A DNA stretch of 64,000 nt from Arthrobacter sp. MYb213 (GTDB lineage: Bacteria; Actinomycetota; Actinomycetes; Actinomycetales; Micrococcaceae): the NCBI RefSeq assembly GCF_002979915.1, contig NZ_PCQA01000007.1:62001-126000 (forward strand), written 5' to 3'. Positions 1 through 64,000 of this stretch are shown in pieces. The position numbers were made by a program, and so were the translations under genes. Below the pieces are notes generated by a model. That model was not told where the DNA came from. It ran no database searches and was given only the letters and a program-made list of their open reading frames with translations. How positions within the stretch are numbered: the stretch's first letter is position 1; every line of letters begins with the position of its first letter.

Positions 1-572
1 AGCACCATGTCGAAGCGGCGCAAGTTCAGCCCGGTGATGATGGGCAGTCCCAGTCCACCAAGATTTACGTACGCTGCGATGGTCACCGTCGCAACAACCT
101 GCAAGACAGCAGACCTGATTCCGCCTACGAGCAACGGCAAACCTAGCGGAATTTCTACCTTGAAAAGGATCTGCCATTCAGTCATGCCCATGGCGCGGGC
201 CGCATCGATGGTTTTCCTGTCGATCGCTTCAAACCCCGTGTAGGCACCTGCGAGGAGCGAGGGAATGGCTAACAGCACGAAGGTAAGCACTGCGGCCTCA
301 GGCTTGTGCAGTACTCCAAAAATCAATACCAATAGGATCAATAGACCAAAAGATGGCACAGCACGGGCGATTCCTGCGGCGCCCACTGCAATCTCACGGC
401 CCTTACCCGTATGCCCAATGGCCCATCCGGCCGGAATTGCAATCAGTCCAGCGATGACTACCGTCAGTACGGTAAATAGTAGATGCTGCCCGAGCAAAGA
501 TTGAAGTCCCCCACTGCCTTCCCACTGCTCCGGCGCGAAGAGCCACTGAATTGCTTTGTTAATAAGATCCAT
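1..572 (-). CDS. Osmoprotectant (glycine betaine/choline-type) ABC transporter permease, partial
   Basis: The reading frame starts at 572 (MDLINKAIQWLF) and runs off the left edge without a stop, so the C-terminus is missing. The visible 190 residues are strongly hydrophobic with several membrane helices. They contain the permease coupling-loop region (AIPSLLAGAYTGFEAID, then DAARAMGMTEWQ), as in OpuC/ProW-type inner-membrane permeases. The start codon shares one base with the stop of the permease gene upstream (TAATG), so the two are translationally coupled and probably form a heterodimeric channel powered by the ATPase at 1252-2079. The substrate-binding protein normally found in such operons is not in the window and may lie beyond the edge. 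The substrate class is inferred from family resemblance only. Confidence 0.85.
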   Translation of the reverse strand, partial: MDLINKAIQWLFAPEQWEGSGGLQSLLGQHLLFTVLTVVIAGLIAIPAGWAIGHTGKGREIAVGAAGIARAVPSFGLLILLVLIFGVLHKPEAAVLTFVLLAIPSLLAGAYTGFEAIDRKTIDAARAMGMTEWQILFKVEIPLGLPLLVGGIRSAVLQVVATVTIAAYVNLGGLGLPIITGLNLRRFDMV

Positions 573-1255
573 TAGGACACCTGCTGCCGGGTGGCGTTCT
601 TGACGGCTTGCCGGGATTTTTTAGGTTCTCTTGTCCATGGCATCAGCCAGCGGCCAATAAGGATGAGTAAAAGATCTACAGCCAAAGCAATCAATGCGAC
701 GGCGAGAATTCCTGCAAATACCTCTTCGATGATGCGCCGTTGCAGTCCGTTGGTAAATAGGTAACCCAGGTTGGTGACGCCTACCAAAATTCCTACCGTT
801 GCCAAGGAAATGCTACTGACCGCGGTGACCCTAAGGCCCGCCAAGATCACCGGCCCTGCGAGCGGCAGGTCTACCGCGAAGAACCTTCGTGCTGAGCCGT
901 AGCCCAACGCCGTGGCAGCCGAACGCGCCGCGGGGTCAACTGAATCCAGTCCATCGACAACCCCACGAACCATAATGGCCACTGCATAAAGCGTTAACGC
1001 GACAATGAGGTTAGCTTCGCTGATTGCACTCATGCCGGTGAGCACAGGCAGAATCATCAACAGCGCCAGCGAAGGAATGGTGTAGAGCAGCCCAGTCAAG
1101 GTCACCACAGGCCCGCGAACGAGTCGATATCTCCAAGCCACCCAGCCCAACGGAATCGATAATACAAATCCCACTAGGATCGCAATCAGGCTCTGTCGCA
1201 GATGTTCCAACGACAGTGAACCGATGAGACCTATATTTTCAGTTATCCAGTTCAC
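572..1255 (-). CDS. Osmoprotectant ABC transporter permease (OpuCB-like)
   Basis: This is a 227-residue inner-membrane permease with about five to six hydrophobic segments. It has the binding-protein-dependent transport signature region around residues 120-145 (DPAARSAATALGYGSA), which contacts the ATPase. Length and layout fit the short permeases of the OpuB/OpuC family that import glycine betaine, choline or carnitine. It overlaps the ATPase gene by four bases (ATGA, 1252-1255) and the next permease by one base, so the three genes are one tightly coupled operon. The charged C-terminal tail (TREPKKSRQAVKN) is cytoplasmic by composition. Which solute is carried cannot be read from the sequence. 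Confidence 0.88.
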   Translation of the reverse strand: MNWITENIGLIGSLSLEHLRQSLIAILVGFVLSIPLGWVAWRYRLVRGPVVTLTGLLYTIPSLALLMILPVLTGMSAISEANLIVALTLYAVAIMVRGVVDGLDSVDPAARSAATALGYGSARRFFAVDLPLAGPVILAGLRVTAVSSISLATVGILVGVTNLGYLFTNGLQRRIIEEVFAGILAVALIALAVDLLLILIGRWLMPWTREPKKSRQAVKNATRQQVS

Positions 1256-2079
1256 GAGCTGGGGCCGTCTTCAATGAGTCGTCCTTGGGTACGCCCCTGC
1301 GAGTCGACTAGGACCATACCGTGTGGCGTGTGTTTAACGCTCAGCGCTCTGGCGCCCCTATCGGTACCAATGAATGAGGCAACAAAGTCATTGGCAGGAT
1401 TTTCGATGATTTCGCTAGGATTGCCTACCTGTAGCTTTTGCGCTCCTGCTGCAAGGATTACAACTTGGTCGCCGAGCAAGAATGCTTCATCGATATCGTG
1501 GGTAACAAAAACTATGGTCTTGTCCAGCTCCTGTTGAAGCCGGATGAGCTCTTGTTGCAGCTCTGCGCGGACGATTGGGTCCACCGCACCAAAGGGTTCA
1601 TCCATAAGTAAAATGTTCGGGTCTGACGCCAGACCACGAGCTACACCTACACGTTGCTGTTGCCCACCCGAAAGCTGATGAGGGTACCGATCTGCCATCG
1701 ATGCGGGCAGGCCCACGGTTTCCATAAGTTCCAGGGCGCGGACTCGGGAAGCTTTGCGGGATTGGCCTTCTAGCCTGGGGACGGTGGCAATATTCTCCGC
1801 GACGGTAAAGTGCGGAAGCAGTCCAGAATTCTGCATGACGTAACCAATGCTCCGGCGCAATGCCACGGCGGGCTTCGTAGAAATTTCTTGTTCGTCAATG
1901 CGAATCGAGCCTGAGCTCGGATCAACCATGCGGTTGATCATGCGCAACAAGGTGGTTTTGCCACATCCCGAGGAACCAACAAAAACCGTGGTCTTGCGAG
2001 CAGGGATAGTCAGGCTGAAATTCTCGACGGCCATCGTTCCGTCGGCATAGTGCTTGGAAACATTCTCGAACTCGATCAT
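1252..2079 (-). CDS. opuCA: Osmoprotectant ABC transporter ATP-binding protein (OpuCA-like)
   Basis: This is a 275-residue ABC ATPase. Walker A is GSSGCGKTT near residues 36-44, the signature LSGGQQQRVG near 136, Walker B is ILLMDEPFGAVDP near 157, and the switch histidine is in VFVTHDIDEA. These features match the QAT/OpuCA family that energises uptake of quaternary amines. Family members often carry two C-terminal CBS domains that sense ionic strength. Here only about 40 residues follow the ATPase core, so tandem CBS domains are absent and at most a short CBS-like strand pair remains. The ATG at 2079 has no ribosome site of its own. A good AAGGAG lies 23 bases upstream and serves a six-codon leader ORF that overlaps this start (separate entry). 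Confidence 0.9.
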   Translation of the reverse strand: MIEFENVSKHYADGTMAVENFSLTIPARKTTVFVGSSGCGKTTLLRMINRMVDPSSGSIRIDEQEISTKPAVALRRSIGYVMQNSGLLPHFTVAENIATVPRLEGQSRKASRVRALELMETVGLPASMADRYPHQLSGGQQQRVGVARGLASDPNILLMDEPFGAVDPIVRAELQQELIRLQQELDKTIVFVTHDIDEAFLLGDQVVILAAGAQKLQVGNPSEIIENPANDFVASFIGTDRGARALSVKHTPHGMVLVDSQGRTQGRLIEDGPSS

Positions 2080-2096
2080 GCGTTGTACCCGAGCAT
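2076..2096 (-). promoter_or_regulatory. Six-codon leader ORF coupled to the osmoprotectant ATPase start
   Basis: On the minus strand AAGGAG (2108-2103) is followed six bases later by ATG at 2096, reading Met-Leu-Gly-Tyr-Asn-Ala and then TGA at 2078-2076. That TGA overlaps the ATG of the ATPase gene (ATGA, 2079-2076). Ribosomes would therefore load at the leader and re-initiate at the ATPase gene, which has no Shine-Dalgarno at normal spacing. The arrangement is directly visible. Its use in the cell is inference. An alternative is that the AAGGAG serves the ATPase start at an unusually long distance. Confidence 0.4.
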
Positions 2097-2516
2097 CGTT
2101 GACTCCTTGTCATGTCGTTGCGCCTTATTCTGCCTTAAAACGGCTCCACGATCACAGTGGTTCAGGATTTGCTCATTTATTGAATTCCGTGTCGGCACAT
2201 TAGATCCATACAGGCCAGCGGTTGGACGGAATCTAATTCAAAATTATCGGAGAGGATTACGTCGCCGATCCCGCCACGCTAGTAGCCTCAGCCATGATGG
2301 TGACAGGCTTGGTCGGAATACCTCTGGTTCAAGCCGAAGGCACGGTTGCAAATGATTTTTCTAACGCTTTGGATTCAGTGATACTCGCGGAATTTTAGAC
2401 TGGCGAGGCCTTGAAGGAATATTTCAGAGACGAGTAGGGCCTGCAGTTCCTCCTGCCGATACCGATTCCCCTTCGTCATTTGGAGAACAGCTAGGAGGAA
2501 GATATTCCCGCGTACT
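2080..2516. other. 437-base gap; contains a possible gene remnant on the plus strand
   Basis: No intact gene is supported here. The upstream end holds the leader ORF and any promoter of the osmoprotectant operon. At 2237-2398 (+) an open frame of 53 codons without a credible start reads like the C-terminal helices of a helical regulator (ASAMMVTGLVGIPLVQ followed by an amphipathic helix and TAG). Its length and pattern recall the ligand-binding end of TetR-family repressors, but no DNA-binding part is present. Confidence 0.3.
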
Positions 2517-3017
2517 TTATTGGTCAAGTCGACCTTCAGACCCACTATGAAACGCACTCATTGGCACCCGATCTTTCTTTCGTCGGGCCATCAATGTCCT
2601 TGCGAGCACTATCAACGACAGTGGTACCGCTACTGTTCCAGCGGCGAGGGAGACACCGAGCGTGAGTGGTAAAGAACTTGCCCCATCAAAAACGTCACTC
2701 ATCAGCAACGTCCAGACGGTGCTGGGGATAATTCCCATCACTAAAGTGGTCAGGCTAAGTAGCACCCTACTCAACCGGGAAGAGACGGCCACACTCAGGA
2801 TCGACATGAGACCTGCGATTCCGAGCCATGGAATCAGCGGCAAGGCCAGAGCAAACCATAAGCTCAAGTCAAGGTAACTCCACCACGGTGCGTCAACCAA
2901 TATTGGGTCCACCACGAGCAATAAGATCAGCCAGAGAATGCTGGAGATCAGGGGAAGTTTCTGCCACGAAGTTTTTGCAGAAGGCAACGCTTTTTTCTCG
3001 CCAAGCATACCGTTCAT
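2517..3017 (-). CDS. Hypothetical membrane protein, four predicted helices
   Basis: This is a 166-residue protein that I do not recognise. Hydrophobic segments lie at about residues 25-40, 50-75, 82-100 and 120-142. A short basic N-terminus precedes them, and a soluble charged tail (MARRKKDRVP ... EGRLDQ) follows. No catalytic motif is visible. It stands alone between the osmoprotectant operon and another small membrane protein on the same strand. The start at 3017 has no clear ribosome site, and an internal Met at residue 4 is an equally good start. Confidence 0.6.
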   Translation of the reverse strand: MNGMLGEKKALPSAKTSWQKLPLISSILWLILLLVVDPILVDAPWWSYLDLSLWFALALPLIPWLGIAGLMSILSVAVSSRLSRVLLSLTTLVMGIIPSTVWTLLMSDVFDGASSLPLTLGVSLAAGTVAVPLSLIVLARTLMARRKKDRVPMSAFHSGSEGRLDQ

Positions 3018-3141
3018 TCTTGTTAAGGCCGTTCTAACTAATCAGAGAATCGCGGACAAGAATAGATTCATGCGAACGGAATTTTGAAACTTTCAATCGT
3101 CGTAGCTTCCGGCGCATGCGAGTACGTCGGCAGATATTCGG

Positions 3142-3624
3142 CTAGGCGCTCCTCGTTGCCTCGCGTCGTTGTTCTAACGATCCAATAGTCGTCCATGCGG
3201 TGGCGAAGCACAGCCCGAGAAAAATGACAGCAGCGACAAGAAAAACAGCGGGTCCAAGGCTCATATAAAGAACCACGGACACCCCTAAAACGACCAATAG
3301 TCCGCCAACCAACGCCCCGGTTGCACCGATATTGGCCTGCTGGCTGGCGTCAGCGCTGGCGCTCTTCTTTTCACCGATTGCTAGGCCAATTACTGCACCA
3401 GTGGCTGGGAAGACTGCAATAACAGCACCGAGCCAGGCACCATTGATCGCGGCAAGCAACAGTCCGCCAATAGCATTGCCCGACATACCTGAAGACCCGT
3501 GAGTTAGCACCGGCCAGAAAATCACTGTACTCAGTGCAGCCCCGAAGAGAGCACCTAGTACTATTGCCACACCGAAGATCGGTAGCGTGAAGGAGCCGGT
3601 CGCTTGTTTCGGGGCATCTGACAT
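3142..3624 (-). CDS. Hypothetical membrane protein, glycine/alanine-rich
   Basis: This is a 160-residue protein with four hydrophobic segments (about 14-36, 49-80, 100-120 and 124-148). A polar loop after the second segment (GEKKSASADASQQAN) separates two similar pairs of helices. No known domain is recognised. The protein at 3708-4238 on the same strand has the same plan: two helices, a short KNPDASGQ-type polar loop, two helices, and a basic tail ending in QRR. The two are probably related paralogues from a local duplication. Confidence 0.6.
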   Translation of the reverse strand: MSDAPKQATGSFTLPIFGVAIVLGALFGAALSTVIFWPVLTHGSSGMSGNAIGGLLLAAINGAWLGAVIAVFPATGAVIGLAIGEKKSASADASQQANIGATGALVGGLLVVLGVSVVLYMSLGPAVFLVAAVIFLGLCFATAWTTIGSLEQRREATRSA

Positions 3625-3707
3625 AATTTCATCGTATGTGATTCGAAGCTGACTTGTCGATATTTAATACGTTGCAGTGATATCGATGAAAACGCGATTT
3701 CATAAAA

Positions 3708-4238
3708 TTAGGAGATTTGAGCCTGCAAACTGTTTTTGACGGTCCGGTGATCTCTTCGTTGCAAATAGCCCAGCAACACGTACATCAGCATGTAAGTCAG
3801 CGCAAAACAGAGAAGAACGAAGCCTGAGGCCACGTACAAGATGCTGTGATCCGATGGATCTGAGAGGTAAACAACGAGTAAAACCATCGCGAGTAGCAGT
3901 GAACCACCGCTTGCTCCCCCTCCGGCCCACAGCGCTTGCCGTTGCCCCGAGGCATCCGGGTTTTTGAGCTCTTGGATAAAGACTGCGGCAAAGGCCCCGA
4001 GTCCCGGAAATAATGCGACTCCCCCACCGATGAGCGCCGCATTAACCGCAAATGCTCCATATTCGAGCCAAAATCCGCCCATCGCTGTGACGGCGCCAGG
4101 CTCGGCAAGCGCCTCATCGCGGGAGGAAAACCACATCAGTACTACCGCGAGTAGACCACAGGCCACGCCCGCGACCAGCGCCAGCGCTCCCATCGGGAGC
4201 AACAATCTATTTGAACTCTGCGCCGAAATCTTTCTCAT
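3708..4238 (-). CDS. Hypothetical membrane protein, probable paralogue of the neighbouring gene
   Basis: This is a 176-residue protein starting MRKISAQSSNRLLLP at 4238. A longer in-frame extension would run back through the terminator and into rnj and is not credible. It has four hydrophobic stretches separated by a polar loop (QELKNPDASGQRQ) and ends in a basic tail (GYLQRRDHRTVKN). The layout resembles the protein at 3142-3624, including a bulky residue cluster after helix 1 and the QRR tail. No enzyme motif is visible. It sits directly downstream of the rnj terminator, so it probably has its own promoter. Confidence 0.6.
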   Translation of the reverse strand: MRKISAQSSNRLLLPMGALALVAGVACGLLAVVLMWFSSRDEALAEPGAVTAMGGFWLEYGAFAVNAALIGGGVALFPGLGAFAAVFIQELKNPDASGQRQALWAGGGASGGSLLLAMVLLVVYLSDPSDHSILYVASGFVLLCFALTYMLMYVLLGYLQRRDHRTVKNSLQAQIS

Positions 4239-4272
4239 GACCACATCATAAGCCTGAAATACTCTCGCTGTT

Positions 4273-4316
4273 ATAAGTAATGCCTCAAACCAGAAACGGT
4301 TTGAGGCATTACTTAT
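4273..4316 (-). terminator. Strong hairpin terminator after rnj
   Basis: The arms 4273-4291 and 4298-4316 are perfect 19-base inverted repeats with a six-base loop. The hairpin starts nine bases beyond the rnj stop codon. On the minus strand it is preceded by an A-rich run, and on the plus strand it is followed by TTTTG, so it could work in both directions. Confidence 0.8.
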
Positions 4317-4324
4317 TTTGTTCT

Positions 4325-6031
4325 TTAGGCTTCGAGCACTACCGGCACGATCATCGGACGACGGCGTAGCTTGCGCGACACCCACGACCCAATAACGCGG
4401 CGGACAATCTGCTGCAACTGGTGGGTGGAGTGGTTCGGGTTGTTAGCCACTGCCTCCAAGATTGCTGCTGCGATCTTTGGCTTGATCTCGTTGAATACCG
4501 CATCGTCCTCGGCTACGCCGCGAGCGTGGATATCCGGTCCGGAGATCAGGGTGCCGTTCTGGCGGTTGATCACGGTGATGACCGAGATGAAACCTTCTTC
4601 ACCCAAGGTGACACGGTCTTTGAGATCTTCGTCGGTGATGGTGCCAACCTTGGAACCATCAACATAGACGTAACCACATTCAACTTGACCAACAAGTTCA
4701 GCTACGCCGCCCTTGAGGTCGATGACCGAACCGTCTTCAGCCAAGATGACGTTCTCTTCAGGAACACCGGATAGCGCAGCCAGACGGCCGTTAGCGATCA
4801 GGTGACGGGTTTCGCCGTGTACTGGGAGGACGTTTTTAGGGCGGACGATGTTGTAGCAGTACAACAGCTCACCGGCCGAGGCGTGTCCGGAGACGTGAAC
4901 CTTGGCCATTCCCTTGTGGATGACTTCTGCGCCCAAACGCATCAGACCATTGATCACGCGGAAGACTGCATTCTCGTTACCTGGGATCAGGCTAGAAGCC
5001 AGAATGACGGTGTCACCCGGGTTGATCTGAACCTTGTGCTCGCCGTTAGCCATACGGGACAGTGCTGCCATTGGCTCGCCCTGCGAACCGGTGGACATCA
5101 GCACCACCTTGTCGTCAGGCAACTGATCGATTTGCTTGAGGTCTACAACAACACCCTGTGGGATGTGCAGGTAACCCAAACGCTCGGCGATACCCATATT
5201 GCGGACCATCGAACGACCAATGAACGCGACCTTGCGGCCGTGCATCGCTGCTGCATCAAGTACCTGCTGCACGCGGTGAACGTGCGAGGAGAACGATGCC
5301 ACGATAATTCGGCGACGGGCACGCGCGAACTTTGCTTCCAGCACCGGACCAATTTCGCGTTCGGCCACGGTGAATCCCGGGACCTCAGCGTTGGTGGAGT
5401 CGGTGAGGAACAAGTCCACACCTTCTTCGCCCAACTTCGCGAAGTGACGCAGGTCGGTGATGCGACCATCTAGTGGCAACTGATCCATCTTGAAGTCACC
5501 GGTGTGCAGTACGGTACCGGCTTCGGTACGTACGAACACTGCCAACGCGTCAGGGATCGAGTGGTTCACGGCGACGAATTCGCATTCGAATTCACTGATC
5601 TGAGCGATCTCGTTCTCGGCAACTACGTTGGTGATTGCCTTGATACGGTGTTCGGCCAGTTTGGCTTCGATAAACGCCAGGGTCAGCTTCGAGCCATATA
5701 GCGGGATATCTTCGCGCAGACGCAGCAAGTACGGGACGGCGCCAATGTGGTCTTCGTGACCGTGAGTCAGCACCACACCAACGATGTCCTCTAGGCGGTC
5801 CTTGATGTAGGAGAAGTCAGGCAGGATCAAGTCCACGCCTGGCTGGTGCTCCTCAGGGAAGAGCACACCGCAGTCGATGATCAAAAGCTTGCCGTTGATC
5901 TCGAATACGGTCATATTGCGGCCAACTTCGCCCAATCCGCCCAGCGGAACGGTACGTAAAGTCCCCTTCTTCAGCTTGGCTGGTTTCTGCATACGCGCAG
6001 TATCGGCCTTGCCTACCGAACTTTCAGTCAT
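4325..6031 (-). CDS. rnj: Ribonuclease J
   Basis: This 568-residue metallo-beta-lactamase/beta-CASP nuclease has the metal motif HGHEDHIG (H90, H92, D94, H95). Further metal ligands lie in HTGDFKMD and in the late HASAGE/HGE region. RNase J is a cytoplasmic 5'-to-3' exo- and endoribonuclease for mRNA decay and rRNA maturation, and the length is normal for actinobacterial members. The start at 6031 is followed by a short polar, basic N-terminus typical of the family. It lies 19 bases after dapA on the same strand, the conserved actinobacterial dapA-rnj pair, and ends at a strong hairpin. Open frames on the opposite strand through this gene are codon-bias artefacts. Confidence 0.96.
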   Translation of the reverse strand: MTESSVGKADTARMQKPAKLKKGTLRTVPLGGLGEVGRNMTVFEINGKLLIIDCGVLFPEEHQPGVDLILPDFSYIKDRLEDIVGVVLTHGHEDHIGAVPYLLRLREDIPLYGSKLTLAFIEAKLAEHRIKAITNVVAENEIAQISEFECEFVAVNHSIPDALAVFVRTEAGTVLHTGDFKMDQLPLDGRITDLRHFAKLGEEGVDLFLTDSTNAEVPGFTVAEREIGPVLEAKFARARRRIIVASFSSHVHRVQQVLDAAAMHGRKVAFIGRSMVRNMGIAERLGYLHIPQGVVVDLKQIDQLPDDKVVLMSTGSQGEPMAALSRMANGEHKVQINPGDTVILASSLIPGNENAVFRVINGLMRLGAEVIHKGMAKVHVSGHASAGELLYCYNIVRPKNVLPVHGETRHLIANGRLAALSGVPEENVILAEDGSVIDLKGGVAELVGQVECGYVYVDGSKVGTITDEDLKDRVTLGEEGFISVITVINRQNGTLISGPDIHARGVAEDDAVFNEIKPKIAAAILEAVANNPNHSTHQLQQIVRRVIGSWVSRKLRRRPMIVPVVLEA

Positions 6032-6050
6032 AAGTGGTTAAGCCCTTTCG

Positions 6051-6962
6051 TTAAAGATCCCATCCACCTTCACGTAGATCCGCGCGGATGGCATCGAGTT
6101 CTGCGTCCGATGGTGCCAGTAGTGGCAATCGAACGACGGTGTTCGGCAGGACACCCTGCCAGTGAAGTCCATATTTTGCAGCAACTGCGCCCTGAATGTG
6201 GCTCATGATGCCGCGCTGGATCGGATCCAGCTCGAAGTGTGTAGCGCGTGCAGTGGCCAAATCGCCAGTATGCATCGCATCAACAAGCGTACGGTATTTA
6301 GCCGCCGCAACGTGAGCCGTCACAGAAACGACCCCTACGGCGCCCGCTGCCATAAGAGGCAAGGTCAACCCGTCATCGCCCGAATAAACGTGCAAATCGG
6401 TGTTGGCCAACACGGTGGTGGTCGACTGGTAATCGGCCTTTGCATCCTTAAGCGCGATCACCTGTGGGATCTGCGCTAATTCAATGATAGTTTCTGGGCT
6501 CAGCGCGATTCCGGTGCGTCCAGGAATGTCATACATCATCACTGGAAGATCCACGGCGTCGATGATCGCCTTCACATGGGCGATAACACCGGCCTGGCTT
6601 GGCTTGTTGTAGTACGGAGCGGTGATCAGGATGCCATGTACTCCGGCTTCTTTGGCGCGCAAAGACAGGCGAATAGAGTGGCGAGTGTCATTAGTCGTGG
6701 ACCCTGCAAGTACCGCGGCACGGTCTCCCACGGCGTTAACTACGGTGCGGAACATTTCAATGTTCTCGTCATCGGTCAGCGTGGAAGTCTCGCCGGTGGT
6801 ACCGGTAACGACCAATCCGTCACAGCCTTCATCAACAAGTTTGATAGCCAGCTTCGCGGCGACATCATAGTCAACCTCACCTGCCTCGGTGAAAGGGGTG
6901 ACCATCGCGGTCAGCACGGTGCCGAAGGGGAATGACTGATTATCAATTTCACTAGTTGCCAT
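6051..6962 (-). CDS. dapA: 4-hydroxy-tetrahydrodipicolinate synthase
   Basis: This 303-residue TIM-barrel aldolase condenses pyruvate with aspartate semialdehyde in lysine / meso-diaminopimelate synthesis. Visible motifs are GTTGETSTL (pyruvate carboxylate binding), YYNKPSQAG, MYDIPGRTG with the conserved catalytic-triad Tyr, and VIALKDAKAD carrying the Schiff-base Lys. Length is normal. It is the first gene of the minus-strand dapA-rnj unit and is divergent from the membrane protein at 7023, with only 60 bases between. dapB lies in the same direction at 9714-10472, separated by unrelated plus-strand genes. Confidence 0.97.
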   Translation of the reverse strand: MATSEIDNQSFPFGTVLTAMVTPFTEAGEVDYDVAAKLAIKLVDEGCDGLVVTGTTGETSTLTDDENIEMFRTVVNAVGDRAAVLAGSTTNDTRHSIRLSLRAKEAGVHGILITAPYYNKPSQAGVIAHVKAIIDAVDLPVMMYDIPGRTGIALSPETIIELAQIPQVIALKDAKADYQSTTTVLANTDLHVYSGDDGLTLPLMAAGAVGVVSVTAHVAAAKYRTLVDAMHTGDLATARATHFELDPIQRGIMSHIQGAVAAKYGLHWQGVLPNTVVRLPLLAPSDAELDAIRADLREGGWDL

Positions 6963-7022
6963 GGCTTAAATCTACACGCGGAAGTGTCACGATGGCATAT
7001 TCATGTAGTTACGTGATGCGAT

Positions 7023-8201
7023 ATGTCTATGCACGTGCAAACGAAGTCGAGCAGACTCACCGGATTAGACGCCACTCGGGCGTTGGCAATCTTGGGAATG
7101 TTCGCCGCTCACATCTTTGATCTCTTTGCCCTCGACAAATCCGGGACCTTTTCTCCGACCTTCACCGGAGCGACCGCCAATGGCCGCGCCTCGGTACTCT
7201 TTATGGTGTTGGCAGGCGTTTCACTCACCCTCTTTGCCCGTTCCTTAGAACGCAAGGGGCTGACCCGGAAAGCTTCTGTGGGCGTGTTAGTGCGCAGAGC
7301 TTTGGTCATCGCGGTATTAGGTTTACTCATTGGCCCAGTCAACGAATCAATAGCAAACATTCTGATGCACTACGGCTTACTATTTCTGCTGCTCATTCCG
7401 GCGCTCTATCTGCCTGCCCGGGCGTTATGGGTCCTGTCCGCTTCTTGGCTGGTCATCGCACCATTGGTATGGCGGCCGCTTGCTGCAGCTGAAGCAGCGC
7501 AACCTCTAGGACATAACCCCACATTTACCGACTTCACACATCCCGGTCTACTTCTGGCTGATCTGCTAGTTACCGGCTATTACCCGTTGTTAATTTGGAT
7601 CGGTTTTGGCTTATTGGGCGTTGCAGCCGGAAAGCTACCTCTTTCGCAGAAGAAAACAGTCGCTTGGATGGGTGCCAGTTCTGTAGTCATCGCGGCGTTA
7701 AGCCTACTCATTGGTTGGCTCAAAATTTTGCCGTGGATCACCGCAATCGGTACCGTCGCTGGCATCCCACGATCTCAAATTTTCACCGTACTGGTCACCG
7801 GCCGTGCTCCGTCCGGAAACCTTGACAATTTTTTGAGCGAAACGTCCTATATCTGGTTGCCAACTGCGCATTCGGGTTCGATGATCTTCACCATTCATGC
7901 AGCAGCATGCGCCTTGGCGCTGTTGGCAATACTGCTCTTAGTGACTTCCCATCTAGGCTACGTCGGAGCTTTGTTGGCAGCAGCCGGACGGGCACCGCTC
8001 ACGTTATACATTGGGCACTTAGTCGTACTCCCGATGTTGCAGGTTGGCTTATCTGCCTGGGTTCAATGGTGGACGCTGTGTGTTCTCATGTTGCTGACAG
8101 CGATGGTATTGCACCATTGGGGCAAGACCGGACCACTGGAGGCAGGCGTGCGCTATCTGAGCATCCTGCCAACTGACGGAAAGAATCACGACCCGAATTA
8201 G
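7023..8201 (+). CDS. Multi-pass membrane protein, DUF418 / HGSNAT-like acyltransferase family
   Basis: This 392-residue protein has about ten hydrophobic segments. The N-terminus RLTGLDATRALAILGMFAAH matches the opening helix of the bacterial DUF1624 / heparan-alpha-glucosaminide N-acetyltransferase-like and DUF418 families (R-x-x-x-L-D-x-x-R-x-x-A). Further arginine-bearing loops follow, with a late APLTLYIGHLVVLP segment of the kind seen in these families. Such proteins are thought to pass acyl groups across the membrane to glycans, but the substrate here is unknown. It is divergent from dapA and followed 77 bases later by a lipoprotein gene. Confidence 0.8.
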   Translation: MSMHVQTKSSRLTGLDATRALAILGMFAAHIFDLFALDKSGTFSPTFTGATANGRASVLFMVLAGVSLTLFARSLERKGLTRKASVGVLVRRALVIAVLGLLIGPVNESIANILMHYGLLFLLLIPALYLPARALWVLSASWLVIAPLVWRPLAAAEAAQPLGHNPTFTDFTHPGLLLADLLVTGYYPLLIWIGFGLLGVAAGKLPLSQKKTVAWMGASSVVIAALSLLIGWLKILPWITAIGTVAGIPRSQIFTVLVTGRAPSGNLDNFLSETSYIWLPTAHSGSMIFTIHAAACALALLAILLLVTSHLGYVGALLAAAGRAPLTLYIGHLVVLPMLQVGLSAWVQWWTLCVLMLLTAMVLHHWGKTGPLEAGVRYLSILPTDGKNHDPN

Positions 8202-8242
8202 CCTGCTCGCACCATTCAAGAACGAAACAAAAACTGGGTATT

Positions 8243-8271
8243 TTGAACGACTGACAAGTGTTTAGTTACAC
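8243..8271 (+). promoter_or_regulatory. Possible promoter for the lipoprotein gene at 8279
   Basis: TTGAAC (8243-8248) and TTACAC (8266-8271) are separated by 17 bases, close to the vegetative -35/-10 pattern. The second box lies only seven bases before the ATG at 8279, so the transcript would be leaderless or nearly so. There is no Shine-Dalgarno, which agrees with this. Confidence 0.35.
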
Positions 8272-8278
8272 TTTCTTT

Positions 8279-9166
8279 ATGAAAAAATATCGACGCGGCA
8301 GAAGTAAAACCGACACTCTCTCGGTAAAAATTTCAGCTATTGCACTTCTATTCACTCTCGTAGGCTGTTCTTCTGCTCCAGCAGAACAGCCCAGCGCGCC
8401 GACGCCTTCACCCTCACCGACAGCTCTAAGTCTCCGAGATTTTGACTTGGGCAACACGGATTGGAAGTTGGGTGAAGGGTATGAGAATAAGCCGCGTCCC
8501 ATCGTAAAACTGCAGAACGGAAAGTCCGTCACCAATAATGACGAAAAGCTTTCACCATCTTACAAACTCGGCGACGTGGTCTACTCAGACTTGAATAACG
8601 ATGGCGTTGACGACGCCGCAGCCATCTTGGAATATTCAGATGGAAATGCCTATACAACCCTCATGTATCTGTGGCTGGCTGACGGGCAGAAGCCGAAACA
8701 GTTGCTACAGCCAGTTGCTGTGGAACGTAGTTGTGGGGACTCGGTGAACAAGGTCACCGCAGTATCGGGTGGAATCAAAATTATGGAAACACGACGAACC
8801 ATGTTTGATACAGACCGGTCATGCGCCGAAGGTGGAACGTGGAAAGTAACTAGAACCATCTCCGTAGAGCAAGTCGGCAAAAACAAAACTTGGCTCCCGG
8901 TACAGACTGCCCCAAAGCGAGGTTACGGCGGCATCTGTAATGAAGCGATTCCTGGAGATATCCTCCCATTTGACGAGCCATACTATCTGGCGCCAAACAA
9001 GGAAACGAAGCAAGAATTCGCGGCCAATGATCTGATTCGCGGCATTAGCATCGCAGGCAATGGGATGGACACTACCGAAGCTGCGGAACCCGAGGGGTGG
9101 AAGCTTTATAACGTGGTTGAGAAAGATGACTCTGTTGAACGGTGCATCTGGCTACCGGTGACCTAG
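8279..9166 (+). CDS. Secreted lipoprotein of unknown function
   Basis: This is a 295-residue protein. The start MKKYRRGRSK gives a basic n-region, a hydrophobic core and a lipobox ending LVGC, so it should be lipid-anchored on the outer face of the membrane. A Ser/Pro/Thr-rich linker (APAEQPSAPTPSPSPT) follows. Near residue 110 the stretch SDLNNDGVDDAA resembles the calcium-binding loop of FG-GAP or EF-hand-like repeats. Several cysteines (ERSCGD, RSCAEG, GGICNE, ERCIWLP) could form disulphides. I do not recognise the family. An ATG seven codons upstream is in frame but falls within the likely promoter. Confidence 0.75.
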   Translation: MKKYRRGRSKTDTLSVKISAIALLFTLVGCSSAPAEQPSAPTPSPSPTALSLRDFDLGNTDWKLGEGYENKPRPIVKLQNGKSVTNNDEKLSPSYKLGDVVYSDLNNDGVDDAAAILEYSDGNAYTTLMYLWLADGQKPKQLLQPVAVERSCGDSVNKVTAVSGGIKIMETRRTMFDTDRSCAEGGTWKVTRTISVEQVGKNKTWLPVQTAPKRGYGGICNEAIPGDILPFDEPYYLAPNKETKQEFAANDLIRGISIAGNGMDTTEAAEPEGWKLYNVVEKDDSVERCIWLPVT

Positions 9167-9190
9167 TACACCGAGATTCTGCAGCGAAAA

Positions 9191-9236
9191 CTAAAGGGAG
9201 TACCAAAACCCGCCTGGGTTTTGGTACTCCCTTTAG
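9191..9236. terminator. Bidirectional terminator between convergent genes
   Basis: The arms 9191-9211 and 9216-9236 are a perfect 21-base inverted repeat with a four-base loop, located between the stops of the lipoprotein gene (9166, +) and the membrane protein gene (9253, -). The stem carries an A tract on one side and a T tract on the other, as expected for termination from both directions. Confidence 0.85.
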
Positions 9237-9252
9237 CCAATGCTCCAAAGCG

Positions 9253-9717
9253 TTATTTGTTGCTTGCTGCCGAAGCTTTATTATCGGCGACAAAGAAGTT
9301 CACCGCTGTACGCATCGAGGAACGTGCACGTTTGCGGTCCCCGCTGGCGTCATAGGCCAAGGCCAAGCGATACCAAGACTTCCACGACTCCGGATTCGCC
9401 TCGACATCTTCCTTATGACGTGGGAAGTCGGCATCCGCAGCTTCACGAATAAACCGCCCCGAGGGCATCCGAGGAAGATCCTCGGGAAGCTCCCCCAGCT
9501 CGGCAAGGGTCTTGCCCATTTTTTCCGTACGAAGCCCAAAGAGCACCTCGCGAATCAAGATCCACACGCCTAAAGCCGGAATCACGAAAACCGCTACTCC
9601 CATGGCGATAGCGATCGGTTCGCCGGTGCTCATGAAACGCACCGCTTGGGTGAATGACATAAAGATATACAAGGCGAATACAAGCAGAATTACGCCTACC
9701 CAGAGTTTAGTTTTCAC
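9253..9717 (-). CDS. Conserved actinobacterial membrane protein with TPR-like tail
   Basis: This is a 154-residue protein. Two hydrophobic segments (about 5-24 and 38-60) are followed by a soluble part of about 95 residues. The stretch PESWKSWYRLALAYDASGDRKRARSSMRTAV looks like one tetratricopeptide-type helical hairpin. It overlaps the end of dapB by four bases (ATGA, 9714-9717), so it is translated as the second gene of a dapB unit. Function is unknown. The coupling to dapB is the main contextual clue. Confidence 0.75.
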   Translation of the reverse strand: MKTKLWVGVILLVFALYIFMSFTQAVRFMSTGEPIAIAMGVAVFVIPALGVWILIREVLFGLRTEKMGKTLAELGELPEDLPRMPSGRFIREAADADFPRHKEDVEANPESWKSWYRLALAYDASGDRKRARSSMRTAVNFFVADNKASAASNK

Positions 9718-10472
9718 TGACCCAACTCCAAATATCCGTCTAGTCCATAAGTCAGGCCGGCATGCGCCGAAGCCTGTCGTAGCCCTAAGAGCACACCTGG
9801 CATAAACGAGGCGCGGTCATAGGAATCGTGGCGCAAGGTGAACTGTTCGCCCGGCCCACCGAAGAGGACCTCCTGATGGGCTACCAAGCCACGCAAACGC
9901 ACTGAGTGCACATGCACGTCATCTACAAGGGCACCGCGGGCACCATCAAGCTGTGTATCGGTGGCGTCTGGGCTTTTCGCAACACCTGCAGCCTTGCGAG
10001 CGGCGGCGATCAGTTCGGCGGTGCGTACAGCAGTACCGCTGGGAGCATCCACCTTATTCGGGTGGTGCAGTTCGATAATTTCTACCGATTCAAAGTATTT
10101 AGCGGCGGTGGCCGCAAATGCACTGGCAAGCACGGAGCCGAGGGCAAAGTTTGGCGCAATCAACACACCAACTTCCGGGTGCTGCGCGAGTAGCTCTTCA
10201 AGGCTGGAGCGGCGCTCGGCATCCCATCCGGTGGTTCCCACCACGGCGTGTAGTCCGTTTTCTACGGCAAAACGCACGTTAGCTTCGGTAGCTGCCGGGA
10301 CCGACAGGTCAACGATGTGGGTTGCTCCGGCCTCCAGAATCTCGTTGAGGTCCGCGCCGCGTCCGAGGCTGGCCACGAGTTCCATATCGGCGGCCGCGGA
10401 GACAGCTTTAACAGCTTCCTCGCCCATTCGTCCTGCGGCACCTAGTACCGCAACCTTAATTTGTGCACTCAT
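9714..10472 (-). CDS. dapB: 4-hydroxy-tetrahydrodipicolinate reductase
   Basis: This 252-residue enzyme uses NAD(P)H to reduce the DapA product in lysine / diaminopimelate synthesis. The N-terminus MSAQIKVAVLGAAGRMG is the nucleotide-binding Rossmann loop. TTGWD and APNFALG are conserved cofactor contacts, and ELHHPNKVDAPSGTA is the catalytic His/Lys signature. I chose the ATG at 10472 because the protein family begins here. An in-frame ATG 11 codons upstream adds unconserved residues. Length is normal. Confidence 0.96.
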   Translation of the reverse strand: MSAQIKVAVLGAAGRMGEEAVKAVSAAADMELVASLGRGADLNEILEAGATHIVDLSVPAATEANVRFAVENGLHAVVGTTGWDAERRSSLEELLAQHPEVGVLIAPNFALGSVLASAFAATAAKYFESVEIIELHHPNKVDAPSGTAVRTAELIAAARKAAGVAKSPDATDTQLDGARGALVDDVHVHSVRLRGLVAHQEVLFGGPGEQFTLRHDSYDRASFMPGVLLGLRQASAHAGLTYGLDGYLELGQ

Positions 10473-10671
10473 GTCTTTAAGCGTATCGCTTGCAGGCAGT
10501 AGCACTTGGCATCGATGACGTGATCTCTACCCGTTCAAGTCCACATCGTGCTGAGTTGAACCCTCATCAGATTTTTTGCGATCATCTTGAGATATACGGT
10601 GCCCAGCTTGTATTGCTGGGCAACTCAAGGAAAAATAAGCTTCAAGATCTTCCAAGGAGTTGGCAAGTAAA

Positions 10672-11085
10672 ATGGGGACTGTCCTGAAGCGATGGTGCGC
10701 TGGCACTTTTTTAGTAGCCGTCGTCACGTTCTGTACCATCGCATGTAGTTCTGGCGATGTACCTCCAACCCTGAGCGATGATGAACGCGCACGACTCGTC
10801 GATATAGTCGAAGAGCAAAGCTCGGGGATTGAATCACCTTCCTGCCAAGTCGAGGTATTTCGGCAAGACGGCGAGACAACCTATGGCTGGGCCGATTGTA
10901 TGACCACTGCTTCTGCTTCAACTTCTGAGCAAGAACTTCTACAGGGCGAGTCCTATCCTTTTCGCATTGATGGCGATCAGATCCGAGTCCCTGGCGACGG
11001 AAGTGCCTATGAACAGGACCTCAAGGAAATCTTCCCAGAAGACTTGTGGTCGGCAATCGAGGAACATTCCGTTGGCCTACCCTAA
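10672..11085 (+). CDS. Small putative lipoprotein
   Basis: This 137-residue protein starts MGTVLKRWCAG at 10672, with AAGGAG at 10654-10659. That is a rather long 12-base spacing, and a TTG at 10660 abuts the same site. A hydrophobic segment ends in a lipobox-like TIACSSG, so the mature protein would be membrane-anchored and exported. The rest is acidic and polar with two further cysteines (SPSCQVEV and WADCMTT) that may form a disulphide. No family is recognised. It stands alone between dapB and an alpha/beta hydrolase gene. Confidence 0.7.
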   Translation: MGTVLKRWCAGTFLVAVVTFCTIACSSGDVPPTLSDDERARLVDIVEEQSSGIESPSCQVEVFRQDGETTYGWADCMTTASASTSEQELLQGESYPFRIDGDQIRVPGDGSAYEQDLKEIFPEDLWSAIEEHSVGLP

Positions 11086-11158
11086 AGCTGACCTGCATCT
11101 GCTTGGAACAGATCTTGGCTAGAGTAGAGCCTTCAGCAAATAAATACTAAATTTTTTC

Positions 11159-11923
11159 GTGGAATCGTCCGCGGACGGAAGGGTACGTGTGCGGCACGGC
11201 TATTTTGGACAGATCCCGGAGACGTTGCGTACCCGCTTATCGGTACGCGTGGCAGGAACTGGTCCCGATGTGGTGCTCATTCATGGCCTTGGAGCCTCCA
11301 GCAGGTATTTCACTCCCCTAGCCCAAGAGCTATCCCGTGACCATCGAGTGATCGTTCCGGAGTTGCCTGGCCACGGCAAGAATATGGATGATGGCAGGCC
11401 GGTTAGCGTGGCACGCTTTGCTCATGAGGTCTCCCTCGCGTTACGCACATTAAATGTGAAAGACGCGGTCATTCTGGGACATTCCATGGGAGCTCAGGTG
11501 TCCATCGAGATTGCTCGTAGTCGTCCCGAGCTGCTCAAACACCTGATCATTGCCGCACCAGCGGTTAATGACCGAGAAGATACGCTCTTCCGGCAGGCAC
11601 GCAGACTCTTGCAAGACTTTCCCCATGAGTTGAACGCCGTCAAGGTCATCTTGCTTGTTGACTACCTGCGATGTGGCATTCCGTGGTGGGCTAAGAGTTG
11701 CACGCAGATGCTCGATTACCCAACCATTGACTATTTGGGATCGGTTCCTGTTCCCGTCGATGTAGTTTGCGGCACGAAGGATTCGCTCTCACCACCGGAC
11801 TTTGGGTTACGGCTTGTGGCCAACGCTCCAAACGCGAAGCTGTCGGTATTCGAGGATGCGGCGCACGGTTTCAACTACTCGCATTTTGAACAACTAGCCC
11901 AGCTGGTTCGCGCAGCCCGCTAA
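11159..11923 (+). CDS. Alpha/beta-fold hydrolase
   Basis: This is a 254-residue cytoplasmic hydrolase. The oxyanion-hole motif is HGLGASS near residue 42, the nucleophile elbow is GHSMGA near 118, an acidic residue follows strand 7 (CGTKDSLSPP), and the catalytic His is in AAHGFNYSH. All parts of a serine alpha/beta hydrolase are therefore present. The lid region (FRQARRLLQDFPHELNAVK) is helical. It starts with GTG and no good ribosome site. The substrate cannot be inferred, since this fold covers esterases, lactonases and C-C hydrolases. It is followed by a clear terminator. Confidence 0.85.
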   Translation: MESSADGRVRVRHGYFGQIPETLRTRLSVRVAGTGPDVVLIHGLGASSRYFTPLAQELSRDHRVIVPELPGHGKNMDDGRPVSVARFAHEVSLALRTLNVKDAVILGHSMGAQVSIEIARSRPELLKHLIIAAPAVNDREDTLFRQARRLLQDFPHELNAVKVILLVDYLRCGIPWWAKSCTQMLDYPTIDYLGSVPVPVDVVCGTKDSLSPPDFGLRLVANAPNAKLSVFEDAAHGFNYSHFEQLAQLVRAAR

Positions 11924-11948
11924 GCGCAATGACTCCATTATCAAAAGG

Positions 11949-11997
11949 TAAGGGACGCCCCACACTGTTGAAGTGTTAAGCGTCCCTTATGTTTTTG
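11949..11997 (+). terminator. Terminator after the alpha/beta hydrolase gene
   Basis: The outer arms 11949-11958 and 11980-11989 pair perfectly, with an inner 5-bp stem (11962-11966 with 11972-11976). GTTTTTG follows on the plus strand. It lies between convergent stop codons, so it may also stop transcription from the M16 peptidase gene. Confidence 0.75.
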
Positions 11998-12006
11998 TTG
12001 AAGTAT

Positions 12007-13377
12007 TTAGCGCCCCAGCGCCGCTGCCGATTCGAATGGACCGACCACGGTGATGGTGCGTTCCTTGGCAGCCAGCTCCTGAGCCAACCCCTGCACGTCT
12101 TCCTTGGTGACCGCATTAACTCGGCTCAATGCCTCATCAATGTCTTGGAATTCTCCGGTAACCATCTCAGCTCGGCCCAGACGCGACATGCGACTTCCTG
12201 GATCTTCCAGAGCCAACACCGTACCGCCGGCGAGCTGGCCCTTGGCCTGCGCTAATTCAGCATCGGTAATACCATCCGCAGCCAACCGATCCAGCTCGGA
12301 TTCAAGCAGGCCGATTACTTCGCTCGCCTTGGCTGGCGAACAACCGGCATACATGCCGAAGTATCCGGCATCGGTATACGCAGCCGAGAATGAATAAGTC
12401 GAGTATGCAAGTCCACGCTTTTCACGGATCTCTTGGAACAGACGCGAGCTCATACCCCCACCGAGGACCGCGTTGAGCACGGCAAGTACCTGCCGTCTCT
12501 CATCTTGTCCGCTAATACCTGGGCAACCAATGATGATGCTGGCTTGTTCTACCGGGCGGTTGATCACTTCAATGCCGGGCACCGAAACAATGGTTGCTGG
12601 TTCCGAGGAACGACGCGGTTCCGGAACGGCCATCGGGTCAAGATCCCAGCCCGCCTCGGACAACGAGGTGAGAACCATTGCGCAGAGTTCGTCGTGGTTG
12701 AGCGAGCCTGCCGCGGTGATGATCACTTCGCTCGGACGGTAATGCGCCCGATAGTGCTCCATCACTGCCTCGCGGGAGATCTCCATGATCTCGGCGGGTG
12801 TGCCACCAATGGGTCGCGCCAACGGGTGATCGCCAAGGACCTTCGCGACGAAGTGTTCGTGGGCTACCTCGGTGGCATCGTCAGCGTCCATCGCTAGTTC
12901 TTCGATGATCACCCCACGCTCTTGCTCCAATTCCAAGGGGTCAATAACTGCGGAGGTCACCATGTCTGCGATGACGTCCATGGCCATTGGCAGATCGGAA
13001 TCAAGCACTCGCGCGTAATAGCAGGTGGATTCTTTCGCGGTCGCAGCATTTGATTCGCCGCCCACTGCGTCAAAAGCCTGAGCGATTTCAAGCGCAGTGC
13101 GCTTCTTAGTTCCCTTAAACAGCAGGTGCTCTAGGAAGTGGGTCGATCCATAGTGCCCGGCTTCTTCGTCACGAGATCCAACGGGTACCCAGAATCCTAC
13201 GGTGGTCGACCGCTGTCCGGGCATGGCTTCGGTGAGCACACGGACACCACCGGGAAGAATACTGCGACGCACTTCTGCCCCGCCCTCGCCACGGTGGACC
13301 AGCGATGGGTCGGCCGGATCAATCGGTGAGAACTGTTGTGCCTCCACCGAGTGCAAGGGCAACGGAATCATGACCAC
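12007..13377 (-). CDS. M16 family zinc peptidase (processing-protease-like)
   Basis: This 456-residue protein has the inverted zinc motif HFLEH (H80, E83, H84) and the downstream glutamate region (LEQERGVIIEEL) of insulinase / mitochondrial-processing-peptidase relatives. The second half repeats the M16 fold (GGGMSSRLFQEIREKRGLAYS carries the conserved R/Y pair). No signal peptide is seen, so it is probably cytoplasmic. In actinobacteria this gene typically follows pnp. Here it is in the same orientation, but luxS/mtn and a small proline-rich gene separate the two. Confidence 0.92.
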   Translation of the reverse strand: MVMIPLPLHSVEAQQFSPIDPADPSLVHRGEGGAEVRRSILPGGVRVLTEAMPGQRSTTVGFWVPVGSRDEEAGHYGSTHFLEHLLFKGTKKRTALEIAQAFDAVGGESNAATAKESTCYYARVLDSDLPMAMDVIADMVTSAVIDPLELEQERGVIIEELAMDADDATEVAHEHFVAKVLGDHPLARPIGGTPAEIMEISREAVMEHYRAHYRPSEVIITAAGSLNHDELCAMVLTSLSEAGWDLDPMAVPEPRRSSEPATIVSVPGIEVINRPVEQASIIIGCPGISGQDERRQVLAVLNAVLGGGMSSRLFQEIREKRGLAYSTYSFSAAYTDAGYFGMYAGCSPAKASEVIGLLESELDRLAADGITDAELAQAKGQLAGGTVLALEDPGSRMSRLGRAEMVTGEFQDIDEALSRVNAVTKEDVQGLAQELAAKERTITVVGPFESAAALGR

Positions 13378-13702
13378 AGAGAAACATCCTTAAAACATGG
13401 GGCCCCGGCACTTGAATCCGGGCGGAACACTGCCACCATTCTCCCACAGTGGAGCATAGACAGCGTCCGTATTCCCCACACAGAAGAATCCGTAATATCC
13501 CAGTACAAAGCTCTCCCTCCCCCAAGATGAGGTGGAAGGAGAGCCTTGAAGTTGTGGACTGAATGGCTAACAAAGTGCCACACGGTAATCAGCAGATGAG
13601 TTTTATTTCACCGACTTCCCGTAGATCTTCCAAAAAACAGATCCGAAGCCGAGCTAGTGCCGCCCACACAACCACAAGAGGGTCGGGGCAGTTGCTGTCA
13701 GC
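13378..13702. other. 325-base gap with an imperfect hairpin
   Basis: No gene is supported. An imperfect hairpin (13508-13520 with 13534-13547, A/GCTCTCC against GGAGAGC) lies downstream of the proline-rich small gene and could be its terminator. The promoter of the M16 peptidase gene should also be here. Confidence 0.35.
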
Positions 13703-13921
13703 CTATCCAAATGGATCATTTGGAATCGTCGGAGGTGGTTCGGGAGCATCCGGTGCTCCCGGCGGCATCGTTGGATCTGGCGGGAACCCCGGGGTCGAAG
13801 GCGGCTCGGGGCTATTCGGACCTCCAGGGACAGGGGTCAACGGATCAGGTGTGGTCGGTTCCGCCGGCGGAGGTGGTGGTTCCGGAGCGGGCGCGTGCGT
13901 TGGATCAATGGTGTTGTCCAT
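13703..13921 (-). CDS. Small proline-rich protein
   Basis: This 72-residue protein starts MDNTIDPTHAPAPEPPPPP at 13921, with a textbook AAGGAG seven bases upstream. About 40 percent of its residues are proline, interspersed with Glu, Asp, Thr and Gly, and it ends PNDPFG. It has no signal peptide, membrane segment or cysteine and must be disordered. The strong ribosome site and acidic proline-rich composition argue for a real gene rather than the shadow of the glycine-rich open frame on the other strand, which has no ribosome site. Function is unknown. Confidence 0.6.
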   Translation of the reverse strand: MDNTIDPTHAPAPEPPPPPAEPTTPDPLTPVPGGPNSPEPPSTPGFPPDPTMPPGAPDAPEPPPTIPNDPFG

Positions 13922-14095
13922 GTTGCTCTCCTTATCCCCTGGCACCAAGCCAAGTATTCCCATTCAAGGACAAAGCAGCCACGAGAACAACCACTATCCA
14001 GTAAATTCACAGGAGAGAAGGCGATCTAACTGGGGCATCTCAACCGTGATTCGAGAATCAACTTATTTTGCATCCAAACACGGTTAAGCAACAAC

Positions 14096-14130
14096 GAACC
14101 CCAGCGCTTACATCTCAAACGCTGGGGTTC
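14096..14130 (-). terminator. Terminator downstream of luxS
   Basis: The arms 14096-14106 and 14120-14130 are an 11-base perfect inverted repeat with a 13-base loop, about 90 bases beyond the luxS stop. A T-rich stretch follows on the minus strand. Confidence 0.65.
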
Positions 14131-14219
14131 ATTAGGCTACATTGACCCAAAGTGTGCTCACCGCACCATAATCAATTAACCGAAACTATTAGTTACCGAA
14201 GACGATTCAACGGCTTCAA

Positions 14220-14711
14220 TTAGGCAATGTTGGTGCGATCAAACGCATCCAGGCTGATGCCCTGTTCCAAGATCACTTTTGCCCATTCCTTCGCCGAGTG
14301 CAGGCTGTGATCGCGGAAGTTGCCACAGCTCACGGCCTCAGTACCTGGAACGTCATCCCAGGTGACTTTCTCGGCTAAGTCTTCGAGAGAAGATTTGATG
14401 GCCTGGGCAACCTCAGCTGGAGTTGGCTCGCCCCAGACAATCATGTGGAAACCAGTACGGCAGCCGAATGGCGAGAAATCAATCAAGCCCTCGAAGCGCG
14501 TACGAATCAGACCAGCCATGGTGTGCTCAATGGTGTGCAGGCCAGCGGTAGGGATCTCACCGTGGTTTGGCTGCACAAAACGAATATCGTAGTTCGTGAT
14601 GGCATCGCCCTTAGGCCCACGCTCAACGCCGATCTTACGCACGTAGGGAGCCTTGACCTTGGTGTGGTCCAGGGCAAAACTTTCAACAGCTGCAAGTTCA
14701 ATTTCACTCAT
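14220..14711 (-). CDS. luxS: S-ribosylhomocysteine lyase (autoinducer-2 synthase)
   Basis: This 163-residue enzyme splits S-ribosylhomocysteine into homocysteine and DPD, the precursor of AI-2. Metal ligands are visible as HTIEH (H59, H63) and C129 in VSCGNF. The catalytic Cys is C84 in FGCRTG. Length is normal. It is transcribed away from the nucleosidase gene at 14854, which makes its substrate, so the pair forms a complete SAH detoxification route (SAH to SRH to homocysteine). In actinobacteria SAH hydrolase is the alternative route, and whether this genome also has that gene cannot be seen here. Confidence 0.97.
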
Positions 14712-14789
14712 AGTTTCAGTCTATCCGCTCCCCCATTAGCAAAATTGAAAAACTTCATAGCCCGTAACCGATAAACTCAAGTGAGCATG

Positions 14790-14816
14790 CTGACCGTCGA
14801 ATCTGTTTCCGGTCAG
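14790..14816. repeat. Inverted repeat in the luxS-mtn intergenic region
   Basis: CTGACCG (14790-14796) and CGGTCAG (14810-14816) are 7-base inverted repeats with a 13-base spacer, located 38 bases before the nucleosidase start in the divergent promoter region. It could be an operator or a leader hairpin. No known site is recognised. Confidence 0.35.
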
Positions 14817-14853
14817 AATCAAAAAGACTTAAGTTGTTGTTGAGAGGAACCGA

Positions 14854-15432
14854 ATGTCGGAACAGAAGACCCTGCTCGTATTCGCGCACAGTGATGAAGC
14901 ATCCGCCTTCGCAGACGTGCCACACATCGTCTCCGGAGTAGGGAAGGTCAACGCTTCGGTAGCACTCGCCGGTGCGCTCGCCGAGGGCGGCGTAGAGCGC
15001 GTCATCGTTCTGGGCACCGCAGGGGTAGTCGGCAATGCCGATGAAGACCGTCCGAGCTTGGATACGATTTACCAGGTGACTCGTTTGATCCAGCACGACT
15101 TCCCATTGGCCTCGAATGATGTGGTGCCAACCGGTGAGATCCTGTTGCCTGATACTCAAGCCACTATGGCTACCGGAGATGTGTTTGTAAGCAATGACGA
15201 GCAGCGCACCCACATTTCCGGCCTGAATGCGCAGCTAGTAGACATGGAAGGTTACGCCTACGCGAGCATGTGCCAGCGTTTTGACGTTCCACTGCAGATC
15301 TTCAAGGTTCCTTCGGACTACGCTGACAGCTCCACCAGCATGGAAGATTGGGATGCGATTGTTATCGCCAAGAGTGTTCAGCTGCGCGAGTTCTATGATG
15401 CTCATCTAAGCTCTGCTCCCCCAGTTAGCTAG
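14854..15432 (+). CDS. mtnN: 5'-methylthioadenosine/S-adenosylhomocysteine nucleosidase
   Basis: This 192-residue nucleosidase removes adenine from MTA and SAH. The family signature is present: VSGVGKVNASVA near the phosphate/ribose site, DMEGYAYA with the ribose-binding Met-Glu, and PSDYADSS with the catalytic Asp. It is shorter than the usual 230 residues, mainly near the N-terminus. A GAGAGGAA ribosome site precedes the ATG at 14854. Its position divergent from luxS strongly supports SAH recycling as its role. Confidence 0.92.
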   Translation: MSEQKTLLVFAHSDEASAFADVPHIVSGVGKVNASVALAGALAEGGVERVIVLGTAGVVGNADEDRPSLDTIYQVTRLIQHDFPLASNDVVPTGEILLPDTQATMATGDVFVSNDEQRTHISGLNAQLVDMEGYAYASMCQRFDVPLQIFKVPSDYADSSTSMEDWDAIVIAKSVQLREFYDAHLSSAPPVS

Positions 15433-15504
15433 GTACACCCCAAATTCAGTCCCTGAGCTCTAGGTTTCTAGCGGAACCGTCTCGGGGTTACCCTAATCAC
15501 GCAG

Positions 15505-15535
15505 AACCCCGGTGTCGCAGACGAGCCGGGGTTTT
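15505..15535 (+). terminator. Terminator after the nucleosidase gene
   Basis: AACCCCGG (15505-15512) pairs with CCGGGGTT (15526-15533) over a 13-base loop, followed by a T run. It lies 72 bases after the stop on the plus strand. Confidence 0.8.
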
Positions 15536-15824
15536 GTCGTCCTTTGGCTACCTTTCGTCAACTATTTTCGGGGCAAGATTCTTGAAATCAGAAATGCGCT
15601 ATGAACGATATTTCGGTAGCCGTAGTCGAATTTCCGAAGATTCAATATAGTTCGTCAATGACCCAAAGTACCTCAAGCAGTCTCTTGCGAATGTGGTGCC
15701 ATGGAGGTAGGCGCCAACGCAGTACATCCACATTTAAATTTAGCAGTTGCGACTTTGTCAGTTGCAACTGCTAATTCGTGTCCGTCTCCGATTGCTTTCA
15801 ATTAGCAGTCGTCTCTGGGTAACA

Positions 15825-15860
15825 GAAAACCCCGGCTCACAAATGTGAACCGGGGTTTTC
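15825..15860 (-). terminator. Terminator after pnp
   Basis: The arms 15825-15840 and 15845-15860 pair over 16 bases with one mismatch and a four-base loop, 17 bases beyond the pnp stop. The A/T tracts at the ends of the stem suit both directions. Confidence 0.8.
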
Positions 15861-15876
15861 AAACTAGAGGAGAGTA

Positions 15877-18105
15877 TTACTCTGCTGCTTCTTCCGAAGC
15901 CTCGTCCTCTTCAACAACTGGAGACAGCGACAGCTTTCCGCGGTCATCGATCTTGGTGATCTCAACCTGGATCTTCTGACCGACCGAGACTACGTCCTCA
16001 ACATCATCGACGCGCTTGCCGTCGTTGATCTTGCGCAGCTCGGAGATGTGCAGCAGTCCGTCCTTGCCTGGGGTCAGCGAGATGAACGCACCGAAGGTGG
16101 TCAGCTTCACTACGGTACCCAAGTAACGCTCGCCAATCTCAGGAACCTGAGGGTTAGCGATGGCGTTGATGGCAGAACGTGCGGCTTCAGCGGACTCACC
16201 ATTGGTGGCGCCGATCAGCACGGTGCCGTCATCTTCAATCGAGATGTCAGCTCCGGTGTCTTCCTGAATGGTGTTGATCATCTTGCCCTTCGGGCCGATG
16301 ACCTCGCCGATCTTATCCACTGGGATCTTCACCGAGATGATGCGTGGCGCGTAGGTGGACAGCTCATCCGGGGTGTCGATGGCCTGGTTGACCACGTTCA
16401 GGATGTGCAGGCGAGCCTCGCGAGCCTGAGTCAGCGCTGCGGCGAGCACCGATGCAGGAATGCCGTCAAGCTTGGTATCAAGCTGGATCGCGGTGATGAA
16501 CTCAGGAGTACCAGCCACCTTGAAGTCCATGTCACCCATGGCATCCTCGGCACCGAGGATATCGGTCAGGGCCGCGTAACGGGTTTCGCCGTCAACGGTG
16601 TCCGAAACCAGACCCATAGCGATACCGGCAACCGGTGCGCGCAGTGGCACGCCAGCGTTCAGCAGCGACAGGGTCGAGGCGCAAACCGAACCCATGGAGG
16701 TTGAGCCGTTGGAGCTCAATGCCTCGGAGACCTGGCGGATTGCGTATGGGAATTCTTCACGCGTTGGAAGAACTGGCACGATGGCGCGTTCTGCTAGGGC
16801 ACCGTGGCCGATTTCGCGGCGCTTAGGCGAGCCCACACGGCCGGTTTCACCGGTCGAGTATGGCGGGAAGTTGTAGTTGTGCATGTAACGCTTGCGGGTT
16901 ACCGGGCTCAACGAGTCGATCTGCTGTTCCATCTTGAGCATGTTCAAGGTGGTGACGCCCATGATCTGGGTTTCGCCACGCTCGAAGATTGCCGAACCGT
17001 GGACGCGAGGCAGAACCTCAACCTCGGCGGAAAGCTGACGGATGTCAGCTAGGCCACGGCCGTCGATACGGATCTGCTCGGTCAGGATGCGCTGACGCAC
17101 GATGTGCTTGGTTACGGCACCGAAAGCCTTGGAGATTTCGCCAGCACGCTCGGCGAAGGCTGAGCCCTCGGCGGTAAGCGATGCAACGATCTCGTCCTTG
17201 AACTCGCCGGCCGCGTTGTCGCGATCCTGCTTGTCTGCGATGGCGTAGATTTCTGCCAGGCGGATGGAAGCTGCTGCTTCAACCGCTGCGTAGGCGTCAT
17301 CTTCGTAGTCGCGGAAGATTGGGAACTCAACGGTTTCCTTCGCTGCACGCGAAGCCAAATCGGCCTGCGCTTCGCAAAGTACCTTGATGAATGGCTTAGC
17401 AGCTTCTAGACCCTCGGCAACGACCTCTTCGGTTGGCGCGGTAGCGCCGCCCTGGATCAGTTCCCAAGCGTTGTCGGTAGCGTCGGCTTCAACCATCATG
17501 ATGGCTACGTCGTCGCCTGCAACACGGCCGGCAACGACCATGTTGAACACTGCGTTCTTCAGCTGGCTGTGCTTAGGGAATGCAACCCACTGGGCGCCTT
17601 CTCCATCGTCAACCAAGGCAACGCGAACGCCACCGATTGGGCCGGAGAATGGCAGACCCGAAAGCTGAGTCGACATCGAGGAAGCGTTGATTGCGACAAC
17701 GTCGTAAAGCTCATCTGGATCGATAGCTAGGACGGTTACAACAACCTGAACCTCGTTGCGCAGGCCCTTGACGAATGCTGGGCGCAGTGGGCGGTCCATC
17801 AGACGGCAAGCCAAGATGGCTTCGGTCGATGGGCGACCTTCGCGGCGGAAGAAGCTGCCCGGAATACGGCCAGCTGCGTACATGCGCTCTTCAACGTCCA
17901 CGGTCAGTGGGAAGAAGTCGAAGCCTTCGCGTGGGTGCTTACCGGCCGAGGTGGCCGAGAGCAGTACGGTCTCTTCGTCAATGTAAACCATTGCAGCGCC
18001 AGCGGCCTGCTTAGCCAAACGGCCGGTCTCAAAACGAATGGTGCGGGTACCGAAACGACCGTTGTCGATCTGTGCTTCGGCGAATTGAATTTCTGGACCC
18101 TCCAT
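15877..18105 (-). CDS. pnp: Polyribonucleotide nucleotidyltransferase (PNPase)
   Basis: This 742-residue enzyme degrades RNA 3'-to-5' by phosphorolysis and can add tails. Two RNase PH cores are present (first core to about residue 230, second core with the GETQ and phosphate-site residues in the middle). They are followed by a KH domain ([21 protein letters not shown]) and an S1 domain ([23 protein letters not shown]), then an acidic tail. I chose the ATG at 18105 ([11 protein letters not shown]), with AAGGAG ten bases upstream, over an ATG 13 codons earlier. rpsO, the usual upstream neighbour, lies about 27 kb away on the same strand. Confidence 0.97.
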
Positions 18106-18412
18106 TAAGGGGGTTCTCCTTTCGATCGCTCCCATAGCTGACAAGCGATCCGTGACGCCCTACCCAGATCTGGTCTTCGATCGAGACCCGCGCTTCAGCC
18201 ATCAATGGGCTAAAGCGAAAGCCACTACCGAGGACCGCGATACTGGCGGTCAGGACTCACGGTGACGCGGTCAAGGGAGTGTTTTTATCGTTGAGGTCTT
18301 GGCCAGCGGCCAAGTCCTACTCTAAGCCTACCGGGAATTGGCAAAAGGTGCAGTTCCACGCGATTTTCGCGGGTGTTGAGAACGCCTTATGCACTTCGGC
18401 GGACAGCAGTAT
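18106..18412 (-). other. pnp leader region, 307 bases, with hairpins
   Basis: No gene is seen. Two hairpins are visible: 18191-18217 (CGCTT..AGCC paired with GGCT..AAGCG) and 18298-18314 (CTTGGCC / GGCCAAG, three-base loop). In other bacteria the pnp leader folds into a hairpin used for autoregulation. That role here is inference. The second hairpin may instead end the XseA-like gene. Confidence 0.4.
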
Positions 18413-19831
18413 TTATTTTGATCCAGGATTCTCGATATCGGTTCTCCGCTTCAGCACCCACCGAAGGTCTCTAGGTGAGCTCGCTCCCTGCAAGCTCTTC
18501 CTTAACCACCGCAAGTCCTCCCCCATGGATGACGTTCGCCAGGCCTGTGACTCAACAATCTTTCTGCCTCGATATCCTCCAGTGAACGTCAGTAACATCC
18601 AGAGCGCAGGAAATACCGTGATCATCACGGCAGAACCTACAGAAAGACTGGCACTGGAGAAGGTCAAGATGGCGACCAGCGTTGTCCAAAGACACCACCA
18701 CAATCCGTTAGATAGTGACTTCAAACGTACCGACTGCAGCGCAATCGTTAAGTAATCCCGATAAGACTGCTGATGGACTTCGCTAGCCTCTTTTTGGGCA
18801 ACTATGCATTGTTCTTGTGACTTTGCGTGCTTTATTCGTTCCAAATCCAAATCGCGCTTGAGGCTATCGAGCAACCGTTCGTTTGTTCTTGCCTGCGCCC
18901 GCAATGTTTTTTCTACTGCATTTAGTCTTTGATTCTCATTTTTGAGATTTGCGTATGAAGGTTGACCATCGAAATAACGTTTGGAATTCTCTTTGCGGAT
19001 CGATGCACCGGCATCGTGCGGAACGGTGAAATTTGCAGACGCAGCCCTAGCCGCCATTGGAATATGTTCACTGTGCCCCAAGGCAGTAATAACTGGAACC
19101 TGACAACGAACTACAGCTTCGATGAGGTCTCGTTCGTCGAAGACAGCGAAATCCGCATAAGATCCGCCACCGCGAATAATGATGACGGCATCGGCATCAC
19201 TAGGTTTGAGATTTTTTAGCCTGCTAGATATATCGTCAACCGCTCGTGTCCCTTGGATGTGTGCTTCCACAGCCATGACCGAAACCCGATGCCCTCTGTC
19301 GCTTTCGTGCAGGCCCCTCTTAAAATCCGCTAACACCTGAGCGTCCTGACCACAGATAACCACCACGTTTTTGATTTTTCCTGTGGGACGAATACTTTCT
19401 AAGTTGCGAATTGGCTTCGGTCGAATCCCGAATTCTCGGGCTACTTTTTGTCGGGAAAGTTCCAGGGGGCCAACTTCGGGAAGGATCCGAACCGCTGATT
19501 GCATATCACCGGCAATGGGGTCGCTTACTTTCCATACCGGGTTCCTTCGCCACACGTCAAAGTTCGGTTTGGCTGTGACAACTAGCTGTTGCCCTTCGCG
19601 GAGCTTGCTGGGAAAAGCGTGCGACGGTGCTTCAATTTCTAATGCAGTCCTACCGTCAATGAGTGTAAGCCACCTTTTATCGGCTGTCCCCCTTACTTTT
19701 CCAATGACTTCTCCGCGAAATTGCACCATTCGAGTCGAAGAGATGTGGCTGGCCACAAATCCTCTCACTTGGGCCAATGAGTGAATAGTTGAAGTTTTAG
19801 ATTGTCCAAGCCGCGTCTCCATACCAACCAC
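18413..19831 (-). CDS. XseA-like (exonuclease VII large-subunit) protein with coiled coil and membrane tail
   Basis: This 472-residue protein resembles exonuclease VII large subunit in its first 280 residues. An OB-fold-like N-terminus (about 25-105) contains SLAQVRGFV and GEVIGKVRG, followed by the central domain with IIIRGGGSYADFAVFDERDL (218-236) and VPVITALGH (245-253). In XseA the latter continues as GHExD; here it reads GHSEH, so the expected aspartate is replaced. Beyond residue 295 there is a long charged coiled coil to about 360. Two hydrophobic segments (about 375-395 and 398-418) and a basic tail follow. Ordinary XseA is soluble and partnered by XseB, and no xseB is nearby. Activity and role are unknown. 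The start is uncertain, because no clear ribosome site precedes 19831. Confidence 0.75.
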   Translation of the reverse strand: MVGMETRLGQSKTSTIHSLAQVRGFVASHISSTRMVQFRGEVIGKVRGTADKRWLTLIDGRTALEIEAPSHAFPSKLREGQQLVVTAKPNFDVWRRNPVWKVSDPIAGDMQSAVRILPEVGPLELSRQKVAREFGIRPKPIRNLESIRPTGKIKNVVVICGQDAQVLADFKRGLHESDRGHRVSVMAVEAHIQGTRAVDDISSRLKNLKPSDADAVIIIRGGGSYADFAVFDERDLIEAVVRCQVPVITALGHSEHIPMAARAASANFTVPHDAGASIRKENSKRYFDGQPSYANLKNENQRLNAVEKTLRAQARTNERLLDSLKRDLDLERIKHAKSQEQCIVAQKEASEVHQQSYRDYLTIALQSVRLKSLSNGLWWCLWTTLVAILTFSSASLSVGSAVMITVFPALWMLLTFTGGYRGRKIVESQAWRTSSMGEDLRWLRKSLQGASSPRDLRWVLKRRTDIENPGSK

Positions 19832-20250
19832 GATATGTCGACAATCCGACAGTTTGTGGTAATTAGCTCAGATCAAAGTAAAAATTCAAATTTAAACTAA
19901 GAACAACCAGACCCACTGATCGACCCAACTAGTTCACCCATCCGCAGCCGCTTCTGGAGTCGCTGTCTGGCGTCCAATTCATTGAGAACTTCGCACTTTT
20001 AACACCGACAACGGGCTCGATCGACTTTTGAATTCATGAGAGCGCATTTTCAGAGCGTCGTTGTGGAACCGCTAGATCTAAATACACTGACCTCGCAACT
20101 GGCAGCAGTTCTTATTTAAATGTCGGAGCAGGTGGCGTTCACCCTGTTGCAGCGAAACCAATTAGTTCAGGTTGCAAAGACCGCACAGAAGCCGCGCAAC
20201 GACTTCACCGACAGAATCCGATCACCACCGCACGAAGACGTTGGTAACTT
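19832..20250. other. 419-base gap, no gene seen
   Basis: The stretch is AT-richer than its neighbours. It contains no open frame with a plausible start and ribosome site and no recognisable RNA. It should hold the promoter of the XseA-like gene and the terminator of the NylB-like hydrolase, but neither is clear. Confidence 0.4.
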
Positions 20251-21474
20251 CTATGCGTTTTCTGGCGCGGTCTGTGCTTCTACGATTAGGGCAGCAGCAA
20301 TCGAATCGAAAGCGCCCAATGTTGCGTAAAGCTTGATCGGGTCCTGCGGCAATGGCCAACTGGAGAGTTTCACGGCAACCATCTGCGCGGGACGGTTAAT
20401 GTAGACCATCTGTCCATGGATACCCATGCATAGCACCACATCATTACCGGGAGATGGAAACCACATTTGGTTACGGTACATACCGCCGGGCATACGGTAA
20501 TCCCCCGGGCTAGCGGCAAAAGCGTCTCGTGAATCCGGATCGCCTTCCAACGTTTGTGTAATCCAGTCTTCAGAGAGCACACGTTCCCCCGTCAAGGACA
20601 GTCCCTCATTGAGGAATACTGCACCGAATCGGGCCATATCTCGTAGCGTGGCATTGATCCCGCCGTCGAAAGTTCCGGTCCCGTACTGATCAATGCAAAT
20701 CGTCGCGTCAGATTCGCTACCCAGCTTGCTCCATAAGACTTCAGACATCAGCTGTGGCATTGCGGTTCCTGAAGCGGCCTCACACACCCAGCCGAGCATG
20801 TCAGTTTCGCAGGAGCGATACTCAAATACTCCGCCGTGAGCTGTCTTGCGTTGCAGTGTTTTCAGGAACGGGTACATCCCGGTCGGTCCAGGCGTACTGG
20901 TTGGTGCCCAGCCGATGGCCTCCGACATCCGGCGGATCCCGGAGAGTGGATCCAAATAATTTTCAGAGAAATCAATTCCTGAACACATATCGAGCAAGTG
21001 ACGCACCCTCGCGCCGGCATAACCTGAGTCGGCCAATTCAGGGATATAGTCCGTGATCTGGGCATCAGGATCTAGTACTCCCGAGTCGCATAAGGAACCT
21101 GCAACGGCACCAATGAGAGATTTACTCATCGACATCAAAAGGTGCGAGGAATCTTCATTCATCTGCCCGAAGTATTGTTCTGTGATCACTGTGCCCCGAT
21201 GCGAAACCATCCAGGCATCGGTATGTGTTGTAGCCATGATCGATCCAACGGTCACCAGCGGAGCACCCGGAATGCTGGACGGCGCTAGAACCAAGTCCAG
21301 ATTACGAAGCGCAACGGGTAGTTCCGAAGGCGTCGCTGAACCACGTGGAATTTCGGCTGTGGGCAAGAAATCAGCCATATGCTGAAAAGACCAGTGCAGG
21401 TTCTCAGGCAATTTCCAATTCAGTGCGTTGATTGCGCCAGCGCCAGTAACAGCGCCTATTTGAGTGTCATCCAT
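20251..21474 (-). CDS. Serine hydrolase of the class C beta-lactamase / NylB family
   Basis: This is a 407-residue cytoplasmic protein. The nucleophile motif is SMSK (S115 to K118). A tyrosine in FEYRSCETD is the likely general base, and GIHGQ and VKLSSWP near the C-terminus match the 6-aminohexanoate-oligomer hydrolase (NylB) branch, as do YIPELAD and SGIDFSENYLDP. Members hydrolyse esters or amides, and only a few attack nylon oligomers, so esterase is the safer call. I chose the ATG at 21474 because AAAGGAT precedes it. An upstream extension of 27 residues lacks family similarity. No signal peptide is present. Confidence 0.85.
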   Translation of the reverse strand: MDDTQIGAVTGAGAINALNWKLPENLHWSFQHMADFLPTAEIPRGSATPSELPVALRNLDLVLAPSSIPGAPLVTVGSIMATTHTDAWMVSHRGTVITEQYFGQMNEDSSHLLMSMSKSLIGAVAGSLCDSGVLDPDAQITDYIPELADSGYAGARVRHLLDMCSGIDFSENYLDPLSGIRRMSEAIGWAPTSTPGPTGMYPFLKTLQRKTAHGGVFEYRSCETDMLGWVCEAASGTAMPQLMSEVLWSKLGSESDATICIDQYGTGTFDGGINATLRDMARFGAVFLNEGLSLTGERVLSEDWITQTLEGDPDSRDAFAASPGDYRMPGGMYRNQMWFPSPGNDVVLCMGIHGQMVYINRPAQMVAVKLSSWPLPQDPIKLYATLGAFDSIAAALIVEAQTAPENA

Positions 21475-21798
21475 GAGAGATCCTTTCAACGCCACACCAG
21501 TTAGTAAATGGGAGACTATCATTGAGTAACTCGGATGGGTCTCTTTGACTGTCACGTATCAAATACTTAGGTTCACAACGGGACGACAAAAATGACAGTC
21601 AGCCTTCTTCCCTGTCCTTTCAGCCCTAGTTTCATGGATTTCGCCGATCTAGCTGGGAATTGGCAAATAATCAGGCTCGGCGGGATTATTTTGGCTTCTT
21701 GGGCTGTTGTTAATTTCCGGAACACACGCTTTGCCCGATTAGATCTACCCGATTCTCTTGGGGTAAGGCGCATTCACTGAGTACGAGGAAAGAGAACT

Positions 21799-22842
21799 AT
21801 GACAACCATGGTCAATGCATACGCTGCACCTTCGGCTACCGAAGGATTGATTCCAACTCAGATCGAGCGACGCGAGGTTGGTCCGCGCGACGTCCTGATC
21901 GACATCAAGTACTCGGGCATCTGCCACTCGGACATTCACACCGTGCGCGGCGAATGGGGACCACAGTCCTACCCATTGGCTCCAGGCCATGAAATCGCCG
22001 GTATTGTGACCGAGGTCGGAACCGAAGTCACCAAACACAAGATCGGTGACCGTGTTGGAGTGGGATGCATGGTTAACTCCTGCATGGAATGCGAAAATTG
22101 CCTCGCTGGCGACCAGCAATTCTGCGACAGCTCCGTCGGAACCTATGGTTCGGTCGATCGCGATGGAACCATCACTCAGGGTGGGTATTCCACTCATGTT
22201 GTGGTCACCGAAAACTTCGTATTGAGCATCCCAGAAGGTATCGAGCTTGATGTGGCCGCTCCGCTACTCTGCGCCGGCATCACCACTTTCTCGCCGCTGA
22301 AGCGCTGGGGTGCAGGCCCCGGCAAGAAGGTGGCAGTGGTGGGACTTGGCGGTCTAGGCCATATGGCCGTGAAGATCGCTAGTGCGATGGGAGCCGAAGT
22401 TACCGTGTTATCCCAGTCGTTAAAGAAGAAAGACGAAGGACTGAGCATGGGTGCCAGCGATTACCGCGCCACCAGCGACGAGAGCACCTTCAAGGATCTG
22501 CACAAGAACTTCGACCTGATCATTAACACGGTCAGCGCCTCGATCAATATCAGCGATTACCTTGAGCTGTTGCGTGTAAACGGCACCATGGTCAATGTGG
22601 GCGCCCCGGCAGAACCATTGCCGGTGAATGCCTTCGCATTGATCGGTGGACGTCGTTCGTTTGCCGGTTCACAGATTGGCGGCATCGAAGAAACCCAAGA
22701 GATGTTGGATTTCTGTGCCGAGCACGGCATTGGTGCTGAAATCGAGGTCATTGGCGCCGAGCAGATCAACGAAGCTTATGAGCGCGTGATGAAGTCTGAC
22801 GTTCGCTACCGCTTCGTGATTGACACCGCGACTTTGGTCTAA
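21799..22842 (+). CDS. Zinc-dependent NAD(P)-linked alcohol dehydrogenase (cinnamyl-ADH-like)
   Basis: This 347-residue MDR-family dehydrogenase has catalytic zinc ligands C42 (SGICHSD) and H64/E65 (GHE). The structural zinc cysteines are C95, C98, C101 and C109. The Rossmann motif [13 protein letters not shown] lies near residue 181. The sequence resembles the YahK/AdhC branch that reduces aliphatic or aromatic aldehydes with NADPH. A GAGGAAAGAG ribosome site precedes the ATG. It is monocistronic, with a strong hairpin just after the stop. The natural substrate is not evident. Confidence 0.93.
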
Positions 22843-22864
22843 AAGTAGTATCCAGCGTTCTACG

Positions 22865-22911
22865 TACGGCGTTCGAACTATTAACTTACAGTTGATAGTT
22901 CGAACGCCGTA
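22865..22911 (+). terminator. Hairpin terminator after the alcohol dehydrogenase gene
   Basis: The arms 22865-22881 and 22895-22911 are a perfect 17-base inverted repeat with a 13-base loop, 23 bases after the stop. There is no T run. A 10-base palindrome (22913-22922) follows directly. Confidence 0.7.
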
Positions 22912-22978
22912 TCCGCATGCGGCTTCGGGACACAGCTAACGGTTACGCAAAACGCTGCTCGATTACAGAGGAATCTCA

Positions 22979-23293
22979 ATGACCGCTCCTGATTTCACCG
23001 AATACTCTTGGGATCATCTTGAACGTGGCACCATCTTGGTAGTCACGCTCAGCGGACCTGCCTACCTCAGGCTCATGGACCCGGAAAATTACGCAGCATT
23101 CCAAGATTCAGAAGATTACGATTTCCGAGGTAGCTTAGCGCGTAAAGCACCTTACCGAATCAAGGTTCCCCGTTCAGGCCCCTGGTATTTAGCGGTTGAT
23201 CTCAGCGGATTGGGAGTCCGCGGGGTACGCCACGCAGTGAGCGTGGAACCGCCACAGCGGCCCGACGGTCCACTAATCGACGAGTTTGAGTGA
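22979..23293 (+). CDS. DUF1883 domain protein
   Basis: This 104-residue protein consists almost entirely of a DUF1883-type beta domain. Visible elements are HLERGTILVVTL at the start, then LRLMDPENY, DYDFRGSLARKAPYRIKVP and GPWYLAVDLSG, in the order seen in that family. The domain has no established enzymatic activity and is sometimes fused to TIR or other signalling domains, but here it is alone. Its last 21 bases overlap the end of the convergent ADP-ribosylglycohydrolase gene. Confidence 0.75.
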   Translation: MTAPDFTEYSWDHLERGTILVVTLSGPAYLRLMDPENYAAFQDSEDYDFRGSLARKAPYRIKVPRSGPWYLAVDLSGLGVRGVRHAVSVEPPQRPDGPLIDEFE

Positions 23294-24252
23294 GAGCTCA
23301 ACGAGATTTTTTGCGTTCATGCCCGGCCAACCATGCAGTATTTCCAACCACTGCGCCGGAATAGACCGCAACCCAGAAGCAGCCCCGGCCAACGATCCAG
23401 CAATTGCGGCCACGGTGTCCGTATCGACCCCGCCGCGTGCCGCAGCTTCGACTGCTGCGACGAGGTGCTCAGCACTCCCGCCCTCAGCAACATTGGAAAC
23501 CGTGATGGAACTCCAAGCGCCTTGGAATGCTTCAACTACCCAGCCGTTATGTGAGAAATCGCGTGGGCTTTTTCTTCTGCCTGCTGAATTCGTCGTTCCC
23601 AAGCTAAGGCGCGTTCAGGATTTAGAAGTGGCAGCCCTACGCGGATATCTAGTTCTGCGCTGAGTACGGCGTGACGTACTGCTAGCGTCCATAAAGCGCA
23701 GGCTTCGGCTGCTTCATCATCGAAATGAGTCAGCTTACTAATCTCGACTGCCGCCTGGTATGTCTCATCCGGCGTACGGTCTAGATAAGCCAAAGCAATG
23801 GGAGCAGTTCTCATCAGGCTTCCGTTGCCGCCCGAACGACCTGTTTGCCGGTGAATCGCAGTCGCAGCGGCGACTGCATCCTGCGTATTCGGAGCATCGC
23901 GCTTATTAGCCCGTGCGGTTTGTTCCGCCGCACCGAGAACAGCCCGAGTCTGGGTGCCTACATCCGGCGCATCTTTCGCCCAGATAGCCCACTGACGCAC
24001 CATATAGTCAGATGCGCCTGCGTCGAGTTGACCTCCGGAGTTCGCTAGTGCGCGTGCAATCACGATCGCCATCGAGGTATCGTCTGTCCACTCTCCGGGG
24101 GCAAAGTCACCTAGCCCGCCACCGATCATGGCTACCGGTTTGTCAGCCGGCAGGGGAGGACCAAATTCGTACCCAGCGCCAAGAGCGTCTCCCGCGGCCA
24201 TACCTGTAAGTACTCCACAGATACGGTCTTTCATATCAGAAGAAAACTTCAT
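23273..24252 (-). pseudogene. ADP-ribosylglycohydrolase, frameshifted
   Basis: The N-terminal frame (start 24252, stop at 23536) carries the ADP-ribosylglycohydrolase hallmarks GVLTGMAAGDALGAGYE, EWTDDTSMA (metal-binding Asp pair) and SGGNGSLMRTAPIA. It ends prematurely as AISHITAG. The rest of the enzyme (NGWVVEAFQGAW, GGVDTDTVAAIAGSLAGA with the C-terminal metal Asps, and a helical end) continues in the next frame, which closes at 23273. Joining the frames near 23555 gives a protein of about 325 residues, the normal length. No classical slippery heptamer in the right phase is seen at the junction. A one-base mutation or a sequence error is therefore likelier than programmed frameshifting. 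Such enzymes remove ADP-ribose from proteins or ADP-ribosyl compounds. Confidence 0.8.
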
Positions 24253-24336
24253 ACCATTCCCATCAGAAAACTTGCACCTTGCCAATGCATTGGCGGTAAA
24301 TCCAAGTTATCCCGTGTAACCGACACTTTTCAGCAC

Positions 24337-24852
24337 TCAGTCTTTCGGAATATCAAGCGGAAACACGAGAAGCGATCCCGACGCAGTAGCTACTGCCTTC
24401 CCGTTTTTATCTACAACTTCTCCTTCAGCGAAGATCACTCGACGTCCCGGCTTGGTAACAGTTCCGGTGCAACGTAGCGGTCCACTATCCGCCAACACCG
24501 GACGTAGGTAGTTCACTTTGATTTCAATGGAGGTGTATCCCATTCCTGCAGGAAGCGTCGAGTGCGCAGCGCAACCGAGTGCAGAGTCCAGCACTGCACA
24601 AACTAGTCCCCCATGCACAGTCCCAATCGGGTTATACAAAGACTCATCCGGTGTACTTGTGAAAGTGACCGACCCTTCGCTGACTTCGACTAGATCCATA
24701 TTGAGATGCGACGCGATTGGTGCACCAGGAAGGTCACCGGATGCCATCTGTTTCAGATATTCCAGTCCGGAAAGTAACGGGAGCTGATCCATGGCGTCAG
24801 CAGGATCTCTCCACTTCACAAGTTTTTCACGGGCGTCAGTTCTAGCTTCCAT
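24337..24852 (-). CDS. PaaI-type hot-dog thioesterase
   Basis: This 171-residue protein has a short helical N-terminus and then a hot-dog domain. The active-site signature NPIGTVHGGLVCAVLDSALG lies near residue 75. SIEIKVNYLRPV and FAEGEVVDKNGKAVATASG are the later strands. Such enzymes hydrolyse acyl-CoA thioesters. The start at 24852 is supported by GAGGAG eight bases upstream. It lies 13 bases after a second thioesterase gene, so the two are co-transcribed. The nearby olefin locus uses acyl-CoA, but a link is speculative. Confidence 0.9.
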   Translation of the reverse strand: MEARTDAREKLVKWRDPADAMDQLPLLSGLEYLKQMASGDLPGAPIASHLNMDLVEVSEGSVTFTSTPDESLYNPIGTVHGGLVCAVLDSALGCAAHSTLPAGMGYTSIEIKVNYLRPVLADSGPLRCTGTVTKPGRRVIFAEGEVVDKNGKAVATASGSLLVFPLDIPKD

Positions 24853-24865
24853 TAATATGGCTCCT

Positions 24866-25309
24866 CTAGCCTTGATTTTCTGTTTTCTCGGGCAACGGCA
24901 CATTTTGTAGGCGCAGTTGCCCGCGAGCCAGCACCTTGGAACTAGCGTCGTCTGTGATGATGACTTCCCATAATTGTTGGGTACGGCCTTGATGCAAAGC
25001 TGTGGCCTCAACTAGAGCCAAGCCGGAACTACCTGGCCGCAAAAAATCTGTGGCGTTGTGAACCCCGACGGCAAATTGTCGATGCTCTTTGACGGCGAAG
25101 CTCGCCCCAATACTGGCGGCGCTTTCTACGATTGTGGTGAACAGTCCTCCATGCACCACTCCCCACGGTGTGTGGTGATTTGGTCCTAATTGCACGTGCC
25201 CGCGCAGGGACGTGGCGTTAAGTTCATCAACGACAAAACCGGTAGCAGCCACAAACTCGCTGGGCTCAGTCCGCGTCATACCTGGCAGAAGTTCTTCATT
25301 CGTGTTCAA
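24866..25309 (-). CDS. Second PaaI-type hot-dog thioesterase
   Basis: This 147-residue hot-dog protein has the signature HHTPWGVVHGGLFTTIVESAAS and later strands NATDFLRPGSS and TQQLWEVIITDD. It is a diverged relative of the downstream thioesterase. A TTG start at 25309 has GAAGGG seven bases upstream. An ATG ten codons later (25279) is the alternative. It is divergent from the HxlR regulator at 25388, which is a likely controller of the two-gene unit. The substrate is unknown. Confidence 0.82.
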   Translation of the reverse strand: MNTNEELLPGMTRTEPSEFVAATGFVVDELNATSLRGHVQLGPNHHTPWGVVHGGLFTTIVESAASIGASFAVKEHRQFAVGVHNATDFLRPGSSGLALVEATALHQGRTQQLWEVIITDDASSKVLARGQLRLQNVPLPEKTENQG

Positions 25310-25387
25310 TCTCTTGCCCTTCAAAAGCTGGCTGTTATATTTGAAGCTAGCTAGAGAGTCAGGATCTGTCAACGGTAAGGAGCTGCT

Positions 25388-25870
25388 TTGAACATGCAGT
25401 GGCAGGACTACGACACTGAGAATTGCTCTATTCAACGCACTTTGGAAGTCGTCGGTGAAAAGTGGAGTTTGCTAATACTCCGGGAAGCATTTAATGGAGT
25501 GCGTCGATTCGATGCGATACGCAGCCACCTAGGGGCTTCCGAAGCGATGATCTCCGCCCGGCTAAATTCCCTGATGGCCAGCGGAATACTCGTAGCCACT
25601 CCATACAAGGAACCTGGCCACCGTACGCGTAACGAATATCGCCTCACCCCAAAGGGATTGGATCTTTACCCGATTATAATTTCGCTACTCCAATGGGGCG
25701 ACAGATACGAGGCAGATCCGACCGGACCACCGTTACTCATCAAGCACAGCGGTTGTGGAGAGCAGGTTTCTGCCGTGGTGCAGTGCGCGCTCGGGCACGT
25801 TCTAGACACACCAAGAGAGTCTCAGGTATCCCCCGGGCCTGGGGCGAAACTGCGCGGATCAGCTCCCTAA
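25388..25870 (+). CDS. HxlR-family transcriptional regulator
   Basis: This is a 160-residue winged-helix DNA-binding protein. The HxlR signature is complete: NCSIQRTLEVVGEKWSLLILREAFNGVRRFD, then HLGASEAMISARLNSLMASGIL (recognition helix) and a wing with RTRNEYRLTPKG. The N-terminal Cys (NCSIQ) is the residue that senses electrophiles or oxidants in some family members. After residue 125 there is an extra tail with Cys residues (HSGCGEQ, VQCALGH). TTG at 25388 (AAGGAG five bases upstream) or ATG two codons later is the start. It is divergent from the thioesterase pair and probably regulates it. Confidence 0.9.
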   Translation: MNMQWQDYDTENCSIQRTLEVVGEKWSLLILREAFNGVRRFDAIRSHLGASEAMISARLNSLMASGILVATPYKEPGHRTRNEYRLTPKGLDLYPIIISLLQWGDRYEADPTGPPLLIKHSGCGEQVSAVVQCALGHVLDTPRESQVSPGPGAKLRGSAP

Positions 25871-25935
25871 ACTTACGGTCCTGCAGGCAAACAATTTCGC
25901 TGTTTAGGGTAAATTTTCTTCAGCGCTGCATCTCT

Positions 25936-26532
25936 TTATCGTTGATCTCTGCGTCTGGCCTGCGGTAGGGCTACCGTTGCTTGGTCAACGCTTGACGCTC
26001 CATCCAACATAGTGAGTCTGGCCTTGACCTGCTCTAAATCAATTTTGAGCTGGTCAACAGTCGCGCGGTAATTATTGAGCTCTCGCTTTCGACGCCTAGC
26101 GGCTCTAAAACTCATCACCGCGACAAGAATCATCAGTGGAACGGCGATGAGTAATGCCCAGCCACTCTTCGTGAAGAAATCCAGTGCTACCGGAAGCGCC
26201 TGTTGGAACGCCACAAGCGAGTTCACACTTCCAACCATTGATTGGAGTGCGGAATTTAACGAGTCCAAGTATTGCCCAACGAGTGGCGTCTCGCTCAAGG
26301 AAGGTGCACTGAGTGGAACGGTTCCCTCCTGCGCCCATCGAGGATCCCCGACGGTCCGCAAAACGTAGATCCCCGCACCGGCGTTAAGCACTGCAAAGAG
26401 CATCACAGAACTGAGAGCCACCCATTGCAGTTGTCGCCGACGCCAGATTCCCATCGCTACAGCAAACACTGCGGTGCATACCCAAATCGCGACCGATAGG
26501 TCTTCTCGACTTAAACCGCGTAGTAGATCCAT
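25936..26532 (-). CDS. Hypothetical membrane protein with cytoplasmic coiled coil
   Basis: This 198-residue protein has hydrophobic segments at about 14-30, 36-57 and 120-142. An external loop lies between the second and third. Beyond the last segment, a basic stretch (RAARRRKRELNNYRA) leads into a coiled coil (TVDQLKIDLEQVKARLTML) and a basic end. I do not recognise a family. It lies between the HxlR gene (convergent) and the ole locus. Confidence 0.6.
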   Translation of the reverse strand: MDLLRGLSREDLSVAIWVCTAVFAVAMGIWRRRQLQWVALSSVMLFAVLNAGAGIYVLRTVGDPRWAQEGTVPLSAPSLSETPLVGQYLDSLNSALQSMVGSVNSLVAFQQALPVALDFFTKSGWALLIAVPLMILVAVMSFRAARRRKRELNNYRATVDQLKIDLEQVKARLTMLDGASSVDQATVALPQARRRDQR

Positions 26533-26908
26533 AAGATTTCCCGCCTATTTGCAGTAGGAGCGCCATCGGGCCCGTAGTTCAAGGCAAGCCTACCGGAGGA
26601 GAAAATGGTGCCATGGGTCGCAGAACTTATTTCTGAGCACTCCCAAAGTAATCGAGCCATCGACGGCCCCATTCCTCCAAAATGTTACTGCGCAGTAACT
26701 CACCGTGGGTTGGATGGGCGAAATATAGCCAAAAAGACTGTGAGTTTCTTGCTAACCGCTGAAAATAGCGTGCCCGTGTACGCACTGTGCACCAACAAGG
26801 AATACGGTAGAGATAGACGTTTTTTTATTATTTCTCGTAAAGCATCAATCTACTTCTACTTCGTTGCGTCCGAGCACGGCGCAACAGCCCCGACACAAAG
26901 GCTACATT
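26533..26908. other. 376-base gap upstream of oleA
   Basis: It contains a T-rich stretch (26819-26835) and open frames on the plus strand with no ribosome site or family similarity. It should contain the oleA promoter. I see no confident -35/-10 pair or operator. Confidence 0.4.
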
Positions 26909-27934
26909 TTGAACGGCAACGCCACTTTTAAACACCACAACGTGGCCCTCATAGCGGTAAATAGCGTACTTGCACCAGAGGTCATGAGTTCAGCAGAATT
27001 CGACGAACGCCTGGCCCCAAGCCTCAAGCGCCTCCGTCTTTCTAAGAAGTTGCTTGAACGGGTGTCGGGCGTCAAAGAACGCCGTTGGTGGTCTGAGGGT
27101 GTCGAGTTTGACGACGCTGCAATCGTTGCTGGCCAAAATGCGCTGACGCAGGCAGGTGTGGAACCGGGCGAGATTGGTCTGCTGATTAACACCTCAGTCA
27201 CCCGCCGCAACCTAGAGCCTTCGGTAGCTTCCAAGATTCATAATGGTCTGGGTTTACCATCCTCCGCTATGAATTTTGACATAACAAATGCCTGCCTAGG
27301 ATTCGTCAACGGCATGAGCTTGGCAGCAAACATGATTGATTCGGGGCAGATCAAGTACGCCCTGATCGTGGCTGGTGAAGATTCCCGCCCGACTCAGGAA
27401 ACAACATTCCGCCGCCTGAACGATGAGAGCTCTACTCGTGAAGATTACATGCGCGAGTTTGCGACTCTGACCCTTGGTTCGGGCGCAGCTGCAGCCGTCA
27501 TTGGCCCAGCAGATCTGCACCCGGACGGGCACCGCATCATTGGTGGCGTCTCACGCGCCGGTACCGAACACCATGAACTGTGCGTAGGTGGCCCGGCAGG
27601 AATGTACACCGATACCAAGGGGCTGTTAGACAACGGCCTAGAACTGGTGGTAAATGCTTGGGATGAAGCCCAGGAATCCGGATGGAACTGGAAGTCCATG
27701 GATCGGTATGTCACCCACCAGGTCTCCAAGTCCTACACCAACGCCATCATCAAGGCTGTGGGCCTAGTCAAGGATCGTGTTCCGATCACCTTCTCTAAGT
27801 GGGGAAACGTTGGTCCAGCTTCCTTGCCGATGACCTTGTCTCAGGAAGCTGACACTTTGAAGCCAGGTGACCGTGTTCTGTGTATGGGCGTTGGTTCAGG
27901 ATTAAATACCGCGATGATGGAGATTGCCTGGTGA
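26909..27934 (+). CDS. oleA: OleA, acyl-CoA head-to-head condensing enzyme
   Basis: This 341-residue thiolase-fold enzyme joins two fatty acyl-CoAs by non-decarboxylative Claisen condensation to a 2-alkyl-3-ketoacid, the first step of long-chain olefin synthesis. The nucleophile is C129 in FDITNACLGFVNG. KERRWW, the GEDSRPT segment and VTHQVSKSYTNA are OleA-typical. I chose the TTG at 26909 because AAAGG lies about seven bases upstream and OleA proteins start with NGNATF. The frame is open further back without family similarity. Its stop overlaps the oleBC start (GTGA). Confidence 0.95.
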   Translation: MNGNATFKHHNVALIAVNSVLAPEVMSSAEFDERLAPSLKRLRLSKKLLERVSGVKERRWWSEGVEFDDAAIVAGQNALTQAGVEPGEIGLLINTSVTRRNLEPSVASKIHNGLGLPSSAMNFDITNACLGFVNGMSLAANMIDSGQIKYALIVAGEDSRPTQETTFRRLNDESSTREDYMREFATLTLGSGAAAAVIGPADLHPDGHRIIGGVSRAGTEHHELCVGGPAGMYTDTKGLLDNGLELVVNAWDEAQESGWNWKSMDRYVTHQVSKSYTNAIIKAVGLVKDRVPITFSKWGNVGPASLPMTLSQEADTLKPGDRVLCMGVGSGLNTAMMEIAW

Positions 27935-30519
27935 CCGAGCTTTTCCCCGGTGTAGATGGAATTTATTCGACTTATCTTGAGGTTCCTTCCACTTCGAAAG
28001 TGGATGATCCAGGGACGCTGCACATGTGGCATCTGCTCGATAACGAAGACGAACTTCTAGCACGAGGAATTGAGCCCATCGGCACCCTCGTGTGTGTCCA
28101 TGGCAACCCAACGTGGTCGTACCTATGGCGCAGCCTGTTGAACCATGTTTCGGCTAATGCTCTGCCGTGGCGCGTCGTCGCGGTGGATCAGCTAGACATG
28201 GGATTCTCCGCGCGTACCGGCAAGTTCCGTCGGCTAGCTGACCGAGTTAATGATTTGGGAGACCTCATCGACTCGCTCGGGCTCAGCGGCAAGGTCACCA
28301 CCGTGGGTCATGACTGGGGTGGTGTCATTTCTCTGGGATGGGCCACCAGCCATCAGGATCAGCTGGCCAACGTCATTTTAACTAATACCGCGATTCATCC
28401 TGCTGGCTTTGAACTCCCCGCAGCGTTGAAGCTCGCTTCACATCCTGCGGTTCATGGTTGGGGCACTAAGACCACCAGCGCCTTCTTACAGGTAACCCAC
28501 TCGTTAGCTCAGCCTGCGCTTGATCCAGAAGTCCGCAAAGCATTCATGGCTCCCTACACAAGTGCCGCCAAACGCGAGGGCGTAGCGAACTTTGTGGCAG
28601 ATATTCCTTTCGCCGAAGACCATCCCAGCCGCTCGACGCTGAACGAAATTGCGCAGGCTGTACGCACGCTCACCGTTCCGACCTTGATGTTGTGGGGGCC
28701 AAAGGATCCAGTCTTCTCAGACCGTTATCTTCGCGACCTCATGGGTCGACTCCCGCACGCGCAGGTACACCGCTTCGAGGGCGCCAGCCATTTGGTAGGC
28801 GAGGACAAAGACATTGCCACCCCCATGTTTGACTGGTTGTCCAGCAATCAGAACTCCACAAATTCTTCACGAGCAGACAGCCTAGTTGACTACCGGCCAA
28901 TGCTCTCAGAGTTGGATTCACGCACCGCAGACCACAGCGTTGCTGTAGTAGATATTAATCCTCCACGTTCGCTTTCCTGGTCAGAGCTGGGCCAACGGGT
29001 CAACGCGTTGGCCGCAGGACTTCAAGAAATTGGAGTCAAGGCCGGGGACCGAGTTAATTTACTTGTTCCCCCGGGCATTGAGCTAACAACTTTGATCTAC
29101 GCTTGCCTGCGTTTAGGGGCTGTCATAGTGGTGGCTGATGCTGGACTCGGCACAAAGGGTTTGGGACGCGCCATCAAGGGCGCGGGGCCAAGCTATCTTA
29201 TTGGTATTGACCGTGCACTCACCGGAGCACGACTATTCAACTGGCCAGGTACCAAGATTTCAGTGGAAACCTTGCCTGCTGCCAAGCGCAAACTATTAGG
29301 CGTGGAGCATTCTCTTTCCGAGCTTTTCGACGTAGGAAACAAGCTCGCGCCACAAGCTTCAAATTTCGAGCCCGCCGAACCAGACGCTGACGCCGCTGTG
29401 CTCTTCACTTCCGGCTCAACAGGCCCCGCTAAGGGTGTTGTTTATACACACCGGCAGTTGGGCGCAATGCGCGACACCCTGCGCGAAACTTACAATCTCA
29501 AAGCCGGTTCTGCTCTTGTTGCTGGCTTTGCGCCGTTTGCTTTGCTTGGTCCAGCTTTGGGCGCAACCTCGGTCACTCCAGATATGGATGTCACCGCACC
29601 CCGAACGCTAACTGCCTCGGCCTTAGCAGATGCTGCGGTAGCCGTAGATGCAACAACGGTTTTTGCCTCACCTGCAGCGCTGGCCAACGTTTTGGATACC
29701 AAGAATTCTCTGGATGCAACCCACCGGAAGACTCTCGCGAACGTTTCGGTAATGCTCTCGGCTGGTGCACCTATTCCAGAACCATTGTTAGCCAAAGTCC
29801 AAGAGCTAGTACCTAACGCACAGGTACACACGCCTTATGGCATGACCGAGGCACTTCCAGTCACAGATATCGACCTTGCGGGTATTCGCGAGGCGGGCCA
29901 GGGCAACGGTGTGTGCGTTGGTACGGCCGTCGCTGGCGCAAAGGTAGCCATTGCCCCTATCGATTCGATGGGAATCGCGGGAGACCAACCGCAATACACC
30001 CCTCACGTCACCGGTGAAATTCTAGTTCGCGCCCCACATGTCAAGGATCGCTATGACCGGCTTTGGATTACCGAGCAGGTGAGCATTTCAATCCCGGGCT
30101 GGCACAGGACTGGAGATGTTGGACATCTCGATGATGACGGACGGCTTTGGGTAGAGGGCCGGCTAGGGCATGTATTGAGCACCGCTAAAGGGGCTATGAC
30201 CCCGGTGGCCGCTGAACACGCAGTTGAGTCTGTGTCCGGCGCTGGTCGCGCCGCATTGGTGGGTGTAGGACCGGCTGGCACACAGGCCGCCGTAGTAGTG
30301 ATGGAAACAATTCCACCGGCGCGCAAAGCAGGCCCGGCAAGCAACGAGTTATCGCAAAAAGTTCGCAGTGCCGTCGCCGAAACCGGCGTGGATGTGGCTG
30401 CGGTTTTGATTGTTTCATCGCTGCCAACCGACATTCGCCATAACTCCAAAATCGATCGTGCCGCACTAGCTACTTGGGCAACTGCCACACTGGCCGGCGG
30501 AAGGGTCCGCAAGCCATGA
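27931..30519 (+). CDS. oleBC: OleBC fusion: beta-lactone decarboxylase and beta-lactone synthetase
   Basis: This 862-residue fusion starts at GTG 27931, overlapping the oleA stop by four bases. Residues 1-305 are OleB, a haloalkane-dehalogenase-like alpha/beta hydrolase. It has HGNPTWSYLWR (57-67), the nucleophile D128 in GHDWGG and the catalytic His in GASHLVGE. OleB opens a beta-lactone to the cis-alkene and CO2. After a Ser/Asn linker (SSNQNSTNSSRADS) comes OleC, an AMP-forming ligase-like domain with FTSGSTGPAKG near 492-502, YGMTE and HRTGDVGHLDDDGRLW. OleC closes the beta-hydroxy acid to the lactone. The fusion is known from actinobacteria such as Micrococcus, whereas gamma-proteobacteria keep the two genes separate. 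Confidence 0.95.
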   Translation: MTELFPGVDGIYSTYLEVPSTSKVDDPGTLHMWHLLDNEDELLARGIEPIGTLVCVHGNPTWSYLWRSLLNHVSANALPWRVVAVDQLDMGFSARTGKFRRLADRVNDLGDLIDSLGLSGKVTTVGHDWGGVISLGWATSHQDQLANVILTNTAIHPAGFELPAALKLASHPAVHGWGTKTTSAFLQVTHSLAQPALDPEVRKAFMAPYTSAAKREGVANFVADIPFAEDHPSRSTLNEIAQAVRTLTVPTLMLWGPKDPVFSDRYLRDLMGRLPHAQVHRFEGASHLVGEDKDIATPMFDWLSSNQNSTNSSRADSLVDYRPMLSELDSRTADHSVAVVDINPPRSLSWSELGQRVNALAAGLQEIGVKAGDRVNLLVPPGIELTTLIYACLRLGAVIVVADAGLGTKGLGRAIKGAGPSYLIGIDRALTGARLFNWPGTKISVETLPAAKRKLLGVEHSLSELFDVGNKLAPQASNFEPAEPDADAAVLFTSGSTGPAKGVVYTHRQLGAMRDTLRETYNLKAGSALVAGFAPFALLGPALGATSVTPDMDVTAPRTLTASALADAAVAVDATTVFASPAALANVLDTKNSLDATHRKTLANVSVMLSAGAPIPEPLLAKVQELVPNAQVHTPYGMTEALPVTDIDLAGIREAGQGNGVCVGTAVAGAKVAIAPIDSMGIAGDQPQYTPHVTGEILVRAPHVKDRYDRLWITEQVSISIPGWHRTGDVGHLDDDGRLWVEGRLGHVLSTAKGAMTPVAAEHAVESVSGAGRAALVGVGPAGTQAAVVVMETIPPARKAGPASNELSQKVRSAVAETGVDVAAVLIVSSLPTDIRHNSKIDRAALATWATATLAGGRVRKP

Positions 30520-31526
30520 GCACAGGCGTGAATAATGCAGAGCCTCGTCGTATCTTGGTTACCGGAGCCAGCGGGATGCTCGGCGGGGCGGTAGCTGAGC
30601 TATTGCGCGGCAAAGGACACCACGTTCGAACTTTCCAGCGCGGCGCTTCGAGCCAAGCGACGGATGAGATCCGTGGCTCACTCACCGATAAGGATGTAGT
30701 GGCTACCGCCGTGCAATCCATGGATGCGGTGATTCATCTGGCCGCGAAGGTCTCCTTTACCGGCCATTGGAATGAATTTGTCGCCACTAATATCGATGGA
30801 ACAGCAAATTTGTTAGCGGCTGCAAAAAGCGCTGGCATCAAGGATTTTGTTTTTGTTTCTTCCCCTTCGGTCGCTCATTTCGGTGATTCGTTGACGGGCG
30901 CATCAGCAGGTATTGCGAACCCGAATTTGGCTCGCGGTAACTACGCTCGCTCTAAGGCAGCTGCTGAGCTAAGTGCCTTGGCCGAGGACTCCCCCGAATT
31001 CCGGGTGGCTGCTATAAGGCCACACGTGGTGTGGGGTCCTGGCGATACCCAACTGGTTGAGCGTGTGGTTGACCGTGCCAAGAGCGGCCGGCTTCCACTA
31101 CTAGACAGTGGTGTGGCACTTATTGACACTACCTACATTGATAATGCGGCCTCCGCGATTGTTCGCGGGCTAGAACGCATGGATTACGCTCACGGACGGG
31201 CACTTGTCGTCACCAATGGTGAGCCTCGCCCGGTGGGGGAACTCATTGCTGGAATTTGCAAGGCTGGTGGAGCTCCGGCTCCGAAACTTAATGTTCCTGG
31301 CTGGTTGGCACGCGGTGCTGGCTCGGTTATCGAGAAAGTCTGGCTGGCCGCAGGTTCTCGCAATCTAGTGCATGATGAGCCACCGATGACTCGATTCTTG
31401 GCCGAGCAACTTTCAACCGCTCACTGGTTTGACCAGCGCGAGACGCATGAAGTGTTGGATTGGAAGCCAACGGTGAGTATTGACGCAGGCTTGGCAAAAC
31501 TTGCAGCCCACTATGGGCAGTTGTAA
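30516..31526 (+). CDS. oleD: OleD, 2-alkyl-3-ketoalkanoic acid reductase
   Basis: This 336-residue short-chain dehydrogenase/epimerase-fold enzyme reduces the OleA product to the beta-hydroxy acid that OleC lactonises. The NADP-binding loop is GASGMLGG near residue 18. The catalytic YARSK is near 147, preceded by VFVSSPSVAHFG. The ATG at 30516 overlaps the oleBC stop (ATGA), completing a three-gene coupled operon in pathway order except that D follows BC. Length matches the family. A hairpin follows 50 bases later. Confidence 0.94.
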   Translation: MSTGVNNAEPRRILVTGASGMLGGAVAELLRGKGHHVRTFQRGASSQATDEIRGSLTDKDVVATAVQSMDAVIHLAAKVSFTGHWNEFVATNIDGTANLLAAAKSAGIKDFVFVSSPSVAHFGDSLTGASAGIANPNLARGNYARSKAAAELSALAEDSPEFRVAAIRPHVVWGPGDTQLVERVVDRAKSGRLPLLDSGVALIDTTYIDNAASAIVRGLERMDYAHGRALVVTNGEPRPVGELIAGICKAGGAPAPKLNVPGWLARGAGSVIEKVWLAAGSRNLVHDEPPMTRFLAEQLSTAHWFDQRETHEVLDWKPTVSIDAGLAKLAAHYGQL

Positions 31527-31576
31527 CTCAAAAGTACGTAGTCGTTAGTCCTCTGGCAGTGACCCTTCCAGACAGC

Positions 31577-31612
31577 GCGACCCCGAAGGCTTGGGGGAAT
31601 CTTCGGGGTCGC
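31577..31612 (+). terminator. Terminator after the ole operon
   Basis: GCGACCCCGAAG (31577-31588) pairs perfectly with CTTCGGGGTCGC (31601-31612) over a 12-base loop, 50 bases beyond the oleD stop. There is no T run. Confidence 0.7.
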
Positions 31613-31807
31613 TATCCTGAACGTTGGTTTTCCGAGTCTTGGGGGTACTCAGGAAATACTGCGCAGGACGTTTAGACGCTATCTGGGATGCTAGATATCG
31701 CAGTTGGTCCGTAGCACTCGCGCTACATCTTGGATTTCTAGCTTCCTACTGAACTTCTATGACTCCATCATCACCGGTGAGCCAACTGGTCAACAAGAGA
31801 CAAGATT

Positions 31808-32551
31808 TCAAATACTGATAAGAGATGGCCCCATTGCCAGCCCGAGACGTCTCGCAGCCCTCTTCAGACTCGCTTCTTCGCTCTCCAGCAACTTGCGTTG
31901 CGAAGGTAGAGACACTGCAATCGCGCCAACCATCCCGTTATTCTGAATGGGAGCCGCGTGACAGGAAATACCAAGTAGATATTCTTCTTTATCTGACCAA
32001 ATCTTGGAGCCGACAGACAGATTGCGTTCCAGACCGCCGCGGCTAGTAATGGTGTTAGGCGTTAGATCATACAGATCGTGTCGGTTGATGTAATCATCAC
32101 GCAGTTCGTCGCTAAGGTTTGCCAAAATCGCCTTGCCAAATGCCGTTGCATGCCCGGACTCATGCACTCCTACCCACAAATCCACGCTTCGCCCTTCGGG
32201 ACCTTCGACCATTGCTAGGAGATGGATCTCGTCATCCTGGTAAGTGGTTAAATACGTGGCGGCGCCAAGCTCATCACTCAACGACCTGAGCACTGGACGA
32301 ACCCGTGGCACCAGTTCTTGGATTGCATCATTTTGCACCGTAAGTGAGGATGCGCCGAGCGCATACCCACCATCAATTTTGCACAGGTAACCCTCAAATT
32401 CGAGGGTTCGCAATAAGTGATAAGTCGTAGGCAAGGGGAATTCGGTAATTCGTGCAAGCTTCTTCGCCGAAATGGCAGTACCGCTCGCCGCAACAGCCTC
32501 CAAGAGGCGCAATGCCTTCTGCACCGACCCAATCAAAGTTGGTTGTGCCAC
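31808..32551 (-). CDS. IclR-family transcriptional regulator
   Basis: This 247-residue regulator has an N-terminal winged helix (SVQKALRLLEAVAASGTAISAKKLARITEFPLPTTYHLLRTLEFEGYL) and a C-terminal ligand domain (LVPRVRPVLRSLSDELG, ESGHATAFGKAILANL, and the C-terminal GAIAVSLPSQR). The GTG at 32551 (VAQPTLIGSV) is the best start. The frame extends 37 codons upstream through the divergent promoter region without similarity. It is divergent from pheA. IclR members often control aromatic catabolism, but no target is evident. The intergenic region shared with pheA is 276 bases. Confidence 0.9.
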   Translation of the reverse strand: MAQPTLIGSVQKALRLLEAVAASGTAISAKKLARITEFPLPTTYHLLRTLEFEGYLCKIDGGYALGASSLTVQNDAIQELVPRVRPVLRSLSDELGAATYLTTYQDDEIHLLAMVEGPEGRSVDLWVGVHESGHATAFGKAILANLSDELRDDYINRHDLYDLTPNTITSRGGLERNLSVGSKIWSDKEEYLLGISCHAAPIQNNGMVGAIAVSLPSQRKLLESEEASLKRAARRLGLAMGPSLISI

Positions 32552-32827
32552 TTCACACCCCCATGAAAAGCTGAGATCCCAAAAACAGCAGTGATCTACA
32601 TCATAACCTAAGCTGATTAGAACCGTTGAGGCTCTAAAATCTGTCAAATTTTGCACCCACACAAATTAATACTCACCGCGGTATCTGGCTTGACGCGAAC
32701 GACCAGACAGACATTATTTGGGGAAATTTTACTCCCTGAGATTGTAAGAAACATTCATAGATCGGCCGGTTCGAAACATCCTTGCTAGCATTCATCGGTG
32801 GCGAGCACTCTGCGCTAAATTGAACTA

Positions 32828-33688
32828 ATGAGCAAAAAGATTTCCTATCAGGGCGAAGCCGGATCCAATTCGAATATGGCCTGCACCGAGCAGTTCCCCG
32901 ATATGGAAGCCATACCTTGTGCGAGCTTTGAAGACGCCTTCGCCATGGTGGAAAGCGGCGAAGCCGATCTTGCCATGATCCCCATTGAGAACTCGATTGC
33001 GGGACGAGTTGCCGACATTCACGTTTTACTCCCCGAATCTGGACTACAGATTGTCGGCGAGCACTATTTGCGTATCCGCTTTGACCTGTTGGGACTTCCT
33101 GGAAGCAGCATTGAAGAAGCTACCGAAGTCCATAGTCATATCCATGCACTAGGACAGTGCCGCAAGATCATCCGTGAGAACAAGCTGACACCAGTGATCG
33201 CTGGAGACACGGCAGGTTCCGCGCGCGAGGTCCAAGAATGGAACGACCCCACCAAACTATCGCTTGCGCCACCACTTGCTGCCGAACTTTACGGACTAGA
33301 AGTACTAGCGTCTTCGGTAGAAGACGACGATACGAACACCACCCGTTTCGTCGTTCTTGCGCGGAAGCAAGAGCTCCCCGTCCGCTCTAAACTTCCCGAA
33401 TCTGTGATCACCACCTTGGTCTTCCACGCTCGTAACGTGCCTAGCGCACTGTACAAAGCATTAGGTGGATTTGCTACCAACGGGGTAAACCTGACTCGCA
33501 TGGAAAGTTACATGCTTGACTCAAGTTTCGCTGCCACAATTTTCATGGTTGACATCGAAGGCCATCCCGAAGACTTACCGGTACGCCTTGCCTTAGAAGA
33601 ATTGGACTTCTTCACATGGGAAATCAAGATACTCGGTACCTATGCCGCAAGTGAGCATCGCCAAAAGGTCTCTGCTTCCTTCGTGTAA
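32828..33688 (+). CDS. pheA: Prephenate dehydratase
   Basis: This 286-residue monofunctional enzyme converts prephenate to phenylpyruvate in phenylalanine synthesis. It opens with ISYQGEAGSNSNMACTE, has IPIENSIAGRV (substrate contacts), the conserved NTTRFVVLAR threonine/arginine/phenylalanine segment, and a C-terminal ACT domain (ALYKALGGFATNGVNLTRMESYMLD) that binds Phe for feedback inhibition. No Shine-Dalgarno precedes the ATG, so a leaderless transcript is possible. It stands alone, away from other aromatic amino acid genes. Confidence 0.96.
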   Translation: MSKKISYQGEAGSNSNMACTEQFPDMEAIPCASFEDAFAMVESGEADLAMIPIENSIAGRVADIHVLLPESGLQIVGEHYLRIRFDLLGLPGSSIEEATEVHSHIHALGQCRKIIRENKLTPVIAGDTAGSAREVQEWNDPTKLSLAPPLAAELYGLEVLASSVEDDDTNTTRFVVLARKQELPVRSKLPESVITTLVFHARNVPSALYKALGGFATNGVNLTRMESYMLDSSFAATIFMVDIEGHPEDLPVRLALEELDFFTWEIKILGTYAASEHRQKVSASFV

Positions 33689-34034
33689 AGATTGGCAGCT
33701 CAATAATTTCCGACTGCTCGGTACTCGCCTCTAGAAGTTGGCGTTAATTGCTGTGTCCCAAGGTGAAATACCGAGCACGAATTTCTCTGATTCGACGTCA
33801 AACCTCCCCCTCAATAGCTGCTTTAAAATTCCAGAAAATGAATAACTGATAAACTCAAGGGTGGAGTCCCTTGAACAGGACAAGTTTTTCCTCGACATGT
33901 GAACGCTTTCAATGCGTGACTGGTCGACTGGTTTAGAGCATTTTTGTTGAATTGCGCGACGTTGACGAGCTCGATTGTTGGTTCGATTCTCGGCGCGCAA
34001 CTGATATAAGGCTTAGATAGCCGGAGAGGTACGT
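33689..34034. other. 346-base gap between pheA and the FMO gene
   Basis: No gene is supported. A small hairpin (AAGGG..TCCCTT near 33863-33878) could end pheA. The string GGTTCGATTC near 33980 recalls a tRNA T-loop, but no cloverleaf forms around it. Confidence 0.35.
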
Positions 34035-35435
34035 TTGACTCAACGCGTCGCAATTATTGGAGCAGGACCCAGCGGCATTGCCCAGCTGCGGGCATTCGAT
34101 TCTGCCAAGAAATCCGGGCGAGAGATCCCTGAGATCGTCTGCTTTGAAAAGCAAGACGACTGGGGAGGTCAGTGGAATTACAACTGGCGTAGCGGCATAG
34201 ACAAGTACGGCGAACCAGTGCATTCGAGCATGTACCGCAACCTTTGGTCTAACGGCCCCAAAGAAGCCTTAGAATTCGCCGAGTACACATTTGATGAGCA
34301 TTTTGGCCGCCCAATTTCTTCCTACCCACCTCGTGCAGTGTTGTGGGATTACATCAATGGTCGCGCCGAGAAGTCCGATGTTAAAAAGCTCGTTCGCTTC
34401 GCTACCGTGGTGCGTTGGGTTGATTTTGACGAGAGCACCAACCTGTTTACTGTCACCACCGAAGATCTCAAGACCGGACAGACAGAAACTTCCGAATTCG
34501 ATCATGTCATCGTGGGCTCCGGACACTTCAGCTTCCCTAACGTCCCAGACTTTAACGGCATTGAAACGTTCTCTGGCGAGCTTATGCATGCCCACGATTT
34601 CCGCGGAGCTGAACGCTTAGCAGATAAAGATGTTCTGCTGATCGGAGCTAGTTATTCGGCTGAAGACATTGGTGTTCAGTCATTCAAAATGGGCGCACGC
34701 TCAGTTACGTATAGCTACCGCTCAGGTCCTATGGGGTTCGACTGGCCAGAAGGCATTGAGGAACTCCCCCTCATTGACCGCTTCGAAGGTTCAACCGCGT
34801 ACTTCAGCAACGGCATGTCCCGCTCATTTGATACGGTCATCCTGTGCACCGGATACTTGCACCACTATCCATTCTTGCCCTCTGATTTGGCATTGGATTC
34901 ACCAAACAACGTTTACCCGGATACCTTGTACCGCGGTGTTGTTTCTGAAAACAACGACAGCCTGTATTACCTAGGTGCCCAGGATCAGTGGTTCACCTTT
35001 AATATGTTTGATGCCCAGGCTTGGTACGTTCGCGATCTAATTTTGGGCGAGCTAACCGTCCCATCTCCGAGCGAACAACGCGAAAGCATCGATGCTTGGC
35101 TTGAACGTTTTAACGCTATCGAAACAGCAGAAGACGAAGTGAAATTCCAAGCCGACTACATCCGGGATCTCATTGAACTGACGGACTACCCGATGTTTGA
35201 TTTGGACGAAGTCACCCGAACCTTTATGGCCTGGAAAACGGATAAAAAGAAAAATATCCTGACCTACCGCGACAAGGTTTATCGTTCAGTGATGACCGGT
35301 ACGATGGCGGACAAGCACCATACGCCATGGCTCAGCGAACTGGATGACAGCATGGAACGCTACGTTTCCGCTGCCCCGCGAGAAAAACTCGAAGATCTCG
35401 CCTTGAACGAGCGCTCCAAGTCGAGCAAGGCGTAG
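34035..35435 (+). CDS. tmm: Flavin-containing monooxygenase, trimethylamine-monooxygenase-like
   Basis: This 466-residue class B flavoprotein monooxygenase has the FAD loop GAGPSG (residues 9-14). The FMO fingerprint is FSGELMHAHDF from F179, the NADPH loop is GASYSAED from G204, and CTGY is in the C-terminal half. The segments EIVCFEKQDDWGGQWNY and SMYRNLWSNGPKE closely recall bacterial trimethylamine monooxygenase (Tmm), which oxidises trimethylamine to its N-oxide with NADPH and O2. The substrate is inferred from this resemblance; other small N or S compounds are possible. It starts at TTG 34035 with GAGAGG five bases upstream. It is monocistronic. Confidence 0.85.
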   Translation: MTQRVAIIGAGPSGIAQLRAFDSAKKSGREIPEIVCFEKQDDWGGQWNYNWRSGIDKYGEPVHSSMYRNLWSNGPKEALEFAEYTFDEHFGRPISSYPPRAVLWDYINGRAEKSDVKKLVRFATVVRWVDFDESTNLFTVTTEDLKTGQTETSEFDHVIVGSGHFSFPNVPDFNGIETFSGELMHAHDFRGAERLADKDVLLIGASYSAEDIGVQSFKMGARSVTYSYRSGPMGFDWPEGIEELPLIDRFEGSTAYFSNGMSRSFDTVILCTGYLHHYPFLPSDLALDSPNNVYPDTLYRGVVSENNDSLYYLGAQDQWFTFNMFDAQAWYVRDLILGELTVPSPSEQRESIDAWLERFNAIETAEDEVKFQADYIRDLIELTDYPMFDLDEVTRTFMAWKTDKKKNILTYRDKVYRSVMTGTMADKHHTPWLSELDDSMERYVSAAPREKLEDLALNERSKSSKA

Positions 35436-35473
35436 CTAAAACTTGACCTTGCGTCTCTAGCCTTGACCGCATG

Positions 35474-35507
35474 GTGGCCTTGCTCCGAGTACTTGGTGCA
35501 AGGCCAC
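35474..35507 (+). terminator. Terminator after the FMO gene
   Basis: GTGGCCTTGC (35474-35483) pairs perfectly with GCAAGGCCAC (35498-35507) over a 14-base loop, 38 bases beyond the stop, between convergent genes. Confidence 0.65.
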
Positions 35508-35578
35508 AGCCATGTTTAGAGCTTTACTCGACTCAGATACGTCGAGCCTGTTTTAGTTCTGATGCCACGTTTTATTGG

Positions 35579-36250
35579 CTAGGTATTCCACGAGTACCGG
35601 CGTTCAGGCCGGCCCACTCCTCCATAACGCAGATTGACCTGTGCCAGATTTTCATCGGCCAAATACTCCAGATATCGGCGAGCGCTCACCCGTGAGGTGC
35701 CGAGTTTTTCTGCAGTTTCTGTGGCGGAAATGGGTTGTACCGCCTCTTTGACGATGTTTTCTACCAGTGTCATAGTTTCGGCACTGCACCCCTTAGGCAA
35801 TGGACGGCGATTTTGTCCGCTGAGTCCAAAAAGTCGATTGACGTCTGCTTGTTGCAGTTCTTGATCGGCTTGTTGCAATGGCTGGTATGTTTTCAGATAG
35901 TGTTCGAGCCGTTCGTGTAGGTCTTCGCGGGAGAATGGCTTCATCAGGTAGTGCACGATTCCGCCACGAAGCGCCCGTCGCACGGTGTCCATTTCGCGTG
36001 CCGCGCTGATGACTAGAACGTCGAGGTCTGGCTGAATGTCGCGCAAGCGTTGCAACAGGTCTAGGCCGTTCATGTCTGGCAGGTGGATATCGAGCAAGAC
36101 GAGATCTGGCGACAACGCAGTGGCTGCAATCAGTGCGTCTTTGGCCGAGTGGGCTACCCCCACCACGGAGAATCCTGGCTCGTTGTTGACGAACCCGGAG
36201 TGAACCTTGGCGACCATGAAGTCATCATCAATCACCAGTACTTTGATCAC
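35579..36250 (-). CDS. CitB/DcuR-type response regulator
   Basis: This 223-residue regulator has an N-terminal receiver domain with acidic pocket DDD (8-10), phosphoacceptor D54 in LLDIHLPDMNG and the conserved Lys in LMKPFS. The C-terminus carries a winged-helix-type domain (ISATETAEKLGTSRVSARRYLEYLADE). This is the CitB/DcuR/DctR class that controls uptake of citrate and C4-dicarboxylates. It starts with GTG ten bases after the stop of the sensor kinase gene. It is opposite to and near tctCBA, the probable target. Confidence 0.93.
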   Translation of the reverse strand: MIKVLVIDDDFMVAKVHSGFVNNEPGFSVVGVAHSAKDALIAATALSPDLVLLDIHLPDMNGLDLLQRLRDIQPDLDVLVISAAREMDTVRRALRGGIVHYLMKPFSREDLHERLEHYLKTYQPLQQADQELQQADVNRLFGLSGQNRRPLPKGCSAETMTLVENIVKEAVQPISATETAEKLGTSRVSARRYLEYLADENLAQVNLRYGGVGRPERRYSWNT

Positions 36251-36260
36251 GAGTTATTCC

Positions 36261-37868
36261 CTACTTCCTGAGTGTGGCGGTGAATTGTGCGCCATCAGCG
36301 TTGATGGCTTGCACGTCTCCTGCGCGCCGCCGGCAGACTAGTCTGGTTAGTGCCAGTCCAAATCCTCTTCCGCCGGATACTGTGGTGTCTTTGGTTGAGA
36401 ATCCTTGAGTAAAGATCTCATTGATTGCCGCGTCATCTATCCCTGATCCATTATCGCTTACCTGAACGATGACGTGGGTTTCGGATTCTTCGATGCGTAG
36501 CTCGATGTGCGGTTGAGTCACTGCTGATACCGCATCTATCGCGTTATCTACGAGGTTGCCGATGACCGTGGTGAGGTCTCGTGCTAGTTGCTCATCATTA
36601 CGTCCAAGATGTGAATTCTCGGCGACGCTTAGCTTGATCCCCCGCTCCGTAGCCACACTGGCCTTAGCGATCAAGAGCGCAGCAATCGTCGGTTCGTTGA
36701 TCCTAGCCGCAACATCTTCAAAGAGTTTGCTCCGGCTGAAGCTCACCCCATCAATGAACCCCACTACTTCATCATATTCACCTAGCTGGATCAGCCCCGA
36801 GATGGCATGTAGCTGGTTGGCGAATTCGTGAGTCTGTGCCCGCAACATGTCCGAGGTTGCTTTACTGTCGCCTAGCTCTTGTTCTAAGAGAGTTAGCTCG
36901 GTTCGGTCACGAAAGGTGGTGACCGAACCGAGGTCGCGTCCGGCGACAGCCACCGGCATGCGGTTGAAGACAAGGACTTTCTCGGCAACGAGGAATTGAC
37001 GGTCTGGGTGATTCTGTTTGGTGGTCAATGCACGGGTCACCTGCGGTGCGACCTTTAGCTGTTCCAGTGTTTGCCCTACACAGTCATTGGGTAGCTGCAG
37101 TAGTTCAATAGCAATGTCGTTGGCCAGCATCACTCGTTGGTCGGGGGAAATGGAAACGATTCCTTCTTTGACCCCGTGGAGCAGGGCCTCGCGGTGCTCG
37201 AAGAGTTCTGAGATTTCCCGAGGTTCCATGCCACGAGTTTGATGTTTCACTCTTCTGGAGAGAAGTACGGAGCCGACCGTTCCCAAGAGCACGGATACCA
37301 AGAGCGTAAATAGGGCGCTGGGTGCGATCTCGCGGATCACCGCTTGCGTTGAAGGATATTTTTGTCCGGCGCTGACAATCCCGACCATTGTCCCCTCATC
37401 GTCTAGAACCGGAACTTGTGCGATCAGCACATGATTTCCGTTGCGCCAGATATCTCCGGTCCACCCTCGACCTTCTATTACCTGAGATTGCGGATGAAGA
37501 ATCGAGGTTCCTACATCGTCAGGGAAACTAGAGGTGATCACCTCGCCTTGCGGGTCAGCGACGGCGACGAACTGCAGTCCAGAGGTGCTTCGTACCGATT
37601 CCGCCATGGCTGGTAGCGCAGAGCCCATTTCTGGTTCGGCGCCCGGAAGCATGACGCGCATCAGTGGGTTAGCGGCCAGTGATTCTGCTGCCGCAAGACT
37701 GCGCCGGCCTTCTTCTTGCTCAAAATTATTTGTTGCTTGAGTTGCGGAAACCACCACGACACCGGTAAGCACTACGGCAATGATCAGCAGTTGTAGGACG
37801 AGGTACTGCGCTGCCAGTGAGATTCGGTTGGGAAACATTTTGCCGAACCATGCCTTGATCGCCCGCAC
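36261..37868 (-). CDS. CitA/DcuS-type sensor histidine kinase
   Basis: This 535-residue membrane kinase has a first membrane helix at about 20-42 and a periplasmic sensing domain (about 45-170) of the CitA/DcuS PAS-like type with SGLQFVAVADPQG and SSFPDDVGTS. A second helix lies at about 178-200, then a cytoplasmic PAS region (EGIVSISPDQRVMLAND). The H-box is AQTHEFANQLHAISGL and the ATPase N and G boxes are GNLVDNAIDAV, DNGSGID and GRGFGLAL. It should detect an extracellular carboxylate and phosphorylate the adjacent regulator. It is divergent from tctCBA. Confidence 0.94.
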   Translation of the reverse strand: MRAIKAWFGKMFPNRISLAAQYLVLQLLIIAVVLTGVVVVSATQATNNFEQEEGRRSLAAAESLAANPLMRVMLPGAEPEMGSALPAMAESVRSTSGLQFVAVADPQGEVITSSFPDDVGTSILHPQSQVIEGRGWTGDIWRNGNHVLIAQVPVLDDEGTMVGIVSAGQKYPSTQAVIREIAPSALFTLLVSVLLGTVGSVLLSRRVKHQTRGMEPREISELFEHREALLHGVKEGIVSISPDQRVMLANDIAIELLQLPNDCVGQTLEQLKVAPQVTRALTTKQNHPDRQFLVAEKVLVFNRMPVAVAGRDLGSVTTFRDRTELTLLEQELGDSKATSDMLRAQTHEFANQLHAISGLIQLGEYDEVVGFIDGVSFSRSKLFEDVAARINEPTIAALLIAKASVATERGIKLSVAENSHLGRNDEQLARDLTTVIGNLVDNAIDAVSAVTQPHIELRIEESETHVIVQVSDNGSGIDDAAINEIFTQGFSTKDTTVSGGRGFGLALTRLVCRRRAGDVQAINADGAQFTATLRK

Positions 37869-38004
37869 TGCCCCACCTCTTGCCTACGTTTTGATATCAC
37901 CGAACATTTCATTGTCACGGGTGTACCCGTGCAACTGGCAACTTTACAGACAATTTATATGAAGCAGATCACGATTTTTGGTTACACAATGAACAGTATT
38001 TTCT

Positions 38005-38016
38005 TTGCGTACGCAA
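38005..38016. promoter_or_regulatory. 12-base palindrome TTGCGTACGCAA in the kinase-tctC intergenic region
   Basis: A perfect 12-base palindrome lies 72 bases before the tctC start in the 219-base region between the divergent sensor kinase and transporter operons. A dimeric regulator could bind it. No known consensus is claimed. Confidence 0.4.
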
Positions 38017-38087
38017 GAGTGACCTGCTTCACCCCTGCGCTTAGGGTTGAATTATTCGCACCCGATGAAAGCAAAGAGGCTGAATCA

Positions 38088-39101
38088 ATGAAAACCTTCA
38101 AATCCATGCGCGTCATGGCAGCAGTTGCCGCTGCCGCCGCGCTGACCCTAACCGGTTGTGGCGTCACCAGCTCCGGTTCCGATTCCAGCACTTCCCCCAG
38201 CGCCGAAAGTGGCCCGCTGAAGGATCTGCGCATCATGGTCCCTAACACCCCAGGCGGCGGTTACGACACCACCGCTCGTGTGGCAGCCAAGGTCATGGAT
38301 GATGCTGACATCGCAGCAAACTTGGAAGTCTTCAACCTTGCCGGTGCTGGCGGCACCGTAGGTCTTGCACGACTGGTCAATGAAAAGGGCAACGGCGATT
38401 TGGCCATGTTGATGGGGCTTGGCGTAGTGGGCGCTAGCTACACCAACGAATCAGATGCCAAACTCACCGAAACCACCCCCATTGCCAAGCTCATCGAAGA
38501 GCCAGGCGCCATCATGGTCTCCAAAGACTCCCCATACAAGACCATTGACGACCTAGTCGCTGCCTGGAAGAAAGATCCAGGAAAGCTCTCGGTCGGTGGC
38601 GGCTCCTCACCAGGCGGTCCGGATCACCTGTTGCCAATGCAGCTAGCAGAAGCAGTGGGCATCGATCCTAAGCAGGTGAACTTCGTTTCCTACGACGGCG
38701 GTGGCGATCTTCTTCCAGCCATCTTGGGCAACAAGCTCGCATTCGCAGCCTCCGGCGCTGGCGAATACATGCAGCAGATCGAAGAGGGCTCGGTTCGCGT
38801 GCTGGCTACCAGTGGCGAAAAGCGTCTGGAAGGTGTGGATTCTCCAACTCTGAAGGAATCCAACATTGATCTAATCTTCTCCAACTGGCGCGGACTAGTA
38901 GCCCCACCGGAGATCTCAGATGCTGATAATGCGAAGTGGACCGATGCCATCACCAAGATGCACGAGTCCGCGGAGTGGAAGGAAGCATTGAAGACCAACG
39001 GTTGGACCGATGCGTTCATGACCGGTGACGATTTCTCAGCATTCCTTACCGAGCAGGATGAGCGCGTAGCAAGCGTACTCAAGACCCTGGGTCTGGCGTG
39101 A
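38088..39101 (+). CDS. tctC: Tripartite tricarboxylate transporter substrate-binding protein (TctC)
   Basis: This 337-residue lipoprotein starts at MKTFKSMRV (38088), with AAAGAGG nine bases upstream and a lipobox LTGC near residue 22. A Ser-rich linker follows. The mature part has the TctC hallmarks IMVPNTPGGGYDTTARV (ligand loop) and GAGGTVGLARL. It delivers tricarboxylates such as citrate to the TctAB membrane complex. It is the first gene of the four-gene unit tctC-tctB-tctA-usp. Its stop overlaps the tctB start (GTGA). Longer upstream frames lack family similarity. Confidence 0.94.
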   Translation: MKTFKSMRVMAAVAAAAALTLTGCGVTSSGSDSSTSPSAESGPLKDLRIMVPNTPGGGYDTTARVAAKVMDDADIAANLEVFNLAGAGGTVGLARLVNEKGNGDLAMLMGLGVVGASYTNESDAKLTETTPIAKLIEEPGAIMVSKDSPYKTIDDLVAAWKKDPGKLSVGGGSSPGGPDHLLPMQLAEAVGIDPKQVNFVSYDGGGDLLPAILGNKLAFAASGAGEYMQQIEEGSVRVLATSGEKRLEGVDSPTLKESNIDLIFSNWRGLVAPPEISDADNAKWTDAITKMHESAEWKEALKTNGWTDAFMTGDDFSAFLTEQDERVASVLKTLGLA

Positions 39102-39601
39102 GCGAAGTAACCACAGTGAAGAAGAAGCGCGTCGAACTCCTGTTCGCCGCGTTTCTTTTTCTGGTGGGAATCATTGTGTTCGTTGATGCGTCGCAGCTTC
39201 ATGTGACGTACTCCCAAGCCGATGTGGTGGGCCCTAAGGCTCTGCCCTACGCGGTCTCTGGGATTCTGATTCTGTCATCCATTGCCCTGGCCATTACCGT
39301 TCTGCGCGGAAACCTGGCGGAGGGCGAAGAAGGTGAAGACGTTGATCTGAGCCAGCCCTCAGACTGGAAGGTCCTTCTACCATTGCTGGCAGCATTTGTG
39401 ATCAATATTTTATTGATCAACACCGCCGGCTGGGTTATCTCAGGAACTATCTTGTTCTTTGGCTCAGCAGTGGCATTGGGAAGTCGCCGATATGTATTGA
39501 CGGCCCTCATCTCCATAGCTATGGCTTTTGGTACGTTCTACGGCTTCTATCTAGGTTTGGGAATCAAACTTCCCGCCGGAATTCTCTCGGGGGTGCTGTA
39601 A
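39098..39601 (+). CDS. tctB: Tripartite tricarboxylate transporter small membrane subunit (TctB)
   Basis: This 167-residue protein has four membrane helices in the TctB arrangement (about 12-28, 45-65, 92-108 and 112-150, with a short break). A cytoplasmic acidic loop (EGEEGEDVDLS) lies between helices two and three. It starts at GTG 39098, overlapping tctC by four bases, and ends directly before the tctA ATG. It forms the small membrane subunit of the secondary tricarboxylate transporter. Sequence conservation in this family is low, so order and topology carry the call. Confidence 0.9.
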   Translation: MSEVTTVKKKRVELLFAAFLFLVGIIVFVDASQLHVTYSQADVVGPKALPYAVSGILILSSIALAITVLRGNLAEGEEGEDVDLSQPSDWKVLLPLLAAFVINILLINTAGWVISGTILFFGSAVALGSRRYVLTALISIAMAFGTFYGFYLGLGIKLPAGILSGVL

Positions 39602-41221
39602 ATGGAAACTCTTAGTCTCCTCATGGATGGCTTTGCCTCTGCACTAACACCTATCAATTTGTTGTTCGCGCTCGTTGGCGTGATCCTCGGTACCGCGGTG
39701 GGTGTCTTGCCAGGTATTGGGCCGGCGATGGCAGTTGCGCTGTTGCTTCCCGTCACCTACGGCATGGAAACTTCCAGTGCCCTGATCATGTTTGCCGGTA
39801 TTTACTACGGCGGCATGTACGGTGGCTCAACCACCTCGATCCTGCTCAACACTCCGGGTGAGTCTTCAACGGTGATCACCGCCATTGAAGGCCACAAGAT
39901 GGCCAAGAACGGTCGTGCAGCCCAAGCGCTAGCTACCGCCGCCATTGGTTCATTCGTTGCGGGCACCATCGGCACCGCGCTGTTGGTCGGTTTCGCACCG
40001 ATCGTGGTGAAGTTTGCGGTCAGCCTTGGCGCACCAAGTTACTTCGCCATCATGGTCTTGGCATTGATCACCGTAACCGCGGTTCTCGGCGCTTCTAAGA
40101 TTCGTGGCTTCGCTGCCCTGGGTCTTGGTCTGGCCATTGGTTTGGTTGGCATGGATCCGGTTTCCGGACAGAGCCGTCTGACCTTCGGCTTTGCGCCTTT
40201 GGTTGATGGTTTAGATATCGTAGTGGTCGCCGTTGCTATTTTTGCCATCGGCGAGGCACTCTGGATTGCCGCTCACCTACGAAGCAATCCATCACGCACC
40301 ATTCCAGTAGGCCGCCCTTGGATGGGTAAGGAAGACTGGAAGCGTTCGTGGAAGCCTTGGCTGCGCGGTACCGCGTATGGATTCCCATTCGGCGCACTTC
40401 CAGCCGGTGGCGCAGAGGTACCCACCTTCTTGTCCTACGTGACGGAAAAGAAGCTTTCAAAGCACCCTGAAGAATTCGGTCATGGTGCTATCGAAGGAGT
40501 TGCAGGTCCTGAAGCTGCAAACAATGCATCAGCTGCCGGTACCCTCACTCCGATGCTTGCACTTGGTCTACCAACCAATGCCACTGCTGCGGTGATGCTG
40601 GCCTTCTTGACCATGAAGGGCATTCAGCCAGGTCCGCTGCTCTTTGAAAATGAACCGGCCTTGGTTTGGACACTGATTGCCAGCCTGTTTATTGGCAACA
40701 CCTTGCTGCTGCTGATCAACCTGCCTTTGGCGCCAGTCTGGGCCAAGCTGTTGAAAATCCCGCGTCCATTCTTGTACGCAGGGATCCTGTTCTTCGCCAC
40801 CTTGGGCGCGTTCTCTGTCAACATGCAGACCGCAGATCTATGGTTGTTGCTGTTGATTGGTATTCTCGGCTTTGCACTTCGCCGTTTCGGTTTGCCGATT
40901 CTTCCACTGATTCTCGGTGTGATTATTGGTCCAATGGCCGAGCAGCAACTACGTAAATCATTCCAGCTCAGTGCCGGCGAGATTTCAGGTCTGTGGAGCG
41001 AACCAGTAGCAGTCACGGTGTACATCATTATTGCCATTCTGTTGCTCGTCCCATTGGTCCTCTCGATCCTTCGCAAATCACGTGGTGGCTCTTCCGAGCT
41101 CACCGCGGGCCTCGCAGCAGGTGGAATGATCAGCGAAGACGAACTGGATAAAGTCGATTCTCAGCAGCCATCGAGCGGACGCCATTCGGCCGAAGACGAT
41201 CTGGATGGAAAGGACAAGTAA
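39602..41221 (+). CDS. tctA: Tripartite tricarboxylate transporter large membrane subunit (TctA)
   Basis: This 539-residue protein has about 12 membrane segments. It carries the TctA signatures [22 protein letters not shown] near the N-terminus, [20 protein letters not shown], and a second inverted motif, [26 protein letters not shown]. It is the transport subunit of the TctCBA system, driven by an ion gradient. The start follows the tctB stop without a gap, and the stop shares one base with the usp start (TAATG). The hydrophilic acidic tail is longer than usual. Confidence 0.96.
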
Positions 41222-41622
41222 TGACAGTTGTTGTTGGATATCTGCCCACTCCACAAGGAGAAGCAGCGTTAGAACAGGCAATCGTCGAGGCACAACGTGC
41301 GAAGGTGAAGCTTGTGGTGGTGAACTCCTCCAAGGGCGACGCATTGGTCGATGATCGACTGATTGATGCCCGAGAATTTCACCTCCTCGAAGAACGCCTG
41401 ACCTCGGCGGGGTTAGATTTCTGGATCGAACGCTCCGCACAAGGTCATGATGCTGCAGATGAGGTATTACGAGTTGCCCAAGCGCAACGAGCCCAGCTCA
41501 TCGTGATCGGTTTGCGAAAACGAACCACGGTCGGAAAATTCATCATGGGCAGCACCGCGCAACGCATCCTGATGCAGGCAGGTTGTCCAGTCCTCTCGGT
41601 GAAGGCCGACGGCGCCTGGTAG
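41221..41622 (+). CDS. Universal stress protein (UspA family)
   Basis: This is a 133-residue protein of the Usp fold. The C-terminal ATP-binding signature G-2x-G-9x-G(S/T) is visible as GLRKRTTVGKFIMGSTAQRILMQAGCPVLSVK. It is translationally coupled to tctA. A usp gene at the end of a tct operon is a known arrangement and suggests a modulatory role in transport, although this is not shown by the sequence. Confidence 0.9.
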   Translation: MTVVVGYLPTPQGEAALEQAIVEAQRAKVKLVVVNSSKGDALVDDRLIDAREFHLLEERLTSAGLDFWIERSAQGHDAADEVLRVAQAQRAQLIVIGLRKRTTVGKFIMGSTAQRILMQAGCPVLSVKADGAW

Positions 41623-41632
41623 AGATAATTAG

Positions 41633-41685
41633 AACTGAAGCCGGGTGTGCAAGAAATTCTCTTGCACACCCGGCTTCAGTTTTTT
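41633..41685 (+). terminator. Strong terminator after the tct-usp operon
   Basis: The arms 41633-41653 and 41661-41681 pair perfectly over 21 bases with a seven-base loop, and a T run follows to 41685. This is the clearest intrinsic terminator in the window. It lies between convergent stops and may serve both genes. Confidence 0.92.
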
Positions 41686-41706
41686 ATTGCTAAATATCAC
41701 TCAGCG

Positions 41707-42147
41707 CTACTGCTTGTAAGGGTTCTCAGGTGGGGTGTCGCCACCTTCTGGATTCTGACGATTCACCGGACGTGTCGGGTCCGTCTGAGCCGCGGGGCGA
41801 ACCTGTGGGTTCGTTGGCCCGGCTGGGTGTGGAGGGACTTCGCCGAATTGTTGTTCACTCGGAGGAGTGCCACCAGCCAAACGCACGAGCTCCGAGGTGT
41901 TCTCTGCAGTTCGGATCTGCGCGATAAGCGATTCCAAGCTGGCACGTGCCAACGCGAGGTAAATCAGCGTAAATAGTGGGCCAAGAATGAGTAGCACAAA
42001 GATGCCAAACATGACGTCGTTCGCAAAGGCCATGACGGTGAAGGCAATATAGCCCACTACCAACATGATCATAATCAGAACGTAGATAATCTTAATGATG
42101 GAGGGCGTGACAAATTTGCGGAAACCAAAATCGAATAGTGCTTTCAA
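41707..42147 (-). CDS. DUF4282 domain membrane protein
   Basis: This is a 146-residue protein. The N-terminal half (FGFRKFVTPSIIKIIYVLIMIMLVV, then a second helix IFVLLILGPLFTLIYLALAR and ASLESLIAQIRTAENT) matches the DUF4282 pattern of two membrane helices ending in an amphipathic helix. The second half is a proline-rich, polar, disordered tail (PPHPAGPTNPQ ... GGDTPPENPYKQ). Function is unknown. It is a single gene with its own terminator. Confidence 0.8.
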   Translation of the reverse strand: MKALFDFGFRKFVTPSIIKIIYVLIMIMLVVGYIAFTVMAFANDVMFGIFVLLILGPLFTLIYLALARASLESLIAQIRTAENTSELVRLAGGTPPSEQQFGEVPPHPAGPTNPQVRPAAQTDPTRPVNRQNPEGGDTPPENPYKQ

Positions 42148-42364
42148 TGTTCAATCACCTTTCTCTTGGGGATGCGACTGACCTGTTCGAGGCTATCGTA
42201 AACCTGAGAGAATATCCTGAAACATGACAAACTATTTTCAGTTGAGCTTAGTGAACGACAACTTAACTGCGAGGTTCAACCAACTATTGGAATGATCCTC
42301 TTCGCAGATCATAAGGGCCCAAGGAAACTTGGCACAACATGAAAATCATGGCATGCAGGAGAAA

Positions 42365-43750
42365 TTAGGCTTCCAGAATGAATCGCGAAATTTCCTGACG
42401 CCTGTCGTAAATCGCCTGACGATTATCGGAGTTCGAGTACTTGAAATCCATGAGCCGTTCGATCACATGCCACAGTTCCGTTCTAGGGATATAGCTGTCC
42501 GTGGAAATGGGGGTGCGAAGGTTCGGGTCCCAGTAGCCAAAGTTTTCAAGAACCTCGGATACATGAACGAACTTTTTCGCCCCTGTTGTAGCTTTCCTAT
42601 ACCCGTCCAAGTTATAGCCACCGGCGCAGAGTAGCCACTCCGAAAATGTCGCATCAACTTCTACGTCCTTCGTCACCACAGAGCGCAGTTCCTTGAGGAT
42701 ATAACGAACCATCGTTAGTGGATCTTGGATCAGTGAAGCTCCAAGCTTTGTAGCGATGAGTTTGCCCTTGTACTTTCGGATCAGCCGAAGCTTGGTAACT
42801 ACTTCACGCATATTTGAAATGGTGGGCAGATCAACTTCCCGTTTCACCTTGCCCCGTTCGTAGTCGATCCCGTTCAAATCGCAACGAGTCATCAATTCGG
42901 CAATCATCGTTGGGGGCATCCAATCGGCTTTGGTCAGAGTGACTCCTTGATCCGTGCACAGTTCAACCAAGACAGTAAACGGCTGGAGAAGCTCGACAAA
43001 CCATTCCGGGATTTCTTCGCCGGTAGGCTCAAGTCCAATTTGGCAATGTGCAAACACTAAGGACAGGTACTGCCGAATTCCCTCGTGAAATCGGTCGGCC
43101 CATTGCCCCGCCGCGTTAGCACCGATGAATCCGTCCGCAAGTAGTTTCAGTCGCGCGTTAGCAAAATCAATGTCGAAGGTATCTGGATCAAACGTTTTCC
43201 AGGGTCCCCCGCGCCACTTCATCCACTCCACGGTTTCTTCGTCTTCGTCACTACGTGCTGTGGAGCGATATATCTCTAGCTTGTTAGACCAGCCACCCAG
43301 TCCCCCGCTGTCTTCCAATGGAGCGCGTAACTGACCATCCAAGACTTTATATTTAGAATCTTCAGGCTTCTGCTCACGTCGAGACTCAACACTGATTCGA
43401 TGGATCCAGCCATCACCAAAATCGTACTCAAAATAGAGTTCATCATTTGCAACCCGAAGCGCCTGTCCCAGGGTGGTATCTTCTAAGGATTCTCCGTCGC
43501 CGCTCTCGGCGCGCATTTGCTCGTCATACCATTTGATGACCGAGCCCGAACCGAGTTCCGTGTATGGACCGAGGTTCGTAAAGGCCTGCATATGAGCATG
43601 CTCCCACCCCATAGCAATTTGCACCGCTAAACCGACTTCATCGAGTGCGACGCTATCTTCGAGCTCAACTCTGCGCCAAATAACTGGCTCGGAGCCGACC
43701 AGCTCAATTCGAAGGGTCAGCATTTTGTGAAGGGTAAGAACATTACTCAT
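42365..43750 (-). CDS. Plasmid pRiA4b ORF-3 family protein
   Basis: This is a 461-residue protein. The first 180 residues match the pRiA4b ORF-3-like domain: LRIELVGSEPVIWRRVELEDSVALDEV, AMGWEHAHMQAF, then ELYFEYDFGDGWIHRISVE. The rest is helical and charged with no recognised motif. The family is widespread on plasmids and chromosomes and has no established function. It has no membrane segment or signal peptide. No ribosome site precedes the start at 43750, so an internal Met at residue 10 is an alternative. Confidence 0.85.
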   Translation of the reverse strand: MSNVLTLHKMLTLRIELVGSEPVIWRRVELEDSVALDEVGLAVQIAMGWEHAHMQAFTNLGPYTELGSGSVIKWYDEQMRAESGDGESLEDTTLGQALRVANDELYFEYDFGDGWIHRISVESRREQKPEDSKYKVLDGQLRAPLEDSGGLGGWSNKLEIYRSTARSDEDEETVEWMKWRGGPWKTFDPDTFDIDFANARLKLLADGFIGANAAGQWADRFHEGIRQYLSLVFAHCQIGLEPTGEEIPEWFVELLQPFTVLVELCTDQGVTLTKADWMPPTMIAELMTRCDLNGIDYERGKVKREVDLPTISNMREVVTKLRLIRKYKGKLIATKLGASLIQDPLTMVRYILKELRSVVTKDVEVDATFSEWLLCAGGYNLDGYRKATTGAKKFVHVSEVLENFGYWDPNLRTPISTDSYIPRTELWHVIERLMDFKYSNSDNRQAIYDRRQEISRFILEA

Positions 43751-43758
43751 AAAACGAG

Positions 43759-43808
43759 TCTAGAGGCCGTGGCGGCCTAAAACTTAGACACTCGCCACGA
43801 CCTCTAGA
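43759..43808 (-). terminator. Hairpin downstream of the aminotransferase gene
   Basis: The arms 43759-43774 and 43793-43808 pair over 16 bases with one mismatch, 19 bases beyond the aminotransferase stop and directly upstream of the pRiA4b gene start. Confidence 0.7.
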
Positions 43809-43826
43809 ATCTATAACTTGACCTAC

Positions 43827-44924
43827 TTAGGCCTTATCGATGGCTTCCTTCAATGACGCAAGGATCAGTGCCACCGAGGAAGGATTAGCGTTTGGTCCCA
43901 TCAAACCGATCCGCCATACGGTGTTTGCGTATTGACCAACGCCCCCACCGATTTCGATGTTAAAACGCTCCAACAAGTAGGCCCGGACCTTTGCCGAGTC
44001 CACACCTTCTGGAACCTTCACTGTAGTCAGCTGTGGCAGACGGTAACCTTCGGCGGCAAACAGTTCCAAGCCCATTGCTTCGATACCGTCCTGCAAGGAT
44101 TTGCCCGCTTCTTGGTGACGCTTGGTGACCGCGTCTAAGCCTTCGGCAAGAATTCGATCGATACCGGCTTCAAGCGAAGCCACCATGGCCACTGGTGCGG
44201 TGTGGTGGTAGGTGCGTCCGCCACCGGTGTTACCGGTTGCATAGCCGCCGAGTAGTCCAAGATCTAAGTACCATGACTGTGGTTTCTGCACACGACGTTC
44301 GAAGGCACGATCCGAGATGGTGAATGGCGCAAGGCCCGGGGCCACACCGATGCATTTCTGTGTTCCGGCATAACCAATGTCAATGCCCCACTCATCGGCC
44401 AACACTGGCATACCGCCAACGGAGGTCACTGCGTCAGTGATCAGTAATGCATCACCCTTGATAGCGCCCAGAGCAGCAATGTCAGAAACTACACCGGTGC
44501 TGGTCTCGGCGTGCACGCCGGCAATAACCGTTGGGTTCGGGTGCGCCGCGGCTACGCGCTCGGCGTCAATTGGAGTTCCGTATTCATGATCCACACGAAC
44601 TACTTCTGCACCGACACGTGAGGCAACCTCGCACATCCGCTCGCCAAACAGTCCGTTGATGGCGATCACCGCGACATCACCGGGGTTAATGGTGTTAACG
44701 AATGCGGCTTCCATACCGGCGGAACCGGTAGCACTCAGCGGCAAGGTGCGTGAATTCTTGGTACCCCACAAGGTTCGGAGCCCGTCGCCTACACGGTCCA
44801 TGCGTGCGATAAATTCTAGGTCCAGGTGTCCTAGCAGAGGCAGGCCCAGCGCGGCAGTTGCTTCTGGGTAAGGGTTACATGGACCAGGGCCGAACAAATG
44901 ACGTTGCAGAACAGTCGCGCTCAT
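43827..44924 (-). CDS. Class V aminotransferase (alanine/serine/ureidoglycine-glyoxylate type)
   Basis: This is a 365-residue PLP enzyme. FGPGPCNPYPEA is the AGXT-type N-terminal signature. SATGSAGMEAAF binds the cofactor phosphate, LLITDAVTSVGG carries the Asp that contacts the pyridine nitrogen, and GTQKCIGVAPG holds the Schiff-base Lys. Members transfer amino groups from alanine, serine or ureidoglycine to glyoxylate, and the donor cannot be decided here. AAGGAG lies 11 bases before the start. It is monocistronic. Confidence 0.9.
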   Translation of the reverse strand: MSATVLQRHLFGPGPCNPYPEATAALGLPLLGHLDLEFIARMDRVGDGLRTLWGTKNSRTLPLSATGSAGMEAAFVNTINPGDVAVIAINGLFGERMCEVASRVGAEVVRVDHEYGTPIDAERVAAAHPNPTVIAGVHAETSTGVVSDIAALGAIKGDALLITDAVTSVGGMPVLADEWGIDIGYAGTQKCIGVAPGLAPFTISDRAFERRVQKPQSWYLDLGLLGGYATGNTGGGRTYHHTAPVAMVASLEAGIDRILAEGLDAVTKRHQEAGKSLQDGIEAMGLELFAAEGYRLPQLTTVKVPEGVDSAKVRAYLLERFNIEIGGGVGQYANTVWRIGLMGPNANPSSVALILASLKEAIDKA

Positions 44925-45121
44925 GACTACTCGCTCTCCTTGTAGGTACTGAAATCTCCTTCAGCCTATCCCCAATTCGGATATAAACGAAAGTAGAATT
45001 TCACACAGCAGAATTATTCGTCATTCGAGGAAACGGAAAATCGTTACCCGTGCATCTAAAATCTGCATAACTCGCAGTTTCTAGGCCGTAGCGTTGCACT
45101 AGTCTTTCCCAATAGACCCAA

Positions 45122-45159
45122 AAAATCCCCGTCTCCCAACGAAGGGAAACGGGGATTTT
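45122..45159 (-). terminator. Intrinsic terminator after rpsO
   Basis: AAAATCCCCGT (45122-45132) pairs with ACGGGGATTTT (45149-45159), with a small inner TCCC/GGGA pairing. A T run follows on the minus strand. It shows that rpsO is not co-transcribed with a downstream pnp here. Confidence 0.88.
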
Positions 45160-45176
45160 CACACCGAAGCGTGAGA

Positions 45177-45446
45177 CTACTTGCGTAGGCCCAAACGCTC
45201 GATCAGCGCACGGTAGCGCTCGATGTCGGTGTTCTTGAGGTAGCCGAGCATACGACGACGACGACCGACCAGAGCCATTAGGCCACGGCGGGTGTGGTGG
45301 TCATGCTTGTGCTGCTTCAGGTGCTCGGTCAGGTCCTTGATACGACGGGACATGACTGCAACCTGAACCTCAGGCGAACCGGTGTCACCCTCGTGGGTGG
45401 CGTAAGCCTTGATGATTTCATTCTTTACTGCGGCATCTAATGCCAT
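45177..45446 (-). CDS. rpsO: 30S ribosomal protein S15
   Basis: This is an 89-residue ribosomal protein with the full S15 sequence pattern ([49 protein letters not shown]). It binds the central domain of 16S rRNA early in 30S assembly. AGGAG lies six bases before the ATG at 45446. In many bacteria pnp follows directly. Here a terminator and about 27 kb of other genes intervene. Confidence 0.98.
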
Positions 45447-45498
45447 AACAAACTCCTGGAGTTGGACCGCGTTAATAAGTCAGTGTGTACGCCGAGGC

Positions 45499-45539
45499 GT
45501 TCACGGTGGTTCTTCGCAACCGCGGACTGCAGCGTGAAC
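45499..45539 (-). promoter_or_regulatory. Structured leader of rpsO
   Basis: A nested hairpin lies 53 bases upstream of the rpsO start: GTTCACG (45499-45505) with CGTGAAC (45533-45539), enclosing a further GGTGGTT / AACCGC stem with a CTTCG-containing loop. S15 represses its own translation through leader structures in several bacterial groups, so this is a candidate autoregulatory element. The fold differs between lineages and I cannot match it to a described one. Confidence 0.45.
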
Positions 45540-45553
45540 CATCGTCAATCATA

Positions 45554-46342
45554 TCACCGACGTACCCGTCGGCGCGCCCTCCAAGCATGAGTGAGATAGG
45601 GCACCTCGACAATTTGTTCGGCCGCATAGCCTAAGTGTTCACACCAATACCAGCGAAGATTCTCTTCCACCTTGGTACGGGTTTCTTCTTTAGAACGGCG
45701 ATAGTAGCTTCGCGAACGGGTCAGCTCCAAGATTCCGTGAAGGTCTAGTTCCATGAACCAATGCCACACCCCGGATTCTGGAGTGCTGAATTCTTTACCC
45801 AGCGGCGGAGCGAGCTCTGGGCGGTGCACATCTCCGGCGTGCATGATGCGCGCTAACCGGTGAACCCAGGGAACCTGTACATCTAATTGATTCCAGAGCA
45901 GCACCAACGAGCCCTCATCATGTAGCAAACGTGCGGCCTCGGCGCTTGCAAGCGGCGGGTCCACCCAGTGCCAAGCTTGAGCGTAGGTGATGAGGTCTGC
46001 ACTATCTTCGGGCAACCCCGTTGACTCCCCCGAAGCACATACGGTGCGTACTTGAGGCATGCGTTCTTTGAGCACGCTCAACATATCCGCTGATGGGTCC
46101 ACCGCCCACACTGCAAGCCCAGCTTCGACTAGTTGGGCAGTGAAAATCCCTGAGCCACAACCTATATCGATGGCTAGTTTGGCCGCACTGCCGGCCAAAG
46201 AGAATTCGAGTGCTTCACGAGGGTAAGCAGGGCGAATGCTGTCGTAGTCTCTGGCTCCTACTTCATATGCGGAAGCTAGATCAGTGCGACGCTCGGCCTT
46301 CATAGTGAATGCACGCTTGGGTAGTGCAGGAATTTCTGGCAT
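45554..46342 (-). CDS. Class I SAM-dependent methyltransferase
   Basis: This 262-residue protein has a Rossmann methyltransferase core. Motif I is AIDIGCGSGIFT, motif II is VWAVDPSADML, and ITYAQAWHWVDPP follows (the WHW pattern of the UbiE/trans-aconitate-type branch). The C-terminal 90 residues are helical with many aromatic residues (RSRSYYRRSKEETRTKVEENLRWYW). The substrate is unknown. It starts three bases after the ribF stop, so it is co-translated with ribF, and ends just before the rpsO leader. Confidence 0.88.
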   Translation of the reverse strand: MPEIPALPKRAFTMKAERRTDLASAYEVGARDYDSIRPAYPREALEFSLAGSAAKLAIDIGCGSGIFTAQLVEAGLAVWAVDPSADMLSVLKERMPQVRTVCASGESTGLPEDSADLITYAQAWHWVDPPLASAEAARLLHDEGSLVLLWNQLDVQVPWVHRLARIMHAGDVHRPELAPPLGKEFSTPESGVWHWFMELDLHGILELTRSRSYYRRSKEETRTKVEENLRWYWCEHLGYAAEQIVEVPYLTHAWRARRRVRR

Positions 46343-46345
46343 AAC

Positions 46346-47299
46346 CTAGTGGGACTCGGTGGCCAATACGCTTCGCGCCTGCACCACGTCATCATTCATC
46401 TGCTCAACCAGTGCTTCGATGCCACGGTAGGCAACCATCGGGCGCAGGTGCGCGGTAAATTCCACAACGATCTGCTGACCGTAAAGGTCAAAGTCTTCAA
46501 AGCCTTCTTCGGGGCGGTCAATGACGTGGGATTCAACCACGCGTGAGACACCCTCGAAGGTTGGATTGGAACCTACGGAGATGGCAGCTGGCCAGCGCAC
46601 GCCGGCCTCGTCAATAACCCATCCGGCGTACACCCCATCGGCAGGGATAATTCCAGCTGCGTCCGGAGCAAGATTAGCGGTGGGGAACCCTAGCTCGCGT
46701 CCGCGGGCGGCGCCGTGCACAACTTCGCCACGCATCCGATGTGGACGGCCAAGAATTGCCGCGGCGGCTTCTACGTTGCCGGCAGCAAGTTCTTCACGAA
46801 CCCAGGTGGAAGACAAACGTCGTTTGTCACCCACGTCTTGTACACCGATTACTTCAAAGCCGTATTTTGTTCCAAGCTCACACATGTAGTCAAAATCGCC
46901 GGAGTTGTCTTTGCCGAAACGTACGTCGTGGCCAACCACCACGGCTACGGCATGCAGCTTCTCCACGATGATTGAACGCACGAATTCTTCGGCGCTCTGA
47001 TCCGCAAATTCAAGGGTGTAATGGATCATCAGTGTGGCATCTAAGCCAACACTGGCCAGCGTGTCCACGCGGTCTTCGATCCCCATGATGAGTTCTGGTG
47101 CAGAATCCGGACGGTGCACCTGAGCCGGGTGCGGATCGAAGGAGATGGCAACCGATTTAGCCGAACGTTTTTTAGCCTGAGTGACTGCCGAGTCGAGGAC
47201 TTCGCAGTGCCCCAAATGGACGCCGTCGAAGTTGCCGATGGTGACAACAGTGGGAGCCATGTCCGCGGGGACTGAGTCGAGGCCCTTCCAATAGTGCAC
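46346..47299 (-). CDS. ribF: Bifunctional riboflavin kinase / FMN adenylyltransferase
   Basis: This 317-residue enzyme makes FMN and FAD. The N-terminal adenylyltransferase domain has TIGNFDGVHLGH and, further on, VVVGHDVRFGKD and the LSSTWVREELAAG segment. The C-terminal kinase domain has GRPHRMRGEVVHGAARGRELGFPTANL and YAGWV. It starts at GTG 47299 with AAGGAG four bases upstream. Position between truB and rpsO is the common actinobacterial order. Confidence 0.96.
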   Translation of the reverse strand: MHYWKGLDSVPADMAPTVVTIGNFDGVHLGHCEVLDSAVTQAKKRSAKSVAISFDPHPAQVHRPDSAPELIMGIEDRVDTLASVGLDATLMIHYTLEFADQSAEEFVRSIIVEKLHAVAVVVGHDVRFGKDNSGDFDYMCELGTKYGFEVIGVQDVGDKRRLSSTWVREELAAGNVEAAAAILGRPHRMRGEVVHGAARGRELGFPTANLAPDAAGIIPADGVYAGWVIDEAGVRWPAAISVGSNPTFEGVSRVVESHVIDRPEEGFEDFDLYGQQIVVEFTAHLRPMVAYRGIEALVEQMNDDVVQARSVLATESH

Positions 47300-47361
47300 T
47301 TTGCTCCTTTTGACTCTGCAACGAAATCTAAATTGTTTACCGATGTAATTCTTGCACGTCT

Positions 47362-47832
47362 TTAGGCGTGACGCTCATTACGATTACGGAAGAGCCACCA
47401 CAGACCGACTATCGGTAGCAACAACGGTATGTAACCGTAGCCCTTGCCAAAGTAGCTCCACACGGAGTCGTGACCAAAATGAGTTGGCATGGTGAAGGAC
47501 AGCAAGCCGACTACAAGTACACCAAGAAGTTCAAAGCTAACGGCAAATACCGATAGCTTCCATGCCCCCGGCTTCTTCGAAGCCAGGGTGAACGTGGCCA
47601 AGATATAAACCAGCCCAGATAACAATGACAGCGTGTAGGCTAACGGCGCTTCAGGGAAGTCACGAAAGAACATTTGATACAGCGCTCGGACTGTCGCCGA
47701 AAGCGCCAGCACCCCGTAAACCGCAATAATAATGCGACCTAACCCGGAGGTACGCGCGGGGCGCGGAGCCTTGTTTACGCCACGAGCCTGGGCGGCTTGG
47801 ATGATGCGTGAATTACGTGGTTTTTCGCTCAT
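47362..47832 (-). CDS. Conserved actinobacterial membrane protein
   Basis: This is a 156-residue protein. A basic cytoplasmic N-terminus (MSEKPRNSRIIQAAQARGVNKAPRP) is followed by four membrane helices and ends RNRNERHA. The ATG at 47832 overlaps the stop of the preceding gene (ATGA), so the two are coupled. The longer frame upstream is not supported. Related small membrane-protein pairs occur between truB and ribF in Arthrobacter-like genomes. Function is unknown. Confidence 0.75.
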   Translation of the reverse strand: MSEKPRNSRIIQAAQARGVNKAPRPARTSGLGRIIIAVYGVLALSATVRALYQMFFRDFPEAPLAYTLSLLSGLVYILATFTLASKKPGAWKLSVFAVSFELLGVLVVGLLSFTMPTHFGHDSVWSYFGKGYGYIPLLLPIVGLWWLFRNRNERHA

Positions 47833-48206
47833 GCGATGACTCCTACATGCCAGATTTGTTCCATACGGAAAAGCATCACGAAGGTGATGGCTCCGGAAAC
47901 GGCTAAGACGGTGTTGGCCCAACGACTCTTGTCGCTCACCGCCCAGAAGAAAGCAATGGGTGGCATGATCAATGCAGTCAGTAGGTAACCCCAGAATTCC
48001 CACGGCTCACCGAGAATTGCTTCTCCCCCGACCTGACGTATACCGGCGGCGACCGCGTAGACAATCAGGAATAACTCGGTACCCGCGGTGGCTACTAAGG
48101 CCCAATCATCCGGGTATCGCCGAATGACGGTAGCGATGAGGCCAAGTAGTACGGCGAGCGCACAAATAATTGTGCCGGCAATGAAAAAGCCGTTAAGGGC
48201 AAACAA
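47829..48206 (-). CDS. Conserved actinobacterial membrane protein
   Basis: This is a 125-residue protein with four membrane helices (about 5-27, 37-57, 72-90 and 98-115) and short loops. It starts at TTG 48206 with AAAGG seven bases upstream and is coupled to the next gene by ATGA. No motif gives a function. Together with its partner it might form a small membrane complex. Confidence 0.72.
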   Translation of the reverse strand: MFALNGFFIAGTIICALAVLLGLIATVIRRYPDDWALVATAGTELFLIVYAVAAGIRQVGGEAILGEPWEFWGYLLTALIMPPIAFFWAVSDKSRWANTVLAVSGAITFVMLFRMEQIWHVGVIA

Positions 48207-48242
48207 GGCTGAGCCTTTCTGAAAGTCTCAAATAAAAGTGAG

Positions 48243-49169
48243 TTACTGCTTTCCGGTGAAGACTATTTGCCCTCGGGCTTTTTCGCCCTTATCGGCAATG
48301 AGGGCAACCAAGGCACCGTCTGGCGCGAAAGCGGCAACGAGGCCATCTGCCGGTTCATCCATGACGTTCTTGGATGCGGTGATGGTCCGCCCGAAGGACA
48401 GCTCGGCTGCTTCTTCTTCGGTCAATTGACGGTTGGCAAAAAGTGCTCCGGCTGCTTTTTCCAAGGGAAGTACCTCGAACTCTTCGGCGAGCTCTTCAAG
48501 TCGCTTAGATTTTTCGATGGAGTACGGACCCACTTCGGTGCGGCGCAAGGCAGTGAGGTGCCCGCCGACGTGCAGTGCTTCGCCGAGGTCTCGGGCCAGA
48601 GCACGGATGTAGGTTCCTGAGGTGCAGGAGACGGTTACGTCAACATCTAGCACCTTGCCACCTACTTCGCGGCGAATCTTGTGGATGTCAAAGCGTGAAA
48701 TGGTCACCGGGCGAGCCTTCAGCTCTACCTGCTCACCAGCGCGAACGCGGGCGTAGGAGCGCTTACCGTCGACCTTGATGGCGGAGACCTGGCTCGGGAT
48801 TTGTTCGATATCTCCGCGAAGCTTCGAAATCTCACGTTCGATATCTTCATCGGTGACCGCAGCGGCGATGCGCTCGGAGATGATGTCGCCTTCGGCATCG
48901 TCGGTGACGGTGTTCTGTCCCAGACGGATGGTGGCGGTATAAGTTTTGTCGTGTCCCACGATATAGGTGAGTAAGCGTGTGGCTTTGTTAACCCCGATCA
49001 CCAGCACACCGGTGGCCATTGGATCAAGGGTGCCTGCATGGCCCACCTTGCGGGTTCCCGCGAGGCGGCGGATACGGCCCACCACATCATGGGAGGTCAT
49101 CCCCTGATCTTTGTCGACTAATACGAGGCCTGAGGCCTGCTCTTCGGTGTTCTGCCCGGCTTTACTCAC
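48243..49169 (-). CDS. truB: tRNA pseudouridine(55) synthase
   Basis: This 308-residue enzyme makes pseudouridine 55 in the T loop of tRNAs. The catalytic motif KVGHAGTLDPMATGVL carries the nucleophilic Asp. SGLVLVDKDQGMTSHDVV opens the domain, and SCTSGTYIRALARDLG binds the substrate. A C-terminal PUA-like region follows. I chose the GTG at 49169 (VSKAGQNTEE). The frame is open 45 codons further back, but that part has no similarity. Confidence 0.95.
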   Translation of the reverse strand: MSKAGQNTEEQASGLVLVDKDQGMTSHDVVGRIRRLAGTRKVGHAGTLDPMATGVLVIGVNKATRLLTYIVGHDKTYTATIRLGQNTVTDDAEGDIISERIAAAVTDEDIEREISKLRGDIEQIPSQVSAIKVDGKRSYARVRAGEQVELKARPVTISRFDIHKIRREVGGKVLDVDVTVSCTSGTYIRALARDLGEALHVGGHLTALRRTEVGPYSIEKSKRLEELAEEFEVLPLEKAAGALFANRQLTEEEAAELSFGRTITASKNVMDEPADGLVAAFAPDGALVALIADKGEKARGQIVFTGKQ

Positions 49170-49389
49170 GCCTACCAGTATAGGCGTTATATAGGCGGCG
49201 CCTGCGGTGATGCGTGTCATGCAGTTCTCACGTTCAATCCGTGGGTAACTCGGCTTTACTTCTAGGCGGATGGATTTCGAATTTTCGAAGTCGTCTCGGC
49301 TCATCTGACAATCGGGTTAGTAGGTTGCCCCCTGAGCATCGTCTCGATAAGTTCGGATTGCTCAGTACCCACCGACTTCTTAGGACAAC

Positions 49390-49818
49390 TTGCAAGACAA
49401 CAAGCTAAAAACACCCGAATTGTTCATCTTCATTCTTGTGCTCTTAGGATGCGTATTTTTTGCGGGTCTGCCTGTTGCCCTTGGTTTCCTAACTCCTTTG
49501 GCACTACCGGTCCTTGGTGAGCTCAAAGCCGGACTGTGGGGCTGGGTTCCGTTGCTCACCGTCGTGTTCACGCTGACCGTGCTCCTCGCCGGCGAGATCA
49601 CCGACAGACTGGTTCTTCGCACGTTCAAGGGTTCCGGCAAATGGGGAATCGAGATTCTGCAGTCACTGTTGAGTTTTGTAGTGCTGGTGCTGCTTTTCAA
49701 TCTGGTGATGGATACCTATAAATTAGCGCTAACCAGCGCGGGCGTTGCACTTGTGCTGTATTTGCTTTTCGGACCGCTAATCAACAAGTTGAATAGGAAA
49801 TTGCCTCGTAGTTCCTAA
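49390..49818 (+). CDS. Hypothetical membrane protein
   Basis: This is a 142-residue protein with four hydrophobic segments (about 10-27, 30-42 plus 46-66, 87-107 and 110-130). A basic loop (DRLVLRTFKGSGKW) separates the two halves. It starts at TTG 49390 with AGGA nearby and ends KLNRKLPRSS. No family is recognised. It is a lone plus-strand gene between truB and a methyltransferase. Confidence 0.6.
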   Translation: MQDNKLKTPELFIFILVLLGCVFFAGLPVALGFLTPLALPVLGELKAGLWGWVPLLTVVFTLTVLLAGEITDRLVLRTFKGSGKWGIEILQSLLSFVVLVLLFNLVMDTYKLALTSAGVALVLYLLFGPLINKLNRKLPRSS

Positions 49819-50016
49819 CGAACGCAGACACTATGCTCTTTTCAGGCCGCGCAAGAAACACTTTTTGCTGAAGTCTGTTGGCACCTAGGCCGGCGGCTAA
49901 GTCCAGGTGGTCCTAATCAGCGCGTGGTGTTGCAAAAGTTCTAGGCAGATGACTGACGACGTTGCTGCTGAACAAGAGCTGAGAGTTCGTGCACCGCTGG
50001 GAGTATCGTTCTTTAA

Positions 50017-50613
50017 TTACCGAGTTGCCAATAATGCACCGTGAGTGCGCGTAGGACTTATTGTTCGGCTTTCTACATGGGTCACCGAGAAGCCAGCCTC
50101 CTCAATTTGGGCGACTAATTGGTCCATAGGCCAGCAGTAAGCAACGGTGACGGCATGGTCAAAAGCATCTAGTTTGGTACCAGTAAAGAATCCGAGGGCC
50201 AAACCACCGCCAGGACGCAATGCGCGGGCAAATTCAGTGAGCGGTTTATGCAGGTTTTCAGGCTCCGTATGAATCAGGGAGTACCAAGCGAGCACCCCAC
50301 CTAAACTTTGCGCCGGAACATCCAGTCGCTCAGCGCGACCTTGACGAAATTTTACGTTCGGGTAAGTCTCTTTAGCGATAGCGAGGAATTCGGGAACCGG
50401 CTCGACTCCTTCGACTTCAGCTCCCAATCTAGCAAGGAACTGCGTCCACTGACCCGGACCACTGCCGACGTCGATCACTTTTCCTTCGAGCCTGCTGGCC
50501 CAATCAGTGACCAATGCGAGATCCGTGTCCGCGATATGTTCACGTCTACCAACTGCCTCGACGTATTCAAGAGCCCTGGCGCCGTAGGCCAACCTCACCG
50601 ATTCAAAGGTCAT
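50017..50613 (-). CDS. SAM-dependent methyltransferase
   Basis: This 198-residue class I methyltransferase has motif I VIDVGSGPGQWTQFLARLG, motif II EGVEPVPEFL, then GVLAWYSLIHTEPENL and LRPGGGLALGFFTG. The substrate is unknown. It is a compact single-domain protein without targeting signals, divergent from etfB across a 366-base gap. Confidence 0.87.
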   Translation of the reverse strand: MTFESVRLAYGARALEYVEAVGRREHIADTDLALVTDWASRLEGKVIDVGSGPGQWTQFLARLGAEVEGVEPVPEFLAIAKETYPNVKFRQGRAERLDVPAQSLGGVLAWYSLIHTEPENLHKPLTEFARALRPGGGLALGFFTGTKLDAFDHAVTVAYCWPMDQLVAQIEEAGFSVTHVESRTISPTRTHGALLATR

Positions 50614-50979
50614 GGCCTCACTCTAAACGCTCGGGCAGACCTAGCGTTGATAAAAACTAGTTGCTACGTAGATTCAAAGATCTATCTTCAGACTGCGCTA
50701 AGCACTCGTCACCAAGTTGTATTGATCTGACTGGATTAAGAAAATGCACGTCCCCGCTAGAGAAATCACCGGTACCTCCGGCTTTGCCACCGATTTGCCC
50801 CTTCTATGTGAGCCCCGCCCCACGAGAACGCGATAGGCATGTAGAGTTTTTCCTAGTCGGTGACGTTGCTTAACTGCACCCACCATGCGAGAAAATTTCA
50901 TTTGAAACGTTGCGCCAAAACAGCGGACAATCTCCGAATTATTTTGGCAATCACCAGAACCCCTCAGAAGGAGACCAGC
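50614..50979. other. 366-base gap upstream of etfBA
   Basis: No gene is supported. A small hairpin (CCGG..CCGG near 50770-50785) is visible. The etfB promoter must lie here, but no clear -35/-10 pair is evident. Confidence 0.35.
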
Positions 50980-51759
50980 GTGAAAATCGCCGTCCTGACC
51001 AAACAGGTACCTGATACGTGGTCGAGCCGTCGCTTGGACCTGCAAACCGGAATGCTAGACCGCGCAGCAGCGGACCTAGTTGCCGACGAGATCTGTGAGC
51101 GTGCCTGCGAAGTGGCGTTACAAGCCGAAAAGTCACTAGGCGAGGTTGAGGTTATCGCGGTAGCCATGGGCGGAGACAAAGCGGCCCTTGCACTGCGCCG
51201 ACTACTGTCCATGGGTGCGCACTCAGCTGTGCATATCTCTGACCCGGCTCTCGCGGGCTCAGACATGATCTCCACCGCCCGAGTTTTGGCAGCAGCCCTT
51301 GAAAAACTCGACGTTGATCTAGTCCTGGCCGGAAATGAATCCACCGACGGCAAGGGTGGCATGGTTCCGGCGATGATCGCTGAACTAATGGACCGCCCGT
51401 TCCTGCCCTACGCAGATGAACTTGAGATCAGTGCAACCGAGGCGACTGGTTCAAGCCAGCTCTCCGAGGCAACCATGAAGCTCAGCGTGGCTTATCCTGC
51501 GGTCGTCTCCGTCACTGAGAAGTCTGCGGAACCTCGCTTCCCGAACTTCAAGGGCATCCGCGCAGCAAAAACTAAGCCTTTGGAAACCTGGACTCTGGCA
51601 GATCTAAGCATCGAAGCGGGACCAGAATCCGCGTACTACCGTTCGGTGATGGTGTCCGCCGAAGACCGTCCGGAGCGCGTGGCTGGTCCAAAGATTACCG
51701 ATGACGGAACGGCAGCAAAGCAGCTGGCCGATTTCTTGGCTGAGAAGCACTTTATCTAA
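50980..51759 (+). CDS. etfB: Electron transfer flavoprotein beta subunit
   Basis: This 259-residue ETF small subunit binds AMP and, with EtfA, carries electrons from acyl-CoA and other flavin dehydrogenases. KIAVLTKQVPD opens it. LVLAGNESTDGKGGMVPAMIAELM is the nucleotide-contact segment, and AYPAVVSVTEK and PRFPNFKGIRAAK lead to the ETF signature region. It starts at GTG 50980 with AAGGAG six bases upstream. etfA follows after 68 bases. Confidence 0.95.
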   Translation: MKIAVLTKQVPDTWSSRRLDLQTGMLDRAAADLVADEICERACEVALQAEKSLGEVEVIAVAMGGDKAALALRRLLSMGAHSAVHISDPALAGSDMISTARVLAAALEKLDVDLVLAGNESTDGKGGMVPAMIAELMDRPFLPYADELEISATEATGSSQLSEATMKLSVAYPAVVSVTEKSAEPRFPNFKGIRAAKTKPLETWTLADLSIEAGPESAYYRSVMVSAEDRPERVAGPKITDDGTAAKQLADFLAEKHFI

Positions 51760-51827
51760 GTCCCTCTCGCAGCCTTCCGTAATTTTTAGTCCCCCACGAC
51801 TTATCCTTGCTCAGGAGAATTCACCCC

Positions 51828-52820
51828 ATGTCAGAAAATAATCAGCCGGTTGTTGTCCACGTTCAGGTCGCAACCGATGGAACACTCCAAAACACCACCG
51901 CAGGTCTACTCGGCACCGCTGCCCAGTTCGGCACTCCGGTAGCCGTTGCTGTCTGTGCCACCGGCCAAGAACAGCAACTAGCGACCAAGCTGGGCGAACT
52001 GGGTGCCGCCGAAGTACAGGTCCTGCCCATCGATTTAGATGCGCTTGCACTGGGCTCCGCAGATGTCGCAGCATTGGCTTCGGTCATCAAGACGACTTCA
52101 CCGGCCGCCATTCTCATCTCCAATACCGCCATCGGACGCACCATCGCAGGTCGTTTGGCGATCCGTGTTGAAGGCGCAGTATGCGTCGATGCAGTATCGG
52201 TGCGTTGGGCCGATGATGAACCAATCGCTTCACACTCAATCTTTGGTGGCGATGTCACCTCGGAATCCACCGTTGAAGGCGGGCCACGGATTATTACCAT
52301 CCGTCCAGGCGCCTCCGACCTGAAAGCGGAAGCAGTTGCTTCTCCGAAGATCACCGTCATTGAGCCTTCGGCACTACCTAAGGTTTCTAAAGGCGCGCAG
52401 ATCCGCTCGGTTGAGTCGGTACAGACCGATGCCAGCCGCCCAGACCTGCGTAGCGCCAAGATTGTCGTTTCCGGTGGACGCGGCGTAGGTTCGGCCGAGA
52501 AGTTTGAAATTGTCGAACAGCTCGCGGACCACTTCGGTGCAGCCGTCGGAGCTTCGCGTGCAGCGGTAGATTCCGGTTATGTTTCCCCGAAGCTTCAGGT
52601 GGGTCAGACCGGAGTCATTGTCTCTCCCGAGCTCTACATTTCCTTGGGTATCTCCGGTGCTATCCAGCACCGTGCAGGCATGCAGACCGCCAAAACCATT
52701 GTCGCCATTGATAAGGACGAAAACGCGCCAATCTTTGACCACGCCGATTTTGGTGTGGTGGGCGATCTGTTCACCGTCGTGCCGCAGTTGCTCGAAGAGA
52801 TTCGTACCCGCAAAGGATAA
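51828..52820 (+). CDS. etfA: Electron transfer flavoprotein alpha subunit
   Basis: This 330-residue ETF large subunit has the C-terminal FAD domain clearly present: [21 protein letters not shown], then [36 protein letters not shown] and ATVAIDKD-like [23 protein letters not shown]. It begins [10 protein letters not shown] with AGGAG upstream. The next gene, a cytochrome-b-type membrane protein, follows after 79 bases on the same strand with no terminator between, which suggests one transcript. Confidence 0.95.
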
Positions 52821-52899
52821 TCGTGGGCATTGTCCACTCAGGTAGGTTCCGGCCCCGTAAGATCCGCCGGATACGACGACGCGATGAGGTTCAACGATC

Positions 52900-54708
52900 A
52901 TGACCAAGCAACGGATGGCAGGCTACACTCCCCTGCGTACCAAGGGCGGTGTGCAACCCGAAGCACCTGCCAGTGCCAAAGAAATACCCACGACACAACC
53001 TGCGGCCGCGGAGCCAGCCGCGGCAGCCGTACCAATGCAGGCCCCACCAGCCGCGGTGGCTGAACCGGTACAGAAGACCGTGCCTGCTGAAGCGCCTGCG
53101 CCAGTAGCTCCAGTAGCTCCAGTAGCTCCAGTAGCTCCAGTAGCTCCAGCGGAAACCAAACCCGCCGCAGCGGCGAGCGAAGTTTCACGTCCAGAGACCG
53201 ACTCAACACGTCAGCGTATGGCCGGTTACACCCCGTTGCGGCTGCGCGACGGGGTCGCAGCGAAGGCTGTGGCAACAGCCCCGGTGGCAGCAGCTACTGC
53301 CGCGACGACACCGGCTCCTGCTAAGGACTCAGCCACTGAGGTGGCTCCGTCGGTCGTACATGCGCCAGCGACTGCATCCAGTGACTCGGAAAGCACACCA
53401 GCTGCCGCGGTGGTCGCAACGCCCGATGCTAAGGCTGCTGCAATTGTCGCGAACCGGATGAAGGGCTACACACCGTTACGTCCGCGCGATGGCTCAACCA
53501 AGTCCGTGGCTGTCCCCGCGGACCTAACCACCGAGGAATCCAACCAGACCCCACAGGTCGCAGAACCGGTGTCCGAACCAGCAGTCGTCGCAGCGACGGC
53601 CACCGAACAGCCGGAAACCTCGCAAGAGGCCAAGGCAATGAAACCCGTCGCCGAACCGGTGGCAGAAGAAGCTCCTGCGCCCCAGGCACCGGACAAGGCT
53701 GCGAACATTGCAGCACCAGTGACGCACTCCGAGTCCCCAGCTGCTGCCAAGCCAGCAACGGCCCCGGTGAGCGGAGCAAAGCAAGATGCTTCATCGATCA
53801 AGATGAAGCCTTGGGTAAAGCCCGCGATGCTCATCATCGGTGCGGTGCTGGTTGCACTGCTAGTAGTACTGGCGGCTCGTGGCCTGCGCCTACTTGGCCC
53901 GGTCCAGGATTTCATTGGCACCTATGATGGTCATTCGACCATGCCTGATTCGGCGCCCACGGGTATTCCTGGATGGCTCGGTTGGCAGCACTTCTTGAAT
54001 ATGTTCTTTATTGTGTTGATCATTCGCACGGGCTTGCAGGTACGTCATGAAAAACGTCCGGCAGCCATGTGGACTCCGAAACCCAACTCGTGGTTCTCCC
54101 CGAAGGGTAATAGTCCAAAGAAATACTCACTGAGCATCTGGACCCACCAGGCACTGGATGTGTTGTGGGTAGTAAACGGCGTGATCTTCGTGATTCTCTT
54201 GGCCGCCACCGGTCAGTGGATGCGTGTGGTCCCAACCAGCTGGGATATCTTCCCAAATATGCTCTCAGGTGCGCTGCAGTACGCTTCGCTCAATTGGCCT
54301 GTGGAGAACGGATGGATCCACTACAACGCGTTGCAGATGGTCTCCTACTTCCTGGTGATCTATATTGCCGCACCACTGGCAATCTTGACCGGCGTGCGCA
54401 TGTCCAGCTGGTGGCCAACACAGCCGAAGGCACTGAATAAGTTCTACCCGGTTGAAGTGGCCCGCAAGATTCACTTCCCGGTCATGCTCTTCTTCTCGGC
54501 CTTCATTCTGGTTCACGTGTTCCTGGTAATGACCACCGGTGCCTTGAAGAATCTGAACCATATGTATAGCTCCCGTGATGCGACCGATGCCTGGGGACTG
54601 GTGATCTTCTTAGTTTCCGTAGCGGTTATCGCGGCCGCATGGATCTTCATGAAGCCAATGTTCTTGTTGCCGGTAGCCTCAGCGACGGGCAAGATTTCCA
54701 AAAACTAA
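52900..54708 (+). CDS. Cytochrome b-type membrane protein with repeated M(A/K)GYTPLR motif, linked to etfBA
   Basis: This 602-residue protein has two distinct parts. Residues 1 to about 300 are Ala/Pro/Glu-rich and surely disordered. They carry three copies of the motif RM(A/K)GYTPLR at residues 6-13, 107-114 and 187-194, the last two followed by xRDG. From about residue 302 a cytochrome b561 / formate-dehydrogenase-gamma-like domain begins, with about five membrane helices. Candidate haem-ligand histidines are in WQHFLNMF, WTHQAL, ARKIHFPVM and LVHVF. Such b-type cytochromes pass electrons to quinone. Position right after etfBA suggests that it receives electrons from ETF directly or through a partner, with the repeated motif as a docking peptide. 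That role is inference. I know of no described protein with this plan. Confidence 0.8.
   Translation: MTKQRMAGYTPLRTKGGVQPEAPASAKEIPTTQPAAAEPAAAAVPMQAPPAAVAEPVQKTVPAEAPAPVAPVAPVAPVAPVAPAETKPAAAASEVSRPETDSTRQRMAGYTPLRLRDGVAAKAVATAPVAAATAATTPAPAKDSATEVAPSVVHAPATASSDSESTPAAAVVATPDAKAAAIVANRMKGYTPLRPRDGSTKSVAVPADLTTEESNQTPQVAEPVSEPAVVAATATEQPETSQEAKAMKPVAEPVAEEAPAPQAPDKAANIAAPVTHSESPAAAKPATAPVSGAKQDASSIKMKPWVKPAMLIIGAVLVALLVVLAARGLRLLGPVQDFIGTYDGHSTMPDSAPTGIPGWLGWQHFLNMFFIVLIIRTGLQVRHEKRPAAMWTPKPNSWFSPKGNSPKKYSLSIWTHQALDVLWVVNGVIFVILLAATGQWMRVVPTSWDIFPNMLSGALQYASLNWPVENGWIHYNALQMVSYFLVIYIAAPLAILTGVRMSSWWPTQPKALNKFYPVEVARKIHFPVMLFFSAFILVHVFLVMTTGALKNLNHMYSSRDATDAWGLVIFLVSVAVIAAAWIFMKPMFLLPVASATGKISKN
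53101..53145 (+). repeat. Five tandem copies of CCAGTAGCT inside the cytochrome b gene
   Basis: The nine-base unit is repeated five times without error and encodes Pro-Val-Ala repeats in the disordered N-terminal part. Perfect DNA identity suggests recent slippage and likely length variation between strains. Confidence 0.95.
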
Positions 54709-54725
54709 GTTTCACTAGATCAGGG

Positions 54726-54772
54726 GCCTGCCAAACTTTCTCTGGAAAGTTCGGCAGGCGCCTTTTGTTTTT
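54726..54772 (+). terminator. Terminator after the etf-cytochrome b unit
   Basis: GCCTGCCAAACTTTC (54726-54740) pairs with 54745-54759 with one mismatch over a four-base loop, followed by CCTTTTGTTTTTTAC. It ends the plus-strand unit 18 bases after the stop. Confidence 0.88.
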
Positions 54773-54778
54773 TACTAG

Positions 54779-55276
54779 CTAGCCAAGTTCCGCTTCGAAC
54801 AGCAGGAGCTTGGATGCCCCGTCATCCGCGCGTACTGAACGGATTTCTTCGGCTTCTGCGAGCCATTCAAACCCGAGACTCGCGTGTAGCGCTCTGGAGG
54901 CCTCATTCTGTTCGTTGGTGAAGTAGTACGCGTTCTTAGCGCGTTGACCTATCCACCGAAGCCGTGCGGCCGTTAGCTGCGTTCCGATCCCCTGCCGTCG
55001 CCAGCTCGGATGCACAATAATGCCTCCGAGGTAGTGTCCGGCCGGTGCAATCCCCTCGGCCTGCGCATGCCAATGAGTCTTAGCTAATCCAACGATCTGT
55101 GAATTGTGCACCGCCACCTGTACGGTTTTGGTTTCACCGGATGCTAATGATGCTGGCGCCCAAGGTAGTAGTCCGCCGGCTCGGCATAGTTCAGCGATCG
55201 GTTCAAAGTCAGCCTCTTCTGCCTGGCGTAGGTCAAACGATCTCTGGTTTTTACTTGCCGCATAAATTCCACTCAC
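54779..55276 (-). CDS. GNAT-family N-acetyltransferase
   Basis: This 165-residue protein has the acetyl-CoA-binding motif A as VHPSWRRQGIGTQLTAARLRW. It is preceded by the GGIIV strand and followed by NEQNEASRALHASLGFEWL (motif B). The substrate is unknown. It starts at GTG 55276 with GGAG immediately before it, 28 bases after the preceding gene on the same strand. Probably a two-gene unit. Confidence 0.88.
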   Translation of the reverse strand: MSGIYAASKNQRSFDLRQAEEADFEPIAELCRAGGLLPWAPASLASGETKTVQVAVHNSQIVGLAKTHWHAQAEGIAPAGHYLGGIIVHPSWRRQGIGTQLTAARLRWIGQRAKNAYYFTNEQNEASRALHASLGFEWLAEAEEIRSVRADDGASKLLLFEAELG

Positions 55277-55304
55277 CTCCAGACTTGCCTGTGACTCAAG
55301 GAAA

Positions 55305-55751
55305 TTATTCGCTACGCAGTGACTTGATGACTTTTTCTACCCGACGGGTCCTCGTGTCTTCGCCGCGCGCGCTGATAATCGGATCAACGTGGCCGCGTTG
55401 CTTGCTGTAGGAAAGCTTGTTCCAGGCATCGGCAAGCTCGGGTTCAGCCGATAGCAGCACGGCTAGTGGCTCGGGGACCTCAACGGTGCGTGGTTCTTCA
55501 TCAAGCTCCAACTGCACCGTAATCTCATCTCCTGCACCTTTGCCGGTAGCCTCACGAGTCTCTGAGTTGAACGAGACCAGAAACTGCCCTGCCATGGAGG
55601 CAATGGTATTTCGGTAGGTGTAGTCCCCATTGATTTGTACCGTTACCGGGACGCGTTTGCCGCGGCCAAATCCAAACACGATGTCATCGGGCACAACGAT
55701 TCCCACGTTGTTACCGCTAGCTGCTACGAGGGTCGTAGTGAATTCTGGCAT
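55305..55751 (-). CDS. DUF1905 / YdeI-OmpD-associated-like protein
   Basis: This 148-residue protein has an N-terminal DUF1905-type beta-barrel region (VGIVVPDDIVFGFGRGKRVPVTVQINGDYTYRNTIA, then MAGQFLVSFNSETREATGKGAGDEI). The tail resembles the YdeI/OmpD-associated domain (ELADAWNKLSYSKQRGHVDPIISARGEDTRTRRVEKVI). Function is not established. The ATG at 55751 is preceded by AAAGGT at normal distance. The 13 codons upstream lack similarity. Confidence 0.82.
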   Translation of the reverse strand: MPEFTTTLVAASGNNVGIVVPDDIVFGFGRGKRVPVTVQINGDYTYRNTIASMAGQFLVSFNSETREATGKGAGDEITVQLELDEEPRTVEVPEPLAVLLSAEPELADAWNKLSYSKQRGHVDPIISARGEDTRTRRVEKVIKSLRSE

Positions 55752-55877
55752 GAGCTTTACCTTTGATCGGAGCCTACGGTGTGAGCCCACGCTATCTCAG
55801 GAACTGAGAGGTGACTAGTGGTAAACAGCAGATTCAGCTTCGCTGTGAGTGTAATTCGCGTACCAGTTGAAACCAAC

Positions 55878-55925
55878 AAACGCCCCGGGTAGCACGCACA
55901 TTGTGCGCACCGCCCGAGGCGTTGG
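55878..55925 (-). terminator. Hairpin downstream of rbfA
   Basis: ACGCC.CGGG (55880-55889) pairs with CCCG.GGCGT (55913-55922) around an inner CGCAC/GTGCG stem, about 30 bases beyond the rbfA stop. It ends the minus-strand translation-gene block here, before truB. Confidence 0.7.
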
Positions 55926-55951
55926 TGTTCAGACTAAACGTTCACAAGCCC

Positions 55952-56386
55952 TTAGGCTTCTTCTTCGTCTTCGTCCTTCTTGTATGGATCTGCGTCGCCA
56001 GCGAAGGACTTACCTTCACGTAGCGAAGCGACCGCGGCGTCCTTTTCCCGGGCCACGGCCAGCAGTTCATCCAGCTGCGAAGCATTCTCTGGAATCTCAT
56101 CTGCCACGAAGGTCAGGGTGGGGGTCAACCGGATGGTCAGGTTACGTCCAAGTTCCTTGCGCAGTGCGCCGGTTCGCTTGGCCAAGATCTCGGCAATTTC
56201 TGCCTTGATCTCGCCCTCGCCGAATACCGTGTAGTACACGGTGGCGTGCTGCAGGTCGTTGGTGACGCGTGCGTCGGTCACGGTCACGTTGTCGATGCGC
56301 TCATCTTTGATGACGGTGCGCAGCGACTGGGCCATGAGGACCTGCACGCGCTTGGCCAGGCGGGCCGCGCGGGCTGAATCAGCCAT
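55952..56386 (-). CDS. rbfA: Ribosome-binding factor A
   Basis: This is a 144-residue KH-like protein that helps 16S rRNA maturation in 30S assembly. Visible features are the N-terminal RAARLAKRVQVLMAQSL, the strand RIDNVTVTDARVTNDLQHATVYYTVFG, and KELGRNLTIRLTPTLTFVADEIPENASQLDELL. The acidic tail (DEDEEEA) is longer than in E. coli. AGGAG lies seven bases before the ATG. It follows infB after a 95-base gap that contains a strong hairpin. Confidence 0.96.
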   Translation of the reverse strand: MADSARAARLAKRVQVLMAQSLRTVIKDERIDNVTVTDARVTNDLQHATVYYTVFGEGEIKAEIAEILAKRTGALRKELGRNLTIRLTPTLTFVADEIPENASQLDELLAVAREKDAAVASLREGKSFAGDADPYKKDEDEEEA

Positions 56387-56423
56387 GGTTCTCTCCTAAT
56401 AGAAATTGTGGTGAAACTGAGCA

Positions 56424-56465
56424 ACGTGGGCGCCAGCCGGTCAGCTGACCGGCAAGCGCCCACGT
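56424..56465 (-). terminator. Strong compound hairpin between infB and rbfA
   Basis: ACGTGGGCGC (56424-56433) pairs perfectly with GCGCCCACGT (56456-56465) and encloses an 18-base palindrome (56436-56453). No T run follows, so it may attenuate or process the transcript rather than end it, as rbfA is usually expressed with infB. Confidence 0.7.
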
Positions 56466-56481
56466 GGTACTTAGTTAAGGA

Positions 56482-59481
56482 TTAAGCTCGTGGCTTTTCG
56501 CGCATCTCGAAGGTTTCGATGATGTCGCCTTCCTTGACGTCGTTGAACGAGCCCAGGCCGATACCACATTCGAAGCCCTCGCGGACCTCGGTGACATCGT
56601 CCTTTTCGCGGCGCAGCGAATCGATGTTCAGGTTGTCTCCTACGACCTTGCCATCGCGAACCAGGCGTGCCTTGGTGTTTCGCTTGATGGTGCCGGAGCG
56701 GATGATCGAACCTGCGATGTTGCCGAACTTCGAGGAGCGGAAGACCATACGAATCTCGGCGCTGCCCAGGGCAACTTCCTCGTATTCTGGCTTCAGCATA
56801 CCGGTGAGGGCTGCCTCGATGTCGTCGATTGCGGAGTAGATGACCGAGTAGAAGCGCATGTCGACGCCTTCCTTGTCGGCCAGGTCTGCCACGCGCTCTG
56901 CCGGACGCACGTTGAAGCCAATGATGATGGCGTTATCAACGGTTGCCAGGTTGACGTCGTTCTGGGTGATCGCGCCGACGCCGCGGTGGATCACGCGCAG
57001 CTGCACGTCATCGCCCACGTCAATCTTCATCAACGAGTCTTCCAGTGCTTCAACAGCACCGGAAGCATCGCCCTTGAGGATCAGGTTCAGCGTATCGATC
57101 TTGCCGTCTGCCACAGCCTGGTCGAAGTCTTCCAGGGTGATGCGCTTACGACGCTTGGCCAGCATTGCGTTACGCTCTGCGGTCTCGCGCTTGTCAGCGA
57201 TCTGGCGGGCGGTGCGCTCGTCATCGGTGATCAAGAAGCCGTCGCCGGCGCGAGGCACCGAGGACATGCCCAAGACCTGGACCGGGCGCGAAGGCAAGGC
57301 CACGTCGAGGTTCTCGCCGTTTTCGTTGAACATTGCACGCACACGGCCGTGGGCGGTGCCCACCACCATGGTGTCGCCAACTGCCAAGGTACCGGACTGA
57401 ACCAGCACGGTGACAACCGAACCGCGACCCTTATCCAGGTTCGCTTCAATGGCCACACCGCGGGCTGACTTGTCAGGGTTTGCCTGCAGTTCGAGCACGT
57501 CAGAGGTCAACAGCACCGCGTCAAGCAGTTCGTTGATACCTTCACGCTGAAGCGCGGAGACGTGGATGAACATGGTGTCGCCACCGTATTCTTCGGGAAC
57601 CAAACCGTATTCGGCGAGCTGGCCCTTGACCTTGTCAGGGTTTGCAGCTGGCTTATCGATCTTGTTGACCGCGACGATGATTGGCACGCCAGCGGACTGT
57701 GCGTGGTTCAGCGCCTCAACGGTCTGTGGCATCACGCCGTCATCAGCTGCGACAACCAGTACGGCAACGTCGGTGACCTTGGCACCACGCGCACGCATGG
57801 CGGTAAACGCCTCGTGACCTGGGGTGTCAATGAAGGTCATCGCGCGCTCGCGGTCCTCGTGCTCGTGAACGATCTGGTATGCACCGATGTGCTGGGTGAT
57901 ACCACCGTGCTCGCCCTCGATAACGTTTGACTGGCGGATCGCGTCAAGTAGACGGGTCTTACCGTGGTCAACGTGACCCATGATGGTGATGACCGGAGCG
58001 CGCTCCTCGAGCTCGTCCTCGCCTTCAGCCTCAAGTTCGGCGTCAAGGTCAAGGCCGAAGCCTTCGAGCAGTTCCTTGTCTTCGTCTTCTGGGGAGACCA
58101 CTGCAACCTTGTAGCCCAGCTCTGCGCCGAGGACCTCAAAGGTTGCCTCGTCCAGCGACTGGGTGGCGGTAGCCATTTCACCAAGGTGGAACAGTACGGT
58201 GACAAGCGCTGCCGGGTTGGCACCAATCTTGTCTGCGAAGTCGGTGATCGATGCGCCACGGCGCATACGGATCTCTGTTGCTCCGTTGCCGCGTGGAACG
58301 TTTACGCCGCCTAGCGACGGAGCACTCATCTGCTCCAATTCCTGGCGCTTAGCGCGCTTGGACTTGCGCTGCTTGCCGCGTCCTGCGCCGCCCTTACCGA
58401 AGGCACCGCCAACGCCGCCACGGCCACGTGGTGCGCCTGGACGGAATCCGCCACCGGCACCTGGTGCGCCACCGGTACCGCCTGGACCGCCGCCGCCTGG
58501 GCGACCGCGTCCGCCGGCACCCGGACGACCGCCGGCTGCTGGAGCCGGACGATCGGTACGGTTAGGCATCATACGTGGGGTTGCGCCGCTTGCTGCGGCA
58601 CCCGGACGTGCGCCACCCGCGCCAGCGCCTGCTGGACGAGGTGCTCCCGCGCCTGCTGGGCGTGGTCCGCCCGCGCCGGCACCGGCTGGACGCTGTCCGC
58701 CTGCGCCCTGTGGGCGTGGGCCGCGACCTGGTGCGCCACCATCACGTGGTGGGCGTGGACCGCCGGCACCCTGTCCGCCTGCGCCCTGTGGGCGTGGGCC
58801 GCGACCTGGTGCGCCACCATCACGTGGTGGGCGTGGTCCGCCGGTTCCGCCTTCGCCGCGCATACCCTGCTGAGCAGAGAATGGCGAGTTGCCCGGACGT
58901 GGACCGCCTGGACGTGGGCCACCGGCTCCGGCGCCCTGTGGGCGTGGTGCACGGTTGCCGCCTTCGCGGTTTCCACGGCGTTCGTCGCCGGCTGAGCGCA
59001 TTCCCTGCTGTGAGGAGAATGGGCTGTTGCCCGGACGTGGGGTGCCTGCTGGCTTAGGTGCTGGCTTTGGACCGGGGCGTGGACCGCCTGGAGCCGGAGC
59101 CGAAGGAGCCTTCGCTGCAGGGGCTTCGGAGGCTGCTGCCTCTGGAGCCTTAGCTGCTGGGGTCGCTGGAGCGGCCGGAGCTGCTGGCGTGGCCGGAGCC
59201 GCTGGGGCAGCTGGTGCCTTAGCAGCAGGTGCTGGCGCAGCCTTCGGTGCTGGCTTCATACCTGGCTTTGGGCCACCGGTACGTGGTGCTGGCGTAGCGC
59301 CTGCTGGCTTTGCAGCCGGAGCCGAACTTGGGAAGGCTTCGCGCAGTTTGCGCGCTACCGGAGGCTCGACGGTTGAGGATGCCGAACGAACGAATTCGCC
59401 CATATCCTGCAATTTAGTCAATGCTTCTTTTGAAGTAATTCCGAGCTCTTTAGCGAGCTCGTGAACGCGGGGTTTAGCCAC
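56482..59481 (-). CDS. infB: Translation initiation factor IF-2
   Basis: This 999-residue GTPase delivers initiator fMet-tRNA to the 30S subunit. The N-terminus has a short helical domain ([16 protein letters not shown]). A disordered Gly/Pro/Arg/Ala-rich region of about 300 residues then carries repeats (GNSPFS.QQGMR twice and a 26-residue repeat). A second IF2_N domain follows ([21 protein letters not shown]). The G domain starts near residue 500 with [16 protein letters not shown] and NKIDKP. Domains II, III and IV follow. It starts at GTG 59481 with AGGAGA four bases upstream. The length is typical of actinobacteria. Confidence 0.97.
58693..58836 (-). repeat. 66-base direct repeat in the infB linker
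   Basis: Positions 58693-58758 and 58771-58836 are identical 66-base segments at a 78-base period (26 codons). They encode the [18 protein letters not shown]-type linker of IF-2 twice. Identity at the DNA level indicates a recent duplication. Confidence 0.85.
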
Positions 59482-59648
59482 ATCTCTCCTGTATCGATGT
59501 GATCGGCTAGAACCCCGGGTTCAATAAGACTTGGGTGTTCTGGCTGATCAACGTTGTAATTCGTGAAATTCTTCCGTCGCACGGTTAATCACGCAAAACT
59601 GATTGTTCATCGTTGTGCGCTCAACTTAGCGGACTCATCGGGTTGCCA

Positions 59649-59969
59649 TCAGATTTCTGACCCGCTTTCATCATGATTGCCAGATAGTCGGCCTTTTGCC
59701 GACTGATCTTCGTATGCAGCGAACTGCTGTGCCACGCAAGAATCATTCACCGAGCTTCTAAAAGCTCGAGAAAACGCCTTGCGTCGCACAGCATGCTGCA
59801 CACACTTTTCTGTTCCATGGGTCCAGGCTCCCCGCCCTGAGGCGGCGGCCGAAAGATCCAGCTGCACACCGCGTAGCGGCGCTTCCTGGTTTAATACCCA
59901 ACGGAGTAGCTCATCTTGAGATGTGATGGTTCGACAGCCAATGCACGTACGTTGCTGATGCAGTTTCAT
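59649..59969 (-). CDS. ylxR: YlxR (DUF448) family RNA-binding protein
   Basis: This 106-residue protein has the YlxR signature QQRTCIGCRTITSQDELLRWV, then GRGAWTHGTEKCVQHAVRRKAFSRAFR. In the canonical nusA-infB operon this protein sits between the two genes, as here, and relatives modulate RNase P. The ATG at 59969 has GAGGA about ten bases upstream. A GTG eight codons earlier (59993) is possible. The tail after residue 80 is polar and longer than usual. Confidence 0.9.
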   Translation of the reverse strand: MKLHQQRTCIGCRTITSQDELLRWVLNQEAPLRGVQLDLSAAASGRGAWTHGTEKCVQHAVRRKAFSRAFRSSVNDSCVAQQFAAYEDQSAKGRLSGNHDESGSEI

Positions 59970-60141
59970 GCGAGCGCCATCCTCACCTTCCACAACTTGT
60001 CAACGAGCCAACTACTAGTCTAGCGCGTTTGAGCCTCGGTGCGTGCGTGAGGTTCAGATCACAGGCACACCGAGGCTGAAAAACGTGCTAAGCAAATCTT
60101 TCTTCCAAGCAGCTTTCTTTGCTGTCCGGAAGGGCAGCTTT

Positions 60142-61125
60142 CTAAAGCTGTGGTTCCTTGCCACCGGAGACGGCAATGATGTCGATGCGCCAGCCGGTGA
60201 GCTTGGCGGCCAGACGCGCGTTCTGGCCTTCCTTGCCAATGGCCAGTGACAACTGACTATCCGGAACCACCACACGAGCCCGACGCTCATCTTCATCGAG
60301 GATCTCTACCGAGACGACCTTCGATGGCGACAATGCAGCCGCGATGAATCGTGCTGGATCTTCGTTGTAGTCAACGATGTCGATCTTTTCGTCATTAAGT
60401 TCGTTCATCACCGAGCGCACGCGGGTACCCATTTCACCGATGCAAGCGCCCTTGGCGTTCACTCCGGCCTGGGTAGCGTGCACCGCGATCTTGGTGCGGT
60501 GTCCGGCTTCGCGAGCCAGCGCCTCAACAACAACGGTGCCGTCTGCGATTTCTGGAACTTCCATTTCGAAGAGCAGACGAACCAGGTTTGGGTGTGAACG
60601 GGACAAGGTGATTGCCGGCCCCTTGGTACCGCGCTCGGCGGACACCACGTAGGAACGCAGTCGCGCACCGTGGACGTAACGCTCACCAGGAGCCTGTTCA
60701 ACTGGTGGCAACAGTGCTTCGACGTCACCGATTTTGACCTGCACCATATGTGAGGAATGACCTTGCTGGATCACACCGGAAATCAGGGTGCCCACGCGGG
60801 AAGAGTACTCCCCGACAACTACTGCGTCTTCGGCTTCGCGCAGACGCTGCATGATGACCTGGCGTGCGGTGGAGGCTGCAATGCGGCCAAAACCGTGCGG
60901 GGTGTCGTCAAATTCGCCCAAGAGCACGCCGGCGTTGTCGCGGTCCTCTACGAGGATCGCTACGTGTCCGGTGCTTGGCTCGATGTGAGCGCGAGCGCCT
61001 GGCATCGCGCCATCGGTTTTGTTGTAAGCCAGCAACAGTGCCGACTCAATGGTAGGGATCAGCACATCCATAGGGATGTCGCGGTCTTTTTCCAGGATGC
61101 GTAGCGCATCGAGATCTATATCCAC
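60142..61125 (-). CDS. nusA: Transcription termination/antitermination factor NusA
   Basis: This is a 327-residue protein. An N-terminal RNA-polymerase-binding domain ([15 protein letters not shown] ... AYNKT) is followed by an S1 domain ([29 protein letters not shown]) and two KH domains ([34 protein letters not shown] in the second). The acidic C-terminal repeats of E. coli NusA are absent, as is normal for actinobacteria. It starts at GTG 61125 two bases after the rimP stop, with GGAGG inside the end of rimP, so translation is coupled. Confidence 0.96.
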
Positions 61126-61127
61126 GC

Positions 61128-61694
61128 TTAGCCCTCCAAATCTTCGTTATTAATATTTTCAAACAGCGCGTCGTCGAAATTAATTTCCGGGTCTACGACT
61201 GCCTTGCGGATGTCAGACAGGGCAAAGGTCTTTGGATCATCTATCTTGACCTTCATACCCTTCTTAGCAGGCTCGTGGTGTACGGAAATCACGACTTCGG
61301 TGTCTGTTACCTCGGTCAGTCGGCCGCGCAGCTTGGTGCCATCGCTCAGGGTGAATTTCACCATCCGGTTCTTCGCGCGAACCCAGTGACGGTTCAGGCT
61401 CAGCGGACGGGAAAGACCTGGGGAGCTTACTTCGAGTTCATAAGGATCTGCGGACGCAAATTTGGCGTCCTTGTCCAGTGCATTTGAAATGGTGGTGGTA
61501 ACTTCGCCCAGTTCGTCCAAGATCACCGAATCGGTGCCATCGGCTTTGTCGACGAGGACCTGTACAAGAAGCTGCTTGCCCGAGGGGCGCACAGAGACTT
61601 CTTCCAGGACCAGCCCGTGGGATTCCACTTCCTTCTGAAGCACAGTCGTCAACCGTAGCGCTTCTTGTTCGGTATCGGCCGGCTTAGCGGTCAT
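61128..61694 (-). CDS. rimP: Ribosome maturation factor RimP
   Basis: This 188-residue protein is needed for 30S assembly. The N-terminal domain contains VRPSGKQLLVQVLVDKADGTDSVILDELGEVTTTISNALD, followed by YELEVSSPGLSRPL, the most conserved RimP stretch. A C-terminal Sm-like domain (RMVKFTLSDGTKLRGRLTEV) follows. GGGAGGA lies five bases before the ATG. It is the first gene of the rimP-nusA-ylxR-infB block and is divergent from the membrane-anchored protein at 61859. Confidence 0.96.
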   Translation of the reverse strand: MTAKPADTEQEALRLTTVLQKEVESHGLVLEEVSVRPSGKQLLVQVLVDKADGTDSVILDELGEVTTTISNALDKDAKFASADPYELEVSSPGLSRPLSLNRHWVRAKNRMVKFTLSDGTKLRGRLTEVTDTEVVISVHHEPAKKGMKVKIDDPKTFALSDIRKAVVDPEINFDDALFENINNEDLEG

Positions 61695-61858
61695 GGATAT
61701 CCTCCCACATTATTCGATGTTGTTCTTTAAGGGTATATGCACCCGCGCAAGATGAGAACTGCTTAATGGCCTCAGGTGAAAGAACTCACGCCCAATTCGC
61801 ACCTAACGCGAGTTTGAGCCGGGTTCTGCAGTGTGTTTCGTGGCATGATCGATACGCC

Positions 61859-62920
61859 ATGACTGAGAATTCCACACCGCCAGCATCTAATCGCAGTACA
61901 CGAGTCAAACGTGCACCGGGGTGGATCGCGCCGATTATTGCCGCAGTGCTCTGTATAGGACTCACCTGGGGCATAGGGATGAGCGTATTTCGCGGAGGTC
62001 TAGAAAATCGTGGCCTGCCCGAAGAGATCCGTGACAGTTCCGCCGAACAGCGGCAGTTATGGCAGTACGGATCGACGCTGGCAGATCTCGGGGCGCAAGC
62101 TAAAGCTCTGGCCGCGGTGGCAGATAAAAAAACCACCCCGGCACTCAACGAGCTAAGTTCCACGCTGAGTTATGGCGCGCAGCTGACCGGACAATTGAGT
62201 TTCGATGACCAACCCGAGGTTGAATTGGCGCAAGCTTTCACCCCGGCAGCGCTCTTGGAACTCACTACGAAAGTCGCACAACTCAGTACCGAGCTTCCAA
62301 CTCTGCCAGCTGATCAAAGTCACTTGGGTGGAGCACTGACCGAATTGGCGTATCAATCAAATCTTCAGGCGCGCAGCGCGCTGCGCACGGTGGCGTCGCA
62401 AAAGAGTGTTAATCAGTTGCCCACCCCGCTGGTTGTCGGCGCCGGAGATACCGCAGGAGAGCCAGTTGGCTGCCTGACGAATCTGGCCCTGTTACCCACC
62501 ACCTCCGAAATTACCGATCCGGCACTAACCGATGACGTGTTGGTGGCCCGGGCCTTAGACCGTGGTTATGCCTTGGACTACACCTTGCAATTACTGGCCG
62601 CTCGCGGCTCCGCTGATCAGGCACCTAAAATCGAAGAACGCCGCGCAAAACTTAACACTGAAATTCGCTCGGTGCGTTCGGTCTTGCCCGATAACTGTGC
62701 AGATCTCCGACAACCGGCCTACGTCTTACCGCAAGATGGTCTGAAAGACCTCAGCTCGGTGACCACCGCCGCGGAAGAAGACTTTGTCGCCCAGCTGGTG
62801 CTGGCCTCTGGTGCTTCTGCAGATCGCGCGCAGGACACCTTGGCGAAGACTACCTGGCAGGTCCTGCTAGATCAGCGCGTACGCGGACTAAACCTGCAGC
62901 TATTAGATCCGGTTAAATAA
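61859..62920 (+). CDS. Membrane-anchored protein with possible ferritin-like (DUF4439-type) C-terminus
   Basis: This 353-residue protein starts MTENSTPPASNRS. A basic stretch and one membrane helix (about 20-40) precede an extracellular alpha-helical part rich in Ala and Leu. The C-terminal 130 residues (ALDRGYALDYTLQLLAARGS ... APKIEERRAKLNTEIRSVR, later VAQLVLASGASADRAQDTL) look like a four-helix ferritin-like bundle. Such proteins (DUF4439) are common beside rimP in actinobacteria. The metal-binding residues of true ferritins are not obvious. Function is unknown. Confidence 0.7.
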   Translation: MTENSTPPASNRSTRVKRAPGWIAPIIAAVLCIGLTWGIGMSVFRGGLENRGLPEEIRDSSAEQRQLWQYGSTLADLGAQAKALAAVADKKTTPALNELSSTLSYGAQLTGQLSFDDQPEVELAQAFTPAALLELTTKVAQLSTELPTLPADQSHLGGALTELAYQSNLQARSALRTVASQKSVNQLPTPLVVGAGDTAGEPVGCLTNLALLPTTSEITDPALTDDVLVARALDRGYALDYTLQLLAARGSADQAPKIEERRAKLNTEIRSVRSVLPDNCADLRQPAYVLPQDGLKDLSSVTTAAEEDFVAQLVLASGASADRAQDTLAKTTWQVLLDQRVRGLNLQLLDPVK

Positions 62921-63037
62921 CTCGCAGCACCGATGGCGCTCCATACGATGCTGTGAACTTACCTGCTCAGAATGATGTCCGCATCTGCTCCGCTATGACA
63001 AGATGCTCTTAACTGCACGAATATTTTAGGAGGGTCA

Positions 63038-63121
63038 GTGACTATATTCCTCGGCGGCGCTTACGCCTCCGCGCTGAATGCACGTTCGCTGACTACCTTC
63101 ACTGCACCCACAAGACCTTAG
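63038..63121 (+). CDS. 27-codon ORF with strong ribosome site, in frame with the downstream kinase
   Basis: AGGAGG (63028-63033) is followed four bases later by GTG at 63038. This opens 27 codons (MTIFLGGAYASALNARS...) closed by TAG at 63119-63121. After four more in-frame codons comes the ATG of the sensor kinase at 63134, in the same frame. It may be a separate small ORF, a regulatory leader, or the original N-terminus of the kinase cut off by a nonsense mutation. Confidence 0.45.
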   Translation: MTIFLGGAYASALNARSLTTFTAPTRP

Positions 63122-63133
63122 AAAGTCGTTGCC

Positions 63134-64000
63134 ATGGTTGCTCCGCCGGGTTCAGGTCCCACCCAAAATGCCCCGAGATTTCCAATTCGTTCCCAAGCCA
63201 GTCTTTCCATGCTTGATCGAGTGAAGGCCCTAATTCGTACCGTCACGTGGCAGCGCTCAATCATTGCTCTTGCCGGCTTTCTCCTCGAAATGTATGTCTG
63301 GTACGCGCGAAATCCTAGTGAGTTTAGCGGCTCCGTTTCCGTGTGGATCATCGCAGGGGTTTCTTTCTTGGGATACTGCACACTGGTGTATTCACGTTCC
63401 TTTGTACCGGCCTATCTGACGATGATGGCGCTGAGTACCGTTTGCCTCTTCGTGCCCGGAGCCCCGACCATGATGATCGGGTTCCTGATAGCGCTCTTTT
63501 TTCTCGCCAGGCATCTCCCACCTCCACGTGCCTATCTGGCCCTGCCAGCCGCGATTATCCCGATCCTCACTGCCTCTTTTGCCTCCACGAAGCTACAGCT
63601 TTTGAGTAATTTCACCTCGGCGCTTCCCAGCTTCTTTGTGATGACCCTGTTGGTACTCTCAGTGTGGTTTTCCGCTGTGGCCTTGTCGCGTTATGAACAC
63701 GCTTTGCGTACCGAACGTGCGTGGGCCACCCAGGCTCGCGAAGAAGCCACCATCATGGAACGTCTGCGGATCAGCCGTGATCTGCACGACAGTGTGGCGC
63801 ATTCGCTGACCGCAATCGTGTTGCAAACCGCGGGCTTGCGCACCGTGCAACGCACCAAGTCCCGAATGGTGGATTTGGACGCCGCGTTGGCGGACGTTCA
63901 AGAAACCGCAGAGCAAAGTATCCGAGAACTCCACCGGCTACTGGGAATGTTGCGCAGCGAAGACGCTAAAGATCTTGGGTCGTTGCCGCGCGAGCTAGAT
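63134..64000 (+). CDS. NarL/DesK-type sensor histidine kinase, partial
   Basis: The frame opens at ATG 63134 and runs off the right edge without a stop (289 residues seen). After a polar N-terminus of about 25 residues come five to six membrane helices (from WQRSIIALAGFLLEMYVW to FFVMTLLVLSVWFS). A short linker and the HisKA_3 dimerisation helix follow, with phospho-accepting His near residue 218 in SRDLHDSVAHSLTAIVLQTAGLR. The ATPase domain lies beyond the edge. No good ribosome site precedes 63134. The best one lies upstream at 63028, before an in-frame TAG (separate entry). An ATG at 63209 is another candidate start. A LuxR-type response regulator gene is expected downstream. Confidence 0.85.
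   Translation, partial: MVAPPGSGPTQNAPRFPIRSQASLSMLDRVKALIRTVTWQRSIIALAGFLLEMYVWYARNPSEFSGSVSVWIIAGVSFLGYCTLVYSRSFVPAYLTMMALSTVCLFVPGAPTMMIGFLIALFFLARHLPPPRAYLALPAAIIPILTASFASTKLQLLSNFTSALPSFFVMTLLVLSVWFSAVALSRYEHALRTERAWATQAREEATIMERLRISRDLHDSVAHSLTAIVLQTAGLRTVQRTKSRMVDLDAALADVQETAEQSIRELHRLLGMLRSEDAKDLGSLPRELD

Follow-up and report, generated by a model that had tools for sequence, protein, structure and literature searches.

ETF-QO, an FAD/4Fe-4S protein, and FixCX have the same role that we propose here for a membrane cytochrome, namely to accept electrons from electron transfer flavoprotein (ETF). In mycobacteria, the route by which ETF electrons enter the respiratory chain has recently been worked out, and EtfD (Rv0338c / MSMEG_0690) is described there as a membrane protein that likewise passes electrons from EtfBA on towards menaquinone (PMC8593149, PMC13083937). 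In Syntrophomonas wolfei, a DUF224 EtfAB:quinone oxidoreductase, also encoded beside etfBA, is proposed to feed menaquinone; it is an iron-sulphur membrane protein, unlike the cytochrome described here (PMC3582634).

We analyzed a stretch of 64,000 nucleotides from Arthrobacter sp. MYb213 (the window), in which etfB and etfA are followed by a gene for a b-type cytochrome. We conclude, with good but incomplete confidence, that the product of this gene accepts electrons from the adjoining ETF at the membrane, with a repeat-bearing, probable docking tail in the tailed forms of the protein.

The etfBA-cytochrome operon

Three open frames (50980-54708, all on the + strand) encode, in order, etfB, etfA and the cytochrome b protein; together with Pfam matches they confirm the gene order on which the original prediction was built. 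The gene for the ETF beta subunit, etfB (50980..51759, + strand, GTG start), matches the ETF family (PF01012; 106 bits, E 2.6e-30), and that for the alpha subunit, etfA (51828..52820, + strand), matches both ETF_alpha (PF00766; 117.3 bits, E 3.1e-34) and ETF (PF01012; 68.8 bits, E 7.1e-19). The membrane cytochrome b gene (52900..54708, + strand; 602 amino acids), whose product we propose to be a haem-only ETF:menaquinone oxidoreductase, begins 79 bases 3' of etfA. Promoter and terminator scans gave signal no better than the shuffle level, and an Rfam scan returned nothing at the gathering score.

The same genome carries a second etfBA pair, followed by a tail-less paralogue of the cytochrome; these are its only two etfBA pairs, and a cytochrome of this kind stands 3' of both. 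Judged by reading, the second operon is surrounded by thiolase-like, MaoC-like and aldehyde dehydrogenase-like genes and has a catabolic look. In a public record, a thiolase and a CoA-transferase gene adjoin the cytochrome gene on the opposite strand. Neither the window nor locus L007 yielded an acyl-CoA dehydrogenase gene, a point against the reading as an ETF acceptor. An alternative is reverse flow, in which ETF would be reduced by the cytochrome at the expense of menaquinol and the membrane potential, for use in a reductive acyl-CoA step. Cytochromes b of this fold work in both directions, but the catabolic surroundings of the second operon and the adjoining thiolase and CoA-transferase speak against such a role, and we consider it very unlikely.

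Linkage and co-occurrence with ETF

We evaluated how consistently the cytochrome accompanies ETF in a family sample of 120 genomes (Arthrobacter, Micrococcus, Glutamicibacter and their kin), 90 of which yielded 116 full-length cytochromes. Both etfB and etfA lie upstream on the same strand at 75 of the 116 (58 of the 90 genomes), with no more than 150 bases between etfBA and the cytochrome gene at 73 of these 75 loci, and 9 further cytochromes have a listed PF01012 match no more than 10 kb away; the linkage is thus not confined to the window. We also rejected the notion of a single-genome oddity. In a named set of loci, etfA is upstream at 48 of 80, and an acyl-CoA dehydrogenase gene is present in 25 of these 48 linked loci as compared with 8 of the 32 unlinked ones.

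ETF is present in all 90 family genomes that have a full-length cytochrome, and none of the nine ETF-less genomes has one (three show partial matches, at 30-39% identity). The 20 ETF loci fetched from genomes with ETF and no such cytochrome group with another ETF clade, for which two of the 20 served as references.

Searches of the window's own genome for the ETF-QO domains (PF05187 and PF21162) found neither, and an EtfD query gave no match in this genome. EtfD was not seen in any of the 120 family genomes. Among 296 class genomes, an EtfD match was found in 0 of the 17 with a full-length cytochrome and in 266 of the 279 without one (about eight of these matches being weak), an exclusion that runs clade by clade. 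Both the full-length cytochrome and EtfD are missing from 21 of the 111 ETF-bearing family genomes, from which it follows that ETF can manage with something other than these two.

For 32 of the 116 cytochromes no listed ETF match lies within 10 kb, and some of these may serve another donor. In homologues from elsewhere, the cytochrome is joined to a molybdopterin domain (PF00174), and such homologues do co-occur with EtfD (for example, in genome G192), pointing to another possible donor. Both observations would fit a cytochrome that serves, for instance, a molybdenum enzyme and has etfBA only as an incidental neighbor. Against this stand the linkage at 75 loci, the two operons in this genome, the co-occurrence with ETF and the exclusion of EtfD, and we regard the incidental reading as unlikely. 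The ETF-to-quinone route that had been suggested for this locus therefore draws much support from the linkage (75 of 116 plus 9), the lack of ETF-QO and EtfD matches in the genome, the exclusion of EtfD in the class sample and the acyl-CoA genes near part of the loci.

The cytochrome domain

The C-terminal half of the protein forms a six-helix cytochrome b domain (53803..54705, + strand; model pLDDT 84.8). The only Pfam family matched is PF01292 (Ni_hydr_CYTB), over residues 363-555 at 33.6 bits, above the curated cut-off of 30.1; the tail-less paralogue also scores 33.6 bits. Five histidines (364, 416, 525, 539 and 554) are kept in 33 of 33 sequences, are candidate haem ligands in membrane helices and include two that sit 14 residues apart in one helix. 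The best Foldseek match is FdnI of formate dehydrogenase N (1kqf_C; probability 0.98, TMt 0.57, but E 0.25). A search by sequence for a solved homologue gave none; two entries for AimR came up, with E about 0.8. The 602 residues include no cysteine, and the protein therefore holds no cysteine-bound iron-sulphur cluster.

Several known identities were considered for this protein and rejected. An ETF-QO needs Fer4_ETF_QO and ubiquinone-binding domains and a cysteine-bound 4Fe-4S cluster, which are absent here; a relationship to FixC was likewise discarded; and assignment to EtfD/EMO/DUF224 fails for want of any CCG, 4Fe-4S or NarI-like Pfam match and of cysteine. We found no separate function already established for this protein family.

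The N-terminal tail and its motifs

The cytochrome domain is preceded by an Ala/Pro-rich tail (52900..53802, + strand) that is predicted to be disordered and, from loop charges, cytoplasmic; AlphaFold2 assigns pLDDT under 50 to residues 1-298 and gives the tail no secondary structure. Within these roughly 300 residues the three M(A/K)GYTPLR copies are all present, all on the + strand: MAGYTPLR at residues 6-13 (52915..52938), MAGYTPLR at residues 107-114 (53218..53241) and MKGYTPLR at residues 187-194 (53458..53481). The motifs are basic. A degenerate DNA pattern for M-x-GYTPLR has three matches in the 3.79-Mb genome, all inside the cytochrome gene, and a reversed control pattern has none. The tail holds 51 pairs of similar eight-residue windows (shuffle mean 5.8), exceeding all 100 shuffles.

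We compared the tail with those of two orthologues, taking residues 5-13, 105-114 and 185-194 as motif. The claim that a conserved motif lies in poorly conserved linker was borne out: 27 of 29 motif residues are identical in the MYb229 orthologue, as against 85 of 272 in the rest of the tail and 265 of 301 in the membrane domain; the corresponding counts for G. ardleyensis are 28 of 29, 169 of 272 and 291 of 301.

Across the family, 48 of the 116 full-length cytochromes are long-tailed (about 100 to 380 residues) and 68 are tail-less. At least two motif copies occur in 45 of 47 tails and also at locus L333, where the tail starts at a codon other than ATG and carries three GLP motifs; the expectation for a shuffled tail is 0.002-0.014 for each motif type, the patterns having been written after the tails were seen. 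The motifs vary by lineage yet remain repeated, and the repeats persist across the tailed part of the tree. The literal GYTPLR form is thus often absent from orthologues, where other repeated motifs take its place. By eye, the RRGLPRVPGG and KGLGIAGGAKRPG motifs look alike. Upstream extensions at L104 (in part), L112 and L114 were rejected as tails, being frame run-ons instead.

The Ala/Pro-rich composition and the variable length could suggest low-complexity sequence that drifts, with repeats left by recent duplications and without function. The contrast between motif and linker, the excess of copies over shuffled expectation and the persistence of the repeats weigh against drift, which we judge highly improbable.

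All 48 long-tailed cytochromes stand 3' of etfBA, and the 41 cytochromes whose fetched flank holds no etfBA all lack a tail; in the class sample, seven of eight tailed loci are etfBA-linked and a contig end cuts the eighth. The tail is nevertheless not needed for association with etfBA, because 27 of the 68 tail-less cytochromes (27 of the 75 linked ones) are also linked. Tail state changes once on the tree and linkage eight times, so that the Fisher value of 1.8e-13 is not independent evidence, and too few separate changes were available for an independent-pairs test. Tailed and tail-less operons differ at EtfB positions 195 and 198 and at a small number of other positions; given the single change in tail state, we conclude nothing from ETF residues that track it.

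The cytochrome might be the ETF acceptor while its tail motifs bind something else, be it an acyl-CoA dehydrogenase, a different respiratory complex, lipid or the cytochrome itself. The linked tail-less copies, the acyl-CoA dehydrogenase genes near part of the loci and the basic character of the motifs all fit this reading, but the confinement of long tails to etfBA-linked loci does not favor it, and nor do the EtfD homologues of one actinobacterial genus (g46), proposed ETF acceptors unrelated to the cytochrome, which have a comparable tail, also long and rich in Ala and Pro, along which conserved repeats are spaced. We hold a partner other than ETF to be a real, if lesser, possibility. The earlier reading of the motifs as docking peptides fits the conservation pattern, the recurring repeats of the tailed group and the analogy with EtfD tails, with ETF as the candidate partner.

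Proposed mechanism and comparison with known systems

In the model that we favor, acyl-CoA (or similar) dehydrogenases would reduce ETF in the cytoplasm, and a six-helix cytochrome b, probably with two haems, would receive the reduced ETF on its cytoplasmic side. Electrons would then pass one by one from the ETF FAD to the inner haem, the second haem and menaquinone. In tailed forms, the repeated motifs on the disordered cytoplasmic tail may keep several ETFs, or complexes of ETF with a dehydrogenase, close to the membrane. We infer the haem content, the topology, the direction of electron flow, the quinone acceptor and ETF as the motif partner.

The cytochrome shares its Pfam family (PF01292) and two histidines 14 residues apart in one helix with FdnI and the di-haem cytochrome b of NiFe hydrogenase, and FdnI is the best fold match, though at E 0.25. 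Those cytochromes receive electrons from exported enzymes via iron-sulphur subunits. The linked donor here, unlike theirs, is a cytoplasmic flavoprotein, and the protein has about 300 extra residues in its tail.

In EtfD, CCG and 4Fe-4S domains accompany a haem domain of the NarI-like kind and the tail is C-terminal, whereas the cytochrome belongs to the PF01292 family, contains no cysteine and has an N-terminal tail with another motif. In an AlphaFold3 model presented in a 2026 report, ETF and EtfD meet via the repeat-bearing disordered region of EtfD (PMC13083937). The cytochrome could represent a third, non-homologous and haem-only class of ETF:menaquinone oxidoreductase that replaces EtfD in Micrococcaceae and related families, with a multivalent ETF-docking tail of repeated motifs that arose independently of EtfD's, a proposal that we find evenly balanced. 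If it is true, one cytochrome with neither flavin nor iron-sulphur would be a much simpler solution to the task, and the occurrence of repeat tails on two unrelated acceptors would suggest a general device by which ETF is gathered at the membrane via short motifs.

The ETF-linked cytochrome gene and its membrane domain

The third gene of the etfB-etfA unit (50980-54708, plus strand; Pfam ETF, ETF_alpha and Ni_hydr_CYTB) begins 79 bases after etfA and encodes a 602-residue membrane protein. Its Ni_hydr_CYTB match (residues 363-555) scores 33.6 bits against a Pfam cut-off of 30.1, no NCBIfam model comes near its own cut-off, and two annotated plasmid records name such a gene 'cytochrome b/b6 domain-containing protein', nothing more specific. 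The domain is modelled fairly confidently (pLDDT 84.8, pTM 0.79), as six long helices. All 33 relatives compared keep the histidines at 364, 416, 525, 539 and 554, and two of these five share one helix, 14 residues apart, which is the spacing of di-haem cytochromes b. The closest Foldseek fold comes from formate dehydrogenase N, namely its cytochrome b subunit (1kqf_C; probability 0.98, TMt 0.57), a weak match at E 0.25, and none was obtained at E 0.001. Positive charge is commonest in the loops between helices 2 and 3 and helices 4 and 5 and at the C-terminus, a distribution that would place the N-terminal tail in the cytoplasm, on the same side as ETF. The protein has no cysteines, and hence no cysteine-bound iron-sulphur cluster.

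The genome contains two etfBA pairs (four PF01012 matches). Behind the second pair, on contig C8, comes a tail-less paralogue of 315 residues (52% identical to the window cytochrome; no NCBIfam match at E 0.01), itself preceded by genes whose translations read as thiolase-like, aldehyde dehydrogenase-like and MaoC-like. The original prediction had called for a genome-wide check for ETF:quinone oxidoreductase (ETF-QO), the usual ETF acceptor, and its domains PF21162 and PF05187 were not found in the genome, in searches whose positive controls matched. A query with EtfD, the mycobacterial iron-sulphur ETF:menaquinone oxidoreductase, gave no match there; the PF02754 matches in the genome read as a LutA-like protein and an FAD-linked oxidase. 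No acyl-CoA dehydrogenase homologue was found in the window or in the surveyed locus L007.

Linkage to etfBA across the Micrococcaceae

The cytochrome domain is matched in 95 of 120 Micrococcaceae genomes. Our census took every match of at least 267 bits (116 loci, 90 genomes) and left out, among the matches listed, those of 203 bits or fewer (a split type of about 600 amino acids, and partial ones). ETF occurs in 111 of the 120 genomes, including 90 of 90 with a full-length cytochrome; none of the nine ETF-less genomes has one, and three of these (G002, G005 and G101) have only partial matches at 30-39% identity. The predicted linkage recurs elsewhere: 75 of 116 loci, in 58 of 90 genomes, have same-strand etfB and etfA upstream in the 3.9-kb flank, with a gap of at most 150 bases in 73 of the 75 (206 in L264, 503 in L321). 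Among the PF01012 matches listed, at least one falls within 10 kb of nine or more of the remaining 41 loci. In these nine 'unlinked', tail-less cases (L258, L288, L293, L297, L299, L300, L304, L310 and L317) the distance to the ETF match is 5.9-7.7 kb, so the 3.9-kb flank underestimates linkage. In our named set, which shares species with the family sample, etfA is upstream in 48 of 80 loci (the 80 of 357 listed).

Acyl-CoA dehydrogenase homologues accompany 25 of 48 linked versus 8 of 32 unlinked named loci (flanks up to 6 kb), and 22 of 75 linked versus 5 of 41 other loci in the shorter census flanks. In two loci without etfBA (L092 and L115) a tail-less cytochrome directly precedes an acyl-CoA dehydrogenase (by Pfam for L092) and an enoyl-CoA hydratase-like gene; it could be coupled to the dehydrogenase through ETF encoded elsewhere. 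One record titled Sporosarcina beigongshangi (L079) is probably mislabelled or contaminated: its GC content is 68% and its etfBA-cytochrome locus resembles those of Micrococcaceae.

A repeated motif in a variable tail

Three copies of M(A/K)GYTPLR (residues 6-13, 107-114 and 187-194) had been described as kept within poorly conserved linker, and a three-way alignment bears this out. Motif residues are identical at 27 of 29 positions in the MYb229 orthologue, versus 85 of 272 in the rest of the tail; for Glutamicibacter ardleyensis, the closest named relative (97% in the domain), the counts are 28 of 29 (its first copy is MAGYIPLR) and 169 of 272. The domain itself is identical at 265 and 291 of 301 positions, respectively. 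Given this closeness to G. ardleyensis, the window very probably belongs to Glutamicibacter. AlphaFold2 predicts residues 1-298 with pLDDT below 50 and without secondary structure. A degenerate DNA pattern for the motif matches three times genome-wide, always in the cytochrome gene, and its reverse never.

Of the 116 census cytochromes, 48 are long-tailed, with tails of roughly 100 residues upwards. All 48 are etfBA-linked, versus 27 of 68 short ones (Fisher 1.8e-13), a value that must not count as independent evidence, because on the best tree, several forks of which are unresolved, tail state changes once (linkage state changes eight times). Similar eight-residue windows exceed all 100 shuffles in 45 of 48 tails (exceptions L239, L276 and L309). 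In 45 of 47 tails, regular expressions find one of three motif types two or more times, against 0.002-0.014 expected per shuffled tail with expressions written after the tails had been seen; the L333 tail, outside these 47, has three GLP copies. Of the expected conservation in orthologues, then, the repetition stands, and the sequence divides into three types: RRRMAGYTPLR or RRRMAGWQPLSV, RRGLPRVPGGEPWPP, and a short R(K/Q)RMG. L306 and L307 carry RRMAGYTAFRGTPWPP, which mixes features of the first two. Among class genomes, GLPR tails occur in 8 of 14 loci read from families f4 and f6 (16 full-length matches there), with etfA in the 1.5-kb flank of seven of the eight (the other ends at a contig end) versus none of six motif-less loci.

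Mutual exclusion with EtfD

The cytochrome profile matches 34 of 296 class genomes: 17 at full length (at least 343 bits; families f1, f4 and f6) and 17 through molybdopterin-fusion homologues (G192 at 299 bits; four read) or partial matches. In actinobacterial proteins of about 600 amino acids (L143, L146 and L150; L141 by eye) a homologous cytochrome b is followed, at the C-terminus, by the molybdopterin domain PF00174, which would be cytoplasmic if the topology is the same. EtfD is matched in none of the 17 full-length genomes versus 266 of the 279 others (eight of the 266 weaker than E 1e-50, as read from the table), and the 120 family genomes give just nine EtfD matches, every one below 22 bits. 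The pattern looks like replacement of EtfD by the cytochrome within one order, and thus represents few independent events.

Both EtfD and the full-length cytochrome are missing from 21 of the 111 family genomes that have ETF. ETF loci were taken from 20 of these, and in all 20 EtfA is nearer to that of L344 or L349, themselves two of the 20, than to the two window-genome EtfAs. These loci (L341-L360) represent another ETF clade; iscS- and mnmA-like genes lie beside ETF in L344.

Comparison with known ETF acceptors

Seventeen EtfD loci, all from one genus (L184-L200; genus g46, family f10), extend 223-311 residues past the fold, and this stretch of Ala/Pro/Glu linker holds several GLG(I/L/M)AxGAKRPG repeats; in 17 further loci (L201-L213, L154, L155, L157 and L159) the extension is 14-55 residues. 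Among the EtfD loci read, the repeat tail occurs solely in g46. EtfD and the cytochrome are unrelated, and each is tailed with repeats in some lineages and tail-less in others. Repeat tails on two unrelated candidate ETF acceptors are the strongest hint at the motif's partner, which by likeness to the EtfD tail may be ETF.

One paper describes a disordered C-terminal region with 'conserved interspersed repeats' in mycobacterial EtfD, for which it cites Szekely 2020, an AlphaFold3 model in which ETF contacts EtfD through that region, and an EtfD structure in which no bound ETF was seen (PMC13083937); others report that EtfD is required for acyl-CoA dehydrogenase activity (PMC8593149) and describe EtfAB:menaquinone oxidoreductases (PMC3582634, PMC6176080), that of PMC3582634 being an iron-sulphur protein. 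Among the open-access papers searched, we recognised no description of an ETF-linked b561-type cytochrome and found none of the motif words. Most likely, the cytochrome gene product is an ETF acceptor that feeds menaquinone, formed by cytochrome b alone and, in some family members, bearing a docking tail. We propose that it works like EtfD or ETF-QO while belonging to neither.
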